DNA from: Desulfocarbo indianensis
GTDB taxonomy: Bacteria > Desulfobacterota > Desulfarculia > Desulfarculales > Desulfarculaceae
NCBI GenBank assembly: GCA_001184205.1
Contig: LBMP01000007.1
Coordinates: 186,001-250,000, forward strand
Direction: 5' to 3'
DNA: 64,000 bases
Part shown: in pieces, positions 1 through 64,000 of the stretch
Position numbering within the stretch: position 1 is the stretch's first letter
How the letters are laid out: the number at the start of each line of letters is the position of its first letter
The notes under the pieces: model-generated
The model's input: only the letters and a program-made list of their open reading frames with translations
What the model was told of the DNA's origin: nothing
Database searches by the model: none
Made by a program: the position numbers and the translations under genes

Positions 1-539
1 TTCCAGGCCCGGCTCAATTCGCGCACCATGGTCTTGTCCAGGCCGGCCTGGGCCAGGGGGCTCAGAACGCCCAGCTCGGCCACGGCCTTGGCCCCGGGGC
101 GGTCCTCCTTGGCGTCGTCCAGCTGGCTGCCCTCGGCCACCGCGGTCAGACCCAGCTCCTGGGCCAGGTGGATCAAAAGCATAAGCCGTCTTCGCTTGCA
201 CCAATAGCAGCGTTGGGGCCCGTTTTCGGCGATGCGGGGGTCGCTCAATTCGGCCGCGTCGATCTCGAGCAATTCAACGCCCAGGGCATGGGCCAGGCCG
301 CGCGCGGCCTCCACCTCCCAATCCGGGGTGAAAGGCCCCAGGCACAGGGCGGCCTTGACCTGATCGCCCAGGGCGGCCCTGGCCGCCGCCACGAGCAGAC
401 TGGAATCCACCCCGCCGGAAAAGGCCACCAGCAGGGAGCCCTGAGCGGCCAAAAGGCTGGCGAGCCGCTGCCAGGCCGCGGCCAGGGCGGCCTCGACCCG
501 GGGCGGGGGCTGCAGGGAGACGCTCAGCCCGGGGCTCAA
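1..539 (-). CDS. larE: LarE-type ATP-dependent sulfur transferase (partial)
   Basis: The N-terminal ~180 residues are present and the C-terminus runs off the left edge. A PP-loop ATP pyrophosphatase motif (AFSGGVDSS) lies near residue 40, followed by a CYWCKRR segment and an EGSQLDDAKEDRPG stretch typical of the LarE family. LarE adenylates and sulfurates the nicotinic-acid-derived pincer cofactor used by lactate racemase and relatives. The likely start is a TTG at 539 that overlaps the TGA stop of the upstream CBS gene, implying translational coupling; no ATG is available nearby. The sacrificial or Fe-S cysteines later in the family are off-window, so the mechanistic subtype cannot be judged. 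A related PP-loop enzyme of other specificity remains possible. Confidence 0.8.
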   Translation of the reverse strand, partial: MSPGLSVSLQPPPRVEAALAAAWQRLASLLAAQGSLLVAFSGGVDSSLLVAAARAALGDQVKAALCLGPFTPDWEVEAARGLAHALGVELLEIDAAELSDPRIAENGPQRCYWCKRRRLMLLIHLAQELGLTAVAEGSQLDDAKEDRPGAKAVAELGVLSPLAQAGLDKTMVRELSRAW

Positions 540-1192
540 TCCAGGACCTCGTGCCCGGCTTGCTTGAGCGCCCGCGTGATGGGCTCCAGGTCGGTCTTTT
601 CCAGGCGGAAGCTGTAGACCCGGCGGGATGGTTCGGAGCTTAGGAGCGCCACCGAGACCACCTCCCCGCCATGGTCCCGGATCAGATGGTGGATGTTTTC
701 CAGGGAATCGGCGTTGGGCTTTAACGCCACGTCCACCCGGCAGGAATCGGTGAGCAGGCCCAGGAGGCTGACGAACAGGCCCAGGATGTCGGCCAGGGTG
801 ATGATTCCCGCCAGCTTGCCCGCGGAAAGCACCGCCAGGCCGGTCAGCTTGTGGTTGTACAAGAGCCGGGCCGCCTGGTACACGGTGGATTCCTGGTCGA
901 TGGTCAGCGGGTTGTCGGTCATGACGTCGCGCACCAGCACCTCTTCCAAAAGGGAGGGGAACCAGGCGGTGCGCAACTGGGTATCGGTGACCAGCCCCAC
1001 CAATTCACCCTGGTCCACCACCGGCAGGTGGCGCACTTCATGGTTGGTCATAATTCCCAGGGCCTCGTCCACCGTGGCGTCGGGGCGCACGGTGTGGGGG
1101 GCGGGGCTCATTCTTTCCTTGACTTTCACGGTACGCTCCAGGGCCTTGGTGATCATTTGAGGTAGGAAATCAAACTCTTGCTCCTTTTCCAT
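536..1192 (-). CDS. CBS-pair protein with C-terminal ACT-like domain
   Basis: The 218-residue soluble protein has two CBS motifs (about residues 25-80 and 88-140; MSPAPHTVRPDATVDEAL and VMTDNPLTIDQESTVYQAA). A ~70-residue ACT-like tail follows (DSLENIHHLIRDHGGEVVSVALL). CBS pairs bind adenine nucleotides or SAM and ACT domains bind small metabolites, so a ligand-sensing role is likely but the target is unknown. It is the first gene of a two-gene unit with larE, whose start overlaps its stop. It is divergent from pyrG across a 330-bp promoter region. The start codon at 1192 lacks a strong Shine-Dalgarno sequence. Confidence 0.8.
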   Translation of the reverse strand: MEKEQEFDFLPQMITKALERTVKVKERMSPAPHTVRPDATVDEALGIMTNHEVRHLPVVDQGELVGLVTDTQLRTAWFPSLLEEVLVRDVMTDNPLTIDQESTVYQAARLLYNHKLTGLAVLSAGKLAGIITLADILGLFVSLLGLLTDSCRVDVALKPNADSLENIHHLIRDHGGEVVSVALLSSEPSRRVYSFRLEKTDLEPITRALKQAGHEVLD

Positions 1193-1253
1193 TCATACGA
1201 CATGGCGGCTTTTAAACACAAGGAGGATTTGTCCGCATTGACAATCCACTAAA

Positions 1254-1270
1254 TTGACCAGCCGGTCATT
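1254..1270. promoter_or_regulatory. Operator-like palindrome TGACC-N4-GGTCA
   Basis: A 5-4-5 inverted repeat (TGACC AGCC GGTCA, flanked by further partly symmetric A/T) lies in the divergent region between the CBS gene and pyrG. The shape suits a dimeric repressor of the TetR or GntR type. No regulator gene is adjacent, so this is a candidate only. Confidence 0.3.
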
Positions 1271-1358
1271 AAAAAAAAGATAAAGGCCTTAGTGCCTGAA
1301 ATCGTTTGTCAGTGCACTTTTTGTTTCTTGGTTGACACAAAATTGCGCGCCGCCAGTC

Positions 1359-1388
1359 TTGACAATCGCCTGAAAAAGTCCCTATATT
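1359..1388 (+). promoter_or_regulatory. Sigma70-type promoter of pyrG
   Basis: TTGACA at 1359-1364 and TATATT at 1383-1388 are separated by 18 bp. The predicted transcript start near 1395 leaves a leader of about 130 nt before pyrG. Another TTGACA lies at 1332-1337. Confidence 0.6.
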
Positions 1389-1453
1389 AAGCCTGGTAGG
1401 ACAAGCGGCCGGTGGTGATTACCTGGGGGGTGACAGCGGCTGCGTGCACCTGA

Positions 1454-3166
<1,713 letters not shown>

Positions 3167-3579
3167 TTCCCGGCCTGGTCGGCCGCCACCTCGCCGGCGC
3201 GCGCGAAGCTCAGGTGGGCCCAGAAGCAGGCCAGGACGAACCCCGCCGGCCGCCACCTCGCCGGCGCGCGGGAAGGCTCGGGCCGGCAGCGCCCGCAGCC
3301 GGCGTCACTCCAGCGGCCCAGGGGTTCGACAAGCTTTCCCTAAAGAATACGCGGTGATCGGCGCGGTCAACTCGCCGGCGGTGCACAGCTGACTAACCAC
3401 TGCCTGGCCGGCGACACAGGGCGCGAAAGCGCCTTGCCCCTGGCTTCAACCCCGCTTCGCGCGCGGCCTTCCGCGCATCCGGCCTCGTCAAACCGCACTT
3501 TCCATGATAAATAGCTTGACCGACTAAGTCGCCGCTTTCTTCGCGGCCCTGACCCCGCACACGCCTTTTGGATGTACAC
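3167..3579. other. Intergenic region with a 23-bp direct repeat
   Basis: No gene is supported in these 413 bp. A near-perfect GC-rich direct repeat (GGCCGCCACCTCGCCGGCGC and onward) occurs at about 3180-3202 and 3248-3270, 68 bp apart. Short reading frames through it lack ribosome binding sites and protein-like composition. A weak TTGACC box occurs near 3520, but no good -10 follows. Confidence 0.5.
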
Positions 3580-4485
3580 ATGACCAAGTCCTCTTTACTG
3601 GCCAAAGCCGCCCATCTGCGCGGCTGCGCCACCATTTCGCTCATGGCCCTGAACACCATTTGGTGGACCGCCCTGCTGTTCTGCGTGACCCTGTATAAGG
3701 CGGTGGTTCCCATCGGCGGCTGGCGGCGAGCGGCCGGCCGGGGCATGGTCAACCTGGCCAACGCCTGGATCACCTGCAACAACCTGATACTGGCCTTGGT
3801 CAATGAGGTGGAGTGGCGCTTTGTGCTTCCCCGCGGCCTGGACCGCTGGCGGAATTACCTGGTCATTGCCAATCATCAGTCCTGGACCGACATCCTGGCC
3901 TTGCAGCGGGTGTTTTTGCGGCGGATTCCGTTCTTGCGGTTTTTCCTGAAACAAAACCTGATCTGGGTGCCGCTCCTGGGGCCGGCCTGGTGGGCGCTGG
4001 ACTTTCCCTTTGTCAAAGGCAGGTCCAAGCGGGCGGTCAAGGCCGGAGGCCGGAGCGAGGCCGCCAACCTGGATTTCGTTGCCAAGGCCTGCGCCAAATA
4101 CCGGGAGATACCGGTCTCCATCATGAATTTCGTGGAAGGCACCCGCTTCACCAGGCAGAAGCACCAGCGGCAGAACTCGGGCTATGACAATTTGCTCAAG
4201 CCCAAGGCCGGCGGCGTGACCATGGTGCTGAGCGCCATGCCGGACTGCCTGCACAGCATTCTGGACGTCACCATCGTCTATCCCGGCGGGGCCGGGACTT
4301 TCTGGGAGTTCATCTGCTCCCGCCGGCGGCAGGTGGTGGTGCATGTTGAAGAGAAGCAACTGGCCGGCCTGATCACCGACGAGCGCCTGCGTGATGAAGG
4401 CTTCCGCTCCCACGTGGAGGGGTTCCTCAACGACATGTGGCGGGCCAAGGACGGCAAGTTGCGGCGGCTGGCCGGAGCCTTCTAA
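3580..4485 (+). CDS. PlsC-like lysophospholipid acyltransferase family protein
   Basis: The 301-residue protein has the acyltransferase motif I NHQSWTD (His/Asp catalytic pair) near residue 97 and motif III EGTRFT near residue 186. An N-terminal hydrophobic segment suggests membrane attachment. This arrangement and length fit the YihG/LCLAT-like branch of 1-acyl-glycerol-3-phosphate acyltransferases, which esterify lysophospholipids at the inner membrane; the exact acceptor is not determined. The ATG at 3580 is preferred, with an in-frame TTG four codons upstream. Neither has a strong ribosome binding site. It stands alone, flanked by long non-coding stretches. Confidence 0.85.
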   Translation: MTKSSLLAKAAHLRGCATISLMALNTIWWTALLFCVTLYKAVVPIGGWRRAAGRGMVNLANAWITCNNLILALVNEVEWRFVLPRGLDRWRNYLVIANHQSWTDILALQRVFLRRIPFLRFFLKQNLIWVPLLGPAWWALDFPFVKGRSKRAVKAGGRSEAANLDFVAKACAKYREIPVSIMNFVEGTRFTRQKHQRQNSGYDNLLKPKAGGVTMVLSAMPDCLHSILDVTIVYPGGAGTFWEFICSRRRQVVVHVEEKQLAGLITDERLRDEGFRSHVEGFLNDMWRAKDGKLRRLAGAF

Positions 4486-4716
4486 GGCTTGCCCTGCGAC
4501 CGCGGGCGATCCGGCGCGCGGGCCTGCCGATCTCTCCTAAAGAGCCAGCCCATCCCCTTCCGCGCGATTCCCTCGCGGAGCCCCCGCCAGGTCAGCCCGG
4601 CGGGCGGCATGCCATAGTTCGCCTAAGAAGACCTTTCAGACCTTGGCGGCGAAACGGCCGGCGGTTGCCATTCAGCCGGATTTGCCTTTAAAATGCGAAG
4701 CAACAGGCCCGTCCTC
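4486..4716. other. Non-coding spacer
   Basis: No convincing gene, RNA or promoter is visible between the acyltransferase gene and the hairpin array that begins at 4717. Confidence 0.4.
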
Positions 4717-4866
4717 TGGCAAGGTGTTGAAAAACACCTTGCCAGGCGGGCCATGGACGGCCCGCCAATTTGCGCTGTTTTGAAAAAACAAGCAAATTGC
4801 CCAACTTGGCAAAACCTAAGCTTTTGCCAAGTTGGGATTGAAAAAGGCCAGGAGGGCCTTTTTCAA
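4717..4866. repeat. Array of five contiguous perfect hairpins
   Basis: Five stem-loops follow one another with essentially no spacing. They are 4717-4744 (12-bp stem, GAAA loop), 4745-4766 (8 bp), 4766-4799 (8-bp outer stem with a GTTT/AAAC inner stem), 4800-4836 (15 bp, 7-nt loop) and 4838-4866 (12 bp, 5-nt loop). The ends share AGGTGTTGAAAAA on the left and its near-inverse TTTTTCAACAACCT on the right, as in a miniature inverted-repeat element. The array lies just upstream of a secreted-protein gene. It could be a non-autonomous repeat, a structured leader RNA, or both. Confidence 0.7.
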
Positions 4867-4911
4867 CAACCTGCTAGCCCGTCAAATCCTGGTAGCACTG
4901 GAGAAAACCGC

Positions 4912-5475
4912 ATGAAGACCGCTAGATGCTTGTTGCCGCTGTGGGCGCTGGCGCTGGTTATGTGCTTAGCCGTTCCGGCCCTGGCCGACGCCCCCAAACC
5001 CTGTTCACTCATCAGCAAGGACGAGGCCGCCGCCATCCTGGGCGAGCCGGTCAAGGACGCCCGCCCGGGAAAGGTGGTGGGCATGGCTAATGGCGAGAAA
5101 TGCGAATACTTCACGGCGGCGCCTTTGGCCAAGAGGGGCGGCGTGGGAGTGGTGAGCCTGGTCATCTACAGCCAGGAATCCCTTAAGGACGGCCTGTTCG
5201 CCACGCCCAAGGATTTCTACCACCGCCTGCGCAAGGCCGGCCAGAACGCCGGCTCCGCGTTTCAAGACGTGGCGGGCATGGGCGACGAGGCCTACTGGAA
5301 TTCCAAGAGCAACACCCTGCACATCCTGGCCAAGGGAGTTTACTTGCAGCTCAAGATCAACGACCTCAAGCAATTAAAGGCCCCCAGCATGACCGAGTTG
5401 CAGAAGATGATCTCGGAGCACAGACGCCAGCTCTGCGAACAGGCGGCCAAGCAGCATATCCTCCCCAAGCTGTGA
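4912..5475 (+). CDS. Exported protein of unknown function
   Basis: The 187-residue product starts with a clear signal peptide (MKTARCLLPLWALALVMCLAVPALA, probable cleavage after ALA). The mature part (DAPKPCSLISKDEAAAILGEPVKDARPG...CEYFTA) resembles small exported proteins of the DUF3558 or 'CSLIT' type, with two cysteines that may form a disulfide. No catalytic motif is seen. ATG 4912 is chosen because the signal peptide begins there; a longer frame upstream only reads through the hairpin array. A periplasmic location is inferred. Confidence 0.7.
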   Translation: MKTARCLLPLWALALVMCLAVPALADAPKPCSLISKDEAAAILGEPVKDARPGKVVGMANGEKCEYFTAAPLAKRGGVGVVSLVIYSQESLKDGLFATPKDFYHRLRKAGQNAGSAFQDVAGMGDEAYWNSKSNTLHILAKGVYLQLKINDLKQLKAPSMTELQKMISEHRRQLCEQAAKQHILPKL

Positions 5476-5707
5476 GAGCCTTGCCGTGCGCCTCCCGCCG
5501 GGAGGGATAGGCGCGCCGCGCCCTGGCCGCCGCCCTTGGGCTCAGGTATGAAAAAAATAAGGGGCCGTGGCTCGCTCAGCCACGGCCCGCCGCTTTGAAG
5601 CGCGGGCGCAAGCGAGCGGCTCCGGGCAAGGGGCTCGACTTGGGACCCGCCATGGGTCATTATTAAGGCCCATAACCCAAAACCGCCAGCATGGAGGCCA
5701 GCAACAC

Positions 5708-6547
5708 ATGGGCCAGCCCGTTCCAGAGGTCGTCATGGCCGGTAAGCCTTTTGGCCGCAACCGCCTTTTCATCATCGCCGGTCCCTGCGTCATAGAGAGC
5801 CCGGATTTGGCCCTGGAAGTGGCTGAATCCCTGGCGGCCATCAGCCAGCGCCTGGATTTGCCGCTCATATTCAAGGCCAGCTTTGACAAGGCCAACCGCA
5901 CCAGCATCGATTCCTTCCGGGGCCCCGGCCTGGAAGAGGGGCTCAAGGTCATGGCCAGGGTCAAGGAGGCCACCGGCCTGCCGGTGATCAGCGACGTGCA
6001 TTGGCCCCATCAGGCAGCTCAAGCCGCCGAGGTGCTGGACGTTTTGCAGGTGCCGGCTTTTCTCTGCCGCCAGACCGACCTGCTCTTGGCGGTGGGGAGC
6101 ACCGGCAAGGTGGTTAATATCAAAAAGGGCCAATTCGTGGCGCCCCACGACATGGGCCCGGTGGTGGCCAAGGTGCGCGCCACGGGCAATAAAAAGGTGT
6201 GGCTCACCGAGCGCGGCTCCAGCTTCGGCTATAACAACCTGGTGGTGGACATGCGCTCGCTGGCGGTGATGGCCGATACCGGCTGCCCCGTGGTTTTCGA
6301 CGCCACCCACAGCGTGCAGTTGCCCGGCGGCCTGGGGGCGGTCAGCGGCGGCGACCGGCGCTTCGTGCCGGCCCTGGCCAAGGCCGCGGTGGCGGCCGGG
6401 GCCCACGGCGTTTTCATGGAGGTGCATCCCCGGCCGGACGAGGCCCTCTGCGACGGGCCCAATTGCTGGGCGCTGGCCGAAACCGAGGCCCTTCTGGCCA
6501 GGCTAAAGGAGATATACGCCGCGGCGCGGGAAGGAAACCAGCCATGA
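5708..6547 (+). CDS. kdsA: 3-deoxy-8-phosphooctulonate synthase (Kdo8P synthase)
   Basis: The 279-residue enzyme condenses PEP with arabinose 5-phosphate to give Kdo 8-phosphate for lipopolysaccharide. Family motifs include FIIAGPCVIES, FKASFDKANRTS, QTDLL, KKGQF, TERGSSFGYNNLVVDMR and FDATHSVQLPGG. The motif around residue 20 has Cys (GPCVIES). GGAGG at 5694-5698 supports the ATG at 5708, although the frame is open farther upstream. Its stop overlaps the kdsC ATG, consistent with an operon of successive Kdo steps. Confidence 0.97.
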   Translation: MGQPVPEVVMAGKPFGRNRLFIIAGPCVIESPDLALEVAESLAAISQRLDLPLIFKASFDKANRTSIDSFRGPGLEEGLKVMARVKEATGLPVISDVHWPHQAAQAAEVLDVLQVPAFLCRQTDLLLAVGSTGKVVNIKKGQFVAPHDMGPVVAKVRATGNKKVWLTERGSSFGYNNLVVDMRSLAVMADTGCPVVFDATHSVQLPGGLGAVSGGDRRFVPALAKAAVAAGAHGVFMEVHPRPDEALCDGPNCWALAETEALLARLKEIYAAAREGNQP

Positions 6548-7077
6548 CCGCTCCCCAACCCACCCTGGCCGCCAGGGCGGCCCGCATAAAGCTATTGGTC
6601 TTGGATATCGACGGCGTGCTCACCGACGGCCGCGTGGTCTACGACGGCGAGGGCCGCGAGATAAAGTTCTTCGATATTCAGGACGGCCACGGCCTGAAGC
6701 TCTTGCAACGGGCCGGAGTCCAGGTGGCCTTGCTCTCGGGGCGGGAATCCACGGTGAACCGCATCCGGGCAAGGGAACTGGGCATCGAGGAACTGCACGA
6801 GGACTGCAAGATCAAGCTGCCGGTGTTTGAAAATATCCTGGCGGCCCACGGCCTGCCGGCTGCCGAGGCGGCCTTCATGGGCGACGACCTGATAGACCTG
6901 CCGCCCATGCGCGCGGCGGGCCTGGCCCTGGCGCCGGCCAACGCGGTGCCCGAGGTCAAGGCGGCGGCCCATTGGGTGGCGCCCAAGCCCGGCGGCGGCG
7001 GGGCGGTGCGCCTGGCTTGCGAACTGATCCTGAAAAGCTCGGGCGCCTGGCCAGAGGTCACCGCCCGTTATTTCTAG
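6544..7077 (+). CDS. kdsC: 3-deoxy-8-phosphooctulonate phosphatase
   Basis: The 177-residue HAD-superfamily C0-type phosphatase hydrolyses Kdo 8-phosphate to Kdo. It has motif I LDIDGVLTDG, motif II SGRES, a conserved lysine region (KIKLPVFENIL) and motif III FMGDDLIDLPPM. The ATG at 6544 overlaps the kdsA stop (ATGA), so the two are translationally coupled and complete consecutive steps of the LPS core pathway. Length and motifs match the tetrameric KdsC family. Confidence 0.95.
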   Translation: MTAPQPTLAARAARIKLLVLDIDGVLTDGRVVYDGEGREIKFFDIQDGHGLKLLQRAGVQVALLSGRESTVNRIRARELGIEELHEDCKIKLPVFENILAAHGLPAAEAAFMGDDLIDLPPMRAAGLALAPANAVPEVKAAAHWVAPKPGGGGAVRLACELILKSSGAWPEVTARYF

Positions 7078-7102
7078 GCCCGCCTGAAAAGGAAAGCGGA
7101 GC

Positions 7103-7708
7103 ATGCCCAAATGGGTAGCGGCCTGGTTGGTTCTGGCGGCGTTTTCAGCGGCGGGCTGCGCCGCTTCCCGCATGCAGGAGGCCTATAAAAACCCCCAATA
7201 CCTCGGCGGCGTCATCAAAAGCGTCTTGGTGGTGGGGGTGGCCAAAAAAATCGAGACGCGCAAATCCTTTGAATCCCATTTTGCCAAGGCCTTGAGCAAG
7301 GCGGGGCTCAGGGCGGTGCCCAGCCATGAAAAGGCGCCCCGCCTGAAGCAGGCCGACGCCCAGGTTATAAGGCAGACCGCCGCCGCGCTGGGCTTGCAGG
7401 CGGTCATGGTGGTGCACTACCGGGGCGCGGAACGGGAGTTCCAAACCCCCCAGGGCCCGACGCCGGGTCTGGACTACAATTCCTTGCCCTACTATTTCCC
7501 CGGCGTCTACAATTACGTCAACCGCCCCGACTACGCGCCCATGAAAAGCTATCTGCAACTGGAGTGCAATCTATACGAGGTCAAAAGCCTGGACTTGGTT
7601 TGGACCGGCCACTCCGAAATCCTGGAGCCCCGCGATCTCGGCGAATTGAGCGCCGATTTGGCGGGGCTGGTGACGGCCCAATTGAAAAAGGACGGCCTTT
7701 TGCCCTAG
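7103..7708 (+). CDS. Predicted lipoprotein of unknown function
   Basis: The 201-residue protein has a signal sequence with lipobox SAAGC (Cys about residue 19), so it is probably a lipid-anchored envelope protein. The mature domain (KSVLVVGVAKKIETRKSFESHFAKALSKAGLRAVPS...) resembles DUF4136-like outer-membrane lipoproteins that begin with a Rossmann-like beta-alpha unit. It lies 25 bp after kdsC and may share the Kdo operon, which suggests an envelope role. No enzymatic motif is visible. Confidence 0.75.
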   Translation: MPKWVAAWLVLAAFSAAGCAASRMQEAYKNPQYLGGVIKSVLVVGVAKKIETRKSFESHFAKALSKAGLRAVPSHEKAPRLKQADAQVIRQTAAALGLQAVMVVHYRGAEREFQTPQGPTPGLDYNSLPYYFPGVYNYVNRPDYAPMKSYLQLECNLYEVKSLDLVWTGHSEILEPRDLGELSADLAGLVTAQLKKDGLLP

Positions 7709-7869
7709 GGGCCACGGCTGTTTGCCCGCCGCGGGCGGCTGATGCTCGTCACCGGCCTTGGCGTGACGCTCACCTGGTAAAGCGCTGCCCATGGATCGGG
7801 CACCTGATTCCAGGCGAGGCTAAATCAAGGTTTTTGGGGACTCGGCGCTAAAGGACGCACCAGTTTTGC

Positions 7870-8448
7870 CTACTCCGGAATCCGCACATAAGCGGCGTCG
7901 TAGATTCCCCGGTCCGCCGTGGGGTGGCAGGCCGCGCAGTTGGCCAGGGAGCCCACCGACTTGCGCTTAAACACCCCCGGCGGCAGTTTGCGGCCCATAT
8001 GCTGATGCAGGATGAAGGGTACCTGGGTTACCCGGAGGGGCGTTTGGCCGGCCAGGCTATTCATGACCCTGCGCGAAACCCTGGAACCCGCCGTGTCGGC
8101 GGCGTTGGCCCGCAGATAGGTTCTGACGGATTCGGCTTGCCCGGGTTCCAGGCTGATTTCCTGGCCGAAATGGTCCTTGCGGCCGGCGATTATCCTGTCC
8201 CAGGACCGGGCCGGCAACAGACCGGGTTGATAGACGAAATGACAAGCCCCGCATTGGGCGCGATAGGCCTGGTTGCTCACCGGCGCCACCCAGCCGCCGT
8301 TCCGCCCCTGGCCGTTGACTTGGGAGCGGTTGCGATATCGTTTGCCATTGGCCCCGGCCAGGCCGGCCGGCAGGCTGGCCAAAAAGGCCAGGACCAACAG
8401 CCCCGCGATCAGGCGAATCCCATAAGACGAAAACAGAAGCTCCCGCAT
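7870..8448 (-). CDS. DHC-type dihaem cytochrome c
   Basis: The 192-residue exported protein has two haem c motifs, CGACH (about residue 71) and CAACH (about residue 178). Its body, including GLLPARSWDRI and DHFGQEISL, matches the DHC/SHP dihaem cytochrome family. The signal peptide (MRELLFSSYGIRLIAGLLVLAFLASLPAG) sets the start at 8448 rather than farther upstream. It would act as a periplasmic electron carrier. It lies downstream of msrA on the same strand, with a 9-bp-stem hairpin in between, so co-transcription is uncertain. Confidence 0.85.
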   Translation of the reverse strand: MRELLFSSYGIRLIAGLLVLAFLASLPAGLAGANGKRYRNRSQVNGQGRNGGWVAPVSNQAYRAQCGACHFVYQPGLLPARSWDRIIAGRKDHFGQEISLEPGQAESVRTYLRANAADTAGSRVSRRVMNSLAGQTPLRVTQVPFILHQHMGRKLPPGVFKRKSVGSLANCAACHPTADRGIYDAAYVRIPE

Positions 8449-8476
8449 GATTTGGTTTCCCGTTGGCGCGGAATCA

Positions 8477-8510
8477 GCCGATGCCCGCCCTCCCGGCAAG
8501 TGGCATCGGC
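8477..8510 (-). terminator. Hairpin between msrA and the dihaem cytochrome gene
   Basis: GCCGATGCC (8477-8485) pairs perfectly with GGCATCGGC (8502-8510). No T-run follows, so it may be a processing or attenuation structure rather than a full terminator. Confidence 0.35.
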
Positions 8511-8568
8511 AAATACAGCCTAACGGCCGGGAGAGCAGCCATTAATATAGGCGGACCAAGGGACCGGC

Positions 8569-9198
8569 TCAAGGTTTTTCCCAGAGTTCCTTGAGGCGTT
8601 GATCCCGCCCGCAGCTGTAGCGGTAGAACTTGTAGCGCAAGGGATTCTTGAGATAGTAATCCTGGTGGTAATCCTCGGCCGGATAAAAGGTGGAGGCCGC
8701 CGCGATCTGGGTGTGTATTTCCGCGAACCGCCCGCTCTCCACGATCTTTTGCTTGGATTCCTCGGCCAGGCGGCGTTGCTCCTCGTCGTGATAAAAAATG
8801 GCGCTGCGGTATTGATTGCCGTGGTCGCAGAACTGGGCGTCCTTGGCCGTGGGGTCTATGTTGCGCCAGAAGACCTCCAGCAATCGCCCGTAGCTGATTT
8901 TGGCGGGATTATATTCAATCCTCAGGGCCTCGGCGTGGCCGGTGGCGCCGGAGGATACTTCCTCATAAGTGGGGTTTTCGGTGTGGCCGCCGGTGTAGCC
9001 GGAAGTGGTCGATATCACGCCCTCAAGCTTGTCGAACGGCGGCTCCATGCACCAGAAACAGCCACCGGCAAAGGTGGCGACAGCCCTATTCGGCGCCATG
9101 TTTTCTGCCTCCCCGGCCAGGGCGGACCCTTGGGGCCAAAACCCTAACCAACAGGTGAGTATTGCCATCAACGCAATTAAACGTGCGGAGTTTGCCAT
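8569..9198 (-). CDS. msrA: Peptide methionine sulfoxide reductase A, exported
   Basis: The 209-residue MsrA reduces methionine-S-sulfoxide in proteins. The catalytic motif is GGCFWCMEPPFDKLEGV, followed by SGYTGG, and the C-terminal region contains YHQDYY and a late Cys (YSCGRDQ) that may act in resolution. An N-terminal signal sequence (MANSARLIALMAILTCWLGFWPQGSALA) indicates export to the periplasm, and it fixes the start at 9198. A Fur/PerR-like box sits 43 bp upstream, which suggests metal- or peroxide-responsive control. A separate exported MsrB is encoded at 53956. Confidence 0.93.
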   Translation of the reverse strand: MANSARLIALMAILTCWLGFWPQGSALAGEAENMAPNRAVATFAGGCFWCMEPPFDKLEGVISTTSGYTGGHTENPTYEEVSSGATGHAEALRIEYNPAKISYGRLLEVFWRNIDPTAKDAQFCDHGNQYRSAIFYHDEEQRRLAEESKQKIVESGRFAEIHTQIAAASTFYPAEDYHQDYYLKNPLRYKFYRYSCGRDQRLKELWEKP

Positions 9199-9240
9199 GC
9201 CGTACCTTCCCCTGGCTGGACGCGGCCTGAGCGAGCCGCT

Positions 9241-9253
9241 GATAATCATTATC
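9241..9253. promoter_or_regulatory. Fur/PerR-type box upstream of msrA
   Basis: The sequence GATAATCATTATC is a perfect GATAAT-1-ATTATC palindrome and equals the core of the classical Fur box. It is followed by a further ATATGAT. The ATAATGATT core (read on the minus strand) recurs at the perR gene at 47288-47296. Confidence 0.6.
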
Positions 9254-9320
9254 TATATGATAGGCATTAAAATCCGGAGCGCACGTCCGTCACGGTTTTT
9301 TCTCGGGGGGGGGCGTGGTG

Positions 9321-9348
9321 CCGCCGGCCCGGCAATTCGGGCCGGCGG
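9321..9348 (-). terminator. Terminator after the sigma54 response regulator gene
   Basis: An 11-bp GC-only stem (CCGCCGGCCCG/CGGGCCGGCGG) with a 6-nt loop lies 10 bp past the stop codon. The T-tract (ctcgagaaaaaacc complement) is imperfect and distant. Confidence 0.6.
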
Positions 9349-9357
9349 GGAGGTTTT

Positions 9358-10779
9358 TCAATTGCGACGGGATTTGGTGCGGAAATTGGGGTGGATGACC
9401 CCCAGCTTGTTGAGCCGATAGGTCATTTGACGCTCGCTCAGGCCCAAGAGCCGCGCCGCGTCTTTTTGCACCCAATTGGAGCGCCTCAAGGCCGCTTCCA
9501 CGGCCTGCCGTTCCAGGGAAAATAGGTTCAGGGTCCGGGAAACCAGGCACACCTCGGGCTGGCCCTCCTGGGCGGCATTGATCTGGTCCACGTCCTCGTC
9601 ATCGGCCGGCAGGCCCAAATCCCCCGGCCGCACGATCCAGCCTTCCAGGAACAGGGCGGCGCGTTCGATGACGTTCTTGAGTTCGCGGATGTTGCCGGGC
9701 CAGGGATAGTTGGCCAGGGCCTGGCGGGCCTCGGGAGACAGCTGAATGGGCGGGCGTCCCAGTTCGCCGCAGATCTGGGCCAGGAAGCGGTCGGCCAGGG
9801 GCAAAATGTCCTCGACGCGTTCCCTTAAAGAGGGAATGTGCAAGGGCGCCACGTTGAGCCGGTAATACAGGTCCTTGCGGAAGCGGCCTTCCTCCACGGC
9901 CGATTCCAGGTCGCGGTTGGTGGCGGCCAGAATGCGCACGTCAACGTGGATCTCGCGGGAGCCGCCCAGGCGGTAGATCACCTGGTTTTCGATGGCCCGC
10001 AAAAGCTTGGACTGCAAACCGGCGCTCATTTCGCCGACCTCGTCCAAGAAAAGGGTGCCTCCGTGGGCCTGTTGAACGCGCCCGTCCCTGGTTTTGTGCG
10101 CGCCGGTGAAGGCGCCTTTTTCATGGCCGAACAGTTCGCTTTCCAGAAGCGTCTCGGAAAGCGAGGCGCAGTTGACCGTGACCAGGGTGGCGTTGCGGCG
10201 GGAGCTGTTGGCATGGATGGCTCCGGCCAAAAGGCTCTTGCCGGTGCCGGTTTCGCCGGTCAAAAGCACCGTGGTGGTGGTGGGGGCCAGGCGGGCCACC
10301 TGCTGCAGTACCCGCACCATGGCCGGGCTTTGCGCCGTGATGCTTTCCAGATTGTAAAGGTAGGGTTGCTCATGGCGCAGGTATTGAAACGCGTGATGCA
10401 AGGAGGCTTTTTCCAGAGCCCGGCCCACGGTGAGTCGCATGTGCTCCAGGTTGACCGGCTTTTCCTGGTAATCGAAAGCGCCGCGGCGCATGGCCTCCAC
10501 CGCCAGGTCCACCGAGCCGGCTTGACTGGTTACGATTACCGGGGTGGTCGGCGAATTGTCCTGGATGCGGCCTATAACGTCCAGCCCCTCCACGCCAGGC
10601 AGCTCCAGGTCAGTGATCACCAACTGGAATATATGCTTGTTAAGGAGGTTCAGCGCTTGGGGACCGTCGCTTGCTTCGGTTACCCGATGGCCGTCCTGGT
10701 TCAGAAATCCACTGATCTTGGCCCGGTGGGCGGGGTCTGGATCCGCTACGAGAAGGTGGTTGCTGGTGAGAACTTGCAT
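9358..10779 (-). CDS. NtrC-family sigma54-dependent response regulator
   Basis: The 473-residue protein has three parts. The receiver domain (1-120) has phosphoacceptor Asp in VITDLELPG and Lys in EKPVN. The AAA+ domain (~140-380) has Walker A GETGTGKS, the sigma54-contact loop GAFTGAH, Walker B GGTLFLDEVGEM and WPGNIRELKN. The C-terminal Fis/NifA-like helix-turn-helix is WVQKDAARLLGLSERQMTYRLNKLG. It activates sigma54 promoters on phosphorylation. AAGGAG nine bases upstream supports ATG 10779. No sensor kinase is encoded nearby, so it is an orphan in this window. Confidence 0.92.
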   Translation of the reverse strand: MQVLTSNHLLVADPDPAHRAKISGFLNQDGHRVTEASDGPQALNLLNKHIFQLVITDLELPGVEGLDVIGRIQDNSPTTPVIVTSQAGSVDLAVEAMRRGAFDYQEKPVNLEHMRLTVGRALEKASLHHAFQYLRHEQPYLYNLESITAQSPAMVRVLQQVARLAPTTTTVLLTGETGTGKSLLAGAIHANSSRRNATLVTVNCASLSETLLESELFGHEKGAFTGAHKTRDGRVQQAHGGTLFLDEVGEMSAGLQSKLLRAIENQVIYRLGGSREIHVDVRILAATNRDLESAVEEGRFRKDLYYRLNVAPLHIPSLRERVEDILPLADRFLAQICGELGRPPIQLSPEARQALANYPWPGNIRELKNVIERAALFLEGWIVRPGDLGLPADDEDVDQINAAQEGQPEVCLVSRTLNLFSLERQAVEAALRRSNWVQKDAARLLGLSERQMTYRLNKLGVIHPNFRTKSRRN

Positions 10780-11120
10780 GGGGCTACTCCTTTGGGCAAG
10801 CATATGAAAGAACCGGTCTCAATATTAATAACATCTTTTTTGCTTTTTTCAAATTTGAAAATTAAACCCAAAAATATGTAACAAATTTACTTAAAATAAA
10901 TAAAAAAAGAACGCGAAGTGTAATAGTCATTTCACAGGTCTGACGGGTGCAGCTTGTCAGAAAACAAATAAGTACAACCAGATAGTAATTTGTAGCGATA
11001 AAATGCCCGAGCAATCCCGGAGGGTTGTTTCCAAATAAATCACAGGCAATGCAATTTATTCACACATTAAGGCTGAGACGGGAGGTGAAAAGAACGAGAA
11101 AAAAGAGGCGGCTGGCGCGG
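10780..11120. other. AT-rich intergenic region
   Basis: Roughly 10800-11060 is markedly AT-rich compared with its neighbours and holds several poly-A/T tracts, probably the promoter region of the response regulator gene (minus strand). No sigma54 (-24/-12) site and no credible gene were found. Confidence 0.4.
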
Positions 11121-11161
11121 CGGGCGGAGGTTTTCCCACTATGCGGGAAAACCTCCGCCCG
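11121..11161. terminator. 17-bp-stem terminator after gatA
   Basis: A perfect inverted repeat (GGGCGGAGGTTTTCCC, loop actatgc, then its complement) lies 19 bp past the gatA stop. T-rich sequence follows on the minus strand some bases downstream. Confidence 0.7.
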
Positions 11162-11179
11162 GTTGGTCCGGTCGCTGGT

Positions 11180-12640
11180 CTACAGTGCGGGACGTTTGGC
11201 GTGGTGGTCGGTGGCTTGCTGAAAGGCGTGGCCCACGGCCAAGACGGTTTCCTCGGCAAAATGGGGGCCGATGATCTGCAGGCCGATGGGACGGCCCTGG
11301 GGACTGAATCCGGAAGGCAGGCTCATGCCGGGCAGTCCGGCCAGGTTTACCGAAAGGGTCAGCACGTCGGAAAGGTACATTTGCAGGGGATCGTCCGCTT
11401 TTTGGCCGAGCTCAAAGGCCGCGGTGGGGGCCACGGGCGAAACGATGGCGTCCACCTCTTGGAAGGCCGCCAGGAAATCCTCCTTGATCAGGGTGCGCAC
11501 CTGGCCGGCCTTGCCGTAATAGGCGTCATAATAGCCCGCCGAAAGGGCGTAGGTGCCCAGCATCACCCGGCGGACGACTTCCTCGCCAAAGCCCTGGGAG
11601 CGGGTGTCCAGATACATGTCCATGAGGTCGGCCTGCTCCTGGCGCACCGACAGCCCGTATTTCACGCCGTCGAAGCGGGCCAGGTTGCTGGAGCACTCCG
11701 CCGGCGCGATGATGTAGTACACCGCCAGGGCGTATTCGGTGTGGGGCAGGCTGATCTCCACGGTGCTGGCGCCCAGGCCTTGCAAAACCTTGATGGCCTC
11801 CCTGGTGGCGCCCTCCACCTCCGGGTCCATGCCGCTCACGAAATATTCCTTGGGCACGCCCAGCTTGAGACCCTTGACGCCGCGCTTAAGAGCCTGGCCG
11901 TAATCCGGCACCGGCAAGGGGGAGCTGGTGGAATCGGCCGGGTCATGGCCGGCCATGGCTTGCAGCACCTGGGCCGCCCCGGCCACGGTGCGGCAGAAGG
12001 GGCCGGCCTGGTCCAGGGAGGAGGCGAAGGCGATCATGCCGAAGCGGCTCACCCGGCCGTAGGTGGGCTTCAGGCCCACCACCCCGCAGTGGCTGGCCGG
12101 CTGGCGGATGGAGCCGCCGGTATCGGTGCCGATGCTGAAAAGGCAGGAGCCCGCCGCGGTGGAGGCGGCCGAGCCGCCCGAGGAGCCTCCCGGAATGGCC
12201 TTCAAGTCCCAGGGGTTGTGGCTGGGGCCAAAGGCGCTGTTTTCCGTGGAGGAGCCCATGGCGAACTCGTCCATGTTCTGCTTGCCCAGGACCACCGCCC
12301 CGGCCCGCTTGAGCCTGGCCACCGCCGTGGCGTCAAAGGGCGGCACGAAGTTTTCCAGGATGCGGCTGCCCGCGGTGGTGGTGAGATCCTTGGTGCAGAA
12401 AACGTCCTTGATGCCGCAGGGGATGCCGGTCAGGGGCCCGCTCCGGCCGGCGGATAAAGCCTGATCCGCGGCTTCGGCCTGCCTAAGGGCGCTTTCGGGA
12501 GTCACGGTCAGATAGGCGCGCACCTGGGGCTCGGTGGCTTGGATGCGGTCCAAAAAGGCCTGGGCGAGTTCCTTGGCGGAGACCTCGCGCCGGTCCAGGA
12601 GTTCCCGCGCCTGCTCCAGGGTCAGTTCATGCAATTCCAT
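11180..12640 (-). CDS. gatA: Asp-tRNA(Asn)/Glu-tRNA(Gln) amidotransferase subunit A
   Basis: The 486-residue amidase-signature enzyme releases ammonia from glutamine for transamidation of mischarged Glu-tRNA(Gln) or Asp-tRNA(Asn). The Ser-cis-Ser-Lys catalytic set is visible in GIKDVF (Lys), [10 protein letters not shown] (cis-Ser) and [11 protein letters not shown] (Ser nucleophile). It lies 12 bp after gatC in the same operon. gatB is not in the window and must be elsewhere. Length is normal for the family. Confidence 0.97.
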
Positions 12641-12652
12641 GGCGCGGCCTCC

Positions 12653-12937
12653 TTAAATCACCCTGGGCACCACAAATGATTCGCCGTTGGAATCCGGCGC
12701 GTTGGCCAGAACCCGTTCGCGTTCCAGGGAGGGACGCACCTCATCCTCGCGCAGGGCGCCGGTCAATTCCAGCGCGTGGTTGGTGGAGGCCACGCCCGCG
12801 GTATCCAGTTGGTTGAGCTTTTCCATGGAAGCCAGAATGTCGTTCAACTGGCCGGTGAGACGCTCCATCTGTCCCTCGCTCAGCCTGAGCCTGGCCAACT
12901 GGGCCACGTGGGCCACTTCCTGCCGGGTAATCTTCAT
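12653..12937 (-). CDS. gatC: Asp-tRNA(Asn)/Glu-tRNA(Gln) amidotransferase subunit C
   Basis: The 94-residue small subunit wraps and stabilises GatA/GatB. Typical features are the N-terminal EVAHVAQLARLRLSE, QLNDILASMEKLNQLDT and the C-terminal SFVVPRVI. It is the first gene of a gatC-gatA operon, 12 bp upstream of gatA. Confidence 0.95.
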   Translation of the reverse strand: MKITRQEVAHVAQLARLRLSEGQMERLTGQLNDILASMEKLNQLDTAGVASTNHALELTGALREDEVRPSLERERVLANAPDSNGESFVVPRVI

Positions 12938-13343
12938 GAGCCGTATCTCCCGCTTATGCCTGCTTGCCTGGAAAGCTTAGTTATTATCACGGCCCGGCCC
13001 GGCGGACAAGGGCCGGCGCGCAGGGGCCCGGCGAACCGGCCAGGAAAAAGGGCGGCCGCCGGCGGGGTTCGCCGGCCGAGGCGCTCCCCGTGGGCCCGTT
13101 ATTTAACTTGACCCGCGAGGGGCCGCGGCACTAGGCTTAATAAAACGATCAGCGAAGGTATAGTACGAGCTGAAATGTTAGCCGGCGGTGAGGGCTGTTC
13201 AAGCCGTTTTCGTAACCGCCTTTCATCTCAAAGAGCCCCCCCCTTAACATAATGCTCCATGAGTGAGCATCCGATTTCAGCGTCCCTTAGGGGGCGTTGA
13301 ATGGCAAGCACCCAAACCCCCGTCGCCAGCAAAGGAGCGAGGA
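12938..13343. other. Divergent promoter region, no gene seen
   Basis: The stretch separates gatC (minus) from an exported-protein gene (plus). A possible plus-strand promoter is TTGACC at 13108 and TAGGCT at 13132 with an 18-bp spacer, which would give a ~200-nt leader. The first 170 bp are very GC-rich with local inverted repeats. Confidence 0.35.
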
Positions 13344-14606
13344 GTGTTGCGAATCATTGCGTTCAGCGTACTCTGGCTGTTCCTGGCGGCGGCCAGCGCG
13401 CCGGCGGCCACGATTTATGTGGATGTGGGCGCGCCGCCCGGCGGCAACGGCACCGCCAGCCAGCCCTATCAGAGCATCCAAACGGGAGCGGATCAAAGCC
13501 ACGGGGGCGACGTGATCCAGATTCAGGCGGGCAACTACTACCAGGCCTTGGACCTGGGCGGCAAGTCGATCACCTTGGCGCCCCAGGGCGAAGCGGTGCT
13601 GACCCTCTTCGAGCCCCTGGATTGCGAGATGACCTCCGCCCATCCCCTTTGCCCCCGCATTGTTCCCCAAGAGCAAAACGCCGCCTTCAGCCTGGAGCCG
13701 TCGGGATTGGTCTGGAACCAGGCCGGCGGCTATTGGATAGGGGTCAGCGACAATTACAACGATCTGGGGCCGGCGGGCCACGGCGAATACGCCCTGTTCG
13801 GCTTCGAGGAAAAAGCCGACGTCACGGGCAAGCTCTTCGCCTTTCCCCTGCTGAGCGCGGCCGACGCCCAGGCGCTGAGCCCCAACGACCTGGAAGGCCT
13901 GACCCGCCTGCCCAACGGAACCCTGGCGGCCCTGGGCTCCCTTTCCCTGCACAGCAAGAATGCCCAGCGGGACACCTGGTACCGTTTCCGGGGCTTCAGT
14001 TTCAGCTTGAGCGGCAAGAGCGCCCAGAACCTGACCTTGCTCTCCCGCGATTACCGCCAGGACCTGCGCGAATGGGTCATCTCCAGCGCCGAGATTCCCT
14101 GGGACATGGAAAACATCACCAGCCGGCCGGAGACCGGGACGGGCATCAACGTGGAAGGCTTGGCCAGCAGCGCCGACGGCGACCTGCTCATCGGGTTCCG
14201 GGGTCCCCTGTGGACCCAGGGCGGGACCCAACGGGCGCTGGTCTTGACCACCAACCAACTGCCGCCCAACGGCGTGCCGGTATCCAAGGACCGCACCTAC
14301 ATGCCGGTGAGCGAGGGCGACGGCATTCGGGGATTCGAGCGGGTTCCCCTGGACAATCGGGACCTGTACGTGCTGCTCTTGGGCAGGACCGACAACGCCC
14401 ACGACCCTCTGCGCTACGCGGTGTGGGACCGGGCCAGCAACGAGCTTATGAACCTTGGCGACACCACGCTGCCCGATGGTTTCGTGGCCGAGGGCATAGA
14501 CGTGCGCGAGCTTACCCAATACCACGGCGCCACCAGCCTGGTGGTGGGCATCGTGGACGACCTCAGCGCTAAATTCATGAAGAAGACTATCTATCTGAGC
14601 AATTAG
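13344..14606 (+). CDS. Exported DUF3616-type protein with N-terminal beta-helix-like segment
   Basis: The 420-residue protein begins at GTG 13344 (AAAGGAG six bases upstream; TTG 13347 also possible) with a signal peptide. The first mature part (TIYVDVGAPPGGNGTASQPYQSIQTG...GDVIQIQAGNYYQ) is the opening of a DUF1565/pectate-lyase-like right-handed helix but covers only about two coils. From about residue 100 onward it matches DUF3616 (EGLTRLPNGTL, GINVEGLASSADGDLLIGFRGPL). Function is unknown; a secreted or surface role is inferred. It lies 41 bp before the tail-collar-like gene, possibly in one operon. Confidence 0.7.
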   Translation: MLRIIAFSVLWLFLAAASAPAATIYVDVGAPPGGNGTASQPYQSIQTGADQSHGGDVIQIQAGNYYQALDLGGKSITLAPQGEAVLTLFEPLDCEMTSAHPLCPRIVPQEQNAAFSLEPSGLVWNQAGGYWIGVSDNYNDLGPAGHGEYALFGFEEKADVTGKLFAFPLLSAADAQALSPNDLEGLTRLPNGTLAALGSLSLHSKNAQRDTWYRFRGFSFSLSGKSAQNLTLLSRDYRQDLREWVISSAEIPWDMENITSRPETGTGINVEGLASSADGDLLIGFRGPLWTQGGTQRALVLTTNQLPPNGVPVSKDRTYMPVSEGDGIRGFERVPLDNRDLYVLLLGRTDNAHDPLRYAVWDRASNELMNLGDTTLPDGFVAEGIDVRELTQYHGATSLVVGIVDDLSAKFMKKTIYLSN

Positions 14607-14647
14607 GCGCTCCGCCGGCGGGGAGCGCCTCCCGAAGGGGGGATAAT

Positions 14648-15313
14648 ATGAAAAAGTATGCGATTTTGGTTTTGTTTGTGCTGGCGGCGATGATCGCGGC
14701 TCCGGCCCAGGCCACGGATACCATAACCGTGCGGGGAGACCTGAACGTAACCGGTTCCATAAACGGCACCGGCGTGGTGCCGGTGGGCGGGATAATCGAT
14801 TGGTGGCGGCCCAGCGGCTCCAGCCTGACCATTCCCGCCAATTTCAAGATTTGCGACGGATCGGCGGTGAGCGATGCGGCCAGCCCCTTCAACGGCAAGA
14901 ACGTGCCGGATTTGCGGCAGAAGTTCGTGCGGGGCGGGGGGGCTTATTCCGATATCGGGCAGACCGGCGGCAGCGCCACCGCCACTGCCAGCGGCACCAC
15001 GGCCAGCGGCGGCCGCGATCACACCCATACCTTGGCTTCCACCACGGGCTTGGTCAGTGACGACGACAACAGCGCCGGTTCCGGTAATTGCTATTACACC
15101 AAGGATGACAACAAAGGCTGGGGCAGCAACTGCGGCAGCGGCACCAAGGTGCACATCAGAGTGGATGCCGGTGACAACAACGAGGGGCAGCACAGGCACG
15201 TACTGGGAGGCTCCACCGGCAGCGCCAGCACCGGGCATACCCATACTTTCAGCGCCCAGGTCGACACGGTGCCGCCCTACTTCACGCTCTTGAAGATCAT
15301 CCGCATCAAGTAA
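14648..15313 (+). CDS. Exported phage-tail-collar-like protein with HxH motifs
   Basis: The 221-residue protein has a signal peptide (ends AAPAQA) and a domain resembling phage short-tail-fibre collars: GGIIDWWRPSG, FKICDGSAVSDA, NVPDLRQKFVRGGG, IGQTGGS and the terminal PPYFTLLKIIRIK. Three His-X-His groups (DHTHT, QHRHV, GHTHT) correspond to metal-chelating histidines known from T4 gp12. Here it is exported and has no phage neighbours, so a trimeric, metal-stabilised surface fibre or adhesin is inferred. It resembles the bacterial Mdp-type collar proteins. Confidence 0.75.
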   Translation: MKKYAILVLFVLAAMIAAPAQATDTITVRGDLNVTGSINGTGVVPVGGIIDWWRPSGSSLTIPANFKICDGSAVSDAASPFNGKNVPDLRQKFVRGGGAYSDIGQTGGSATATASGTTASGGRDHTHTLASTTGLVSDDDNSAGSGNCYYTKDDNKGWGSNCGSGTKVHIRVDAGDNNEGQHRHVLGGSTGSASTGHTHTFSAQVDTVPPYFTLLKIIRIK

Positions 15314-15333
15314 GCGCTGGTTCCTGGTTAACG

Positions 15334-15368
15334 ACGCGCGCCCCGGCCGGACCGGCCGGGGCGCGCGT
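15334..15368 (+). terminator. Terminator-like 17-bp palindrome
   Basis: A GC-rich inverted repeat (ACGCGCGCCCCGGCCGG and its complement around a single central A) begins 21 bp after the tail-collar-like gene. The T-run is short (gttatg). Confidence 0.6.
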
Positions 15369-15609
15369 TATGACGGCGGCGCGACGCTGTCGGTGGGTGT
15401 GTGTTCGGGATTCGGCGGCGCGGTGTTCGGGCTCACCGCCGCCGTGAAAAGCGCCAGCACCCTGAAACGGGGCCGGGTCGAGCAATCCAATTTCCACGAC
15501 TTCCCGCTCCCGCGCATGAGCGGGATGCCCGCCATGACGGGGCGAAGGGCGGTCTGCGGCTGTATACTAAAAACAGCGACCCCGGCAACCCACCTGGGAA
15601 AGGCAAGGC
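15369..15609. other. Spacer without recognised gene
   Basis: Small local inverted repeats are present (for example CCCGCTC...GAGCGGG near 15505-15525), but no gene or RNA family is recognised. Confidence 0.3.
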
Positions 15610-15825
15610 ATGGGCAAGGCCACCGTGGACAATCCGGAGCCATCTCCCCGGCGATGCGCCCGCTGCGGGAAGGTGATCAGCCCTGGCGACGGATACCGGC
15701 GGGGAAGGGAGACGCTGTGCGGCGACTGCTGCATGGATCTGCGCATGACCCGCCCGCGCAAGACCCATTGGCAATACCTGAGCTGCATCAGGAGCCAGTA
15801 CCTGCGCCGACCGGAGGAAGGCTAG
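15610..15825 (+). CDS. Small zinc-ribbon protein
   Basis: The 71-residue protein has two Cys-X2-Cys knuckles (CARCGKVI and CGDCCMD) around GDGYRRGRETL, followed by a basic tail. It resembles small LIM- or DksA-like zinc ribbons, but no precise family is recognised. An AAGGCAAGG purine stretch precedes the ATG. It stands alone between two convergent units, so confidence rests on the paired cysteines and the composition. Confidence 0.55.
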   Translation: MGKATVDNPEPSPRRCARCGKVISPGDGYRRGRETLCGDCCMDLRMTRPRKTHWQYLSCIRSQYLRRPEEG

Positions 15826-15891
15826 CCCGGCGGCGGGGCCGCAACCCAGGGCAAAAGGGATCGGCCAGCTTGGAAGGCGGGCCCCTTGGGG

Positions 15892-16953
15892 CTACATTTC
15901 CAGTTCGAACATCTCGCCGTTGTGCAGCTTCCAGTAACGATCATGCACGCCGATGGCCTCCTTGAGGGGCCAGGGCTGCTCGGTGTCCCTGGCGGCGCGG
16001 CGCAGCTCGTTGGCGCTGTCGTCGCCCATCAGCGCCTCCATGGTGGCCAGACAGCTGCTGGCCAGCGCCTCCGGCGAATAGCCCCCTTCCAGGGTGCCCA
16101 CGACGCGCCCGGGACAGTGTTGTTGGGCCACGTCCATGACGATCCTGGTCAAGGCGGCGTAGCCCCGGTCGCTCAGCTCCTCGCCTCCCAGGGGATCGTC
16201 GCGGTGGGCATCGTAGCCGGCCGAGATCAAGATGAACTGGGGCTCGAACTGCATGGCCACCGGAGCCAAGAGGTCTTCGTAGACCCGTATGAACGCCGCG
16301 TCTCCGTAGCCGCCTCCCAGGGGCACGTTCACGGTATAGCCCTCGCCCAGGCTGCGCCCCACCGCGTTCACCGGGCCGGTGCCGGGATAAAAAGGCGACT
16401 GGTGAGTGGAGAAGTAGAGCACCTGGGGGTCCAGGAAAAAGGCGTCCTCGGTGCCGTTGCCGTGGTGCACGTCCCAATCCACGATGAGCACCCGCTTCAG
16501 GCCGCGGGCCTGGATGAGATGGGCGGCGGCCACGGCCACGTTGTTGAACATGCAAAACCCCATGGCGCGCACCGGGGTGGCGTGGTGGCCCGGCGGCCGC
16601 AGCAGGGCCAGGCCGTTGGTCACCTTGCCGTCCAAGGCGGCGTCGCAGAGGTCGATCAGGGAGCCCGCCGCGTTGAGCGCGGCGTTGTAGGAGCCCCGCG
16701 AGGTGTGGGTGTCCATGTCCAGGGCCATGGCGCGGCCCTCGGTGGAGGCGATGCGGCTGATGTGGCTGGCCTGATGCACCCTGGCCAGCTCCTCGTTGGT
16801 GGCGCGGCGCAGGGGCACCCGCTGGGTTTGGGCCAGGCCGGGCCAAGTGGCCAGGGCCAGGTCCAGGGCCGCCAACCGCCGGGGCGATTCGGGGTGATAT
16901 GAACCGGGGTCGTGGTCTTGAAAAACCGGATCGTGCACCAAACCCAATGGCAT
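15892..16953 (-). CDS. Histone deacetylase family (AcuC/APAH-like) hydrolase
   Basis: The 353-residue zinc hydrolase has the arginase/deacetylase fold. Active-site segments are RPPGHHATPVRAMGFCMFNN, DWDVHHGNGTEDAF and SAGYDAHRDDPLGG, giving the tandem His and the Asp/His/Asp zinc ligands. It removes acyl groups from acetylated amines or proteins; the substrate is unknown. AAGGAG upstream of ATG 16953 sets the start. It follows the membrane-anchored protein gene by 19 bp, suggesting co-transcription with the symporter group. Confidence 0.9.
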   Translation of the reverse strand: MPLGLVHDPVFQDHDPGSYHPESPRRLAALDLALATWPGLAQTQRVPLRRATNEELARVHQASHISRIASTEGRAMALDMDTHTSRGSYNAALNAAGSLIDLCDAALDGKVTNGLALLRPPGHHATPVRAMGFCMFNNVAVAAAHLIQARGLKRVLIVDWDVHHGNGTEDAFFLDPQVLYFSTHQSPFYPGTGPVNAVGRSLGEGYTVNVPLGGGYGDAAFIRVYEDLLAPVAMQFEPQFILISAGYDAHRDDPLGGEELSDRGYAALTRIVMDVAQQHCPGRVVGTLEGGYSPEALASSCLATMEALMGDDSANELRRAARDTEQPWPLKEAIGVHDRYWKLHNGEMFELEM

Positions 16954-16972
16954 GCTGTCGCTCCTTGGGTGA

Positions 16973-17845
16973 TTAATTGTTACCGGGCTGGTTCTTCGCC
17001 TCCGGGAAAAGGAGCACCCGGCCGTCATACATCACACCGGAAAGATCGTGGGGGTTGATTTTCGCCAGTTCCGCGAAAATTTCGCTGAGGTTGAAGACCA
17101 CCACCTTGTGGCCCGCTTCCAACAGATTCAGGTCGCTGCTCATGTGACCGGTCTTGAGGTTGTAGACCCCCACCATGTGCTCGGCGAATTTCAGTATCTT
17201 GCCCACGCCGGAGGAGTAGCCTTGGGGGTCGGGCCGGTCCGCGTCGGAAGGCAGCTCCACGCCCCGGCTTTTCATGTATTCCCTGAGCAGGCGGTAATGG
17301 ATGTCCCACAGGTTTTCGCCGGGCCGCACCACGCGCACGCCCCAGGCGCTCACCCGTTTTTTCTCGCCCAGGGATTTTTCCAATATCTCGCCGCGCTGGC
17401 CCACCACCAGCTTGCGTTCCAGATCGCCCACCGCCACCACGGTGTCTCCCACCTTGATGCTTTCATCGGAACGCACCACCGCGTCCAGGGAGCGGTCGAG
17501 GCCGTACGGCTCCTTGCGCTTGGCCTGCTCGGCCGATTGGTCCCGGCTGGTCTGGCCCTGGGGGCTGACCTGCACCACGCCGCCTTCAGTGGGCGGCGGC
17601 GGTGCCGGTGCCTGGGATGCCTGGCCCGCGGGCGGCGGCGGAGCGGGCGCCGCCTTGTCGCCGGCCTTGCCGATGGGAGCCACGGGGGGCGCATCCTGGC
17701 CCCAGAAATTGACCACCAGATAAATGGCCAGCGCCAAAAGGACCAGGGCCGCCAGCCAGGGCCAGCGGGAAGGCTTGCCTCCGGAGGGCCGCCTCGATGA
17801 TCCCGATCGCCCGGCTGAGTTATCGTCCGGCGTGAGAGAGAGCAT
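16973..17845 (-). CDS. Membrane-anchored periplasmic protein with LysM-like region
   Basis: The 290-residue protein has a short cytoplasmic N-terminus, one transmembrane helix (WPWLAALVLLALAIYLVVNFW, about residues 28-48), a long Pro/Ala/Gln linker and a C-terminal domain. The C-terminal part has VRVVRPGENLWDIHYRLL, similar to the start of a LysM repeat, suggesting contact with peptidoglycan. No enzyme motif is visible. GAGGA upstream supports ATG 17845. It lies between the symporter and the deacetylase-family gene on the same strand. Confidence 0.7.
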   Translation of the reverse strand: MLSLTPDDNSAGRSGSSRRPSGGKPSRWPWLAALVLLALAIYLVVNFWGQDAPPVAPIGKAGDKAAPAPPPPAGQASQAPAPPPPTEGGVVQVSPQGQTSRDQSAEQAKRKEPYGLDRSLDAVVRSDESIKVGDTVVAVGDLERKLVVGQRGEILEKSLGEKKRVSAWGVRVVRPGENLWDIHYRLLREYMKSRGVELPSDADRPDPQGYSSGVGKILKFAEHMVGVYNLKTGHMSSDLNLLEAGHKVVVFNLSEIFAELAKINPHDLSGVMYDGRVLLFPEAKNQPGNN

Positions 17846-17931
17846 GATATTCCTCGCCCGATGGCGGTAGGTGAGCTTGAATCGTTCGGGCGCCCGGCCG
17901 CGCGGCCGGCGCATTGATATAGTCTATCATG

Positions 17932-19527
17932 TCACAGGTGCCGCCAGCAGCGTTCAATATGGGTCTGGTCCGGCTTGGCCGTGGCCAGGCTCACCGCCAC
18001 CGCCAGGATAAAGGAAACCGGCAGGGCTATGATATTGGGGTCGGTGAACTGCAAAAGCCACCAGCCCGAGCCCTTCTCCGCCAGCAGGGCCAGGGATTCC
18101 ACCCCAAAGACCATCTTGCAGAGCCCCAGGGCGGCCGATTCCTTGGCGTGCACGAAAAGCAGATAAAAGAAGCTGACCGCGAACCCGCCCACCATGGAGA
18201 CCACCGCCGCCGCCCGGGTCATGCCCTTCCAATACAGCCCCAACAGATAGGCCGGCAAAAAGGCCGCCGCGCACAGCCCGAAGAAAAAGGCGGTGGCCCT
18301 GGCGATGACCGAGGGCGGCAGCACCAACCCCCAGAGCAGGGTCACCACCACGGTGATGGCCACGCCCACCCTGGTGACGGCGATGGGGTTGCCCGCGCTT
18401 CTTAAGCCCCGCTCGTAGAAATCCCGGCCCAGGCTGGTGCCGCCCACGTGGTAGTGGCTGGACAGGGTGCTCATGGCCGCGGCGAACATGGCCAGGAGGA
18501 ACAACACCCCGAACCAGCCCGGCATCACCTGGGAAACGAAGAGGGGGATGATCTTGTCTATGTTGCCCTCGGCCGCCTGCACGGCCACCTGGCCGGTCTG
18601 GGCGAAGAAAATGGCGTTGCTCAAGGCTCCCACCACGAAGGCCGCGCCGGTCATGGCTATGATGAAGACGCCGCCGAAGAGCACCCCCCGGTTGAGCTCG
18701 CGGTCGCTGCTCACGGTCATGAAGCGCACCGCCAGTTGGGGCTGGGCCAGCACCCCGATGCCCACGCCGTAGACCATGGTGGTGTAGATCACCAGCCAGA
18801 TGGGGGAGCCGGCTTCCGCGCCCTGGGTCCAGCCCAGCATGCCGGCGGACTTGAGGCTTTCCGGCAGGTGGGGGGCCAGGTCGGTCAGCGCCTGGTGCGC
18901 CTCCACCACGCCGCCCAGCTTGCCATAGGTGAAAAACACCAGGATGACCATCATCACGAACATGAGCGAGCCCTGAAAGGCGTCGGTGTACATCACCGCC
19001 TTGAGCCCGCCGCTGACCACGTAAAGCGCCAGCACGCCGGTGAAGATGAAAAGCGCCGTGGCGTAGTTGATGCCCAGCCCCACCTCCAGCATGCGGCTGA
19101 TGCCGATCAGAACCGCCGCCGCGTAAACCGGGATGAAGAGGAAGACGACCACTCCCGCGAAGGCCTGCACGAAGATGGATTGATAGCGCCTGCCCAGAAG
19201 CTCGGGAAAGGTGTGGGCGTCCAGGGCCACGCCCATGCGCCGGGTGCGCTTGCCCAAAAAGACCATGGCGATGAAAACGCCCACCATGATGTTGAGGAAG
19301 GTGAGCCATAAAAGGGGCAGCCCGTACATGGCGGCGGCTCCGCCGAAGCCTATGATGGCCGAGGTGGAGATGAAGGTGGCGCCGTAGCTCATGGCCATGA
19401 CGAAGGGGTTCATGCGGCGGCCGGCCAGCAGGTAGTCGCTGGCCTGGCGGGTCTCCCGCCAGCCTTTGTAGCCCAGCCAAAACACCACCAAGAGATAGAC
19501 TACGGCCAGGATGATCTTGATCGCCAT
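17932..19527 (-). CDS. Sodium:solute symporter family transporter
   Basis: The 531-residue inner-membrane protein is rich in hydrophobic helices (about 13). Family signatures of the SSS/LeuT-fold carriers include SDYLLAGRRMNPFVMAMSYGATFISTSAIIGFGGAA, YVVSGGLKAVMYTDAFQG and AAMSTLSSHYHVGGTSLGRD. It would import an organic solute, plausibly a monocarboxylate, with Na+; the substrate cannot be read from sequence. A 54-residue membrane protein is encoded just upstream, a pairing known for this symporter branch. Confidence 0.92.
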   Translation of the reverse strand: MAIKIILAVVYLLVVFWLGYKGWRETRQASDYLLAGRRMNPFVMAMSYGATFISTSAIIGFGGAAAMYGLPLLWLTFLNIMVGVFIAMVFLGKRTRRMGVALDAHTFPELLGRRYQSIFVQAFAGVVVFLFIPVYAAAVLIGISRMLEVGLGINYATALFIFTGVLALYVVSGGLKAVMYTDAFQGSLMFVMMVILVFFTYGKLGGVVEAHQALTDLAPHLPESLKSAGMLGWTQGAEAGSPIWLVIYTTMVYGVGIGVLAQPQLAVRFMTVSSDRELNRGVLFGGVFIIAMTGAAFVVGALSNAIFFAQTGQVAVQAAEGNIDKIIPLFVSQVMPGWFGVLFLLAMFAAAMSTLSSHYHVGGTSLGRDFYERGLRSAGNPIAVTRVGVAITVVVTLLWGLVLPPSVIARATAFFFGLCAAAFLPAYLLGLYWKGMTRAAAVVSMVGGFAVSFFYLLFVHAKESAALGLCKMVFGVESLALLAEKGSGWWLLQFTDPNIIALPVSFILAVAVSLATAKPDQTHIERCWRHL

Positions 19528-19577
19528 GGCTACTCCTTGCTTAAAACCGTTCCGCCTCTGGGCCGGCGGGGCCCGGA

Positions 19578-19742
19578 TCAGGCGCGGTCGTTTTGCGGAG
19601 TGTCGTCATCCAGGTCGCGCAGCTCGTCGCTGTAGACTCCGGTGTCGTTCCACTTGACGATTCCGTACACCACGCATAACAGCGAGGCGAGGATGCAAAG
19701 GATGTAGGCCCAGGCTAGCTCTGTGCTGGCGATGCCTAGCAA
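19578..19742 (-). CDS. Symporter small accessory protein
   Basis: A 54-residue protein starts at TTG 19742 behind a strong GGAGGTGA. It reads MLGIASTELAWAYILCILAS and continues into LLCVVYGIVKWND, then an acidic tail (DELRDLDDDTPQNDRA). One transmembrane helix followed by a W-N motif is the pattern of the small accessory subunits encoded next to SSS monocarboxylate symporters. It lies 50 bp upstream of the symporter gene on the same strand. The non-ATG start and small size make it easy to miss. Confidence 0.8.
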   Translation of the reverse strand: MLGIASTELAWAYILCILASLLCVVYGIVKWNDTGVYSDELRDLDDDTPQNDRA

Positions 19743-19908
19743 GTTTCACCTCCCAAGGGTGGGGAAAGAGGAGAGAGGCGGCTTTAGGCCGCCGCCCATG
19801 CCCCGGTCGGGCGGCTAAATTGTTAATATAGGATATGAAGTCGCTCCGGCCAATGTCAAGCGCCTAGAAAGCGGGGGGCAGGGCGAGGGGCCTGGCGCAA
19901 CCCCTTAC

Positions 19909-19937
19909 TTGATTTACCTTTATATAGCGGATACAGT
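19909..19937 (+). promoter_or_regulatory. Candidate promoter of the MoxR/VWA unit
   Basis: TTGATT at 19909 and TACAGT at 19932 are separated by 17 bp, about 80 bp upstream of the MoxR gene. Confidence 0.4.
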
Positions 19938-20021
19938 TGTTCACCAGGCTGGATTATAGCTAAACGGGCTTGGGGCCGTTTCAGGGCGGCTGCGCCTTCC
20001 CTTCACGTCTCTGGAGTACTC

Positions 20022-20882
20022 ATGTCTAAGAATTTCGATATGTTCACCGGCACGGACCAATACATAGTCTCCCCCGCGCTCAAGGATGTGGTGAACGTCT
20101 CCATCGCCCTGGGCCGGCCGCTTCTGGTCAAGGGCGAGCCCGGTACCGGCAAAACTCTTCTGGCGCACAACATCGCCCGCGGCCTGGGCAAAAAGCTCAT
20201 CATCTGGAACATCAAATCCACCACCAAGGCCCGGGACGGCCTCTATATCTACGACACGGTGCAGAGGCTGAACGACTCGCGCTTCGGCGGGGGCGACGTG
20301 AGCAACATCAAGCACTATATCCATTTGGGGCAACTGGGCCGCTCTTTCGCGACCGAGGAGCAGGTGGTGCTTTTAATCGACGAGATCGACAAGGCGGACA
20401 TCGAGTTCCCCAACGACCTCCTGAACGAGCTGGACGAGATGAGCTTTTACGTCTCCGAGACCAAGGAGACCATCGCCGCCCAGACCCGGCCCATCGTGGT
20501 GATCACCTCCAATTCGGAAAAAGAGCTGCCCGACGCTTTCCTGCGGCGTTGCGTGTTCCACTATATTGATTTCCCCGACGCCCAGCTCATGACCGATATC
20601 GTGGGCGTGCATTATCCGGATTTGGAAAAGAAGCTGCTCAAGGAGGTGCTGACCCGCTTCTATTGGCTCAGGGAGATAGACAACTTCCGCAAGAAGCCCT
20701 CCACCAGCGAGCTTCTGGACTGGATCTCGGCCCTGATCGCCGGCGGGGTCAAGCCCGAGACCGTGGCCAAGGAGCTTCCCTTTGCCGGCGCGCTCATCAA
20801 AAAAGAGCAGGACATGGACGTGCTGGCCGCGGCGGTGCAGCGCTCGGGCGGCGGCCGCATCGGCCTGCGCAGCCGTTACTAA
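20022..20882 (+). CDS. MoxR-family AAA+ ATPase
   Basis: The 286-residue ATPase has Walker A GEPGTGKTLLA, Walker B VVLLIDEIDKAD and sensor 1 VVITSNSEKELPDAFLRRC. MoxR proteins act with VWA-domain partners as chaperone-like machines that activate or insert metal cofactors into target enzymes. The VWA partner follows 50 bp downstream, supporting that role; the client enzyme is not evident in this window. Confidence 0.92.
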   Translation: MSKNFDMFTGTDQYIVSPALKDVVNVSIALGRPLLVKGEPGTGKTLLAHNIARGLGKKLIIWNIKSTTKARDGLYIYDTVQRLNDSRFGGGDVSNIKHYIHLGQLGRSFATEEQVVLLIDEIDKADIEFPNDLLNELDEMSFYVSETKETIAAQTRPIVVITSNSEKELPDAFLRRCVFHYIDFPDAQLMTDIVGVHYPDLEKKLLKEVLTRFYWLREIDNFRKKPSTSELLDWISALIAGGVKPETVAKELPFAGALIKKEQDMDVLAAAVQRSGGGRIGLRSRY

Positions 20883-20932
20883 ACCCGGCGCTTGCCAGGT
20901 CGGCCTCCATCGCCGAGGGGAGCAAATAGCCC

Positions 20933-22108
20933 GTGGTCTTTCTGGATCTTTTCTACACCCTGCGCCAATTGAAAGTGCCGGTTTCGGTCACCGAGTGGAT
21001 GGCGCTCATGCTGGCGGTGGACAAGGGCCTGGCCAAATCCAGCCTCACCACCTTCTATTACCTGGCGCGGGCGGTGCTCATCAAATCCGAGACCTATTAC
21101 GACCAATACGACCAGGCCTTCGGCCACGTGTTCAAAAACGCCGAGCTGCCGGCCGACATCCGCGACGAGATACTGGACTGGCTGTCCGACCCCATCAATA
21201 AGCTGGAACTGGGCGAGGCGGAGTTGCAAGCCCTCAAGCACATGGACCTGGAGGAACTGCGCCGCGAACTGGAAAAGCGCCTGCAAGAGCAGACCGAGCG
21301 CCATGACGGCGGCAGCCGCTGGATCGGCACCGGCGGCACCAGCCCCTTCGGCCACGGCGGGGCCCATCCCGGCGGCATACGCATCGGCGGCTCCGGCGGC
21401 GGCCGCCACGCGGTGCAGATCGCCGCGGAAAGGCGCTTCCGCAATTACCGCACCGACGTGACCCTGGACGTGCGCCAGATCAAGGTGGCCTTGAAGCGCC
21501 TGCGCCGCTTTTCCCGGGAGGGCCCGGAGGACGAGCTGGCCTTGGACGAAACCATCGACAAGACCTGCCGCAACGCGGGCGAGATCGAGCTGGTCTTCCA
21601 GCGCGAACGCAAGAACACGGTGAAGGTGCTCCTGCTCATGGATTCGGGCGGCAGCATGACGCCGTATTCCAACCTGGTGAGCCGCCTGTTCAGCGCGGCC
21701 CATCAGATGACCCATTTCCGCGACCTCCAGGGCTATTATTTCCACAACTGCGTTTACCAGGAGGTGTACAAGGACATCTACACCTCGGAATCGGAGCCCA
21801 CCGCCTCCCTGCTGCAAAACCTCAGCCCGGATTACAAGGTGATCGTGGTGGGCGACGCCTACATGGCTCCCTCGGAGCTGTTCAGCGTGGGCGGGGCTAT
21901 CGACTATTACTACCACAACGAGAGGCCCGGCATTGAGTGGCTGCAACGCATCGCCGATCATTTCCGCCATTGCGTGTGGCTGAACCCCATGCCCGACCGC
22001 GCCTGGTTCCACACCACCATCAGCGCCATCCACAGGCTGTTCCCCATGTTCCCGCTGACCATCGACGGCCTGGAGGAGGCGGTCAAGAAGCTGATGGTGC
22101 GCCGCTAG
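20933..22108 (+). CDS. VWA-domain (CoxE-like) protein
   Basis: The 391-residue protein starts at GTG 20933. The C-terminal half is a von Willebrand A domain with the MIDAS motif DSGGSM (variant of DxSxS) at about residue 240. A glycine-rich linker (residues ~125-165) precedes it. The N-terminal helical part is typical of CoxE-like partners of MoxR ATPases. The MoxR gene is immediately upstream. Note that MIDAS position 3 is Gly, not Ser (D-S-G-G-S-M), so metal binding may be altered. Confidence 0.88.
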
Positions 22109-22136
22109 CAATCGCTGAAAACCAGAGGGGGATGCC

Positions 22137-22694
22137 ATGAAAAAACCCGCCGCCCTGATCTTGGCCCTGGTCTTCATTCTGCTTCCGCTCCGCGCGGCGG
22201 CCCAAAGCGCCGGCCAGGATGAAGCGTTCATGCGGGAATGCTTCGCCTTGGCGCGCCAAGCCATACAAAGAGGCGACGATCCCTTTGGCGCGGTGTTGGT
22301 GAAAGACGGCAAGATCATCATGCGGGGCATCAATTCCGTGCATACCGAGCACGATTTTTCCCGTCACGCGGAGATAAACCTGTTGTCCGCGGCCGTACAA
22401 GAATATGGCGCGGAGGGAATCAAGGGCTCCACCCTGTACAGCTCTTGCGAACCCTGCGTCATGTGCAGCGGGGCCATCGAACTGGCCGAGAATCTGGTCG
22501 TAAGGGTGGTGTACGGCCTGTCGGCCCAGCGCCTGGTGGACATGGTGGGCGAGGGCAAGGCCCTTTCCGACCAATCGTTTTTCAAATGGGCCGGCAACCG
22601 GCTAAAGGTCGAAGGCCCGGTGCTGGAGGCCGAGGCCGAGGCGGTGATCCGCGAATACCTGGAGCACGCGGGAAAAGGGCCGGCCCGGCGCTGA
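22137..22694 (+). CDS. Nucleoside/guanine deaminase family protein with signal peptide
   Basis: The 185-residue protein belongs to the zinc CDA/dCMP deaminase superfamily. HAEIN carries a zinc His and the proton-shuttle Glu, and SCEPCVMC carries the two zinc Cys. The body resembles guanine deaminase or TadA-type enzymes (DPFGAVLVKDGKII). Unusually, it begins with an apparent Sec signal peptide (MKKPAALILALVFILLPLRAAA), suggesting periplasmic action on nucleosides or bases. It lies 28 bp after the VWA gene and might be co-transcribed. Confidence 0.82.
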   Translation: MKKPAALILALVFILLPLRAAAQSAGQDEAFMRECFALARQAIQRGDDPFGAVLVKDGKIIMRGINSVHTEHDFSRHAEINLLSAAVQEYGAEGIKGSTLYSSCEPCVMCSGAIELAENLVVRVVYGLSAQRLVDMVGEGKALSDQSFFKWAGNRLKVEGPVLEAEAEAVIREYLEHAGKGPARR

Positions 22695-22967
22695 GGCAAC
22701 GGGCCGAGGCCGGTCTGAATTAGGCCAGCGCCGGGGGACGGCGGGCGCATGGCCTTTCCGCGTAACCTGTGACAATTATAAAAACTAAGCTACTTGATGC
22801 AGGGCGGCGGCCGGCGGCGGCGGTGTTGGGGTCTCCCCGGCAAGCCAGCCGGGCGTTGCTTGGTCTCACATTGGTCTAACCAGGGGACAAACCGGTTGAC
22901 TCTGCCCATGCTTGCTGTCAGCATTTGGAAAAGAAAGGGTTATTGACCAAAATCCAGGAGGTTAGCC

Positions 22968-23411
22968 GTGCTGAAAGAATTCAGGGAATTCGCCATGCGG
23001 GGCAACGTGGTGGACATGGCCGTGGGCATCATAATCGGCGCGGCTTTCGGCACCATCGTCAAATCCCTGGTTGACGACGTGATCATGCCGCCCATCGGCC
23101 TCATCCTGGGCAACGTAGATTTTTCGAATCTATTCCTGGTGCTGAATAGCGGCTCTCCCGCCGGCCCCTATGCCAGCCTGGCCGAGGCGGCCAAGGCCGG
23201 CGCGGTCACCCTGGCCTACGGCAAATTCATCAACACCGTCATCAGCTTTGTCATCGTGGCCTTTTCCGTGTTCATGCTGATAAGGGGCATGAACCAACTT
23301 CAGCGCAAGAAAGAGGAGCAGCCGGCGCCCACCAGCAAGGAATGCCCTTTCTGTTTTTCCAGCATCAATATAAAGGCGACCCGCTGCCCGGCTTGCACTT
23401 CCCAGCTTTAG
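22968..23411 (+). CDS. mscL: Large-conductance mechanosensitive channel with zinc-ribbon tail
   Basis: The 147-residue channel opens on membrane stretch to release osmolytes. The N-terminus ([28 protein letters not shown]) and the second helix ([25 protein letters not shown]) match MscL. The usual C-terminal helix bundle is replaced by a zinc-knuckle tail (ECPFC...RCPAC). The GTG start has AGGAGGT upstream. It appears monocistronic. Confidence 0.95.
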
Positions 23412-23517
23412 CGGCTGAAGTATCCCGCCAAGGGCGGCCCCAGCGGCGCTTACTCAACCCAGGCGCTAGTGACGGGCCACGGCCTCAAGCCCCATCCGCG
23501 CGGGCGGCCGCCCGCGC

Positions 23518-23871
23518 TTAGAGAGCCTGGCCGGGCATCAGCCCCGCCACCACCAAGATCTCCAGAACCTCCTCGCCAATGTTGGTCAGCTCGTGAAAGG
23601 AGCCGATGGGCAGGTGAACGGCGTCGCCGGGGAACACCTCGCGCAGCTCGTCGTCAACCTGCATGAGGCCCCGGCCGGTCTGGATGATGTAGATCTCTTC
23701 CATGGGGTCGCGGTGGCCCAGGAGCTTTGCGCCGGGCGGCACGCTGGCGTGGGCCAGGAACATCAGGCTGGCCAGGCTGGGATGGGTGAGGATCATGTGG
23801 GCGGTTCCGCCGCCGTGGGCGCGGTAGCGGGTTTCCTTCACTTGGGGGTGGTCCAGGTTGCGCAGCAGCAT
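23518..23871 (-). CDS. Small cupin-domain protein
   Basis: The 117-residue single cupin has the metal-binding pattern G(X)5HxH-like/E (GHRDPMEEIYIIQTGRGLMQVDD) and second motif PGDAVHLPIGSFHELTN. Such stand-alone cupins may be isomerases, dioxygenases or sugar-binding sensors; function is unassigned. The start at 23871 is inferred from domain boundaries, as ribosome binding sites are weak. It is the last gene of a minus-strand run, 104 bp after the cyclo-ligase-like gene. Confidence 0.75.
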   Translation of the reverse strand: MLLRNLDHPQVKETRYRAHGGGTAHMILTHPSLASLMFLAHASVPPGAKLLGHRDPMEEIYIIQTGRGLMQVDDELREVFPGDAVHLPIGSFHELTNIGEEVLEILVVAGLMPGQAL

Positions 23872-23975
23872 GTTCGATCGCCTTTTCGCTTCGCCTTTGG
23901 CCTTGTCCCGCAAGAGCCGGCCCAGGTTGAAGCCGATGCCGAAGACCGCGGGGTTGGTTTAATCTTACGCCCTTT

Positions 23976-24695
23976 TTAGCCCCGGCTTTGGTCCTTGCGC
24001 ATGAGCACCGCGCGCACCACGGGCAGGGCGGCCAGCTCCGGGGGCAGGGCGACCAGGCCGGCTTTAGGCCGCTCCTGCTCCAGGCGGCGGCCTTGTAATG
24101 GGGTCAGCACCAGGTTGGCCGCCAGGTCCCAGGGCTCCTGGGGGATGTCGTCCATTTCCTGTTCGTCGGCGGCCAGCACGGCCACCGGGGCGCTATCCTT
24201 CAAACCCAGATGGCGCAGGATGGCGTGGAAGAGGTCCAAAAGGCCGCGGCCGTCGCCCAGGATGCGGCCCTTTTGGTCAAAGGCCAGGCAGGCCCCCACC
24301 ACCATGTCCACCCTCCCCAGGTTGGCCGCCGGAAAGCGCAATTGGCGGCCGCTCTTTATCATGGCGTGGCCGGTCAGCTCCCGGCTGCGCGCGGCCACCG
24401 GGATCATGTCCGGGCTGATGCGCACCAGGCCCTGCTTCAGGCCGGGGGTGGCGGCGATGATGGTCTTGCCGTCCATGAGGGCGTTGATGCGCGCCTGCAA
24501 GAGCGCCGGGTCGGGCTGGAAGGCGATCACCCTGGCCGCGCGGTAGGCGGCCTGGCGGCGCAGGCGCTCGGCGGCCTGACCGGCCTTGGGAAAGTCCGGG
24601 GGTCGCAAGGGGCCCTGGCTCTCGCCGGGCCAGATTTCAGCGATGCGCCTGGCCATGTCCCGGCGCAGGCGTTCTTTTGTCTGGGATGACTGCAT
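23976..24695 (-). CDS. 5-formyltetrahydrofolate cyclo-ligase family protein
   Basis: The 239-residue protein matches the 5-FTHF cyclo-ligase/MTHFSD fold: an N-terminal helical part (RAARVIAFQPDPALLQARINALMDGKTIIAATP) and a loop VVGACLAFDQKGRILGDGRGLLDL resembling GVAFD..G.RLGyGgG. Its substrate-binding residues diverge, so the enzymatic role (5-formyl-THF to methenyl-THF) is tentative. Its ATG overlaps the TGA of the 894-residue protein upstream by one base (TGATG) with GGAG in front, so the two are coupled. Confidence 0.75.
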   Translation of the reverse strand: MQSSQTKERLRRDMARRIAEIWPGESQGPLRPPDFPKAGQAAERLRRQAAYRAARVIAFQPDPALLQARINALMDGKTIIAATPGLKQGLVRISPDMIPVAARSRELTGHAMIKSGRQLRFPAANLGRVDMVVGACLAFDQKGRILGDGRGLLDLFHAILRHLGLKDSAPVAVLAADEQEMDDIPQEPWDLAANLVLTPLQGRRLEQERPKAGLVALPPELAALPVVRAVLMRKDQSRG

Positions 24696-27379
24696 CAACG
24701 CTCCAATAGCTGGCCCTTTTCGCGGGCGGCTTGCAGGGCCTGCTCCAGCATGGCCGCGGGGTCGGGCGGCCCCAGGGCCTTGGCCGCCTCCGCGCCTTCC
24801 GCCGCGGGAACCGCCTGGGCCTCCTTGAGCAAAAGGGTGGTGGTGGGCTTGGGCCTGGCGAAGTGAACCAGGCGCCCGTCGTCCAGGGGCGCGGCCAGCC
24901 GCCAGGATGTCAGCTTGATTTTGGGGCCCTGGGGAGAGTCGGTCAGGAACTCCAGCAGGTGGCGGTAATAGGAAGCGCCCTTGCCGGGCCGTCCCACCGC
25001 GATTCCCTCGGCCTTTTTGAGATCGGGGCTGAGCTGGTAGCGGCCCAGGTAATGGGGGCCGTCGGCCCGCCCGTAATACCAGAACATGAGAATGTCCTGG
25101 TCCTGGCGCTTAATGAAAAAGCGCCCCCAGCCCTCGCCGCGCCAGGAGCCCTGCCAGGTGTAGAGCACCGGCGCGACAAAGGGCGGCTCTTCCACCGGCC
25201 GCGCGTAGCCAACCAGGCGTTCCTGGCCGTAGCCGGCCTGGCTGGCAACGGCCACGGTCTGGGGCAGGGTGGTGTAGAGAATGTCCTTGGCCCCGTGGCC
25301 GCGCAGGGGATCGTCCAGGGACGCCGCCAGCTCGCGGAGGGCCACCGAGCCCTCGGCGGGCTGGTCAAGGATATAGCCCATGAGCCCCAAGGCGTCGCAG
25401 CCGGGCGGCGGCGTCTGGCCGTGGCTCAGCAGGGTGTAGCCCTGGCCCCGATGGCGGAAGCCGTAGAGAGGACCCGAGCCGGGGACCTCTCCCTCCCAGA
25501 GGCCGGCCACCGGGCCCTGGCGGGTGAAGCCGGCGGCGCGCAGGCGCTCCTGGTCCTGGGGCCGCGCCGCGTAGGCGTGCACCAGCCTGTTGGGGCTCCA
25601 CCAGCGTTCCAGGGCTTGGACCTTGGCCGGGGCGTCCTGGCCCGCGGCGGCGGGCTCGGCCGCGGCCAAGGCGGGCTGGGGAGTTATGACCAGGGTCGGC
25701 TCTCCGGGCTGGGCCGGATTCTGCGGGCCGGCGAACAGCTCCACCCGCTTGATTTCGCCCTGAAAGGAGCGGCCCGGCCAGCGGCTGGCCCCCACCAGAT
25801 AGGGCGAATTGGAGCCCACCCAGGGCTGGGCCAGGTTGGCCGAGGCCAGGGGAGATTCATCCAGGAACAGCTTGGCTTGGCCGCCGGCGGCGTAGCTCAG
25901 CCAGGCCACGTGGGTTTTATGGGGATTCACCGCTTGGGCAGCCGCCAGCTTCAGGGGGCCGGCCGTGGTTTGGATGCGCGCGGAGAGGCGGCCATGGGCG
26001 TCCAAATACAAATCCAGGTCGCGCAGATAGCCGCCCTGGGAAAACAGGGTATGGGCCGCGGCGCTTTGCCCCTTGCCATCCGGGGGCGCTTGCTGATTGG
26101 GCTGCCAGCTGAACTCCACCTTCACCGCGCCGCCGTTGCGGGCCAAAAGCCCCGGCTTGGCCTCCTGCACCAGGGGCCAGCGCCCGGCCGCGGCGGCATG
26201 GCCCAGGGTTTTGGCGCCGGATTCTTTTTGGGCGCGTTCGATCTGGTAGGGCTCGGCCGGGGGGGAACCGGGATCGGCCTGGCCGGCGGGCCACCAGATG
26301 GAGCTGACCTCCATGCGGTCCGGCGAAAGCGCGCGGAAAACCAAACGGGCCTGGTTTCCGCAGCAATGGCCGGGCAGATCCCGGGCCGAGGCCTCGAAGC
26401 GGCCCGGCCCGGCCCGGCGGGCGCTGCCCTTGCTCAGGTAGCGGGGCTGGGCCAGGGAGCCGCCAAAGGCGCTGAAGTCGAAGCCTTGCGGCGTGTCCTT
26501 TATCTGGAAGTAGTCGTTGCCGGTGCGCGGGTCCACCCATATGCCCCCCAGGTCGCCGCCCTGGCTGGCTTGGGGGCCGGCCGGATCGGCCGGCAGGCCG
26601 GCGCGCACCAGGCGCAGGCGGCCTTGACCCAGGGTGGAGCGGAAGGGGCCCTCCAGGGCCAAGCCGCCGTCTTGTTCGCTTAAGGAAGCGTTGAGTTCGT
26701 AAGCGGCCGCCGCGTCCTTGTAATGCAGATCCAGGCCGTTATCCCGCGGCGTGAGCAGCAGTTCTCCCGGCCGGCCCTGCCAAACGCCCTTGGCCAGGCC
26801 CTGGCCGGCGGCGAGGCTCAACTTGCCCTCGACCAGGTCCGAAGGCGCGCCGCCGGGCAAGAGGTCGTTATACCAAAGGGATATCCTCCAACTTCCCGAC
26901 AACTTAGATAGGGCAGGCCGGCTTGGCAGCTCGGCCATTTTTTCAAAGACCTCCCCCAGGAGGGGAGACCAGGGCGATTGGTCCAAGGAGGGGGAAAACA
27001 CCGAGAAACGGAAGGATTTGGGACTCAGCGTCTCGATCTCGCCCCGGCCCCGGCCCGGACAGCAGGAACCGGGCAGGGATTGCCAAGTCCCGGCCAGGCG
27101 TCCGCTTTCGGGCCTTGGCAGCATGCGGCCCAGGAAAGCGAAGCCCGCGCCGGGCTGGGTGGCCGCCCCGCCTTGCCAAAACAGCATTTCCCAAGCGTTG
27201 TCGATCTGTTGCAGCCTGACGGCGGCTTCGCCGCCAGCAGTTTGATAAAGTCCGGGCTCCAAGGCGGCCGGCGCGTCCTCGGCAACGGCCGCAAAAGGCG
27301 CGGCCAGAAACGCCAAAAGCGCCAAGAAGCCCGCCAACCGGCGCGAAAAAACGACTAAACGCGATTTTGCAAGTTTCAT
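24695..27379 (-). CDS. Large exported multidomain protein
   Basis: The 894-residue protein has a signal peptide ending AAVAE. Two similar modules carry adjacent cysteines, LPGSCCPG (Cys 106-107) and LPGHCCGN (Cys 339-340), each followed by ..LSP.. strands. Residues ~415-552 look like a LamG/concanavalin-type fold (ends GEIKRVELFAGPQ). Residues ~595-735 resemble DUF5648 repeats (LVHAYAARPQDQERLRAAGF, DILYTTLPQTVAVASQAGYGQERLVGYARP). The C-terminus is unassigned. A secreted carbohydrate- or surface-binding protein is inferred. It is coupled to the downstream cyclo-ligase-like gene. Confidence 0.75.
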   Translation of the reverse strand: MKLAKSRLVVFSRRLAGFLALLAFLAAPFAAVAEDAPAALEPGLYQTAGGEAAVRLQQIDNAWEMLFWQGGAATQPGAGFAFLGRMLPRPESGRLAGTWQSLPGSCCPGRGRGEIETLSPKSFRFSVFSPSLDQSPWSPLLGEVFEKMAELPSRPALSKLSGSWRISLWYNDLLPGGAPSDLVEGKLSLAAGQGLAKGVWQGRPGELLLTPRDNGLDLHYKDAAAAYELNASLSEQDGGLALEGPFRSTLGQGRLRLVRAGLPADPAGPQASQGGDLGGIWVDPRTGNDYFQIKDTPQGFDFSAFGGSLAQPRYLSKGSARRAGPGRFEASARDLPGHCCGNQARLVFRALSPDRMEVSSIWWPAGQADPGSPPAEPYQIERAQKESGAKTLGHAAAAGRWPLVQEAKPGLLARNGGAVKVEFSWQPNQQAPPDGKGQSAAAHTLFSQGGYLRDLDLYLDAHGRLSARIQTTAGPLKLAAAQAVNPHKTHVAWLSYAAGGQAKLFLDESPLASANLAQPWVGSNSPYLVGASRWPGRSFQGEIKRVELFAGPQNPAQPGEPTLVITPQPALAAAEPAAAGQDAPAKVQALERWWSPNRLVHAYAARPQDQERLRAAGFTRQGPVAGLWEGEVPGSGPLYGFRHRGQGYTLLSHGQTPPPGCDALGLMGYILDQPAEGSVALRELAASLDDPLRGHGAKDILYTTLPQTVAVASQAGYGQERLVGYARPVEEPPFVAPVLYTWQGSWRGEGWGRFFIKRQDQDILMFWYYGRADGPHYLGRYQLSPDLKKAEGIAVGRPGKGASYYRHLLEFLTDSPQGPKIKLTSWRLAAPLDDGRLVHFARPKPTTTLLLKEAQAVPAAEGAEAAKALGPPDPAAMLEQALQAAREKGQLLER

Positions 27380-27553
27380 CGAGCGGTTCTCCCGGCAAAG
27401 ACTGGCTCATTGTCCTTGGAGGGCAAGCATTTGTCAACTTGGGCCGAAAGGAGAAAAGAGGGGCTTCTATCAAAGATATTTTTTTCCTTGGCGCTTGCGC
27501 TCATAATAAAGCGTGTTTATATTTTTCGCGTCAGGATGGGTGGAGCGAAAGGT

Positions 27554-28090
27554 ATGCCCCAGACCAGGTTATTCAGTATCGCCGAGCTAAGCCAAGTGGC
27601 GCGCGCCATGGAAGTGGCGGAGGAAAGCGTAAGCGATCATTTCCATATTTCGGATACTTCCTGGTTGCGCTACCCTTACGAGCTACGCACCTTGGCCGAA
27701 CTGGGCCCGGCGGAAATAAACGGCAAAGCCCTGGCCCAGGTATTGCGCATGCGCAAGCCGCCTCGGCCGGGCCGCCTGCGCGCCCAGGATTTTTATCGCA
27801 TCTGCCTGCAGGATCACAATTTCCTGCGGCTCATCAAAAGGGAAAGCGCCGGCGAACTGATGCTGCCCCTTTTGATATACGTACTGGCCCATGAGCTGGT
27901 CCACGTGGTGCGTTTCTACCGTTTTCAGCATCTTTTCGAGGCCGAGCCCCATGAGCGGGCCAGGGAAGAGGCCACGGTACACGCCATCACGGCCCAAACC
28001 CTGCGCAAGGTGCGCTTGCCCCACCTGGACCGGGTGCTGGATTTTTACGAAGAACACGGCGAAGACGGTTTCGCCGCGGCAACTTGTTAG
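27554..28090 (+). CDS. Putative zinc-metalloprotease-like protein (HExxH)
   Basis: The 178-residue soluble protein carries LLIYVLAHELVHVVRF, an HExxH zinc signature (HELVH) at about residue 120. A nearby acidic helix (EREEATVHAIT) might offer a third ligand. The rest is not recognised. ATG 27554 has GGAG eight bases upstream; an ATG at 27536 is a weaker alternative. The FmdB-type zinc-ribbon gene follows 21 bp later, forming a likely two-gene operon. Proteolytic activity is inferred only from the motif. Confidence 0.65.
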   Translation: MPQTRLFSIAELSQVARAMEVAEESVSDHFHISDTSWLRYPYELRTLAELGPAEINGKALAQVLRMRKPPRPGRLRAQDFYRICLQDHNFLRLIKRESAGELMLPLLIYVLAHELVHVVRFYRFQHLFEAEPHERAREEATVHAITAQTLRKVRLPHLDRVLDFYEEHGEDGFAAATC

Positions 28091-28111
28091 CGCATTGGGA
28101 GGAAAGGTATT

Positions 28112-28399
28112 ATGCCCATCTACGAGTATGAATGCTCCAAATGCAACGGTGTCCACGAAGCGATTCAGAAGTTTTCGGACCCGCCCCTGAAGAAGTGTCC
28201 GGAGTGCGGCGGCAAGCTGCACAAGATTATGAGCATGAACGCCTTTCATCTCAAGGGCGACGGCTGGTACGTGACCGATTACAAGGGCAAGAATTCCTCC
28301 ACCTGCAAGAGCGAGGACAGCGGCTCCTCCGAGCCCAAGACCGAAAAGGCCGAGAAAAAGGAACCCAAGAAAAAGGCCGACAAGAAAGCCGATAAATAG
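28112..28399 (+). CDS. FmdB-family zinc-ribbon protein
   Basis: The 95-residue protein begins MPIYEYECSKCNGVHE with a second pair CPECGGKL, the four-Cys FmdB/CxxC_CxxC_SSSS putative regulatory domain. A Lys/Glu-rich tail (EKAEKKEPKKKADKKADK) follows. These proteins are common in Desulfobacterota; the role is unclear. It is in tandem with the HExxH gene. Confidence 0.88.
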   Translation: MPIYEYECSKCNGVHEAIQKFSDPPLKKCPECGGKLHKIMSMNAFHLKGDGWYVTDYKGKNSSTCKSEDSGSSEPKTEKAEKKEPKKKADKKADK

Positions 28400-28454
28400 C
28401 TCATCACGCGACCCAGGGGCTATGCTCCCCTGGCCCGCGCGTCGTGTATATCAG

Positions 28455-28490
28455 GGCGTCTCCCTAGCCATGGGGAGACGCCTCGCTTTT
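28455..28490 (+). terminator. Rho-independent terminator after the FmdB gene
   Basis: A 10-bp stem GGCGTCTCCC/GGGAGACGCC with an 8-nt loop is followed by TCGCTTTT. Confidence 0.75.
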
Positions 28491-28790
28491 CGCATGGGCC
28501 TTTGATTTGCTTCCGCTGAACTGGTCCCCGCCCCCATTGGCGCCAAGCCCCGATAGTCAATAAATATTAAAATATATAAAAATAATTGGTTTAGGCGTTA
28601 ATTGGGCACTCAAAAAGTCCAAAGTGACGCCCAACCGCATTTGGGTTGATTTGCGAGTGCCTAATCAATAAGATGGAGTCTGGCTTTAACGGCAAGAGTG
28701 TCTTACAGAAGACTGGGAAGCCAATGGCTTTAGGTTGGTAATTAATTGGGATGTCTAAAGCTTCTGGAAGTAGTAGGGAGGTATGTTATC
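28491..28790. other. AT-rich intergenic stretch with nested inverted repeat
   Basis: The stretch marks a drop in GC. An imperfect inverted repeat (ATTGGGCACTC at ~28601 and GAGTGCCTAAT at ~28655) encloses a small hairpin CAACC..GGGTTG. No gene is supported before the lipoprotein gene. Confidence 0.35.
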
Positions 28791-29240
28791 GTGAAATATC
28801 GGCACGGGATACTTGTTCTTATCGTAATATTAATATCGCTTGTTTCCGGTTGCGCTTCTGTGCCAATGGCTACCCCGGAAGAAGATGCCAGCGCCAAGCA
28901 ATTCATACCAAACAAAGATAAGTCTAGTATTTATCTATATCGCAATGAATCTTTTGGCGGAGCCATACCGGTTACGGTTTCCTTGGATGGGAAAGTGGCC
29001 GGGCAAACGGGGCCTATGACATATTTCATGTGGCAGGTGGACCCAGGCAAGCATGACATACAATCCATGGCTGAGAACAACGTAAACCTGAGCCTGGAAG
29101 CTGAAGCTGGTCAGATATATTTCGTATGGCAGGAAATAAAAATGGGGGTTTTCATGGCCCGCACCATACTGCACAAAGTGGACGATGAAGAAGGCCGTAA
29201 AGGGGTGCTGGAGTGCAAGAGGGCCCAGTCCAATTTCTGA
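28791..29240 (+). CDS. DUF2846-type lipoprotein
   Basis: The 149-residue protein starts at GTG 28791 (GGGAGG nine bases upstream). Lipobox VSGCAS marks a lipid anchor. The mature part (KSSIYLYRNESFGGAIPVTVSLDGKVAGQTGPMTYFMWQVDPGKHDI) is the PEGA-like beta-sandwich seen in DUF2846 proteins. Base composition is visibly more AT-rich than neighbouring genes, hinting at recent acquisition. Function unknown. Confidence 0.75.
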   Translation: MKYRHGILVLIVILISLVSGCASVPMATPEEDASAKQFIPNKDKSSIYLYRNESFGGAIPVTVSLDGKVAGQTGPMTYFMWQVDPGKHDIQSMAENNVNLSLEAEAGQIYFVWQEIKMGVFMARTILHKVDDEEGRKGVLECKRAQSNF

Positions 29241-29353
29241 TACAATATCATCCGTAACGGGCGGTTTTCATAACGCAAAGCCGCCCGTTGCGGAGACGGC
29301 GACAATACATTTAAAAAACTTATGCCACCGGTTGCGAATGATTTGAAATATTG

Positions 29354-29713
29354 ATGGACAAACAAGATAAAAAATCGGGCAGGTTTACTTTCTTTTTTGC
29401 TGAACGTCTGTTATCTGCCGGGACGATAGCCATAATCACTTTCTTGATCTCTTTTTACGCTACCGGCGGATTATGGCCCAGCTTAATCGCCTTTGCGTCG
29501 GTATATGTATTTTTATTGGTTATTTACAACATATTGGACGCGTTTGAAAAGCGTGGCGACTCGGAACCCAGGCAACAAGGGGAAATACCGGATCATTCGA
29601 AAAGCCCGATCTCTGCAAGCAAATATTTGCGAGATATTTTCAGCTGGAAAAACTTGATTATCAATATTATCTTAATTATAGTTATGTATGTTTTTTTCTA
29701 TATTCATTATTAA
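29354..29713 (+). CDS. Small multi-pass membrane protein
   Basis: The 119-residue protein has three hydrophobic helices (two near residues 17-60 and one at the C-terminus, LIINIILIIVMYVFFYIHY) joined by a polar loop. No family is recognised. The start is uncertain (TTG 29351 or ATG 29354; weak ribosome binding site). It is strongly AT-rich relative to the window, in line with the adjacent lipoprotein gene. Confidence 0.55.
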   Translation: MDKQDKKSGRFTFFFAERLLSAGTIAIITFLISFYATGGLWPSLIAFASVYVFLLVIYNILDAFEKRGDSEPRQQGEIPDHSKSPISASKYLRDIFSWKNLIINIILIIVMYVFFYIHY

Positions 29714-29719
29714 GCAGGT

Positions 29720-30139
29720 GTGCTTTGCGGCTGGCTTAATCCAACCCAGCTCGGTAATAAACATAAATTACATCTACACTTGCCAAGACTGCCAGGCGTT
29801 TGCCTCTTGCCAGGGGTGCTTGTTTATTTTTTAAATCTATTCAGGCGTTTTAGAAAATCACGTCAGCTTATTATCTCCTGTACAATCCTGCTCCCGGCCC
29901 TGCCTGTCTTAGCCCAAGGAACTCCGCCCCGGACCGGTGAAGTGCTGCAAATCGTGTACGGAGACGGTCTGATTGTCCAGCGTGGGCGCAGATCCATGGG
30001 AGTCAACCTTTACGGTATAAATTGCCATAAACTGTATAAATTATTTTCTTGCAAACTTGCGTTTTTTGGCTTTAGATTAGTTAGACTTAAACCAAATCAT
30101 CTTCCTGGCGTAAGCGTCTGTGGCCAAGGCGGCCGGTGA
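29720..30139 (+). pseudogene. Remnant of a staphylococcal-nuclease-like exported protein
   Basis: The frame contains a signal-like segment (LIISCTILLPALPVLAQ) followed by TGEVLQIVYGDGLIVQRG and NLYGINC, which aligns with the opening strands of SNase domains (V..V.DGDTL.V..G...RLYGID.PE). The first Asp of DGDT is Tyr, and the sequence loses all similarity after YGINC, before the catalytic Arg region. No clear start or ribosome binding site exists. A decayed fragment is the simplest reading. Confidence 0.5.
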
Positions 30140-30167
30140 TTGTCATTATCATTAGCTCGGGCTGGGT

Positions 30168-31211
30168 ATGACTGAACGCCCCAAACCCTCTGCCGACGCC
30201 GATCCCACCCGACAGGCCTTGACCAAGGTCCAAATAGACGCCGGCCAGCAAGGCATGGCTCCCATCAGTTTTCTGGCCTTTGCCAAGGACGAGCCCTGCC
30301 TGTGCGACGTTTTCCTGCCCGTGGTGGACCCCGCCAGCAAGGCCGTGACCATGCGGCTGATCTGCCCCCAGGGCCAGGCCTTCAAGGCTGAAGTGTGGGA
30401 TCATTTCAGCCGCTCCGGCCTGCGCGGGGTTTGCGTGAAAAACCTGGATTTGCCCCTGATCTTCGACGCCATGACAACCAGGGCCCAGGAAAAAATAGCG
30501 GACTCCGCCGTGAGCTGCCCGGAAAAGGCCGGCATATTGAAGGAAATGGCCTCCATGAGCGTGCGGGTGATGTTCGCGGCCTCGGAACGCGACGCGGAGA
30601 ACACCGAACTGGCTTGCTGCCTGGCCCAGCGTACGGTGGGCATGCTGCTGAAAGAGGATGAAGTCCTGCGCAACCTGAGCCAGTTGCTGGTCAGCGGCCG
30701 CACGCTATTCGATCATTCCATCAACGTGTGCCTCATGTCCCTGGTCCTGGGCCGCCGCCTGGGGCTGGACAAGGGCCGTTTGCTCTGCCTGGGCCTGGGG
30801 GCCTTGATGCATGACGTGGGCATGGCCCGGGTGCCGGCCGAGGTCTTGAACAAGCCGGGGGATTTGACCGCGGAGGAGCGGGGCCTGATCCAGAAGCACC
30901 CCCGCCTGGGCCATCAGGTGTTGTCCCTGGCCAAGAGCATGCCCTATGACGCGCTCAACGTGGTGCTGAATCACCATGAACGGGCCGACGGCAAGGGCTA
31001 TCCCACCGGCGTGAGCGAGAGCAGCATCCCCTATCTGGCCCGCCTGGTGAAGGTGGTGGACGCCTACGACGCCATGACCAGCCCGCGCCCCTATCGGGCG
31101 GCCCTGGCCCCCACCGAGGCGGCGGTGATGCTCCTGAACCAGGCCGGGCCGGACCTGGACCACGCCATGGCGGTGGAGTTCATCCGCATGCACCGCGAGG
31201 CCTTCCGTTAG
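30168..31211 (+). CDS. HD-GYP domain protein
   Basis: The 347-residue protein has a variable N-terminal half and a C-terminal HD-GYP phosphodiesterase-type domain. It shows the HD pair (LMHDVGMARVP) and the GYP loop (NHHERADGKGYPTG), followed by VVDAYDAMTSPRPYR. HD-GYP enzymes hydrolyse cyclic-di-GMP. The HD motif reads HDVGM where HDxGK is usual, so the conserved lysine is replaced. No receiver or other sensory module is recognised in the N-terminus. Confidence 0.88.
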   Translation: MTERPKPSADADPTRQALTKVQIDAGQQGMAPISFLAFAKDEPCLCDVFLPVVDPASKAVTMRLICPQGQAFKAEVWDHFSRSGLRGVCVKNLDLPLIFDAMTTRAQEKIADSAVSCPEKAGILKEMASMSVRVMFAASERDAENTELACCLAQRTVGMLLKEDEVLRNLSQLLVSGRTLFDHSINVCLMSLVLGRRLGLDKGRLLCLGLGALMHDVGMARVPAEVLNKPGDLTAEERGLIQKHPRLGHQVLSLAKSMPYDALNVVLNHHERADGKGYPTGVSESSIPYLARLVKVVDAYDAMTSPRPYRAALAPTEAAVMLLNQAGPDLDHAMAVEFIRMHREAFR

Positions 31212-31365
31212 CCACTTGCTTGCCTTGGGAGCGCGCGCGCCAGGTTTACCGGCGGTGGTTTTCCCGCCCCAGGCCTTGTGAGAGCCGCGCTGGCCTTAAA
31301 AAGGCGGCTAATCCCCTTCGGGCCTGACCGAGCCCTTGTCTTGACACCGCCAGGCGGCGCTGAGT

Positions 31366-32142
31366 ATGGTTTTAGTAACGCAACTCCCGCGCCTGGATAG
31401 GAACCGATCATTGAGTTCCCATGACCTGGATATCGCCCGCCGGCGCTTGGCCGCCGCCCAGAGGGTGACGGTGCTCACCGGCGCCGGCGTCAGCGCCGAA
31501 AGCGGGGTCCCCACCTTCCGCGGCGCCGGCGGCCTATGGGAAAACCACCGTCCCGAGGATCTGGCCACCCCCCAAGCCTTTGCCCGCGATCCGGCCCTGG
31601 TCTGGCGCTGGTACCAGTGGCGCCGCGGGCTCATCGCCCAGTGCCGGCCCAACCCGGCCCATGTGGCCCTGGCCGGCCTGGAGCGAAACAAGCCCCGCTG
31701 CACCCTCATCACCCAGAACGTGGACGGCCTGCATCGGCAGGCGGGCAGCCGCGACCCCCTGGAGATTCACGGCGACATCTGGCGTCTGCGCTGCCTGGGC
31801 TGCGGCCGGGTTTGGTTGAGCCGCGACCTGGGGCTGCCGGAGCGGCCCGCCTGCCCGCAATGCGGCGGCCTGGCGCGGCCGGACGTGGTCTGGTTTGGCG
31901 AGGCCCTGGATTCGGCGTTCCTGGAAAAGGCCTGGCAGGCGGCGCGGCTGGCCGATTACATGCTGGTGGCGGGCACCTCGGCCCTGGTGCAGCCGGCGGC
32001 CGGCCTGGCCGCCGTGGCCAAGGAGGCGGGAGCTTTCGTGGTGGAGGTGAACCTGGAGCCGACGCCCAATTCGGCGTGGGTGGACGTCTCCTTGTTCGGA
32101 AAAGCCGGCGACATCCTGCCGCGCTTGCTGGAGGCGTTATGA
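31366..32142 (+). CDS. cobB: Sir2-family NAD-dependent protein deacylase
   Basis: The 258-residue sirtuin has GAGVSAESGVPTFRG, QNVDGLHRQAGS with catalytic His in EIHG, and a four-Cys zinc module (CLGCG, CPQCG). The sequence WRWYQWRRG contains the Y-x-x-R pair typical of class III sirtuins that prefer succinyl or malonyl lysine. It removes acyl groups using NAD. ATG 31366 or TTG 31411 (AGGA at eight bases) may be the start. Its TGA overlaps the ATG of the SAM hydrolase gene. Confidence 0.93.
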   Translation: MVLVTQLPRLDRNRSLSSHDLDIARRRLAAAQRVTVLTGAGVSAESGVPTFRGAGGLWENHRPEDLATPQAFARDPALVWRWYQWRRGLIAQCRPNPAHVALAGLERNKPRCTLITQNVDGLHRQAGSRDPLEIHGDIWRLRCLGCGRVWLSRDLGLPERPACPQCGGLARPDVVWFGEALDSAFLEKAWQAARLADYMLVAGTSALVQPAAGLAAVAKEAGAFVVEVNLEPTPNSAWVDVSLFGKAGDILPRLLEAL

Positions 32143-32942
32143 ACAGGCCCATCGTGACCCTGACCACCGATTTCGGCCCCGGCCCCTTTCCGGGGCTGAT
32201 GAAGGGGGTGATCCTGGGCATCTGCCCCAACGCCAACCTGGTGGATTTGTCGCACGCGGTGCCCGCCCAGGACGTGCGGGCCGGCGCTCTGGTCATCGAG
32301 CAGGCCCTGGGGGTGTTTCCCTCGGGCACCGTGCATCTGGGCGTGGTGGACCCCGGCGTGGGAACCAGCCGTCGGCCCATGGCGGCGGCGGCGTTGGGCA
32401 TGCTGTTCGTGGGGCCGGACAACGGCCTTTTCACGCCGGCGCTCATGGCCGATCCCCGGGCCAGAATCCACGAGCTCAGGGAGACGGCGCTGTTCCGCCA
32501 GCCGGTGTGCGCCACCTTCCACGGGCGCGACGTGTTCGCGCCGGTGGCGGCCCGTCTGGCTGGGGGCTTGGACCTGCACCGGCTGGGCCCGCCGATCCAG
32601 GACCCCGTGCTCCTCACCTGGCCGCAGCCCAGGGAGGAGAACGGGGTGCTGCACGGGTCGGTGCTTTCGGCCGACAGTTTCGGCAACCTGGACACCAACC
32701 TGCCCCGCGACCTGGTGGAGGCGTTTCTGGCCGGCCGCCGGGCCGAGGTGCGCCTGGGCGCCTTGCGCATAATAGATATCCAGGGCGCCTACGGCCAGGC
32801 CACGGCGGGCCAGCCGTTGGCTTTGTTTAATTCCATGGACCGCCTGGAACTGGCCATCAGCCAGGGCAATCTTTACGCCCGCCTGGCCCCCGAGCGGGGC
32901 TCCGCCTTTGGCCTGGCCGTGGAGGTGCGGGGGGTGGATTGA
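32139..32942 (+). CDS. SAM hydroxide adenosyltransferase (SAM hydrolase, DUF62)
   Basis: The 267-residue enzyme belongs to the fluorinase/DUF62 family, which splits SAM with water-derived hydroxide into adenosine and methionine. Motifs include TLTTDFG near the N-terminus, HLGVVDPGVGTSRRP, FVGPDNGLF, FHGRDVFAPVAA and DSFGNLDTN. The start overlaps the sirtuin stop by four bases, so the genes are translationally coupled. The reason for the coupling is not evident. Confidence 0.92.
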   Translation: MNRPIVTLTTDFGPGPFPGLMKGVILGICPNANLVDLSHAVPAQDVRAGALVIEQALGVFPSGTVHLGVVDPGVGTSRRPMAAAALGMLFVGPDNGLFTPALMADPRARIHELRETALFRQPVCATFHGRDVFAPVAARLAGGLDLHRLGPPIQDPVLLTWPQPREENGVLHGSVLSADSFGNLDTNLPRDLVEAFLAGRRAEVRLGALRIIDIQGAYGQATAGQPLALFNSMDRLELAISQGNLYARLAPERGSAFGLAVEVRGVD

Positions 32943-33114
32943 TCCGCCGGCTCCGGGCCCGGGCCTTCCCTGTCTTGAATTTGTTTTCCAATCTGGCGAA
33001 CCCCTTGCTTTTCCGTTAGAGTCTGCCCATTCGCCTGCCGGAACCCAGGTTCCGGCCTTGCCGGCGCCGCCTGGGGGGCCCTTTGTTTTTTGGCAGCAGC
33101 AGGAGTTTTGAAGC

Positions 33115-33684
33115 ATGGCAAGCCAGACTCTTGGACAACGCATCAAGAACTACCGCGAGAAACACTCGCTGGATTTGGCCACCCTGGCCGAGCGCACCGG
33201 CCTGGACCCGGAGTTCCTGGGGGCGGTGGAGGAAGAAGACGTTTATCCTTCCCTGGGGCCCCTGCTCAAGATAGCCAGAGCCCTGGGCGTCCGCCTGGGC
33301 ACCTTCCTGGACGATCAGTCGGGCCGGGACCCCCTCATCGTGCGCCTGGGCGAGCGCCAGGAGCAGATGGTCACCCACCGCGGCCAGCAGGCCGCCGGCA
33401 AGAACGTGTTCTATTCCCTGGGCCGGGGCAAGGTGGACCGCCACATGGAGCCCTTTTTCGTGGAGCTTTTTCCGCAAGCCGAGCCAGCCCCGGCGCTCAG
33501 CTCCCATGAGGGCGAGGAGTTCATCGTGGTGCAGAGCGGCCGGGTGGAGCTGATCTACGGGCAGGATCGCTTCGAACTGGGCCAGGGCGACAGCATCTAC
33601 TACAACTCGGTGGTGCCGCATCATCTGGCCTGCCTTGGCGATGAGCCGGCCGGCATCTACGCGGTCCTGTATTTTCCGGAGTAG
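33115..33684 (+). CDS. XRE-family regulator with C-terminal cupin domain
   Basis: The 189-residue protein has an N-terminal helix-turn-helix (LGQRIKNYREKHSLDLATLAERTGLDPEFL) and a C-terminal cupin (SSHEGEEFIVVQSGRVELIYGQDRFELGQGDSIYYNSVVPHHL). Such sensors commonly sit beside the gene they regulate and bind a small ligand in the cupin. The acyl-CoA ligase gene begins 4 bp after its stop. AGGAG precedes the ATG. Confidence 0.92.
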   Translation: MASQTLGQRIKNYREKHSLDLATLAERTGLDPEFLGAVEEEDVYPSLGPLLKIARALGVRLGTFLDDQSGRDPLIVRLGERQEQMVTHRGQQAAGKNVFYSLGRGKVDRHMEPFFVELFPQAEPAPALSSHEGEEFIVVQSGRVELIYGQDRFELGQGDSIYYNSVVPHHLACLGDEPAGIYAVLYFPE

Positions 33685-33688
33685 GGCC

Positions 33689-35350
33689 ATGGCCGTTAAC
33701 CTTTGGGAAGAAAGCGTGCCGCGGGCCATAACCCTGGGCGACATCCTGCGGGAAACCGCGCGGAGCTATCCGGACAACGACGCCATGGTCTACGTGGACC
33801 GGGGCTTCAGGCTGACCTGGGCCCAGTTGGACGCGGAGGTGGACCGCCTGGCCAAGGGGCTCCTGGCCCTGGGGGTGGGGCCTGGGCAAAAGGTGGCGGT
33901 GTGGGCCAGCAACCTGCCCTACTGGGTGGCCTTGCAGTTCGCCACCGCCCGGATCGGGGCCATCCTGCTCACGGTGAACACCCATTACCGCACCGCCGAG
34001 CTGGAATACCTGCTCAAGCAGTCCGAGTGCGAGAACCTGGTCATCAGCGACGGCTACCGCGACAACGACTTCGTGGCCACGGTTTATGAGTTGATACCCG
34101 AGCTGCGGGAGCAGGAGCGGGGGCATCTCAGGCTGGAGCGCTACCCGCATTTGCAGCGGGTGTTCTTCCTGGATCAGGACAAGCACCGGGGCATGTACTC
34201 CCTGCCCGAGGTGCTGGCCATGGAGCGCATGACCGCGGACCGGGATTTGGCGGCCATAGGCGCTTCCTTGCGCCCCACGGACGTGGTCAACATGCAATAC
34301 ACCAGCGGCACCACCGGCTTCCCCAAGGGGGTGATGCTCTCCCACCAGTGCATAGCCAACAACGGCTATTGGGTGGGACGCAATCAAAACCTGGGGCCCC
34401 GGGACCGCATCTGCCTGCCGGTGCCCCTGTTCCATTGCTTCGGCTGCGTGATGGGGGTGCTGGGCGCCACGAGCCACGGCTCGGCCCTGGTGATATTGGA
34501 GGAGTTCGAACCGGTGCAGGTGATGGCCTCGGTGGAGGAGGAGCGCTGCACCGCGCTCTACGGCGTGCCCACCATGTTCATCGCCATCTTGCAGCACAAG
34601 CTTTTCAGCAAGTTCGATTTCTCCAGCCTGCGCACCGGCATCATGGCCGGCTCGCCCTGCCCGGTCAAGACCATGCGCGAGGTGATGGAGCGCCTGAACA
34701 TGGGGGAGATCACCATCTGCTACGGCCTGACCGAGAATTCCCCGGTGATGACCCAGACCCTGGGCGACGACGACGTGCGCCGCCGCACCGAGACCGTGGG
34801 CAAGGCTATGCCGGGCATAGAGGTGAAGCTGGTGGACCCGGAGAGCGGCCAAGAGGTGCCCCCCGGCCAGCAGGGCGAGGTTTGCTGCCGGGGGTATTCG
34901 GTGATGAAGGGCTATTACAACATGCCCGAGGCCACCGAGGCCAGCGTCGACACCGAGGGCTGGCTGCACAGCGGCGATTTGGGCGTGATGGACGAGCACG
35001 GCTACCTGGCCATAACCGGCCGCTGCAAGGACATGATAATCCGGGGCGGCGAGAACATCTATCCGCGCGAGATAGAGGAATACATCCACCACCTGGAAGG
35101 CGTGCAGGACGTGCAGGTGGTGGGGGTGCCCAGCCAGAAATACGGCGAGGAGGTGGGGGCCTTCGTGCAGCTGGAAGCCGGCGCGGGCCTGAGCGAGGCC
35201 GACATCCGCGATTTCTGCCGGGGCAGGATATCCCGCTACAAGATACCGCGCTACGTGGCCTTCACCAGGGAATACCCCATGACCGCCTCGGGCAAGGTGC
35301 AGAAATACAAGCTGGTGGAAGAAGCCGCCAGGCTTTGGCCCGAGGCGTGA
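33689..35350 (+). CDS. Fatty-acid-CoA ligase family AMP-forming enzyme
   Basis: The 553-residue adenylate-forming enzyme activates a carboxylic acid to its CoA thioester. It has the P-loop YTSGTTGFPKGVMLSH, the A5 motif YGLTENSPV, SGDLGVMD and the C-terminal lysine loop TASGKVQKYKL. It resembles medium- or long-chain FadD-like ligases. It is co-transcribed with the XRE-cupin regulator, which may sense its substrate or product. Confidence 0.92.
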   Translation: MAVNLWEESVPRAITLGDILRETARSYPDNDAMVYVDRGFRLTWAQLDAEVDRLAKGLLALGVGPGQKVAVWASNLPYWVALQFATARIGAILLTVNTHYRTAELEYLLKQSECENLVISDGYRDNDFVATVYELIPELREQERGHLRLERYPHLQRVFFLDQDKHRGMYSLPEVLAMERMTADRDLAAIGASLRPTDVVNMQYTSGTTGFPKGVMLSHQCIANNGYWVGRNQNLGPRDRICLPVPLFHCFGCVMGVLGATSHGSALVILEEFEPVQVMASVEEERCTALYGVPTMFIAILQHKLFSKFDFSSLRTGIMAGSPCPVKTMREVMERLNMGEITICYGLTENSPVMTQTLGDDDVRRRTETVGKAMPGIEVKLVDPESGQEVPPGQQGEVCCRGYSVMKGYYNMPEATEASVDTEGWLHSGDLGVMDEHGYLAITGRCKDMIIRGGENIYPREIEEYIHHLEGVQDVQVVGVPSQKYGEEVGAFVQLEAGAGLSEADIRDFCRGRISRYKIPRYVAFTREYPMTASGKVQKYKLVEEAARLWPEA

Positions 35351-35409
35351 GCCGGCGCCGAGAAGGGCCAGCAAGCATCGCCGGCCGCAAAACGCCCGGG
35401 GGAGGCGCA

Positions 35410-35438
35410 TTGACACTTTCAAGGGCAAGACCTATACT
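35410..35438 (+). promoter_or_regulatory. Consensus sigma70 promoter TTGACA-N17-TATACT
   Basis: TTGACA at 35410 and TATACT at 35433 are separated by exactly 17 bp. The expected transcript start, 6-7 bp past the -10, coincides with the ATG at 35445. Confidence 0.75.
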
Positions 35439-35444
35439 GCGCCC

Positions 35445-35687
35445 ATGTTGAAGACCAAGGATTTGGAACAATACAAGGAATTCATGGAATCCGGCGGTTG
35501 GGCCGACGCTTTCGCCAACGCCGAGGAGTCTCTGCGCCTGGAGATGATCGAGAAGGTGGAGATGCTCCTGGACGCGGCCGACGCGGCCGATAAGGTGGTG
35601 GGCGAGGTGCTGTTCAACAAGGACGGCATCGGCGGCGCCGGCGGAGGCCAGGCCGGGGGCTCTTTCTCCAAGCTGGGGGAGGACTAG
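35445..35687 (+). CDS. Small conserved-type hypothetical protein
   Basis: The 80-residue acidic protein is mostly helical (LEQYKEFMESGGWADAFANAEESLRLEMIEKVEMLLDAADAADKVVGEVLF), with a Gly-rich tail. No family is recognised. If transcription begins where the promoter suggests, the ATG is at the 5' end of the mRNA and the gene is leaderless; no ribosome binding site precedes it. An internal ATG at 35484 has AAGGA but poor spacing. It is followed 6 bp later by a DUF2939-like gene. Confidence 0.65.
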   Translation: MLKTKDLEQYKEFMESGGWADAFANAEESLRLEMIEKVEMLLDAADAADKVVGEVLFNKDGIGGAGGGQAGGSFSKLGED

Positions 35688-35693
35688 GCGGCC

Positions 35694-36236
35694 ATGAAGC
35701 GCGCCGTGGCCCTCTTGGTTTTGCTGGCCCTGGCTGGGGTGGGCTTTTGGGCCACCTGGAATTTCCTGCGGGGACCCCATTGGGCCCTCTACCAGATCGG
35801 CAAGGCCATCCATGAACGCAATCCCCGCCTTTTCATCGCCTACGTGGACGTCGGGCGCATAGCCAGGGGCCAGAAGGAAGAGCTGGTCAAGGTGTTTCTT
35901 TCCGACCGGCCCCAGGAGGAGCAGGCCCAGGTGGGGCGCATCGTGGAAGCCTTCATGGGCCCCATAACCGCCCAGCTCACTGACAAGGCCGTGCGCATGG
36001 TGGCCGATCCCAACCGGGAGAACCTGCCCACTTCCTGGGCTCTGGTGGCGGCTTCCCAGGTCACCCGCAGGGAAGATTTCGCTCTGATCTTGCTATCCGA
36101 CCCCCAATCCGGCCGCCGCCTGCGCATGGGCATGCAGCGCCACCCTCAGGACGGGCATTGGCAGGTGGTGGAGCTGAATACCCAGGACCTCAAGATTCTC
36201 TTGTCCGAATATCTGGAACGCCAAAAGCAGAATTAA
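35694..36236 (+). CDS. DUF2939-like membrane-anchored protein
   Basis: The 180-residue protein begins with one hydrophobic segment (VALLVLLALAGVGFWATWNFL), then WALYQIGKAIHERNPRLFIAYVD, a pattern seen in DUF2939 proteins. The rest is a periplasmic or extracellular alpha-beta domain without catalytic motifs. It lies 6 bp after the small upstream gene and before a strong terminator, forming a two-gene unit. Confidence 0.75.
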   Translation: MKRAVALLVLLALAGVGFWATWNFLRGPHWALYQIGKAIHERNPRLFIAYVDVGRIARGQKEELVKVFLSDRPQEEQAQVGRIVEAFMGPITAQLTDKAVRMVADPNRENLPTSWALVAASQVTRREDFALILLSDPQSGRRLRMGMQRHPQDGHWQVVELNTQDLKILLSEYLERQKQN

Positions 36237-36270
36237 AGGGAGCCGAGCGCCGGCCGGGGCGATCACGGCG

Positions 36271-36316
36271 GGCTAATCCGGCGGCCTGAGGTTGCCGGAT
36301 TAGCCTTGCTTTTCTT
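36271..36316 (+). terminator. Rho-independent terminator
   Basis: The 12-bp stem GGCTAATCCGGC/GCCGGATTAGCC has an 11-nt loop and the tail TTGCTTTTCTTTTT. Confidence 0.85.
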
Positions 36317-36345
36317 TTTACAGCGATGAGGTCGGGCTAGGGCTG

Positions 36346-36369
36346 GCGCGCCGCGGGACCGCGGCGCGC
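36346..36369 (-). terminator. GC-rich palindrome, likely terminator of the zinc-ribbon/radical-SAM unit
   Basis: An 11-bp stem (GCGCGCCGCGG and its complement) with a 2-nt centre lies 36 bp past the zinc-ribbon stop codon on the minus strand. No T-run is present. Confidence 0.4.
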
Positions 36370-36404
36370 TTGGTTACGTTGGGGAAGAAAAGCGGGCGTC
36401 CCCC

Positions 36405-36551
36405 TTACTGGTTGGGCGAGAAACCGGCTTCCAGCTTGTTGGGATGGCCGCAATAGGGGCAATAGGCCACGGCCAGGAGGCTTGACTTGAAGGTGCGCTT
36501 ACAGTTGGCGCAGGTGATTTCCCTCTGACGCGGCAGCTTGAGCTTGGTCAT
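36405..36551 (-). CDS. Small zinc-ribbon protein
   Basis: A 48-residue protein (MTKLKLPRQREITCANCKRT then FKSSLLAVAYCPYCGHPN) has two Cys-X2-Cys pairs 12 residues apart, a compact zinc ribbon. AAGG precedes the ATG. It lies 77 bp downstream of the radical SAM gene on the same strand. Function unknown; a nucleic-acid or protein contact is plausible. Support is the intact frame and cysteine spacing. Confidence 0.7.
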   Translation of the reverse strand: MTKLKLPRQREITCANCKRTFKSSLLAVAYCPYCGHPNKLEAGFSPNQ

Positions 36552-36628
36552 TGTGCAACCTTGGCGAAAGGTTTGGTTTCAGGGCCGGCCCGGGGGCCCG
36601 CGCCGGCGCGGTTATTATAACCCGGCGC

Positions 36629-37525
36629 CTACAGCGCCCGCATCCATTCCGGTTTCAGCCCCACCTGCCCTTGCAAAGCGCCGTCGATGAGGGCCAGGGC
36701 CGATTCCTTGTCCTGGGGCAGCCGCGCCTTGATGGGCAGATAGTTGCTGGCGTGGTTGGCGTAGAACAGGCCGCCGGAAAGATTGGTGGAGGCGATCATC
36801 TCCCTCAGTTCCATGAGCATGCCGCGGGCGTCGGGCAGGCTGAACTCGCCGCGCTCGTGGGCGTCGCCCAGGGGCGTGCCCGGCACCAGCATGAGGGTGA
36901 GCGCCCCCACGAAATCCGGGTCCATGCCGGAAAGCACCCGGCCGGTCTCCCGCGCGTGCTCCAGGGAGCGCTCGCTGCCGCCGATGCCCAAGAGCACGGT
37001 GACGGAGAGCTTGATGCCCGCGGCCTTGACCCGCTGGCCCTGCGTGATGTGTTTTTCGGGGCCGGCGCCTTTGGTGATGTCCTTGAGCACCTGGGGATGG
37101 CCGCTTTCCAGGCCGTAATAAAGAATGCTCAGGCCCAGCTCCTTCAGGCGCTTCAGCTCCTCGTCGCTTTTCATGGCCACGGCCTTGGAGTTGGCATAGG
37201 CCCCCACCCTGGTGACCCAGGGCAGTTTTTCCCGGATTTGGCCCAAGAGCCATTCCCAGTTCTTCATGGGCATGATGAGGGCGTCGCCGTCCATGACGAA
37301 AACGCGCTTTTGGCGCTGGCAATGCTTTTGGGCGAAGCGCAGGTCGTTCTCCAGAATGGAGCGGTCCTTGATGGCGAAACGCTTGTCCTTGTAGGTGCCG
37401 CAAAAAGTGCATTTATTGTGGGAACAACCCAAGGTGGCTTGAAGCAATATGCTGTCGGCCTCGCTGGGAGGGCGTATGCAAAAGCCAACGTAATCAAATC
37501 CTTGGGGCTCGGAAGCGCAATCCAT
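36629..37525 (-). CDS. Radical SAM protein (B12-less, HemN/ElpP-like)
   Basis: The 298-residue protein carries the cluster motif CSHNKCTFC near residue 34 (Cys-X4-Cys-X2-Cys, one residue longer than the usual CX3CX2C) followed by GTYKDKRF. GLESGHPQVLKDITKG is the standard later motif. It would cleave SAM through a [4Fe-4S] cluster; substrate unknown. GGAGG precedes the ATG. Confidence 0.88.
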   Translation of the reverse strand: MDCASEPQGFDYVGFCIRPPSEADSILLQATLGCSHNKCTFCGTYKDKRFAIKDRSILENDLRFAQKHCQRQKRVFVMDGDALIMPMKNWEWLLGQIREKLPWVTRVGAYANSKAVAMKSDEELKRLKELGLSILYYGLESGHPQVLKDITKGAGPEKHITQGQRVKAAGIKLSVTVLLGIGGSERSLEHARETGRVLSGMDPDFVGALTLMLVPGTPLGDAHERGEFSLPDARGMLMELREMIASTNLSGGLFYANHASNYLPIKARLPQDKESALALIDGALQGQVGLKPEWMRAL

Positions 37526-37673
37526 GAAAACCTCCGTTCAAGCTGGGCGGGCTGCAAGGCGCATACATCGGCGCCAAGTTAACCCAGCAAAAATAATATA
37601 AAGCAGCAAGGGCCGGCCCGCAAGGTTGGCGAGGCCAGGGCGGCGGAAAGCGGGCCCGTGCTTTGCGCCATGA

Positions 37674-37703
37674 TTGACCAGGCTTGGCGGCTTGTCATAT
37701 ACT
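37674..37703 (+). promoter_or_regulatory. Candidate promoter of the cNMP/PAS sensor gene
   Basis: TTGACC at 37674 and TATACT at 37698 are separated by 18 bp. The leader holds an inverted repeat GCACAAAT/ATTTGTGC (37708-37745 region) that may be an operator. Confidence 0.45.
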
Positions 37704-37815
37704 ATGAGCACAAATCAACAGGCAAACCAGCTAGTTAATTTGTGCGGACCCGCGTGGGGCAATTCGAGGTGACTTTTCTGGTGGGCGCGGCATTCCCTGG
37801 GCGGCGTTGGGCGAT

Positions 37816-39123
37816 ATGAAAAAAATCATAGACAACCCGGAGTTGCAGAAATACCGCCAGAGGTTTGATCCGGGCCAGGCCATCTTTTGGGAAGGAGAGG
37901 AATCCAGGGATCTCTTCATTCTGGTGAGCGGCGAGTTGAACGTGCTCAAGGGCGACAAGGTGATCGCCCACATTGATGAACCCGGCACCATATTCGGCGA
38001 GCTGTCCTTTTTGTTGGGCGGCAGGCGCACCGCCACCATCAAGGCGCTTGGCGTGGCCGAGGTTCTGGCCATCCCCCACGAGGAGTTGAAAAGCCTCCAC
38101 CAGCAATTTCCGGGCATGGCGGAGGAGATAAGCCGGGTCTTGGCCGAGCGCCTGGACCAGGCCTCCCAGGTGGTGTATGGTCTGCGCGAATTTTGCGATC
38201 AGCTTCCCGACGCCGTGGTGCTCAGCGACGATGAGGGGCGCATCATATCGCTCAACCGGGCGGCGGTGGAGCTATACGGCCGCGATTATGCCCACCTGCG
38301 GGGGACCCTCCTGGAGGAGCTGTACGAAGACGCCAATGTCTTCAAGGAATTAAGCGAGGCGGCCCGCACCGGCCGGCCGGTGCGCGAAACCACCTTGGCC
38401 ATCAACCATCCGCTCAAAGGGCGGCGCTGGATTTCGCTCTCCATGAATTCCCTTTTGGATGGGCGCAAAAACTTTCAGGGATTCCTGACCTTGGGCCGGG
38501 ACATCACCGCCTCCCATAAAAGCAGGCAGCGTTTTCAGCGTATCTTTTGGGTATTGCTGCCGGTTTTTTTGCTGCTCGGCGGCTACGCGATCCTGGACGT
38601 GCTGGACGTGAGCTTCCTTGCCAAGGACGGGGTGACCATCGCCAGCCAAAAACACGAGGTGCAAAACCTGCTGGCCAAGGACTTTTTTATGTTGAAGTCC
38701 TTGCTCAAAGATCAATTCAGACCTGCCAACCGGGAGGCCTCCCACCCCCTGCTGCTGAAATTCCAGGCTTTGCAGGATAAAAAAACCTCGCCCTATCAGG
38801 CCGTCATCCTGCTGGACCGGAACAAGCGCGTTTTCGACGCGGTGATTATAAAAGGTCGCGGCGACGCGGAGAGCATGCTGGGCAACACTTATTCCAGGAT
38901 TGAATTCCAAGGCCGCGCCGATTCCCTGCACAGGGTGCTGAGCGGCTATCGCAGGGATGCGGGCCAAGCATCCAGCTACCGCGCCGTGGAAATGGCGTTC
39001 AAGGTCAAACAGGGCGAGGCGGTGATAGGCTGGATCGTGTTTCAGATGGATATGGAAATGCTGAACCAACAAACCAACCTGGACGAGGAAGCCCTGAAGG
39101 GATTCCTTTTTGTGGAGCCTTGA
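37816..39123 (+). CDS. Cyclic-nucleotide-binding/PAS sensor protein with transmembrane segment
   Basis: The 435-residue protein has a cyclic-nucleotide-binding (CAP_ED) domain (residues ~10-120; GTIFGELSFLLGGRRTATIKAL). A PAS domain follows (~128-230; LPDAVVLSDDEGRIISLNRAAVELYG), then one transmembrane helix (FWVLLPVFLLLGGYAILDVL). A C-terminal ~150-residue domain of extracytoplasmic sensor type completes it. No kinase, cyclase or DNA-binding output is present. With domain order cytoplasmic first, it may pass signals through partner proteins such as the adjacent receiver-like protein. Start ATG 37816 is preferred over TTG 37807. Confidence 0.75.
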   Translation: MKKIIDNPELQKYRQRFDPGQAIFWEGEESRDLFILVSGELNVLKGDKVIAHIDEPGTIFGELSFLLGGRRTATIKALGVAEVLAIPHEELKSLHQQFPGMAEEISRVLAERLDQASQVVYGLREFCDQLPDAVVLSDDEGRIISLNRAAVELYGRDYAHLRGTLLEELYEDANVFKELSEAARTGRPVRETTLAINHPLKGRRWISLSMNSLLDGRKNFQGFLTLGRDITASHKSRQRFQRIFWVLLPVFLLLGGYAILDVLDVSFLAKDGVTIASQKHEVQNLLAKDFFMLKSLLKDQFRPANREASHPLLLKFQALQDKKTSPYQAVILLDRNKRVFDAVIIKGRGDAESMLGNTYSRIEFQGRADSLHRVLSGYRRDAGQASSYRAVEMAFKVKQGEAVIGWIVFQMDMEMLNQQTNLDEEALKGFLFVEP

Positions 39124-39272
39124 GGGCAAAGCGTGCTTCAATACCCCATCGTGATTATACTTTCAGCGGAAAGTCCCGTAGGGTGATCCGCTTGTGACGC
39201 GGCCATCCCATTGACGGCGACGCCGGGCCCCTGGCCGCCAGGGGGCATGCCCATCATCGCCGAGGAAAACTG

Positions 39273-40151
39273 ATGAATCCCAAACCGGTTTTTTGTTTCA
39301 TAGACGACGCGGCCTTTGAGCTGGATAATTTCAGGAAAAACGCGGCCAGCGCTTTTGCGGGAGTCGAGTTCGTCTACGCCGCCACCTTTGAGCAAGCCCA
39401 GGCCAACCTAAAGGAACGGCTGCCCATTTGCTTTCTGCTGGATATATACGGGCAGGACCCGCAAAAGGAAAATCCCGGCTTGCCGGGGCCGGAGGTATTC
39501 AAGCGTGTGCTCGAACAAAATTCGAGCGTGGGGGACCTCTACACCGGCCTGGACCAGACAGGCGGGGACCGCCAGGAGAACGGCAATCTTTTCTTGCGGC
39601 GGGTTCACGCCCAACTGGAGTCCTGGCAGGCGGCCTTCGCGCAGGCTTGCCAGAGCCTGGGGCAGGGCAATTCCTATGGCCTGGCCAATCTGGCCGCGGT
39701 CCGCGAAAAATATCCTTGGGCCGCGGCCCTGGGGTTTTCGCGCAAGGCCCTGTTCCGGGACGCGGTGGCCATGCTGCAGGCCGGGGCGGACGGCGTTTTG
39801 CAAAAGCCCCAAGGAGCCACGGACGAGGAGATCGCCAAGGCGACCAGGCTGCTGGCCCCGGAGCTGGCCCGCGGCGCTTTTGCCGCGGTGGACCGCAGGC
39901 TGGCCGGTCAGGCGGCGGCGCTGGGCTTGGGCCTGTGGCAGGATGGCGACAACCTGCCCATGGCCGAGGTCCTTTTGCAGGGGATACGGCAAATGGGTTC
40001 CTCCCTGGCCGGCGAGCCCCGCGTGTCCAGCTCCGAGGCGGCCGAGGCCTTGGCCGGCATACGCCTGGAAGACGCGGGGCTCAGCCCCGCGGCCTTGGGC
40101 CTGGTGCTGGCCCTGCGGCGCTGGCTGGGGCGTGAAATAGCGGGGAATTAA
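39273..40151 (+). CDS. Divergent receiver-domain protein with large insertion
   Basis: The 292-residue protein begins as a response-regulator receiver (FCFIDDAAFELDNF, Asp 11-12; ICFLLDIYG, Asp 57). About 90 residues then intervene, many helical. The receiver then resumes (WAAALGFSRKALFRDAVAMLQAGADGVLQKPQ: Ser 156, Lys 178). A ~110-residue helical C-terminus follows with no recognised output domain. The two acidic residues, the phosphoacceptor and Lys are all present. It is next to the cNMP/PAS sensor gene, which suggests a joint pathway. Confidence 0.65.
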   Translation: MNPKPVFCFIDDAAFELDNFRKNAASAFAGVEFVYAATFEQAQANLKERLPICFLLDIYGQDPQKENPGLPGPEVFKRVLEQNSSVGDLYTGLDQTGGDRQENGNLFLRRVHAQLESWQAAFAQACQSLGQGNSYGLANLAAVREKYPWAAALGFSRKALFRDAVAMLQAGADGVLQKPQGATDEEIAKATRLLAPELARGAFAAVDRRLAGQAAALGLGLWQDGDNLPMAEVLLQGIRQMGSSLAGEPRVSSSEAAEALAGIRLEDAGLSPAALGLVLALRRWLGREIAGN

Positions 40152-40165
40152 GGCCCTGGCTCGTC

Positions 40166-40194
40166 TTGACAGGGCGCCATTGCGTTGTTAGATT
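40166..40194 (+). promoter_or_regulatory. Sigma70 promoter of hrcA-grpE-dnaK
   Basis: TTGACA at 40166 and TAGATT at 40189 are separated by 17 bp. The predicted start near 40200 falls inside a degenerate CIRCE-like repeat. Confidence 0.65.
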
Positions 40195-40197
40195 GGG

Positions 40198-40225
40198 CTG
40201 GCACTCTGGCCCCGGGGCCTGCTAA
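40198..40225. promoter_or_regulatory. Degenerate CIRCE-like element
   Basis: CTGGCACTC (7 of 9 to TTAGCACTC) and GCCTGCTAA (7 of 9 to GAGTGCTAA) are 10 bp apart instead of the usual 9, at the position expected for the HrcA operator. Confidence 0.4.
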
Positions 40226-40240
40226 ACAGGATAACGGTTT

Positions 40241-41284
40241 GTGTCCACTGAACTTTCTCAGCGAGCCAAAAAGGTATTGGCGGCGGTGATTGCCAATTAT
40301 ATCACCACCGCCGAGCCGGTGGGCTCACGCACCATATCCAAACAGGGCGCGGTGGGGGTTTCGCCGGCCACCATCCGCAATGTCATGGCCGATTTGGAGG
40401 AAATGGGCTACCTGCGCCAGCCCCATGTTTCGGCCGGACGGGTGCCCACCTCCATGGGGCTGCGTTTCTACGTGGATTCCATCCTCCAGGTGCGCGAGCT
40501 GGACGTCCAGGTCAAGGCCCACATCCGCCAGGCGCTGGAAGCGCGCAACGTGCAGGATTTGGGGGAAATCCTCAAGGCCGCCTCCAGGGCGCTCAGCAAC
40601 ATGAGCCAGCAGGTGGCGGTGGTGGCCGCGCCCAACCCGGAGCACGAGGTGTTCCGCCACATGGAGTTCATACTCCTGGACGTGGGCCTCATTCTGGTGG
40701 TCTTCGTCTCAAAGGGCGGGGCGGTGCAAAACCGTATCATCCAGGCCGAGCCGGATCTCAAGCAGGAGGAACTGGATAAATACACCCGCTACTTGAATGA
40801 TCTCCTTGCCGAACTTACCTTAAGCCAGTTGAAGGAGCGGGTGGCCCAGGAGATGGCCCGCGAAAAGGTGCGGTTCGATCTCATTCTTTCCCGCGCCCTG
40901 GATCTGGGTCAAAAGGCCCTGGAGCAGGGCGTGGACGGCGATCTCTTCATAGAGGGTCAGACCAACCTCATGGGGTTGCCCGAGTTCAAGGACATAACCC
41001 GTTTGCGGCGCATCTTCCGGGCCTTCGAGGAGAAATCCACCTTGCTGCGTTTGCTGGAAAAGGCGGCCACTTCCCAGGGGCTGCAAATATTCATGAGCCC
41101 GGAAAACCATCTGGAAGGCTTGGAAGGGCTCACGGCGGTCACCTCCTCCTATGGCGGCGAGGAACGCACCATAGGCGCTTTGGGAATCATAGGGCCCACC
41201 CGCATGGATTATTCCAAAGTAATCCCCATTGTGGATTACACCGCCCGCTTGGTTAGCCGCATATTGGAAGAGCGGGAAGGATAA
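40241..41284 (+). CDS. hrcA: Heat-inducible transcription repressor HrcA
   Basis: The 347-residue repressor of class I heat-shock genes binds CIRCE. It has the N-terminal winged helix (SKQGAVGVSPATIRNVMADLEEMGYLRQPHVSAGRVPT) and C-terminal IGPTRMDYSKVIPIVDYTARLVS. It starts at GTG. It is the first gene of the hrcA-grpE-dnaK operon, likely autoregulated. Confidence 0.97.
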   Translation: MSTELSQRAKKVLAAVIANYITTAEPVGSRTISKQGAVGVSPATIRNVMADLEEMGYLRQPHVSAGRVPTSMGLRFYVDSILQVRELDVQVKAHIRQALEARNVQDLGEILKAASRALSNMSQQVAVVAAPNPEHEVFRHMEFILLDVGLILVVFVSKGGAVQNRIIQAEPDLKQEELDKYTRYLNDLLAELTLSQLKERVAQEMAREKVRFDLILSRALDLGQKALEQGVDGDLFIEGQTNLMGLPEFKDITRLRRIFRAFEEKSTLLRLLEKAATSQGLQIFMSPENHLEGLEGLTAVTSSYGGEERTIGALGIIGPTRMDYSKVIPIVDYTARLVSRILEEREG

Positions 41285-41321
41285 AAACGCGTAAGCCGCG
41301 TCAAGTTTTTAGGAGAAACAA

Positions 41322-41930
41322 GTGAGTCAAGACAACCGGGAAAAAGCGCAAGAAGCCGTGGGGCCGGAGGACGAGGCCCAGGAAGCCAGGGGACCGGAAG
41401 CGACCCGGGAGGTCGAGCCGGACCCCCTGACCCAGCTGATAGCCGAACGCGACGAGTTGAAAGACCGCCTGCTCCGCCTGGCCGCGGAAACCGATAATTA
41501 CAAGAAGCGCAGCGAACGGGAAAAGGCCGACTTTTGCAAGCGGGCCAACGAAGGCATTCTGCGGGACCTGTTGCCGGTGATGGACAACCTGGAACGGGCC
41601 CTGGAACACGCGGTGGAGGAAGGCGGCGCCGAAGAGGGCATGGTCAAGGGCCTGGAGCTCACCAGCCAGGAACTGTGGAAGGTGCTGCAAAGGCACGGCG
41701 TGGAAAGGATCGATGCCTTGGGCGAGCCCTTCGACCCCGAGTTGCACGAGGCCATGATGCAGCAGGAAGACCCCGACGCCGACGACAACACCGTGATCGG
41801 GGTTTTGCAAAAGGGCTATCTGCTCAACGGCCGGCTTCTGCGGCCGTCCATGGTCATCGTCTCCAAGCGCCCGGCGGGCCAGGACGACGACCCCGAGGAT
41901 GGGGACCGGATCAACATCACCATTAATTAG
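41322..41930 (+). CDS. grpE: Nucleotide exchange factor GrpE
   Basis: The 202-residue cochaperone promotes ADP release from DnaK. A charged N-terminal tail is followed by the dimerising coiled coil ([25 protein letters not shown]), then the beta-domain ([23 protein letters not shown]...[23 protein letters not shown]). The GTG start is preceded by AGGAG. It lies between hrcA and dnaK. Confidence 0.96.
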
Positions 41931-41989
41931 GCATGACTCGCTCCCGGTTTTCCGGGGAGCTGGTTAATCAAACCGGAGGCAAGGCGAAA

Positions 41990-43918
41990 ATGGGCAAGAT
42001 TATCGGCATCGACCTGGGCACCACCAATTCCTGCGTGGCCATAATGGAGGGCGGGGAGCCCAAGGTGCTGAGCAACCAGGAAGGCAGCCGCACCACGCCT
42101 TCCATGGTGGCCGTGAGCGAAAGCGGCGAACGCTTGGTGGGCCAGGTGGCCAAGCGCCAGGCCATCACCAATCCCAACAACACGGTGTTCGCGGTGAAGC
42201 GCTTGATAGGCCGCAAGTTCGAGTCGCCCGAGGTGCAAAAGGACAAGAAAATCCTGCCCTACGAAATCGTGAAAGCCTCCAACAACGACGTGCATATCAA
42301 TATCCGCGGCAAGGAATACAGCCCGGCCGAAATAAGCGCCATGGTGCTGGGCAAGATGAAGCAGACCGCCGAGGATTATCTGGGTGAAAAAATCGATGAC
42401 GCGGTGATCACCGTGCCCGCTTATTTCAACGATTCCCAGCGCCAGGCCACCAAGGACGCGGGCCGCGTCGCGGGCCTGAACGTGCTGCGCATCATCAACG
42501 AGCCCACCGCCGCGGCCCTGGCCTACGGGCTGGACAAGAAAAAGGACGAGAAGATCGCGGTGTTCGACCTGGGCGGCGGCACCTTCGACATCTCCATCCT
42601 GGAACTCGGCGACGGGGTGTTCGAGGTCAAATCCACCAACGGCGACACCCACCTGGGCGGCGAGGATTTCGACCTGCGGGTGATCGACTACCTGGCCGAT
42701 GAATTCAAGAAAGACCAGGGCATCGACCTGCGGCAGGACAAGATGGCCCTGCAGCGCCTCAAGGAGGCCTCTGAAAAGGCCAAGATGGAGCTTTCCAGCT
42801 CCATGGAGACCGACATCAACCTGCCCTTCATCACCGCCGACCAGAGCGGCCCCAAGCACCTGAACATCAAACTGAGCCGGGCCAAGCTGGAGGCCCTGGT
42901 GGACGATCTGGTGACCAGGGTGGAAGGCCCCTGCCGCACCGCGCTCAAGGACGCCGGCCTGCAGCCGGGCGAGATAGACGAGGTCATCCTGGTGGGCGGC
43001 ATGACCCGCATGCCCAAGGTGCAGGCCAAGGTGAAGCAGCTCTTCGGCAAGGAGCCCCACAGGGGCGTGAACCCGGACGAGGTGGTGGCGGTGGGCGCGG
43101 CCATCCAGGGCGGCGTGCTGGGCGGCGACGTCAAGGACGTGCTGCTTCTGGACGTGACCCCCTTGAGCCTGGGCATCGAAACCCTGGGCGGCGTGATGAC
43201 CAAGCTCATCGAGAAGAACACCACCATCCCCACCCGCAAGGGCCAGATATTCTCCACCGCCGCCGACAACCAGCCCGCGGTTTCCATCCACGTGCTGCAA
43301 GGCGAACGCGACATGGCCTCCAATAACAAGACCCTGGGCCGCTTCGAACTGGTGGGCATTCCGCCGGCGCCCAGGGGGGTGCCCCAGATCGAGGTGACCT
43401 TCGACATCGACGCCAACGGCATCGTGCACGTCAACGCCAAGGACCTGGGGACCGGCAAGGAGCAGTCCATCAAGATCACCGCCTCCAGCGGCTTGAGCGA
43501 GGAGGAGATCGAGCGCCTGGTCAAGGACGCCGAGACCCACCGCGAGGAGGACCAGAAGAAGCGCGCCGTGGTGGAGGCCAAGAACCAGGCCGATTCCATG
43601 GCTTACGCCACCGAGAAGAACCTGAAGGAGATGGGCGAGAAGGTGGAGCCGGCCTTGAAAAGCGAGGCCGAGGCCAAGATAGAGGCGGTGCGCGAGGCCA
43701 TCAAGGGCGACGACAAGGCCGCCATAGACCAGGCGCTGGCCGAACTGACCAGCGTCAGCCACAAGCTGGCCGAGGCCATGTACGCCGCTTCCGCCAGCCA
43801 GGGCGGCGAGGGCGGCGGCTCCGCCGGCCAGGAAGCGGGCGGCGCCGCGGACGGCCAGGCCAAGCCCCAGCCCGACGAGGAAGTGGTGGACGCTGATTAC
43901 GAAGAGGTTAAAAAGTAG
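41990..43918 (+). CDS. dnaK: Chaperone protein DnaK (Hsp70)
   Basis: The 642-residue Hsp70 starts [22 protein letters not shown] and ends with the acidic [13 protein letters not shown] tail. Nucleotide-domain motifs ([56 protein letters not shown]) and the substrate domain are intact. It folds client proteins with GrpE and DnaJ; dnaJ is not next to it. GGAGG ten bases upstream supports the ATG. Confidence 0.98.
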
Positions 43919-43919
43919 C

Positions 43920-46049
43920 GTGCGGCGAACCACTGCCATGCGTTGGGCGGCCTTGCTGTTGGGCGCGCTTTTGCTTCTGGCGGCTTGCGGAATGCCGCCG
44001 GAAAGGCCCCTGCCCGGAGCGCAGCCGCCCCCCGCCGCGGACCGGGAAACCGAGGCGCTTCTGCGCCTGGGGCAGGAGCGCCTGGCCCAGGGCATGCCCC
44101 TGGAGGCCAGCGACGCCTTCCGGGCCGCTCTGGCCCGCGCGCCCAGGCCGCAATACCAGGCCCAGGCGCAAGTGGGCTTGGCCAGGTCCGAGCGGGCCCT
44201 GGGCGATAATCAGCAGGCCCTGCACCGGCTGAACGAGATGTTGAGCCGGGGAGCGGCCCCCGCCCTGGCGGTGGAGGCCAATCTCCTGGCCGCCGGGCTG
44301 GAGCTGGACCTCAAGAAGCCAGGCGAGGCAGCCGGCCGCCTGCGCTTGCTGCTGTCGCGGCCGCCCGGTCCGCTCAGCCAAACCGAACGCTTCCGCGCCC
44401 AGGGCCTCTTGGCCCGGGCCCTGGCCCAGTCGGGCCGGGCCGGCGAGGCGGCGGCCCAGTTGGTGGCCCTGGCCGACCAGGCCGACGCGCCGGAAATGCG
44501 GGAGCTGGCCGACCAATTGGCCCAGGTGGCCGGCAAGGCCCGGTCCTCCGAGATTACGCCGTTATTGGCCCAAGCCACCTGGCCCGAGCTGAAAAGCGCG
44601 CTTCTCCTGGGCCTGGCCGAGGCCTACGTGCGGGAAGGCCGCCCCCAGGAGGCGGAGCGCACCCTGGCCGCCCTGCGCGCCGAGCCCTCGGCCGGTCGCT
44701 GGGCCCCGCGCCTGCGCGAGCTGGATTCCCAGGCCAGCCAGGCGCGGCTGGTGCAGCCCCGCTCGGTGGGGGTGATCCTGCCGCTTTCCGGCAACTACGC
44801 CGCCTTCGGCAAACGCCTTCTGGCGGCGGTGCAGTTGGGCCTGGGGCTTTTCTCCAACGTGGGGGGGCAGCCGCCCACCCTGCACATAGAGGATTCGCGC
44901 AACGATCCTGAAACCGCGGCCCAGGCGGTGAGCCGCCTGGTGGAGCGCAACAAGGTCATAGCCATAATCGGGCCGGTGGGCGCGGCGGCCAGTTTGTCCG
45001 CCGCCCGCAGGGCCCAGCAACTGGGCGTGCCTTTGATCAGCCTGAGCCAGGTGGAGGGCGTCGCCTTGGCCGGACCCTATGTGTTCCAGAATTCCTTCAC
45101 CCCCGAGGCCCAGGTGGCGGCGCTCTTGAACCAGGTGATGGAAGGCCAGGGATTGAAGCGGGTGGCGGTGCTGGCCCCCAGGAATTCCTATGGCCAGGGT
45201 TTCGCCCGCATCATGGCGGCCCAGTTGGCGGCCAGGGGAGGCTCCCTCACCCACAGCGAGTACTATCCGCCGGCCCAGGCCGATTTCGCCTCCTACGTGA
45301 AGAGCCTGGCCGGCCTGCCGCCGGGCAACTACCGCCCCGGCCATCCTGATTCTCCCAAGCCGGTCATCAGGTTCGACGCGCTTTTCGTGCCCGACGGCCC
45401 GGAAGCCGCTGCCATGATCGCGCCCCAGCTTGCCTATCACGACGTGCTGGGCGTGCAGCTCATGGGAACCAGCCTGTGGCACAATCCCAAGCTCATCGCC
45501 CAGGGCGGGCGCTACGTGGATGATTGCCTTTTCCCGGACGCCTTTGACGCCAATTCCCCGGCCGCCTTGATCCGCTCCTTTGTGGATGATTTCCAGCGGG
45601 CGCTGGGGCAGGAGCCCGGCGTCATGGAGGCGCAGGCCTATGACGCGGGCTACGTGCTCAGGCATTTCCTCATGAATTCCCTGCCGCCCGCCACCCGCGC
45701 CGCGCTACGCGAACGCCTGGCCAGCCTGCGGGGCCTGGAAGGGGTCTGCGGGACCTTGAGCGTGGGCGAGGACCGCCGCATCAGCAAACCGCTGGCCCTG
45801 TTCACGGTGCGCTCCGGCGAGTTCACGCCGCTCAGCCAAGCCGGGCCGCGTCCGGCCGGGAGAGTCCTGGCGCCTCCCGTTGCCACGCAACCCGCGCCGG
45901 CGGCAAGTGGTGTACACCTGAGCCCGCCGCGGCAGGGCGGCTTCCCGGAAGAGCGTGAGGCGGGCCAGGACAGCGCCCCGCAGCCCAGCGTGATTCCCGC
46001 CAAGCCCATGCCGCTGCTGCCCGCCCCGGCGGCCGAGGTGCCGCGCTGA
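43920..46049 (+). CDS. LpoA-like lipoprotein with periplasmic binding-protein domain
   Basis: The 709-residue protein has a lipobox LLAACGM, an N-terminal region of TPR-like helical repeats (residues ~40-270) and a C-terminal type-1 periplasmic-binding fold (VGVILPLSGNYAAFGKRLLAAVQLGL...). This architecture matches outer-membrane activators of penicillin-binding proteins (LpoA family) or branched-chain amino-acid-binding relatives. A Pro/Ala-rich tail follows. GTG 43920 is one base past the dnaK stop; ATG 43938 is an alternative start. It may be co-transcribed with dnaK. Confidence 0.82.
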   Translation: MRRTTAMRWAALLLGALLLLAACGMPPERPLPGAQPPPAADRETEALLRLGQERLAQGMPLEASDAFRAALARAPRPQYQAQAQVGLARSERALGDNQQALHRLNEMLSRGAAPALAVEANLLAAGLELDLKKPGEAAGRLRLLLSRPPGPLSQTERFRAQGLLARALAQSGRAGEAAAQLVALADQADAPEMRELADQLAQVAGKARSSEITPLLAQATWPELKSALLLGLAEAYVREGRPQEAERTLAALRAEPSAGRWAPRLRELDSQASQARLVQPRSVGVILPLSGNYAAFGKRLLAAVQLGLGLFSNVGGQPPTLHIEDSRNDPETAAQAVSRLVERNKVIAIIGPVGAAASLSAARRAQQLGVPLISLSQVEGVALAGPYVFQNSFTPEAQVAALLNQVMEGQGLKRVAVLAPRNSYGQGFARIMAAQLAARGGSLTHSEYYPPAQADFASYVKSLAGLPPGNYRPGHPDSPKPVIRFDALFVPDGPEAAAMIAPQLAYHDVLGVQLMGTSLWHNPKLIAQGGRYVDDCLFPDAFDANSPAALIRSFVDDFQRALGQEPGVMEAQAYDAGYVLRHFLMNSLPPATRAALRERLASLRGLEGVCGTLSVGEDRRISKPLALFTVRSGEFTPLSQAGPRPAGRVLAPPVATQPAPAASGVHLSPPRQGGFPEEREAGQDSAPQPSVIPAKPMPLLPAPAAEVPR

Positions 46050-46097
46050 TTGTCCAGGGCGAGTCTTCTTAGGCCGGCCCGCTAAGGCCGCGCCGGC

Positions 46098-46122
46098 AAC
46101 GGAGCCCCCCAAGGGCTCCGTT
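46098..46122 (+). terminator. Hairpin after the LpoA-like gene
   Basis: AACGGAGCCC (46098-46107) pairs with GGGCTCCGTT (46113-46122). No T-run follows, but the position (49 bp past the stop) suits a terminator. Confidence 0.55.
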
Positions 46123-46149
46123 CAGCTTGATGACAAAGCCGAGCTGGCC

Positions 46150-46272
46150 AGGCTGCTCGGAAAGCCCCAGATGCCAGGCGCGAGTAAAAGGCTGGAACGA
46201 AGCGTAGCTGGACCTACGTGAGTTTCAGCCTTTTCCGCAGCAACGACGCAGATGGGGCTTTATCAGCAGCCT
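46150..46272. repeat. MITE/REP-like inverted-repeat element
   Basis: Ends 46150-46171 (AGGCTGCTCGGAAAGCCCCA..) and 46251-46272 are inverted repeats matching at 17 of 22 positions. Between them, AAAAGGCTG (46186-46194) pairs with CAGCCTTTT (46226-46234), enclosing CGTAG/CTACG. No coding capacity exists. It lies between the convergent LpoA-like and queC genes. The structure resembles the small palindromic repeats dispersed in deltaproteobacterial genomes. Confidence 0.6.
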
Positions 46273-46286
46273 GCGTTCTTCTTTGC

Positions 46287-46982
46287 TCAGGCGTAGGGCA
46301 GGGGGTCCTTGAGGCCGGCCTCCGCAAAGCCCTTGAGGCGCAGGAGGCAGGAATCGCATTGCCCGCAGGCCAGGCCCGGGGGCGTGGGGTCGTAGCAGGA
46401 ATGGGTCAAGCCGTAATCCAGGCCCAGCTCCGCGCCCTTGGCGATGATCTGGGCCTTGCTCAGTTTGATGAGCGGGGTGTGGATCTTGAAATCGGTTCCT
46501 TCTTCCGCGCCCAGGCGGGTGGCCAGCCTGGCCAGGCGCTCGAAGGCCTGGATGAATTCCGGGCGGCAATCAGGATAGCCTGAGTAATCCACCGCGTTGA
46601 CCCCGATGAAAATATCGGAGCATTGCAGGGTTTCGGCCCAGGCCAGGGCCAGGGAGAGAAAAAGGGTGTTGCGCGCCGGCACATAGGTGATGGGCACGCC
46701 CTGGGCCATGGCTTGCGGCTCACGTCCCTTGGGCACCTCCAGATCGGCGGTCAGGGCCGAGCCGCCGATGGGGCGCAGGTCCACCCGCAGGATGAGGTGC
46801 TGCGCCGCGCCCAAGGCGCGGGCCACCCTCTGGGAGGCGGCCAGTTCCACCTGGTGGCGCTGGCCGTAATCAAAGCTCAGGGCGTAAACCGCAAAACCCT
46901 GCTCCTGGGCCATGGCCAGGCAGGTGCTGGAATCCAGGCCGCCGCTCAACAACACAATCGCCTTGGGTTTGGCGGGAGGCAT
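46287..46982 (-). CDS. queC: 7-cyano-7-deazaguanine synthase
   Basis: The 231-residue PP-loop enzyme makes preQ0 from carboxydeazaguanine, ammonia and ATP for queuosine. Motifs are [51 protein letters not shown] and the four-Cys zinc site [23 protein letters not shown] lies upstream of the ATG. No other queuosine gene or preQ1 riboswitch is seen nearby. Confidence 0.96.
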
Positions 46983-47254
46983 CGGCTTCTCCTGTGAAGA
47001 TCATTATATATAACCGGCGGCGGCTCGGCTGGCCAGGGGCCAAGAAATAAAGCTGAATTGCACTATGGAAAATTTAAGGTAAAAGCTTGCCGAACAGGGG
47101 ATTAAATACTAATCTAAATAGGCAGAGTAGGCAAATACCGCAATTGTTGCGCCAAAAGGCGGCGCCAAGTTGTTTGGAACGCCTCTTGGGGGGCTCGGCA
47201 GAGAGAGCAGCCTATCAGAATCTTGTGACCGCCGCACCGTCGGGGAGTATCGCC
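46983..47254. other. Divergent promoter region between queC and perR
   Basis: A minus-strand TATAAT (complement of 47003-47008) may serve queC, without a good -35. No gene is seen. Confidence 0.35.
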
Positions 47255-47283
47255 TTGACAGGGATGCCGGGGGTTGTTATTTT
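47255..47283 (+). promoter_or_regulatory. Sigma70 promoter of the perR gene
   Basis: TTGACA at 47255 and TATTTT at 47278 are separated by 17 bp. Confidence 0.65.
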
Positions 47284-47296
47284 ATTAATAATGATT
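47282..47296. promoter_or_regulatory. Candidate PerR operator
   Basis: TTATTAATAATGATT overlaps the -10 end and start site of the perR promoter. It shares TTATTAATARTGA with the msrB upstream region (53889-53901) and ATAATGATT with the msrA box. It matches the Bacillus PerR box at about 10 of 14 positions. Confidence 0.45.
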
Positions 47297-47316
47297 CCTA
47301 TAATGGAGTTGAGGCC

Positions 47317-47724
47317 ATGCAGCCAAACACCAGGCTCAGGATGACCACCCAGAGGCAGGTCATCATGGATGAGCTTAAAAGCCTGAAAACCCACCCCACC
47401 GCCGGGGAGCTATGTCAAATAGTGCGCAGGCGCCTGCCGCGCATCAGCTTGGGTACCGTGTACCGCAATCTGGAGATACTCTCCCGCCAGGGCATGATCC
47501 AAAAGCTGGATGTGGGCGGCACCGAAATGCGATTCGACGGCACCACGGAAAACCATTATCATTTACGTTGCATCGCTTGCGGCCGGGTGGCCGACGTGGA
47601 CATGGAGATTCTTCAGGACATCGAAAACCAGGTGGGCGACGCCGCCGGTTTTCAGGTGCTTGGCCATCGGCTGGAGTTCTTGGGGTATTGCCCCCAATGC
47701 CGACAGAATGGCGCGACTCATTAA
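47317..47724 (+). CDS. perR: Fur-family regulator, PerR type
   Basis: The 135-residue protein has the Fur winged helix (TTQRQVIMDELKSLKTHPTAGELCQIV) and RISLGTVYRNLEILSRQGMIQKL. Its metal/peroxide centre reads RFDGTTENHYHLRC, and structural zinc is in CIACG and CPQC. The Asp six residues before the HYH pair matches the position of the PerR-specific Asp85 of B. subtilis, rather than Fur's Glu, so peroxide sensing is favoured. ATG 47317 has GGAG at nine bases. It heads the rubrerythrin/superoxide reductase/rubredoxin cluster, probably its regulon. Confidence 0.85.
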   Translation: MQPNTRLRMTTQRQVIMDELKSLKTHPTAGELCQIVRRRLPRISLGTVYRNLEILSRQGMIQKLDVGGTEMRFDGTTENHYHLRCIACGRVADVDMEILQDIENQVGDAAGFQVLGHRLEFLGYCPQCRQNGATH

Positions 47725-47760
47725 ACACTCACTGATTCTGACAAGCGCGGAGGAGCGACA

Positions 47761-47988
47761 GTGGCAGGCAAGGCTGGCGGCGCGGACGCCGAGATCACCA
47801 AAATACTGCAAACCATGTCCAGCGACCAAGGCCCCTGGGCCAACAAGCAGATAGCCGAGAAAGCGGGCCTGGACGCCAAGGCCGTATCCAATCTCATTAG
47901 CAAGCTGAAGAAGCAAGGCCTGGTGGACAGCCCGGTCCGCTGTAAATACGCCATCACCGAAATGGGCCTGGCCGAATTAAAAAAGTAA
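47761..47988 (+). CDS. Small winged-helix DNA-binding protein
   Basis: The 75-residue protein is a single wHTH (TKILQTMSSDQGPWANKQIAEKAGLDAKAVSNLISKLKKQGLV) with the wing RCKYAITEMGLAELKK, similar to ArsR/MarR-like or Rep-type domains. The GTG start has GGAGG upstream. It lies between perR and rubrerythrin and may co-regulate them. Confidence 0.75.
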   Translation: MAGKAGGADAEITKILQTMSSDQGPWANKQIAEKAGLDAKAVSNLISKLKKQGLVDSPVRCKYAITEMGLAELKK

Positions 47989-48031
47989 GGAGGCCCTTCC
48001 TGAACCAGACGACTTGGAGGATACTAGTACC

Positions 48032-48607
48032 ATGTCCAAATGCGCAGGCACCCAGACCGAGAAAAATCTACTGACGGCGTTCGCCGGGGAATCCCAGGCG
48101 CGCAACCGCTATACCTATTGGGCCGGCAAGGCCAAAAAAGAAGGCTATGAGCAGATAGCCTTCATATTCGAGGAAACCGCCAACCAGGAAAAGGAACACG
48201 CCAAGCGTTTCTTCAAGTTCCTGCAGGGCGGCGAGCTGGAGATCGCCGCGGCGTTTCCGGCCGGGGTTATCGGCTCCACCCTGGATAACCTGAAGGCCGC
48301 CGCCGAAGGCGAGCATTACGAGCAAAGCGAGATGTACCCCAGCTTCGCCAAGGTGGCCCGCGAGGAAGGCTTCGAGGACATCGCCAAGGTGTTCGAGGCC
48401 GTGGCCGTGGCCGAGCGCTTTCACGAGAAACGTTACGTCGACTTGGCCGCCAATATCGAGGCGGGCCGCGTATTCAAGCGGGACAAGCCCACGGTTTGGC
48501 GCTGCCGCAACTGCGGATACCTGCACGAGGGCGAGGCCGCGCCGGATAAGTGTCCGGCCTGCGCCCACCCCCAGGCTCATTTCGAGCTGAAGGGCGAAAA
48601 TTGGTAG
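48032..48607 (+). CDS. rbr: Rubrerythrin
   Basis: The 191-residue peroxidase reduces H2O2 with electrons from rubredoxin. The ferritin-like diiron domain has E..ARNRYTYWAGKA, ETANQEKEHAKRFFKFL and EVAREEGFEDIAKVFEAVAVAERFHEKRY; the C-terminal rubredoxin-like domain has CRNCGYLHEG and CPACAHP. ATG 48032 has GGAGG twelve bases upstream. It is part of the perR-rbr-dfx-rub cluster. Confidence 0.97.
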   Translation: MSKCAGTQTEKNLLTAFAGESQARNRYTYWAGKAKKEGYEQIAFIFEETANQEKEHAKRFFKFLQGGELEIAAAFPAGVIGSTLDNLKAAAEGEHYEQSEMYPSFAKVAREEGFEDIAKVFEAVAVAERFHEKRYVDLAANIEAGRVFKRDKPTVWRCRNCGYLHEGEAAPDKCPACAHPQAHFELKGENW

Positions 48608-48665
48608 CCGGTCCGGCGCGCATTAAAAGCGAACCATCAGCCCTAACCGTAAGGAGGATGCTTTA

Positions 48666-49049
48666 ATGTCCAATCAGAGACTGAATGTTTATAAGTGTGG
48701 CAAGTGCGGAAATATCGTGGAAATGGTGCATGCCGGCATGGGTCAGTTGGTTTGCTGCGGTGAGCCCATGAAGCTGCAGAGTGAAAACACCCAGGATGCC
48801 GCCCAGGAAAAGCACGTCCCGGTCATCGAAAAGGTGGACGGCGGCTTCAAGGTCAAGGTGGGCAGCGTGGCGCACCCCATGGAAGAGAAGCACTATATCC
48901 AGTGGATAGAAGTCATCGCCGACGACAAGGCCTACATGGAGTTCCTCAAGCCCGGCGCGGCTCCGGAGGCCGTCTTCAAAATCGACGCCGCCAAAATCAC
49001 CGCCCGTGAATACTGTAATATCCATGGGCACTGGAAAGCCGAGGGCTAA
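48666..49049 (+). CDS. dfx: Desulfoferrodoxin (2Fe-superoxide reductase)
   Basis: The 127-residue enzyme reduces superoxide to H2O2 without making O2. The N-terminal centre I desulforedoxin fold has [12 protein letters not shown] and VCCGEPM. The centre II Fe(His)4Cys site has [22 protein letters not shown] and EYCNIHGHW. Rubredoxin, its electron donor, is encoded 60 bp downstream. Confidence 0.97.
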
Positions 49050-49109
49050 TCCTTTACATTCATAAGAGGCCCTGGAAGCGAATCCAACGAACACATAAGA
49101 GAGGCTTTC

Positions 49110-49271
49110 ATGAAAAAATACGTATGCGGCGTATGCGGTTATGTCTATGATCCGGAAAAAGGCGACTCCGAGGGCAATATCCCTCCGGGAACCGCCTTCG
49201 AGGACCTGCCCGACGATTGGACTTGTCCGGTGTGCGGGGCCTCCAAGGATCAGTTCGATCCGGAAGACTAG
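49110..49271 (+). CDS. rub: Rubredoxin
   Basis: The 53-residue protein has the classic pattern [14 protein letters not shown] ... [10 protein letters not shown], two CxxCG loops binding one iron, with LPDDW between. It carries electrons to superoxide reductase, rubrerythrin and the flavodiiron oxygen reductase. It lies 60 bp after dfx. Confidence 0.96.
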
Positions 49272-49349
49272 GCCCAAGGCGCCGGGGGCGGAGTTTTTCA
49301 GGCGGATGCTTTAATCCAGACTCCGTTCCAATCTTGAAGTTACAATGAT

Positions 49350-49387
49350 CGTCTTGGCGGATATGGCTGGCCATATCCGCCAAGACG
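49350..49387. terminator. Perfect 18-bp palindrome after rubredoxin
   Basis: CGTCTTGGCGGATATGGC and its exact complement flank a 2-nt centre (17 bp with a 4-nt loop if folded). It lies between the rubredoxin and roo genes, without a T-run. It may terminate the upstream operon or serve as an operator. Confidence 0.55.
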
Positions 49388-49478
49388 GCCTTAGGCGTTA
49401 TATTGCTTGCCCACGGGGCCCCGACCCGGGCCGCAAAAGGCTAGCCGCGGGAGCATAAGCGAATACGGGGATAATGAC

Positions 49479-50672
49479 ATGCAACCGGTAGAAGTTAAGA
49501 AAGACATCTATTGGGTGGGCGCGGTGGATTGGGATATCCGCGACTTTCATGGCTACACCACCTACCAGGGTTCCACCTACAATTCCTATTTGGTGAAAGA
49601 CCAGAAGATCGCCCTTTTCGATGGAGTGAAAAAGGGATTTGAACTGGATTTGATCCATCGGGTGCATAACCTGGGCATCAAGCCCGGAGATATCGACTAT
49701 CTGGTGGTCAATCACTTGGAGCCGGATCATTCCGGGGGCTTGCCGGAATTGATCGAGCGCCTCAAGCCGGAAAAGGTGTTATGCTCGCCCATGGGCGAAA
49801 AGGCCATGAAGGCCCATTACCACTACCAGGGCTGGCCGGTGGAGGTGGTGAAATCGGGCGACACCTTAAACCTGGGCAGCCGCACCGTGCATTTCCTGGA
49901 GACCCGCATGCTGCATTGGCCGGACAGCATGTTCTCCTATCTGGCCGAGGACAAGGTGCTGATCTCCTCGGACGCTTTCGGCCATCACTGGGCCACCAGC
50001 GAGCGCTTCGACGACCAGGTGGACCAGAATCAGCTCATGCAGCACTGCGCCAAGTACTACGCCAACATCCTGCTCCTGTATTCGCCCCTGGTGCAGAAGC
50101 TTCTGGCCAAGGTGCAGGAGATGGGCCTGCAGATCGACGTGATCTGCCCGGACCACGGCGTGATCTGGCGCAAGGACCCCATGAAGATAATCCAGGCCTA
50201 TGACCGCTGGTCCCGCCAGGAGACCGTGGACAAGGCCGTGGTGGCCTTCGGCAGCATGTGGCACAGCACCGAACTGATGGCCAAGGCCGTGGCCGACGGC
50301 TTGATCGACCAGGGCATGTCGGTGAAGCTGATGAACCTGGCCGATAACCACCGTTCGGACGTGATGACCGAGGTGCTGGACGCCAAGGTGCTGGCCATCG
50401 GTTCGGCCACCCTCAATAACGGCATGCTGCCCTGGGTGGCGGATTTCCTGCAATACATGCGGGGCCTGAAGCCCACCGGCAGACTGGCCGCGGCCTTCGG
50501 CTCCTATGGCTGGAGCGGCGAGGCCGTGAAGGAGATCACCGCCAAGCTGGAGGAGATGAAGCTGGAGCTGGTGGGCGAGGGCCTGCGCTGGCAATACGTG
50601 CCGGACCATGAAGCCCTGAAGCTCTGCCGCGAACTGGGTCAGAAGCTGGGACAGGCCGCCAAGGCCGGCTAA
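49479..50672 (+). CDS. roo: Rubredoxin:oxygen oxidoreductase (flavodiiron protein)
   Basis: The 397-residue enzyme reduces O2 to water (and possibly NO) using rubredoxin electrons. The lactamase-like diiron domain has HLEPDHSGGLPEL, ETRMLHWPDSMF, SSDAFGHHW and CPDHGVIWR. The C-terminal flavodoxin domain (VVAFGSMWHSTELMAKAVADGL) binds FMN. It follows the rbr-dfx-rub cluster and overlaps functionally with cydAB. Confidence 0.96.
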   Translation: MQPVEVKKDIYWVGAVDWDIRDFHGYTTYQGSTYNSYLVKDQKIALFDGVKKGFELDLIHRVHNLGIKPGDIDYLVVNHLEPDHSGGLPELIERLKPEKVLCSPMGEKAMKAHYHYQGWPVEVVKSGDTLNLGSRTVHFLETRMLHWPDSMFSYLAEDKVLISSDAFGHHWATSERFDDQVDQNQLMQHCAKYYANILLLYSPLVQKLLAKVQEMGLQIDVICPDHGVIWRKDPMKIIQAYDRWSRQETVDKAVVAFGSMWHSTELMAKAVADGLIDQGMSVKLMNLADNHRSDVMTEVLDAKVLAIGSATLNNGMLPWVADFLQYMRGLKPTGRLAAAFGSYGWSGEAVKEITAKLEEMKLELVGEGLRWQYVPDHEALKLCRELGQKLGQAAKAG

Positions 50673-50677
50673 GCCCC

Positions 50678-51379
50678 TTGCCCCAGGCTCTGTCAACCAG
50701 GGAGATAAAGCGCCGGGCGCGCCAGGCCCTGGCCGCCCCCGATTGGCGCGGGAGCCTGGAGGCGCTGGCCGAGGAAGCGCGCCAGACCAATAAAAACCTG
50801 ATCAACGCCTTGTTGGCCGCCCTGTCCAGCGGTGAGGATTTGCTCCGCTGGCGGGCGGTCTCTTTTTTGGGCCGCGAGGTGGCCGCCGCCGCCCGGCGGG
50901 ACCCGGAAGCCGGCCGCGAGGTGATGCGGCGCCTGGCCTGGGGGCTGAACGAGGAGTCCGGCGCGGTGGCCTGGGGAGCGCCCGAGGCCATGGGCGAGAT
51001 CATGGCCCAATGCCGGCTCCTGGCCGAGGAGTTCGCTAACCTGCTCATCAGCTACGTTTCCCACTGCCAGATAGCCCTGGATTTCGCGCCGCTCAAAGCC
51101 GGCGCGGTATGGGGCCTGGGCCGCCTGGCTGGGGCTCGGCCGGAGCTTATGCGCGAGCGCTGCGCCGAGGAACCGCTCCTGGCGCTTTCGCGGGATCCCG
51201 ACGCCCAGGTGCGCGGCCTGGCGGTTTGGGCCCTGGGCTGGCTGGCCAGCGAGAGCGCCGGGACGCGCCTGGCCCAGATGACCGGGGACCTGGCCGGGTT
51301 CAAGCTGTTCGATGGCGAAGAATTGCGCGCGGTGCAGGTGGGCCAAGCGGCCAAGGAGGCCTTGGGGCGCTTCGGATAA
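50678..51379 (+). CDS. HEAT-repeat protein (DVU0298-like)
   Basis: The 233-residue all-helical protein shows HEAT-like repeats (for example LLRWRAVSFLGREVAAAARR and VRGLAVWALGWLA). It resembles an uncharacterised Desulfovibrio family known as DVU0298. The TTG start at 50678 is uncertain, as no strong ribosome binding site is visible. It lies 5 bp after roo and is probably co-transcribed. Protein-protein interaction is likely; the partner is unknown. Confidence 0.7.
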   Translation: MPQALSTREIKRRARQALAAPDWRGSLEALAEEARQTNKNLINALLAALSSGEDLLRWRAVSFLGREVAAAARRDPEAGREVMRRLAWGLNEESGAVAWGAPEAMGEIMAQCRLLAEEFANLLISYVSHCQIALDFAPLKAGAVWGLGRLAGARPELMRERCAEEPLLALSRDPDAQVRGLAVWALGWLASESAGTRLAQMTGDLAGFKLFDGEELRAVQVGQAAKEALGRFG

Positions 51380-51403
51380 CCAAGCGGAAAATGAGGGGGC
51401 GAC

Positions 51404-51889
51404 ATGAAAACGCCGGGTCAATGGATCACGGTTCTGGCGGCGTTGTTGGCCGGATTGGCGGGCGGCGGCTTGTCCAACTGGTGGCTGGGCGGCGTGGCTT
51501 CGGCCGATGTGCAAAGCGATCTGAAGGCCCGTTCCCTGACCATCGTGGACCAACAAGGCAGGGAGCGCTTGTATCTGGGGGTTCCCCAGGGAGCGGTGGT
51601 GATCCAGGCCAAGCGCGCCGACGGCGTCAAGGGCTTTGGGCTCAACCTGGACGACAAGACCGGTCCCGATCTCATGCTGCTGGACGGCAAGGGGCGGATC
51701 GGACTCCAACTGGGCCTGGATTCCCACGGACCCAGTCTGGTTCTGTATACCTCGGAAGGAATGCAAGGCGTTGCCATGGAAGTCTCCGAGGGCGTATTGC
51801 CGAGGCTGGGCCTGTACGCCACCGCCTCGTACAAGCCACGAATCGTGATCCGGGACGCCGGCAACACGGTTCTTTTCCGGGCTCCCTGA
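51404..51889 (+). CDS. Membrane-anchored or exported protein with beta-repeat
   Basis: The 161-residue protein has an N-terminal hydrophobic segment (WITVLAALLAGLAGGGLSNWWLG). A series of short repeats around D..GR..L.L or G..L.L follows (IVDQQGRERLYLGV, LLDGKGRIGLQLGL, IRDAGNTVLFRAP), probably a beta-solenoid or propeller-like domain. No family is recognised. GGGGG precedes the ATG. It is the last gene of the roo unit. Confidence 0.65.
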   Translation: MKTPGQWITVLAALLAGLAGGGLSNWWLGGVASADVQSDLKARSLTIVDQQGRERLYLGVPQGAVVIQAKRADGVKGFGLNLDDKTGPDLMLLDGKGRIGLQLGLDSHGPSLVLYTSEGMQGVAMEVSEGVLPRLGLYATASYKPRIVIRDAGNTVLFRAP

Positions 51890-51951
51890 GGGGGCTTGCC
51901 GGGATGCCGTCAAATATTTTTAGCGTTACTGGAAAAATATGACCATTCAGG

Positions 51952-51979
51952 TTGACAAGAATGGGGGGCAGGGTATTAT
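51952..51979 (+). promoter_or_regulatory. Sigma70 promoter of the RRM gene
   Basis: TTGACA at 51952 and TATTAT at 51974 are separated by 16 bp. The predicted leader is about 145 nt. Confidence 0.65.
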
Positions 51980-52079
51980 ATTGTAGTGCCAATTAGCCTG
52001 TATCCTGCATCAGCATCCAGGGCGCATGCCGCGCCACGACCAAGATTGCAATACAATGGCTCGTTGGAACAAGGTTGCA

Positions 52080-52115
52080 CTCCAGCCTTGGGCTGGAGAT
52101 TGGTTTATTTTTTTT
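52080..52115 (+). promoter_or_regulatory. Leader hairpin with U-tract before the RRM gene
   Basis: CTCCAGCC (52080-52087) and GGCTGGAG (52091-52098) form an 8-bp stem with a 3-nt loop. A U8 tract (52108-52115) follows, then the ribosome-binding GGAG at 52118. It may be an attenuator or a temperature- or protein-responsive switch. Confidence 0.5.
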
Positions 52116-52129
52116 CCGGAGTGTGTTTT

Positions 52130-52405
52130 GTGAGCAAGAATATCTATGTGGGTAACCTGCCCTGGAGCGCCGACGACGCCGCTCTTTCCGAAATTTTTAG
52201 CCGTCACGGCGAGGTGATTTCCGCTAGGGTCATCACCGACCGCGACACCGGCCGTTCCCGGGGCTTCGGCTTCGTGGAGATGGATTCGGCTTCGGCCGAC
52301 ACCGCCATCAACGCGTTGAACGGCGCAGACATGGACGGCCGCGCCTTGCGGGTAAATGAGGCCCAGGAGCGCAAGGATAACCGCCGCAGCAACAACCGGT
52401 GGTAG
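52130..52405 (+). CDS. RRM-domain RNA-binding protein
   Basis: The 91-residue protein has RNP2 IYVGNLPW and RNP1 RGFGFVEM, a single RRM like the cold-induced Rbp proteins of cyanobacteria and proteobacteria. It binds single-stranded RNA. GTG 52130 has GGAG at eight bases. A strong terminator follows, and an RhlE-type helicase gene is next, suggesting shared cold-shock or RNA-remodelling function. Confidence 0.92.
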   Translation: MSKNIYVGNLPWSADDAALSEIFSRHGEVISARVITDRDTGRSRGFGFVEMDSASADTAINALNGADMDGRALRVNEAQERKDNRRSNNRW

Positions 52406-52436
52406 GCCCACAGCCTCGCATTTGAAAAGCTAGGCC

Positions 52437-52475
52437 AAAGACCCCGCCCCGGGTTCAGCCCGGGGCGGGGTCTTT
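52437..52475 (+). terminator. Strong Rho-independent terminator
   Basis: AAAGACCCCGCCCCGGG pairs with its exact complement around a 5-nt loop (ttcag) and ends in TTT. Confidence 0.9.
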
Positions 52476-52551
52476 ATGAACCGGGCCCCACGGCCTTTGC
52501 CCCGCCTAAATCCATAAGGCCGACCGTTATTAAAAAAGGAATTACAAGTTT

Positions 52552-53787
52552 TTGAACTCGTTTAATCAGCTCCAGCTGTTGGAGCCCCTACAGCGCGCCG
52601 TGAGCGAGCTGGGTTATCAAAGCCCCACGCCCATTCAGGCCCAGGCCATTCCCCATCTCATAAAGGGCCGCGACCTTCTAGGCTGCGCCCAAACCGGCAC
52701 CGGCAAGACCGCGGCTTTCGCCCTGCCCATACTGCAACGTTTGACCTTGAGCCAGCGGCGGCCCAAGCCGCGTAAAGCGCGCTGCCTGGTTCTCACTCCC
52801 ACCCGCGAGCTGGCCCTGCAAATAGCCGACAGCTTCAGGGCCTATGGCCGCTACCTGCGCTTGAGCATGGCCGTGGTGTACGGCGGGGTGGGACAATCCC
52901 CCCAGGTAAGGGCCTGCGCACGCGGGGTTGACGTGCTGGTGGCCACGCCGGGCCGTTTGTTGGACCTTATGGGACAGGGGCATATCCATCTGGATAAGCT
53001 GGAAATATTTGTTTTGGATGAAGCCGACCGCATGTTGGACATGGGCTTCTTGCCGGACATAAAAAAAGTAATCGGCCAACTCCCCGCCCAAAGACAGACG
53101 CTGTTTTTTTCCGCCACCATGCCGGCCAGCATCGCCCAGTTGGCTGGCGGCATGCTGACGGAGCCCGTCAAGGTGACGGTGACGCCGGCCGCCACTCCGG
53201 TGGAAAGCATAGACCAGCAGGTGTTTTTCGTGGCCCAATCCGACAAGCGCGCCCTGTTGGGGTTTCTGCTCAAAAGCTCGGAGGTGGCGCGGGTCCTGGT
53301 CTTCACCCGCACCAAACACGGCGCCGACCGGGTGGTGAGGCAATTGGGCCAGATTCAGGTGCAAGCCGAGGCGATTCACGGCAACAAATCCCAGAACGCC
53401 CGCCAGGCGGCCTTGCAAAAATTCCGCAGCGGACGCGCCAGGGTTTTGGTGGCCACCGACATAGCGGCGCGGGGCATTGACGTGGAAGGCATCAGCCACG
53501 TTATCAATTACGACCTGCCCAACGAGCCCGAATGTTACGTGCACCGCATCGGCCGCACCGGCCGCGCCATGGCAAAAGGCGTGGCCATCTCATTTTGCGA
53601 CGCCGCGGAAAGGACCACCTTGCGGGATATCGAGAGGCTGATACGCAAGGCCGTGCCCGTGGTGAAAGATCATCCTTACCAGATGGCGCCTCCCAGCCAG
53701 CCCCGGCAAGACAAGAAGGGCTTCAACCGAGGCAAAAAGAGCCGGAGCAATTGGCGTCACGCCCACGGAGCCCGTACCGCCGCCTAA
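52552..53787 (+). CDS. rhlE: DEAD-box ATP-dependent RNA helicase, RhlE type
   Basis: The 411-residue helicase has the Q-motif region [67 protein letters not shown] and [10 protein letters not shown] basic C-terminal tail ([14 protein letters not shown]) may bind RNA. TTG 52552 with AAGGAA upstream is the likely start. It follows the RRM gene. Confidence 0.94.
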
Positions 53788-53815
53788 TATTTGCCTTGGA
53801 TCATGGAATTTCTTC

Positions 53816-53844
53816 GCCGCCGGCCTCGGACAGGGGCCGGCGGC
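53816..53844 (+). terminator. Terminator after rhlE
   Basis: GCCGCCGGCC/GGCCGGCGGC, 10-bp stem, with a 9-nt loop, followed by TCCATTTT. Confidence 0.65.
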
Positions 53845-53888
53845 TCCATTTTGGCTTCACCCTGGCATTTCCAGGGAGAATGCATATC

Positions 53889-53901
53889 TTATTAATAGTG
53901 A
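53889..53901. promoter_or_regulatory. Candidate operator upstream of msrB
   Basis: TTATTAATAGTGA differs from the perR upstream motif TTATTAATAATGA at one position. Confidence 0.4.
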
Positions 53902-53955
53902 AACAAGGCCGTGGCCGAGAAGGCCGGGATCATTCTAACAAGAGAGGTTCAAGGC

Positions 53956-54522
53956 ATGCGCGTTTGGTTTTTGGGGTTGCTAGCGGTTTTCATGGTGATG
54001 GCAAGCATCAGCCTGGCCAGAGCGGAAGAGCCGGGGGAGCAAGGATTGGTGAAAATGAGCGCGGCGCAGGAAAAATCTTGGGAAAGCTATGAAAAGCCCG
54101 ATGCGGCCAACTTGAGGTCCGGGTTGACGCCCCTGCAATACCAGGTGACCCAGGAGGAGGGCACGGAGCCGCCCTTCAATAACCAGTATTGGGAAAACAA
54201 GCGGGAAGGCCTTTACGTTGACCTGCTTTCCGGCGAACCCCTGTTCAGTTCCACCGACAAGTACGATTCCGGCACGGGCTGGCCCAGCTTCAGCAAGCCC
54301 CTGGAGCCGGGCAACCTGGTGGAAAAGGAAGACCGCCGCCTTTTCGCCACGCGCATCGAGGTGCGCAGCAAGCACGGCGATAACCACCTGGGCCACGTGT
54401 TCAGCGACGGCCCGCCGCCCACCGGCTTGCGCTATTGCATGAATTCCGCGGCGCTGCGCTTCATCCCCCGCGAGGATTTGGCCAAGGAAGGCTATGGCCA
54501 ATATCTGAAGCTGTTCGAATAA
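53956..54522 (+). CDS. msrB: Peptide methionine sulfoxide reductase B, exported
   Basis: The 188-residue MsrB reduces methionine-R-sulfoxide. Motifs are [30 protein letters not shown] and [11 protein letters not shown] with the catalytic Cys. The zinc-binding CxxC pairs common in MsrB are missing. A signal peptide ([23 protein letters not shown]) indicates export and fixes the start. With exported MsrA it would cover both sulfoxide isomers in the periplasm. Confidence 0.93.
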
Positions 54523-54587
54523 TCCGCGCGCCGCCCCGGGCGCGCACCACCCTCCAGAGTCCCTTTCTTTTTTAGGAATTATTTTTG

Positions 54588-54616
54588 TTGACGGGGGAGA
54601 TGGCCATGCGTATAAA
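54588..54616 (+). promoter_or_regulatory. Promoter of the Rrf2 regulator gene
   Basis: TTGACG at 54588 and TATAAA at 54611 are separated by 17 bp. Confidence 0.65.
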
Positions 54617-54660
54617 ATAAGACAATGTTAATCCACATTATCTCCAATGGCGGAGGGCGC

Positions 54661-55089
54661 ATGCGTCTAACCAGGGCTGGAGAATACGGCGTACGTTGCG
54701 CCCTGTATCTGGCGCTGCAGCCGGCCGGCGGGGAAACCAGCCGGAGGCGGGTGAGCGAGGCCATGCGGATTCCGCTGCCTTTTCTGGGCAAGATCGCCCA
54801 GCAATTGGCCCACGCCGGCATCATCCAAATAACCAAGGGAGCCAAGGGCGGTTACCGCCTGGCTCGGCCAGCCGAGAAGATCAGCCTGTTGGAAGTGGTC
54901 GAGGCCATCGAAGGGCCCTTGAACCTCAACCTTTGCCTTTTGCAGAGCGACTCCTGCGACCGCAGCCATTTCTGCCCGGTGCACGAGGTATGGCTGGAGG
55001 CGCAGCAATGTCTGCAAAAGACATTGGGCAAGGCGGATTTGGCCAGCCTGGCTTCCCTGGAAAAATGCAGGCAAAATGAAATAAACTAG
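54661..55089 (+). CDS. Rrf2-family transcriptional regulator
   Basis: The 142-residue protein has the Rrf2 winged helix (MRLTRAGEYGVRCALYLALQ, ...PFLGKIAQQLAHAGIIQITKGAKGGYRLAR) and cysteines in LCLLQSDSCDRSHFCPV, a spacing like the IscR/NsrR Fe-S cluster site. Such regulators sense O2, NO or Fe-S status. GGAGG precedes ATG 54661. cydAB begins 51 bp downstream, a likely target. Confidence 0.9.
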   Translation: MRLTRAGEYGVRCALYLALQPAGGETSRRRVSEAMRIPLPFLGKIAQQLAHAGIIQITKGAKGGYRLARPAEKISLLEVVEAIEGPLNLNLCLLQSDSCDRSHFCPVHEVWLEAQQCLQKTLGKADLASLASLEKCRQNEIN

Positions 55090-55140
55090 GCGTATAGTAG
55101 AAATAAGTCATCAAACGTTTTGCGGGGAGGCTAGGAGATC

Positions 55141-56490
55141 ATGGACGTCCTAATGCTGTCCCGGCTGCAGTTCGCCGCAGCCACCTTCTTCCACTTCCTT
55201 TTCGTCCCGCTCACCTTGGGCCTCAGCATATTGGTGGCCATCATGGAGACCAAGTATGTGCGGAGCGGCGATGAGGAATACAAGCGCATGGCCAAGTTTT
55301 GGGGGAAACTTTTTCTCATCAACTTTGCCGTTGGCGTGGTGACCGGCATCACCCTCGAGTTCCAATTCGGCACCAACTGGTCCCGCTATTCCGCCTATGT
55401 CGGCGATATCTTCGGTTCGCTTTTGGCGGTGGAAGCCACGGTGGCCTTTTTCCTGGAGTCCACTTTCCTGGCGGTGTGGGTGTTCGGCTGGAAGCGGCTC
55501 TCGCCCAAGGCTCACGCCGCCTGCATCTGGTTGGTGGCCATTGCCTCCAATGTCAGCGCCTACTGGATTTTGGCGGCCAACTCCTTCATGCAGAACCCGG
55601 TGGGCTACGTGATCCGCAACGGGCGCGCCGAGCTGGACGACTTCCTGGCCATCATCACCCAGAAGTGGGCCGTGCTGGAGTTCTTGCACACCGTCAGCGG
55701 GGCCTATGTCCTGGCCGCCTTCTTCGTGATGGGCATAAGCGCCTGGCATCTCTTGCGCAACAACGAGACCCGCTTCTTCAAGAACAGTTTCCGCTACGCG
55801 GCGGTGATGGCCTTGATCTTCTCGGTGTTCCTGGCCATCAACGGCGATTTCTCCGGCAAGGAGGTGGCCGAGAAGCAGCCGGCCAAGCTGGCCGCCATGG
55901 AGTCCCATTGGGATACCGTGAAGGGCGCGCCCATGTACCTCCTGGCCTGGCCGGACCCGGAAAACGAGAGGAACTCCATCGAGGCGATTCCCGTGCCGGG
56001 GGCTTTGAGTTTCCTGGCGTTCGGAACCTTCGACGCCGAGGTCAAGGGGCTCAAGGATTTCCCCAAGGAGGACCGCCCGCCGGTGCTCCTCAGCTTTATC
56101 TCCTTCCGCGTGATGGTGGGGCTGGGCACCCTGTTCATATTCCTGGCCGCCTGGGCCTGGCTCAAGCGCAAGGACCCCCAGGCCAGCCCCCTGCTCATGC
56201 GTCTGTTGCCCTGGATCATTCCCTTGCCATATCTCGCCAACGAGATGGGCTGGACCCTGGCCGAGGTGGGCCGGCAACCCTGGATCGTGTACGGCCTGAT
56301 GCGCACCGCGGACGCGGTTTCGCCCATCGCCGTCTCCCAGGTGGGCACCACCCTGGTGGCCTTCATCCTGGTCTATGGTTTGTTGGGCTTGGCCGCGTTC
56401 TTCCTGTTGTTCAAGTACGCCCGCAAGGGGCCAGAGCCTCTGCGGGTTGCATCCGCCGCGCCGGCCGGCAAGGAGGTGGCTCATGCTTGA
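55141..56490 (+). CDS. cydA: Cytochrome bd oxidase subunit I
   Basis: The 449-residue integral membrane subunit holds haems b558, b595 and d and reduces O2 to water with quinol electrons. It shows MLSRLQFAAATFFHFLFVPLTLGL, KLAAMESHW (the Q-loop side) and GRQPWIVYGLMRT. The Q-loop is short, as in CydA type. It overlaps cydB by 8 bp. Confidence 0.97.
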   Translation: MDVLMLSRLQFAAATFFHFLFVPLTLGLSILVAIMETKYVRSGDEEYKRMAKFWGKLFLINFAVGVVTGITLEFQFGTNWSRYSAYVGDIFGSLLAVEATVAFFLESTFLAVWVFGWKRLSPKAHAACIWLVAIASNVSAYWILAANSFMQNPVGYVIRNGRAELDDFLAIITQKWAVLEFLHTVSGAYVLAAFFVMGISAWHLLRNNETRFFKNSFRYAAVMALIFSVFLAINGDFSGKEVAEKQPAKLAAMESHWDTVKGAPMYLLAWPDPENERNSIEAIPVPGALSFLAFGTFDAEVKGLKDFPKEDRPPVLLSFISFRVMVGLGTLFIFLAAWAWLKRKDPQASPLLMRLLPWIIPLPYLANEMGWTLAEVGRQPWIVYGLMRTADAVSPIAVSQVGTTLVAFILVYGLLGLAAFFLLFKYARKGPEPLRVASAAPAGKEVAHA

Positions 56491-57520
56491 GAGCATTTGG
56501 TTTGTGCTGTGGGGCGTCCTGTGGATCATCTATTTCGTGCTGGACGGCTTTGATCTGGGCCTGGGGGCCCTGATGCCGGCCCTGGCCAAGAACGACCAGG
56601 AAAAACGCATCATCTACAATTCCATGGGGCCCTTCTGGGACGGCAACGAGGTTTGGCTCATCACCGCCGGCGGCGTGACCTTCGCCGCCTTCCCCGGCAC
56701 CTACGCGGTGATGTTCTCCTCGCTGTATTCGGCGCTGATGCTGCTTTTGTTCGCGCTGATCCTGCGCGGGGTTTCCTTCGAGCTTAGGGGCAAGGTGGAT
56801 TCCCCCGCCTGGAAATCCATTTGGGATATTTGCCTGTTCGTGGGCAGCTTCGCGCCCGCCTTGCTCTTGGGCGTGGCCTTCGCCAATATCTTCGCCGGCA
56901 TCCCCATCGACAAGGACGGGGTCTATCATGGCACCTTGTTCACCTTGCTCAATCCCTACGGCCTGGCGGGCGGGTTGTTGTTCCTGGTGATGTTCTGCGT
57001 GCACGGCGCCCTCTGGCTGGTCATCAAGAGCGGCGGCGACATCGGCCAGGATTTGAACCAGCGGGCCCAGGCCATGGCCGCCAAGCTTTGGTACGCGGAG
57101 CTGGTGTTGGCGGTGGTGTTTTTAATCGCCACCTGGTTCGCCACCGATCTTTACAACAACTACCTGGCCATGCCGCTGATGTTCGTGGTCCCCCTCTTGG
57201 CGGTGGCTTCGCTCTTGGGCATACGCTTCATGATGGCCAAGGGCGCCTGGGTGAAGGCCTGGGTCTCCTCGGCGGTGTTCATCGCCAGCGCCGCGCTCTT
57301 CGGCGTGCTGGGGCTGTATCCCCGCCTCTTGCCCTCCAGCCTGGATCCGGCGGCCAGCATGACCATAAGCAATTCGGCCTCCAGCCCGCTCACCCTGAAG
57401 ATCATGCTGGGCGTGGCCCTGGTCATGGTTCCCGTGGTCATCATTTATCAGGCTTGGGTGTACAAGCACTTCAGCCACAAGATCCACGCCGAGGACTTGG
57501 CCTACGAGGAAGCCTACTAA
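56483..57520 (+). CDS. cydB: Cytochrome bd oxidase subunit II
   Basis: The 345-residue subunit begins MLESIWFVLWGVLWIIYFVLDGFDLG and has FWDGNEVWLITAGG, typical of CydB. AAGGAGG lies inside the cydA end. It stabilises the quinol oxidase. A strong terminator follows; the unit is Rrf2-cydA-cydB. No cydX-like gene was seen after it. Confidence 0.96.
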   Translation: MLESIWFVLWGVLWIIYFVLDGFDLGLGALMPALAKNDQEKRIIYNSMGPFWDGNEVWLITAGGVTFAAFPGTYAVMFSSLYSALMLLLFALILRGVSFELRGKVDSPAWKSIWDICLFVGSFAPALLLGVAFANIFAGIPIDKDGVYHGTLFTLLNPYGLAGGLLFLVMFCVHGALWLVIKSGGDIGQDLNQRAQAMAAKLWYAELVLAVVFLIATWFATDLYNNYLAMPLMFVVPLLAVASLLGIRFMMAKGAWVKAWVSSAVFIASAALFGVLGLYPRLLPSSLDPAASMTISNSASSPLTLKIMLGVALVMVPVVIIYQAWVYKHFSHKIHAEDLAYEEAY

Positions 57521-57545
57521 TCGTTAACTGATTTAATAATAATAG

Positions 57546-57580
57546 GGGGCCGGGAGATCAGCTTCTCCCGGCCCCTTTTT
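57546..57580 (+). terminator. Rho-independent terminator of cydAB
   Basis: GGGGCCGGGAGA/TCTCCCGGCCCC, a 12-bp stem with a 6-nt loop, followed by TTTTT. Confidence 0.92.
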
Positions 57581-57681
57581 GTCATTTTGGTTACAGTTAA
57601 GCCTTTATCTAAAAAAATCACAAAAACCTGATAAAAGGGTTGGGCAAATGCAACACGGAACGCCTAAAGGAGAATAAAAGC

Positions 57682-58152
57682 ATGGCAGAAGGCCTGGACA
57701 TCATAGTGGTTGACGATGACCGGGACGTGCTGGAATGTCTCGAACAGAGCCTGCGCCAATTTTGCAAATGGGGAGAAATCTTTTGTTTCAATGACGCTAT
57801 CCAGGCCAAAATATATTGCGAGCACCGCCAGACCAACATGGCTTTGTTCATTTTGGATGTTTTCATGGGCAGCTATAACGCCTTTGATTTCTTGAATGAA
57901 ATAAAAGTAAAGTTCCCCTTGGCCGCCCATGACACCGTCATGATCACCGGCATGGCCGATCAAAAAGTGGTTGATCTCTGTCTGGAAAGCGGGGTCAACC
58001 ATCTTTTGATAAAACCCTTGGATTACTACAGCCTGCAATTTTCCATCAGAAGCATAATGGCCAAATACCTCTGGTTCGCCAACCATCTCAACAGCGATCC
58101 CTCCTTTGCCAGACTTTTGGAAGAGGCCAAAAGGACAGCCTGCGCGGTTTGA
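57682..58152 (+). CDS. Single-domain response regulator
   Basis: The 156-residue protein is a receiver (IIVVDDDRDVLECL, phosphoacceptor in LFILDVFMGS, Thr in VMITGMAD, Lys in LLIKPLD). A ~30-residue helical tail without output domain follows. AAAGGAG precedes the ATG. No kinase is adjacent; it may act as a phosphotransfer or CheY-like protein. Confidence 0.88.
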   Translation: MAEGLDIIVVDDDRDVLECLEQSLRQFCKWGEIFCFNDAIQAKIYCEHRQTNMALFILDVFMGSYNAFDFLNEIKVKFPLAAHDTVMITGMADQKVVDLCLESGVNHLLIKPLDYYSLQFSIRSIMAKYLWFANHLNSDPSFARLLEEAKRTACAV

Positions 58153-58363
58153 AGGCGCAAGGCAGGGGCTTTTAAGCCGAAGCGGGCAACGGACCGGGGT
58201 AAAGGGGAATCGCCGGGGGCCGGCTGGGCGTTTTCTTTTCGCTTGAATCCACTGGCTAAGAATATTTCCTAGATCAAAATCCTGCCTATGGCTTATGGCG
58301 TTCGCCGGGTCCCGCGGGAAAAATGACTGGACAATTTACGCTTTGCCATCGGGAGGCTGAAAC

Positions 58364-58600
58364 ATGAAGCGCGTGACTGCGGTATTGCTCGGCTTGATCA
58401 TGCTGTTGGGAATCGGGGGCGCGGGGTGCTCTTTTGTGGGAGGGGCCGCCACGGGAGCCGCCGGTACCAGCGCGGCCTATGAATACCAGAAACACAAGCA
58501 GATGAAACGTCTGGAAGACGATTTCAAGGCCGGGCGCATCAGCAAGGAAGAATACCTGAAACGCAAGGAACAAATCTCGCAGGGCTCTCTGATTTATTGA
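58364..58600 (+). CDS. Small SHOCT-type lipoprotein
   Basis: The 78-residue protein has a signal with lipobox GGAGCS and a short glycine-rich spacer. Its C-terminal SHOCT-like helix pair is MKRLEDDFKAGRISKEEYLKRKEQI. GGGAGG precedes the ATG. Function unknown; SHOCT motifs mediate oligomerisation. Confidence 0.75.
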   Translation: MKRVTAVLLGLIMLLGIGGAGCSFVGGAATGAAGTSAAYEYQKHKQMKRLEDDFKAGRISKEEYLKRKEQISQGSLIY

Positions 58601-59106
58601 GACCGGGCAGCCGCCCGCTGGCGGTTGCCAGCCGGCGCGCGTTTGCTTGCAGCCGACTCAACACGGTTTCCCGCCGTGGATTGAACGGTATTCATTGCTG
58701 CCTCACCCTATGGCCCGGCGCCGAGGGGGCGTTACGACGCGGCTAAAGTCCTGCGCGTTTCCCGGCGTCGGCCATGGGCAAACCCGCCGCATTGGGGATT
58801 GGCGGGCAGCTTATCCTGAGCGCCGCCCGCCGCGAACGCCGCCGCCTGGCAACAATTAGCATGAAAACCGATTCCGCACCAAAGGCCTGGGGAACCTTTC
58901 AGGTCGGGGCAAAGCCGATCCCTTGCCAGTCCCTTCAATCTGAAAATGCTCGCCCATCCGTCAGCGAAACGAAACAGAGGGATCGGATAGCCCCTGGTTG
59001 GCGCCAGGGGCGCTTTTCCGGAAAGACGTTCGCTAAAGAGGGGTGTTGCCTGGATGGCCATGGCGACTTAGAGTAGGTTAGCGCGCAATAAAACTGGAGG
59101 CATGAC
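58601..59106. other. 506-bp region without recognised gene
   Basis: Only a terminator-like hairpin is seen at 58990-59017 (GCCCCTGG/CCAGGGGC then GCTTTTCC), which could end an unrecognised transcript. Possible short frames lack ribosome binding sites. No known RNA family was recognised. Confidence 0.35.
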
Positions 59107-60201
59107 ATGACGGACATCTTCACCCCCTGGCGCCTCGGCCGGCTTGAGATTCCCAACCGCGTGGTGCGCTCGGCCACCTGGGAAGGCATGGCCGAGCCCG
59201 ACGGCACCCCCACCCAGGAGACCGCTCTCCTCACCGCGGGGCTGGCCGAGGGCGGCGTGGGGCTCATCATCACCGGCTTCGCCTATGTGAGCCCCCACGG
59301 CAAGGCTCTCATGGGGCAGACCGGGGCCTATATCGACGCCATGGTGGGGCCGCTCACCCGCATCAGCGACGCGGTGCATAAGAGCGGCGGCCTGGTTTCC
59401 ATCCAACTGGTGCACGCCGGCGGCCAGACCAAGGCCGCTTGGATCGGCCGCCAGCCCCTGGGGCCCTCGGCCATGCGCAACCCGGCCCTGGACCAGGATG
59501 TGGAAGGGCTGAGCCAGGGCCAGATAGAAGACATCGTGGAAGACTTCGCCCTGGCGGCGGCCAGGTCCAAGGCGGCCGGCTTCGACGCGGTGCAGTTGCA
59601 CGGCGCCCACGGCTATCTTTTATCCCAATTCTTAAGCCCCTTCACCAACCGCCGGGAGGATGAGTACGGCGGCGACGCGGAGGGGCGTTCGCGCTTGACC
59701 TGGCAGGTCTACCGGGCGGTGCGCGACGCGGTGGGGCCCGGCTTTCCCGTGTTCATCAAGCTCAACTCCACCGACGGCATCGAGGGCGGCCTGACCCTGG
59801 AAGACGCCCTGATCTGCGCCCGGGGTCTGGACCAGGCCGGCATCGACGCCATCGAGGTTTCCGGCGGGGTGCCCTATGCGGGCAAGAAATCGCCTTCCCG
59901 CCTGGTCAAGGAGCCGGCGCAGGAGGGATATTTCCTGGAGAACGCCAAGGTGGTCAAGGCGGCGGTGAAGTGTCCCATCATCGTGGTGGGCGGCTGGCGT
60001 AGCCGCCAGCGCATCGAAGAAGCCCTGGACCAGGTGGACGCGGTGTCCATATGCCGCCCCCTGGTGCGCCAGCCCGACTTGGTGAACCAGTGGAAGGCGG
60101 GCAGCCGGGAACCCGCCCAGTGCGTATCCTGCGGCGGCTGTTTCGCCACCGCGCGCAACGGTCATCTGGCCTGTAAGGTTTTGCAGGATAAAGAAGCATA
60201 A
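59107..60201 (+). CDS. NADH:flavin oxidoreductase (Old Yellow Enzyme family)
   Basis: The 364-residue FMN TIM barrel has NRVVRSATWEGMAEPDG, VSIQLVHAGGQ, QLHGAHGYLLSQFLSPFTNRREDEYGG and VVGGWRS. Cysteines near the C-terminus (CVSCGGCFATARNGHLAC) resemble the [4Fe-4S] site of 2,4-dienoyl-CoA reductase relatives, although the second dinucleotide-binding domain is absent. Substrate unknown. A GGAGG-type site precedes the ATG. Confidence 0.9.
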   Translation: MTDIFTPWRLGRLEIPNRVVRSATWEGMAEPDGTPTQETALLTAGLAEGGVGLIITGFAYVSPHGKALMGQTGAYIDAMVGPLTRISDAVHKSGGLVSIQLVHAGGQTKAAWIGRQPLGPSAMRNPALDQDVEGLSQGQIEDIVEDFALAAARSKAAGFDAVQLHGAHGYLLSQFLSPFTNRREDEYGGDAEGRSRLTWQVYRAVRDAVGPGFPVFIKLNSTDGIEGGLTLEDALICARGLDQAGIDAIEVSGGVPYAGKKSPSRLVKEPAQEGYFLENAKVVKAAVKCPIIVVGGWRSRQRIEEALDQVDAVSICRPLVRQPDLVNQWKAGSREPAQCVSCGGCFATARNGHLACKVLQDKEA

Positions 60202-60209
60202 TTGTCAGT

Positions 60210-60234
60210 CAGGGGCGCGCCTGGCGCGCCCCTG
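60210..60234. terminator. GC hairpin after the OYE gene
   Basis: CAGGGGCGCGC/GCGCGCCCCTG, an 11-bp stem with a 3-nt loop and no T-run. Confidence 0.5.
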
Positions 60235-60350
60235 GCCATGACCTCGCTTGCCCGGCCACGGGGAGTGGGGGAGACCTGAACCGCCGCCCCCTCGTCATCC
60301 TGTCCGCCTTTCCATTCCTCGGCTATCCCGGTAATCGGTCCCAGCCTTAT

Positions 60351-60366
60351 CCGCTAATATTAGCGG
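60351..60366. promoter_or_regulatory. 16-bp perfect palindrome upstream of the peroxiredoxin gene
   Basis: CCGCTAATATTAGCGG lies 121 bp before the start codon and looks like a dimer-binding operator. Confidence 0.4.
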
Positions 60367-60486
60367 GGGCTTACCAACCCAGGAATTATTATTAAAAAAG
60401 CATTGCAAATAACGATCGATCAGGCACAATAAAATAGAATAAACAAATGGTGCAATTGCTGATAAATACTATTTGTGGAGTATGAA

Positions 60487-61203
60487 ATGCCTGACGCCAA
60501 AGATGGATGCGTGGTGCCGGCCAAGGGGCCGATAGTGGAAGGCGCGCAATCCACGCCCGCCCAGACGCCAAGCTCCCAAGAATCCAAGCCTGGAGGCAAG
60601 CCCATGGTATTCGTTGGAAAACCCGCCCCTGATTTCGAAGCCAGCGCCTACGTGGACGGAGGCTTCCAGAACGTCAAACTATCCAGCTTCAAGGGCCAGT
60701 GGGTGGTCCTTTGCTTTTATCCTGGCGATTTCACATTTGTTTGACCAACCGAGCTGGCGGCGGTCGCCGCCAAGCACGACGAGTTCAAGGCCCTGGGCGT
60801 GCAGATCCTGGCCATGAGCACGGACAGCCGCTTTGTGCACAAGATTTGGCAGGAAGAGGAACTGAGCAAGATGGTGGACGGCGGCGTGCCCTTCCCCTTG
60901 CTCTCCGACGCCGGCGGCCGCATCGGCAAGGTATACGGGGTTTATGACGAGGACGCCGGGGTGGACGTGCGGGGGCGCTTCCTGATCGACCCCGAGGGCG
61001 TGGTGCAGGCCATCGAGATTCTGACTCCGCCCGTGGGCCGCAACGTCAGCGAGTCCTTGCGCCAAATCAAGGCCTTCAAGCATGTGCTCGAAACCGGCGA
61101 GGTGACGCCCAGCGGCTGGCAGCCGGGCAAACCCACCCTGCAACCGGGGCCCGACCTGGCGGGCAAGGTGTGGAAGGCCTGGAAGGTCGAGATGGCTTTT
61201 TAG
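60487..61203 (+). CDS. Selenocysteine-containing peroxiredoxin (UGA = Sec at residue 86)
   Basis: The 238-residue AhpC/Prx-type peroxidase contains an in-frame TGA at 60742-60744. The TGA replaces the peroxidatic Cys of the motif FYPGDFTFV[U]PTEL, and the rest of the frame continues without change through [11 protein letters not shown] and [15 protein letters not shown] to a normal TAG stop. A SECIS-like hairpin follows. It reduces peroxides; selenol chemistry is expected to make it fast. No later Cys exists, but Cys8 and Cys76 do. ATG 60487 (GGAG at six bases) is taken; ATG 60604 with GGAGG would remove a 39-residue leader. Confidence 0.92.
60755..60772 (+). promoter_or_regulatory. SECIS-like hairpin after the Sec codon
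   Basis: TGGCGGC/GCCGCCA, a 7-bp stem, encloses loop GGTC beginning 18 nt after the UGA. The E. coli fdhF SECIS has a GGUC loop at nearly the same distance. SelB would bind here. Confidence 0.75.
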
Positions 61204-61226
61204 CTAGATATCAATTGGTTAACGTG

Positions 61227-61257
61227 AAAGGGCCCGGCAGAGGCGCCGGGCCCTTTT
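61227..61257. terminator. Bidirectional terminator between the peroxiredoxin gene and trpS
   Basis: AAAGGGCCCGGC/GCCGGGCCCTTT, a 12-bp stem with a 6-nt loop, followed by T. Confidence 0.9.
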
Positions 61258-61286
61258 ATGCTCTGGCCAAAAACCGCGGAGGCGCT

Positions 61287-62252
61287 TTAGTAATTCAAGC
61301 CCACCTTTTCGCGCACGTTCTTTAAGGTGGGGGCGGCCACGTTGCGCGCCTTTTCCTGGCCCATTTTCATGATGCGGGCCACCTCGGCGGGGTCGGCGGC
61401 CAGGCGGGCCCTCTTTTCGCGGTAGGGCCGGAAATATTCCCACAAGCGGGCGAACAGGTCTTTTTTCACCTCGCCATAGCCCAAGCCGCCGGCGCGGTAG
61501 CGCTCGGCCAGGGCCTCCCGCTCGCTTTGGTCCATGAAAAGGCTTATGAGCGCGAAGACATTGCACTTGTCCGGGTCTTTCGGGGCCTCGACCGGGGTGG
61601 AGTCGGTGACGATGCTCATCACCTTTTTCTTGAGCGCCTTTTCCGGGGCGAAAATCTCGATGGTGTTGCCGTAGGACTTGGACATCTTCTGCCCGTCCAG
61701 GCCCGGAATCACCGCGGTGTCCTCGTCTATCCAAGCCTCGGGCACCACGAAGGTTTCGCCATAGGCGTTATTGAACTTGATGGCGATGTCCCTGGTAATT
61801 TCCAGGTGCTGCTTCTGGTCCTTGCCCACCGGCACCGCGTCGGCCTGGTAGAGCAGGATGTCGGCGGCCATCAGCACCGGATAGGAGAACAGGCCGTTGT
61901 GGGGGCTGAAGCCTTTGGCGATCTTGTCCTTGTAGGAGTGCGCTCTTTCCAAAAGGCCCACCGGGGTGTGGTTGTTGAGTATCCAGGTCAGTTCGCACAC
62001 CTCGGGCAGATCGCCCTGCACGTAAAAGGTGGCCTTTTGGGGGTCCAGGCCCAGGGCCAGGAAATCCAGCACCGCGTTCAGGGTGCCTTCCCGCAGGGCC
62101 TGGGCGTCGTAGACCGTGGTCAGGGCGTGGTAATTGACAATGAAGCAGAAAAGGTCGTGATCGCGCTGAAACTCGATCATGCGCTTCATCATCGCGAAAT
62201 AATTGGCTATGTGCAAGGTGCCCGAGGGCTGGATACCGGAAAGAACGCGCAT
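61287..62252 (-). CDS. trpS: Tryptophanyl-tRNA synthetase
   Basis: The 321-residue class-I synthetase attaches Trp to tRNA. It has SGIQPSGTLHIANYFAM (HIGH-type motif, here HIAN), the lid QGD..E.CELTWILN, PVGKDQKQHLEITRD and KMSKSYGN. ATG 62252 is chosen; the frame is open farther upstream but lacks homology. It is convergent with the peroxiredoxin gene and divergent from the DUF2461 gene. Confidence 0.96.
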   Translation of the reverse strand: MRVLSGIQPSGTLHIANYFAMMKRMIEFQRDHDLFCFIVNYHALTTVYDAQALREGTLNAVLDFLALGLDPQKATFYVQGDLPEVCELTWILNNHTPVGLLERAHSYKDKIAKGFSPHNGLFSYPVLMAADILLYQADAVPVGKDQKQHLEITRDIAIKFNNAYGETFVVPEAWIDEDTAVIPGLDGQKMSKSYGNTIEIFAPEKALKKKVMSIVTDSTPVEAPKDPDKCNVFALISLFMDQSEREALAERYRAGGLGYGEVKKDLFARLWEYFRPYREKRARLAADPAEVARIMKMGQEKARNVAAPTLKNVREKVGLNY

Positions 62253-62390
62253 GGCCCCTAATCCTCCCGAGGGTGAAGATGCAGTCAAGCCAGCAATATA
62301 CCCACTTGGGCCTTGGCAGTCAATTAATGGGCTCCACTTGCGCGCGCCCGCCAAGGTGCTTACGTTTTAGGCCGATTCAAAGGAGACGGC

Positions 62391-63161
62391 ATGGCCGACA
62401 GCTTGGAGTTCGCGGGATTTTCCCCAAAAGCGGTGGAGTTTCTGCGCAATCTAGCCGATAACAATGAAAAGGCCTGGTTCGACGCCCACAAGGACGAATA
62501 CGAGCGCCTGCTGCGGGAGCCTTCGCGGGCCTTCGTGAACGCCGCCGCCGAGTCGCTCAAGGCCTTGGCTCCGGGCGTGCACGCCGATCCCAGGGTGAAC
62601 CGTTCTCTTTTCCGCATCCATCGCGATCAGCGCCGGGTGAAAGACGGCCCTCCCTTCAAGGAGCACATGGCCCTCTGGTTCTGGGAAGGGCCGGGGCATC
62701 GCATGTCGTGTTCGGGATTCTATTTTCATCTGGAGCCGGGCAAGCTGATTCTGGCGGCGGGCATGCCCTGGTTCAAGGGCGAGGCCCTGCACGCCTATCG
62801 CCAGGCGGCGCAGCACCCCATCCGGGGAGCCGCCCTGGCTCAGGCCGTGGAGGAGGTGGCCGGCAGGGGCTACGGCATCGCCGGCCAATGCTACAAGCGC
62901 CTGCCCAGGGGCGCGGATCCGGAGCATCCCAACGCGGAGCTTCTTTTGCACGGCGGTTTGTACGCCAGAATGGAAACGGAGATTCCGCCGGATATATTCT
63001 CGCCCCAGTGCCTGGATTACTGCCTGGCCAGGTGGGTGGAGACGCTTCCCCTGCACCAATGGCTGGTGGATTTGACCTGGCGGCTGGAGCCGCGGGAAGG
63101 CGGGCAAGGGCCGCAGAAAAGGCCGGAAGGAATTAAAAAAAGGCGCTCCAGGGGCCACTAG
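62391..63161 (+). CDS. DUF2461-family protein
   Basis: The 256-residue protein opens with GFSPKAVEFLRNLADNNEKAWFDAHKDEYERLLREP and has RVNRSLFRIHRDQRRVKDGPPFKEHMALWF and GFYFHLEPGKLILAAGMP, the pattern of DUF2461 (TIGR02453). No reaction is known. A basic tail (KRPEGIKKRRSRGH) follows. It precedes tig by 90 bp. Confidence 0.88.
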   Translation: MADSLEFAGFSPKAVEFLRNLADNNEKAWFDAHKDEYERLLREPSRAFVNAAAESLKALAPGVHADPRVNRSLFRIHRDQRRVKDGPPFKEHMALWFWEGPGHRMSCSGFYFHLEPGKLILAAGMPWFKGEALHAYRQAAQHPIRGAALAQAVEEVAGRGYGIAGQCYKRLPRGADPEHPNAELLLHGGLYARMETEIPPDIFSPQCLDYCLARWVETLPLHQWLVDLTWRLEPREGGQGPQKRPEGIKKRRSRGH

Positions 63162-63251
63162 AGCTTGCGCCGCGGGCGGGGCGGTGATATACGTCTAAAA
63201 TTTCACGCAAGTTATAGTTTGGCCACGGAAAGTAAACAGGGAAAAGAACCA

Positions 63252-64000
63252 ATGAAGGTTAACGTCGAACAACTCAGCTCGGTGGAGCGCCTCCTGAACG
63301 TGGAAATACCCGCCAACGAGGTGGACAAGACCCAGGAGAACCTGTACAAGCGCCTCAAGAAGACGGCGCGCATCAAGGGCTTCCGGGCCGGCAAGGTGCC
63401 CCGCTCCATACTGGAAAAATACTACGCTCCCCAGGTGGCCGCCGAAACCGCCGAAAGCCTGATAAGCGACTCCTATGCCAAGGCCCTGGCCGAGGTAAAG
63501 CTGGAGCCCATGGCCCGGCCGGATTTTGATTTCGAGCCTCCCCAGGCCGGCCAGGATTTCATCTACAAGGTGACCCTGGACGTGCGCCCCGAGTTCCAGA
63601 TCGACGAGGCCAAATACAAGGGCCTGGCCCTCAAGGAGCCCGACCTCAAGGTGACCGACGAGGAAATCGAAAACCGGGTCAAGGCCCTGGCTGAAAACCA
63701 GGCCGTGCTGGTTCCCCTGGAGGAGGACCGCCCCGCGGCCATGGGCGACGTGGTGGTGGTCAACTACCAATCCTTCATCGGCGATGAAGCCCTGGAAGGC
63801 GGCTCGGCCGACAACGTGGAGGTGGAACTGGGCAAGGGCCAGGTGCAGGAAGAGATCGAGGTGGCCCTGGTCAAAACCAAGCCCGGCGACATGGTGGAAG
63901 CCAAGGTCCAATACGACGACAATTACCGCGATCCCAAACTGGCCGGCAACCTGGTGCGTTTCAAGCTCTTGGTCAAGGAGATCAAGGCCAAGAAGCTGCC
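63252..64000 (+). CDS. tig: Trigger factor (partial)
   Basis: The first ~249 residues of the ribosome-associated chaperone and prolyl isomerase are present; the gene runs off the right edge. The N-terminal ribosome-binding domain has KGFRAGKVPRSILEKYYAP (the family GFRxGKxP signature). The PPIase-like part has GDVVVVNYQSFIGDEALEGGSADNVEVELGKGQ. The usual neighbours clpP/clpX would be off-window. Confidence 0.96.
   Translation, partial: MKVNVEQLSSVERLLNVEIPANEVDKTQENLYKRLKKTARIKGFRAGKVPRSILEKYYAPQVAAETAESLISDSYAKALAEVKLEPMARPDFDFEPPQAGQDFIYKVTLDVRPEFQIDEAKYKGLALKEPDLKVTDEEIENRVKALAENQAVLVPLEEDRPAAMGDVVVVNYQSFIGDEALEGGSADNVEVELGKGQVQEEIEVALVKTKPGDMVEAKVQYDDNYRDPKLAGNLVRFKLLVKEIKAKKL

Follow-up and report, generated by a model that had tools for sequence, protein, structure and literature searches.

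Ordinary MITEs, i.e. dispersed non-autonomous mobile elements, keep their ends and lose their middle. The sequence recognised by CsrA and RsmA has been reported as ANGGAN (PMC3791407) and, in CsrB, as CAGGA(U/A/C)G, and SELEX gave RUACARGGAUGU, mostly in six-base loops and mostly on ligands of four base pairs or fewer (PMC7652899). A four-base loop bound CsrA weakly (PMC3791407), and CsrA motifs usually come in pairs (PMC4333381). Outside Gammaproteobacteria, the TwoAYGGAY RNA, which consists of two hairpins with AYGGAY loops, was proposed to bind CsrA (PMC4333381). In the literature on CsrA together with MITEs, we found no element described like the one reported here.

We analysed a stretch of 64,000 nucleotides from Desulfocarbo indianensis (the window), in which five adjoining hairpins had been noticed upstream of an exported-protein gene. 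The features assigned to this locus are listed below, with positions numbered along the window.

4665..4694, + strand: promoter-like TTGCCA-18-TAAAAT, sigma-70-like (10/12), a pattern match only, with 0.1 expected by shuffling.
4716..4719, no strand: left target-site duplication CTGG, a decayed CTAG; intact pairs are seen in sister copies L005, L003 and L006.
4720..4873, + strand (the strand with GGA in the loops): the whole non-autonomous mobile element of about 154 bp, delimited by the boundaries of own-genome copies and by YTAR-type duplications.
4720..4734, + strand: left terminal inverted repeat CAAGGTGTTGAAAAA; taken with the target site, it matches the end of insertion sequence (IS) L075 at 21/30 positions.
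4716-4728/4733-4745, + strand: hairpin 1 (H1), 13 bp, perfect, formed on the terminal repeat and with a loop that is not conserved.
4745-4752/4759-4766, + strand: hairpin 2 (H2), 8 bp, perfect, loop C-ATGGAC-G (CANGGANG, CsrA-type).
4766-4773/4792-4799, + strand: hairpin 3 (H3), an 8-bp outer stem and a short imperfect inner stem.
4800-4814/4822-4836, + strand: hairpin 4 (H4), 15 bp, perfect, with a variable loop lacking GGA that serves as internal control.
4838-4849/4855-4866, + strand: hairpin 5 (H5), 12 bp, perfect, loop C-AGGAG-G, CsrA-type.
4859..4873, - strand: right terminal inverted repeat, reverse complement CAGGTTGTTGAAAAA; taken with the target site, it matches the left end of the IS5/IS1182-like L075 at 24/30 positions.
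4874..4877, no strand: right target-site duplication CTAG.
4912..5475, + strand: downstream gene for an exported protein of 187 aa without a Pfam family.

The chain at 4716-4866 is real and contiguous except for base 4837; neighbouring hairpins share bases 4745 and 4766. The folding energy of the + strand is -98.7 kcal/mol, as compared to a mean of -56.7 for shuffled sequences (z = -9.96, none of 200 shuffles as good), in agreement with the preliminary description, which considered such a chain very unlikely by chance. The - strand folds equally well (z = -9.5). The same description called the hairpins perfect, which holds for H1, H2, H4 and H5 but not for H3, on account of its inner stem. The near-inverted ends that it mentioned were recovered at 4716-4734 and 4859-4877 (19 nt, 84%), and the 3' arm of H5 is part of the right terminal repeat. 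Elsewhere in the window, at 49350-49387, lies a perfect 18-bp inverted repeat with a 2-bp spacer, which is outside the five-hairpin family.

The suggestion that the hairpins form a miniature element, which the absence of other copies was to refute, was borne out by dispersed copies, terminal inverted repeats, target-site duplications and matching IS ends. When the own genome (5.1 Mb, 333 contigs) was searched at the DNA level, the matches comprised, besides the 100% self-match, about 11 copies that were 69-93% alike over most or part of the element length, plus shorter pieces. The terminal sequence TTTTTCAACARCCTGCTA occurred 13 times (with up to 2 mismatches) in this genome, as compared to 0 for the reversed control. 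With a covariance model (R1), for which 150 candidates were scored per genome, at least 14 copies were counted in the own genome, and at least 85 in G002, 35 in G003, 18 in G005, 19 in G006, 142 in G007, 100 in G009, 111 in G011 and 20 in G020.

By DNA search, copies were also found in 9 further genomes, all from the same family or order. None was found by DNA search in the 8 genomes of genus g4, nor by the covariance model in the four of them tested with 150 candidates each. The host of the window is a Desulfarculaceae MAG; in a sample of 395 genomes of the phylum, the covariance model matched 15 genomes from five families. The element is also present in four other Desulfobacterota families and, outside this phylum, in Gammaproteobacteria, Mariprofundus and Magnetococcales. 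The named records that contained the exact H2 pattern were mostly Desulfarculus MAGs and Dethiosulfatarculus sandiegensis, but also included Rhodanobacter, Tahibacter, Lysobacterales, Chromatiales, Ectothiorhodospiraceae, Mariprofundus erugo and Magnetococcales. Nearly all distant loci with this pattern show the five-hairpin chain, with the exception of L246, which is unlike a true copy, and Mariprofundus holds about 50 copies. Spread by phages or plasmids was considered and set aside, since viral contigs, phages and plasmids gave no match at the sensitivity used.

Several copies depart from the common form. L169 and L212, in a G005-type genome, belong to a tandem array of at least 4 element units 119 bp apart and are not single copies. 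In L116 and L115 (G002) and in L158 (G009), an extra hairpin stands inside the H2 loop next to the GGA. L120, L122 and L124 (G007) represent a subfamily whose ends are TACCAAGTTGCGATC and whose H3 is short (GGGCGCGTAAGCGCCC); it has many near-identical, apparently recent copies.

Three types of ends were analysed; other families show further ones. The type found in the window (a) has ends CAGG.TGTTGAAAAA with YTAR-like 4-bp duplications (p < 1e-4, some entries of this test being counted on both strands), such as CTAG/CTAG in L005 and TTAG/TTAG in L003 and L006. A 7-bp direct repeat, GCCCGTC (4707-4713 and 4877-4883), was rejected as the target duplication of the window copy because sister copies show the 4-bp YTAR type. 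Type (b) has GAG(R)STGCTGCACGG ends with 5-bp duplications, perfect in 17/20 cases (permutation p < 5e-5). Type (c), from Dethiosulfatarculus, has CAGGCTGTTGACAAA ends, and in G002 four copies of this type (L047, L056, L108 and L109) are bracketed by duplicates of an entire terminator hairpin (about 30 bp). The IS L088 is also flanked by a duplicated terminator hairpin, and these duplicates around the G002 copies and around L088 amount to a very long, structured target duplication.

Dethiosulfatarculus contains one IS for each analysed end type, namely L075, L084 (with a 345-aa transposase) and L088. Among NCBIfam profiles, their transposases matched IS5_4 (for L084 above cut-off) and, below cut-off, IS1182; among Pfam families, they matched DUF772 and DDE_Tnp_1. 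No hairpin core was found inside these three IS. An origin of the element as deletion of one IS was rejected for this reason, and the ends thus follow the transposase whereas the core stays. In addition, the differing ends and duplication lengths between subfamilies point to different transposases. A PF05598 transposase of the same genome was discarded as the driver, since none was found in the window's own genome (G000), in G003 or in G011; the copies there are therefore relics or use another source. Overall, the copies are dispersed and non-coding, they have terminal inverted repeats and target-site duplications, and in Dethiosulfatarculus there are parental IS with the same ends. The five hairpins are thus, with hardly any doubt, one copy of a dispersed non-autonomous mobile element (MITE).

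This result bears on the suggestion that the hairpins form a folded leader RNA. The element ends 38 bp before the exported-protein gene, whose start at 4912 is preceded by GGAG, and the upstream neighbour (3568-4485) encodes a YihG-family 1-acylglycerol-3-phosphate acyltransferase. The window copy is in the GGA orientation, and since the promoter-like site lies directly upstream it could sit in the 5' leader of the gene; provided that this candidate promoter is used, the mRNA leader would carry both GGA hairpins. A leader position is therefore possible, and the distance to the gene and the promoter-like site are the observations that would speak for a fixed 5' leader regulator of this gene, such as a riboswitch or an attenuator. 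Yet about 14 copies occupy unrelated loci in the own genome, and no copy is present upstream of the gene's homologues in G013 and G005. An intrinsic leader is refuted by these observations, and also by the occurrence of other copies in either orientation to genes, so that a fixed regulator is hardly credible. The window copy was most likely acquired upstream of the gene, as suggested by the element-free homologues, and a co-opted leader role is possible.

Gene calls made within this analysis were used to place 98 copies with respect to flanking genes: 20 were sense-tandem, 30 antisense-tandem, 26 convergent, 18 divergent and 4 inside genes. Thus, 94/98 copies are intergenic and their orientation is unbiased.

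In copies from different genera the order H1-H2-H3-H4-H5 is kept, with very different stems. Across 22 diverged cores, 93% of cells were paired and 29/41 pairs had changed on both sides; the covariation score of these cores was 0.451, as compared to 0.162 when shuffled (0/500) and to at most 0.147 with a slid partner. The inner hairpin chain is kept across phyla while the ends switch between IS types, unlike in a usual MITE. Stems are nearly all Watson-Crick, with 90 G-U against 60 A-C pairs (p = 0.018). This excess is barely above that of flanking hairpins (70:54), and a strand-specific RNA is for this reason not clearly favoured.

The loops behave differently from one hairpin to another. Among distinct arms, GGA was present in the loop of H5 in 66/70, of H2 in 18/18 and of H4 in 1/58. 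The pattern CA(N)GGA(N)G was matched by 38/50 distinct H2 and 84/103 distinct H5 (the model by which the H2 and H5 loop sets were collected favours GGA). In the 50 distinct H2, position counts were C47, A43, N (T28, G8, A8, C6), G45, G45, A44, N and G47; both N positions are free. A kissing interaction between the loops of H2 and H5 through CCAUGG was rejected because of this free variation. When loci were picked by the H2 sequence alone, GGA was found in 32/49 distinct H5 as compared to 2/67 middle hairpins. Palindrome correction during replication could yield paired stem changes without selection, but not loop conservation, and the H2 and H5 loops are very probably under selection.

If the chain acted as an insulator of transcription or mRNA stability, either as a terminator or as a barrier to RNases, no loop-specific protein would be needed, and insertions would be made harmless or useful. 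The intergenic position of 94/98 copies, the location of Dethiosulfatarculus copies at terminators and the terminator-like score of H4 with its T-rich run on the - strand are in line with this role. What it leaves unexplained is the specific conservation of the H2 and H5 loops as opposed to the variable H4 loops, and U tracts are missing from most hairpins; we consider it improbable.

The main rival is a plain MITE whose hairpins and loops are required in cis for transposition or replication, in the form of single-stranded or cruciform DNA; on this reading, the GGA loops would bind a transposition factor rather than CsrA. Mobility is proven, insertion orientation is random, the stems are almost purely Watson-Crick, and both strands fold equally well. 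IS1272 is a member of the IS1182 family. Since IS1272 targets inverted repeats (PMC5678879), and the G002 copies sit between duplicated terminator hairpins, the IS1182-type transposase group does deal with hairpin DNA. Against this, the same two loops are kept despite different ends, duplication lengths and transposases, the IS with matching ends lack the core and no GGA hairpin was seen at the ends of the three Dethiosulfatarculus IS, and CANGGANG, with its two freely varying N positions, is the CsrA motif. We therefore regard a plain MITE as a serious alternative that is nonetheless unlikely.

Since H2 and H5 keep the CsrA-recognised loop while their stems change freely, the element may be a mobile CsrA-binding module. 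As in RNAs of the CsrB/RsmZ type, the consensus CANGGANG has its GGA in hairpin loops; each copy of the element has two such loops. No Rfam family matched the window at gathering score; two copies resembled RsmW weakly on their + strand, below threshold (E 0.04 and 0.17), and TwoAYGGAY (RF01731) gave none up to E = 10. The H3-H5 part of the element at L049:1547-1646 had a sub-threshold match to Rfam TD-2 (E = 0.011).

Both the own genome and most relatives that bear the element have a csrA gene. Within the phylum sample, csrA was found in 14/15 element-bearing genomes as compared to 191/395 (48%) overall, counts that ignore ancestry, and in distant hosts of the element it was found in 10/10. 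It was not found in the 8 genomes of genus g4, where no element was found either; this joint absence may be one event. Many csrA-positive genomes have no element, and csrA would therefore be necessary at most. Conversely, csrA was not detected in element-bearing G009 (97% complete, about 100 copies) and G015 (71% complete), which speaks against a CsrA-based explanation. The 12-15 bp stems and four-base loops are likewise not ideal for CsrA, and caution is called for by the unbiased orientation to flanking genes (20 sense-tandem as compared to 30 antisense-tandem) and by the few G-U pairs with their weak strand bias. CsrA as partner of the GGA loops has an even or slightly better chance.

The explanation that we propose is a MITE with a mobile pair of putative CsrA sites, active when transcribed; taken as a whole, we find it evenly balanced between right and wrong. 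DDE transposases from the IS5/IS1182 group would move the element in trans; H1 and the 3' arm of H5 would be the terminal repeats, which change with the transposase used, while the inner chain H2-H5 is retained across phyla. H2 and H5 would present CA(N)GGA(N)G, the CsrA/RsmA recognition element, on stable, freely varying stems. When the GGA strand is transcribed, in the window probably as 5' leader of the gene for the exported protein, the hairpin pair in the RNA should hold CsrA and might act in cis on the transcript. With tens to hundreds of copies, the element could also act in trans as a dispersed CsrA sink, although titration of this kind in vivo is only tentatively proposed. Transcription of the element, CsrA binding and any regulatory effect are what we infer from these features. 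In a broader and still speculative version, a selfish family present in several proteobacterial classes and in Desulfobacterota would spread CsrA-type hairpin pairs, swap IS ends, rewire or titrate the CsrA network and need csrA to persist.

If the GGA hairpins bind CsrA, binding sites of a global regulator travel on transposons, which would provide a route for the rapid creation or dilution of CsrA regulons. The element would then also be a candidate for the CsrA antagonist RNAs that are missing outside Gammaproteobacteria. Regardless of CsrA, a core that is kept while ends are exchanged is a clear case for testing the purpose of a MITE interior.

With the MITEs of IS5/IS1182-type IS, the element shares short length, lack of autonomy, IS-shared terminal inverted repeats, target-site duplications and dispersed intergenic copies; it differs in its inner chain, conserved across phyla, and in its ends, which change between IS types. 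REP/BIME with RAYT transposases are likewise high-copy, intergenic palindromic repeats, whereas our element has target-site duplications and DDE-type IS ends. The MRSC-65-2 motif (PMC11109978) is also very abundant and covarying, occurs in several phyla with inconsistent orientation and was read as a selfish structured element; compared by its description, it is a single long stem with UYCCGG repeats and no GGA-loop chain. TwoAYGGAY (RF01731) has two hairpins with AYGGAY loops in a different architecture, whereas the five-hairpin element is mobile and multicopy and gave no Rfam match to it at E = 10. Finally, the sRNAs CsrB/C and RsmX/Y/Z/W are hairpin chains with CA(N)GGA(N)G loops, and a weak Rfam similarity to RsmW was seen. 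Unlike these RNAs, each copy of the element has just two GGA loops, a promoter of its own was not seen and no Rfam match reached the gathering score; in place of one to three fixed genes, there are many copies, which are mobile.
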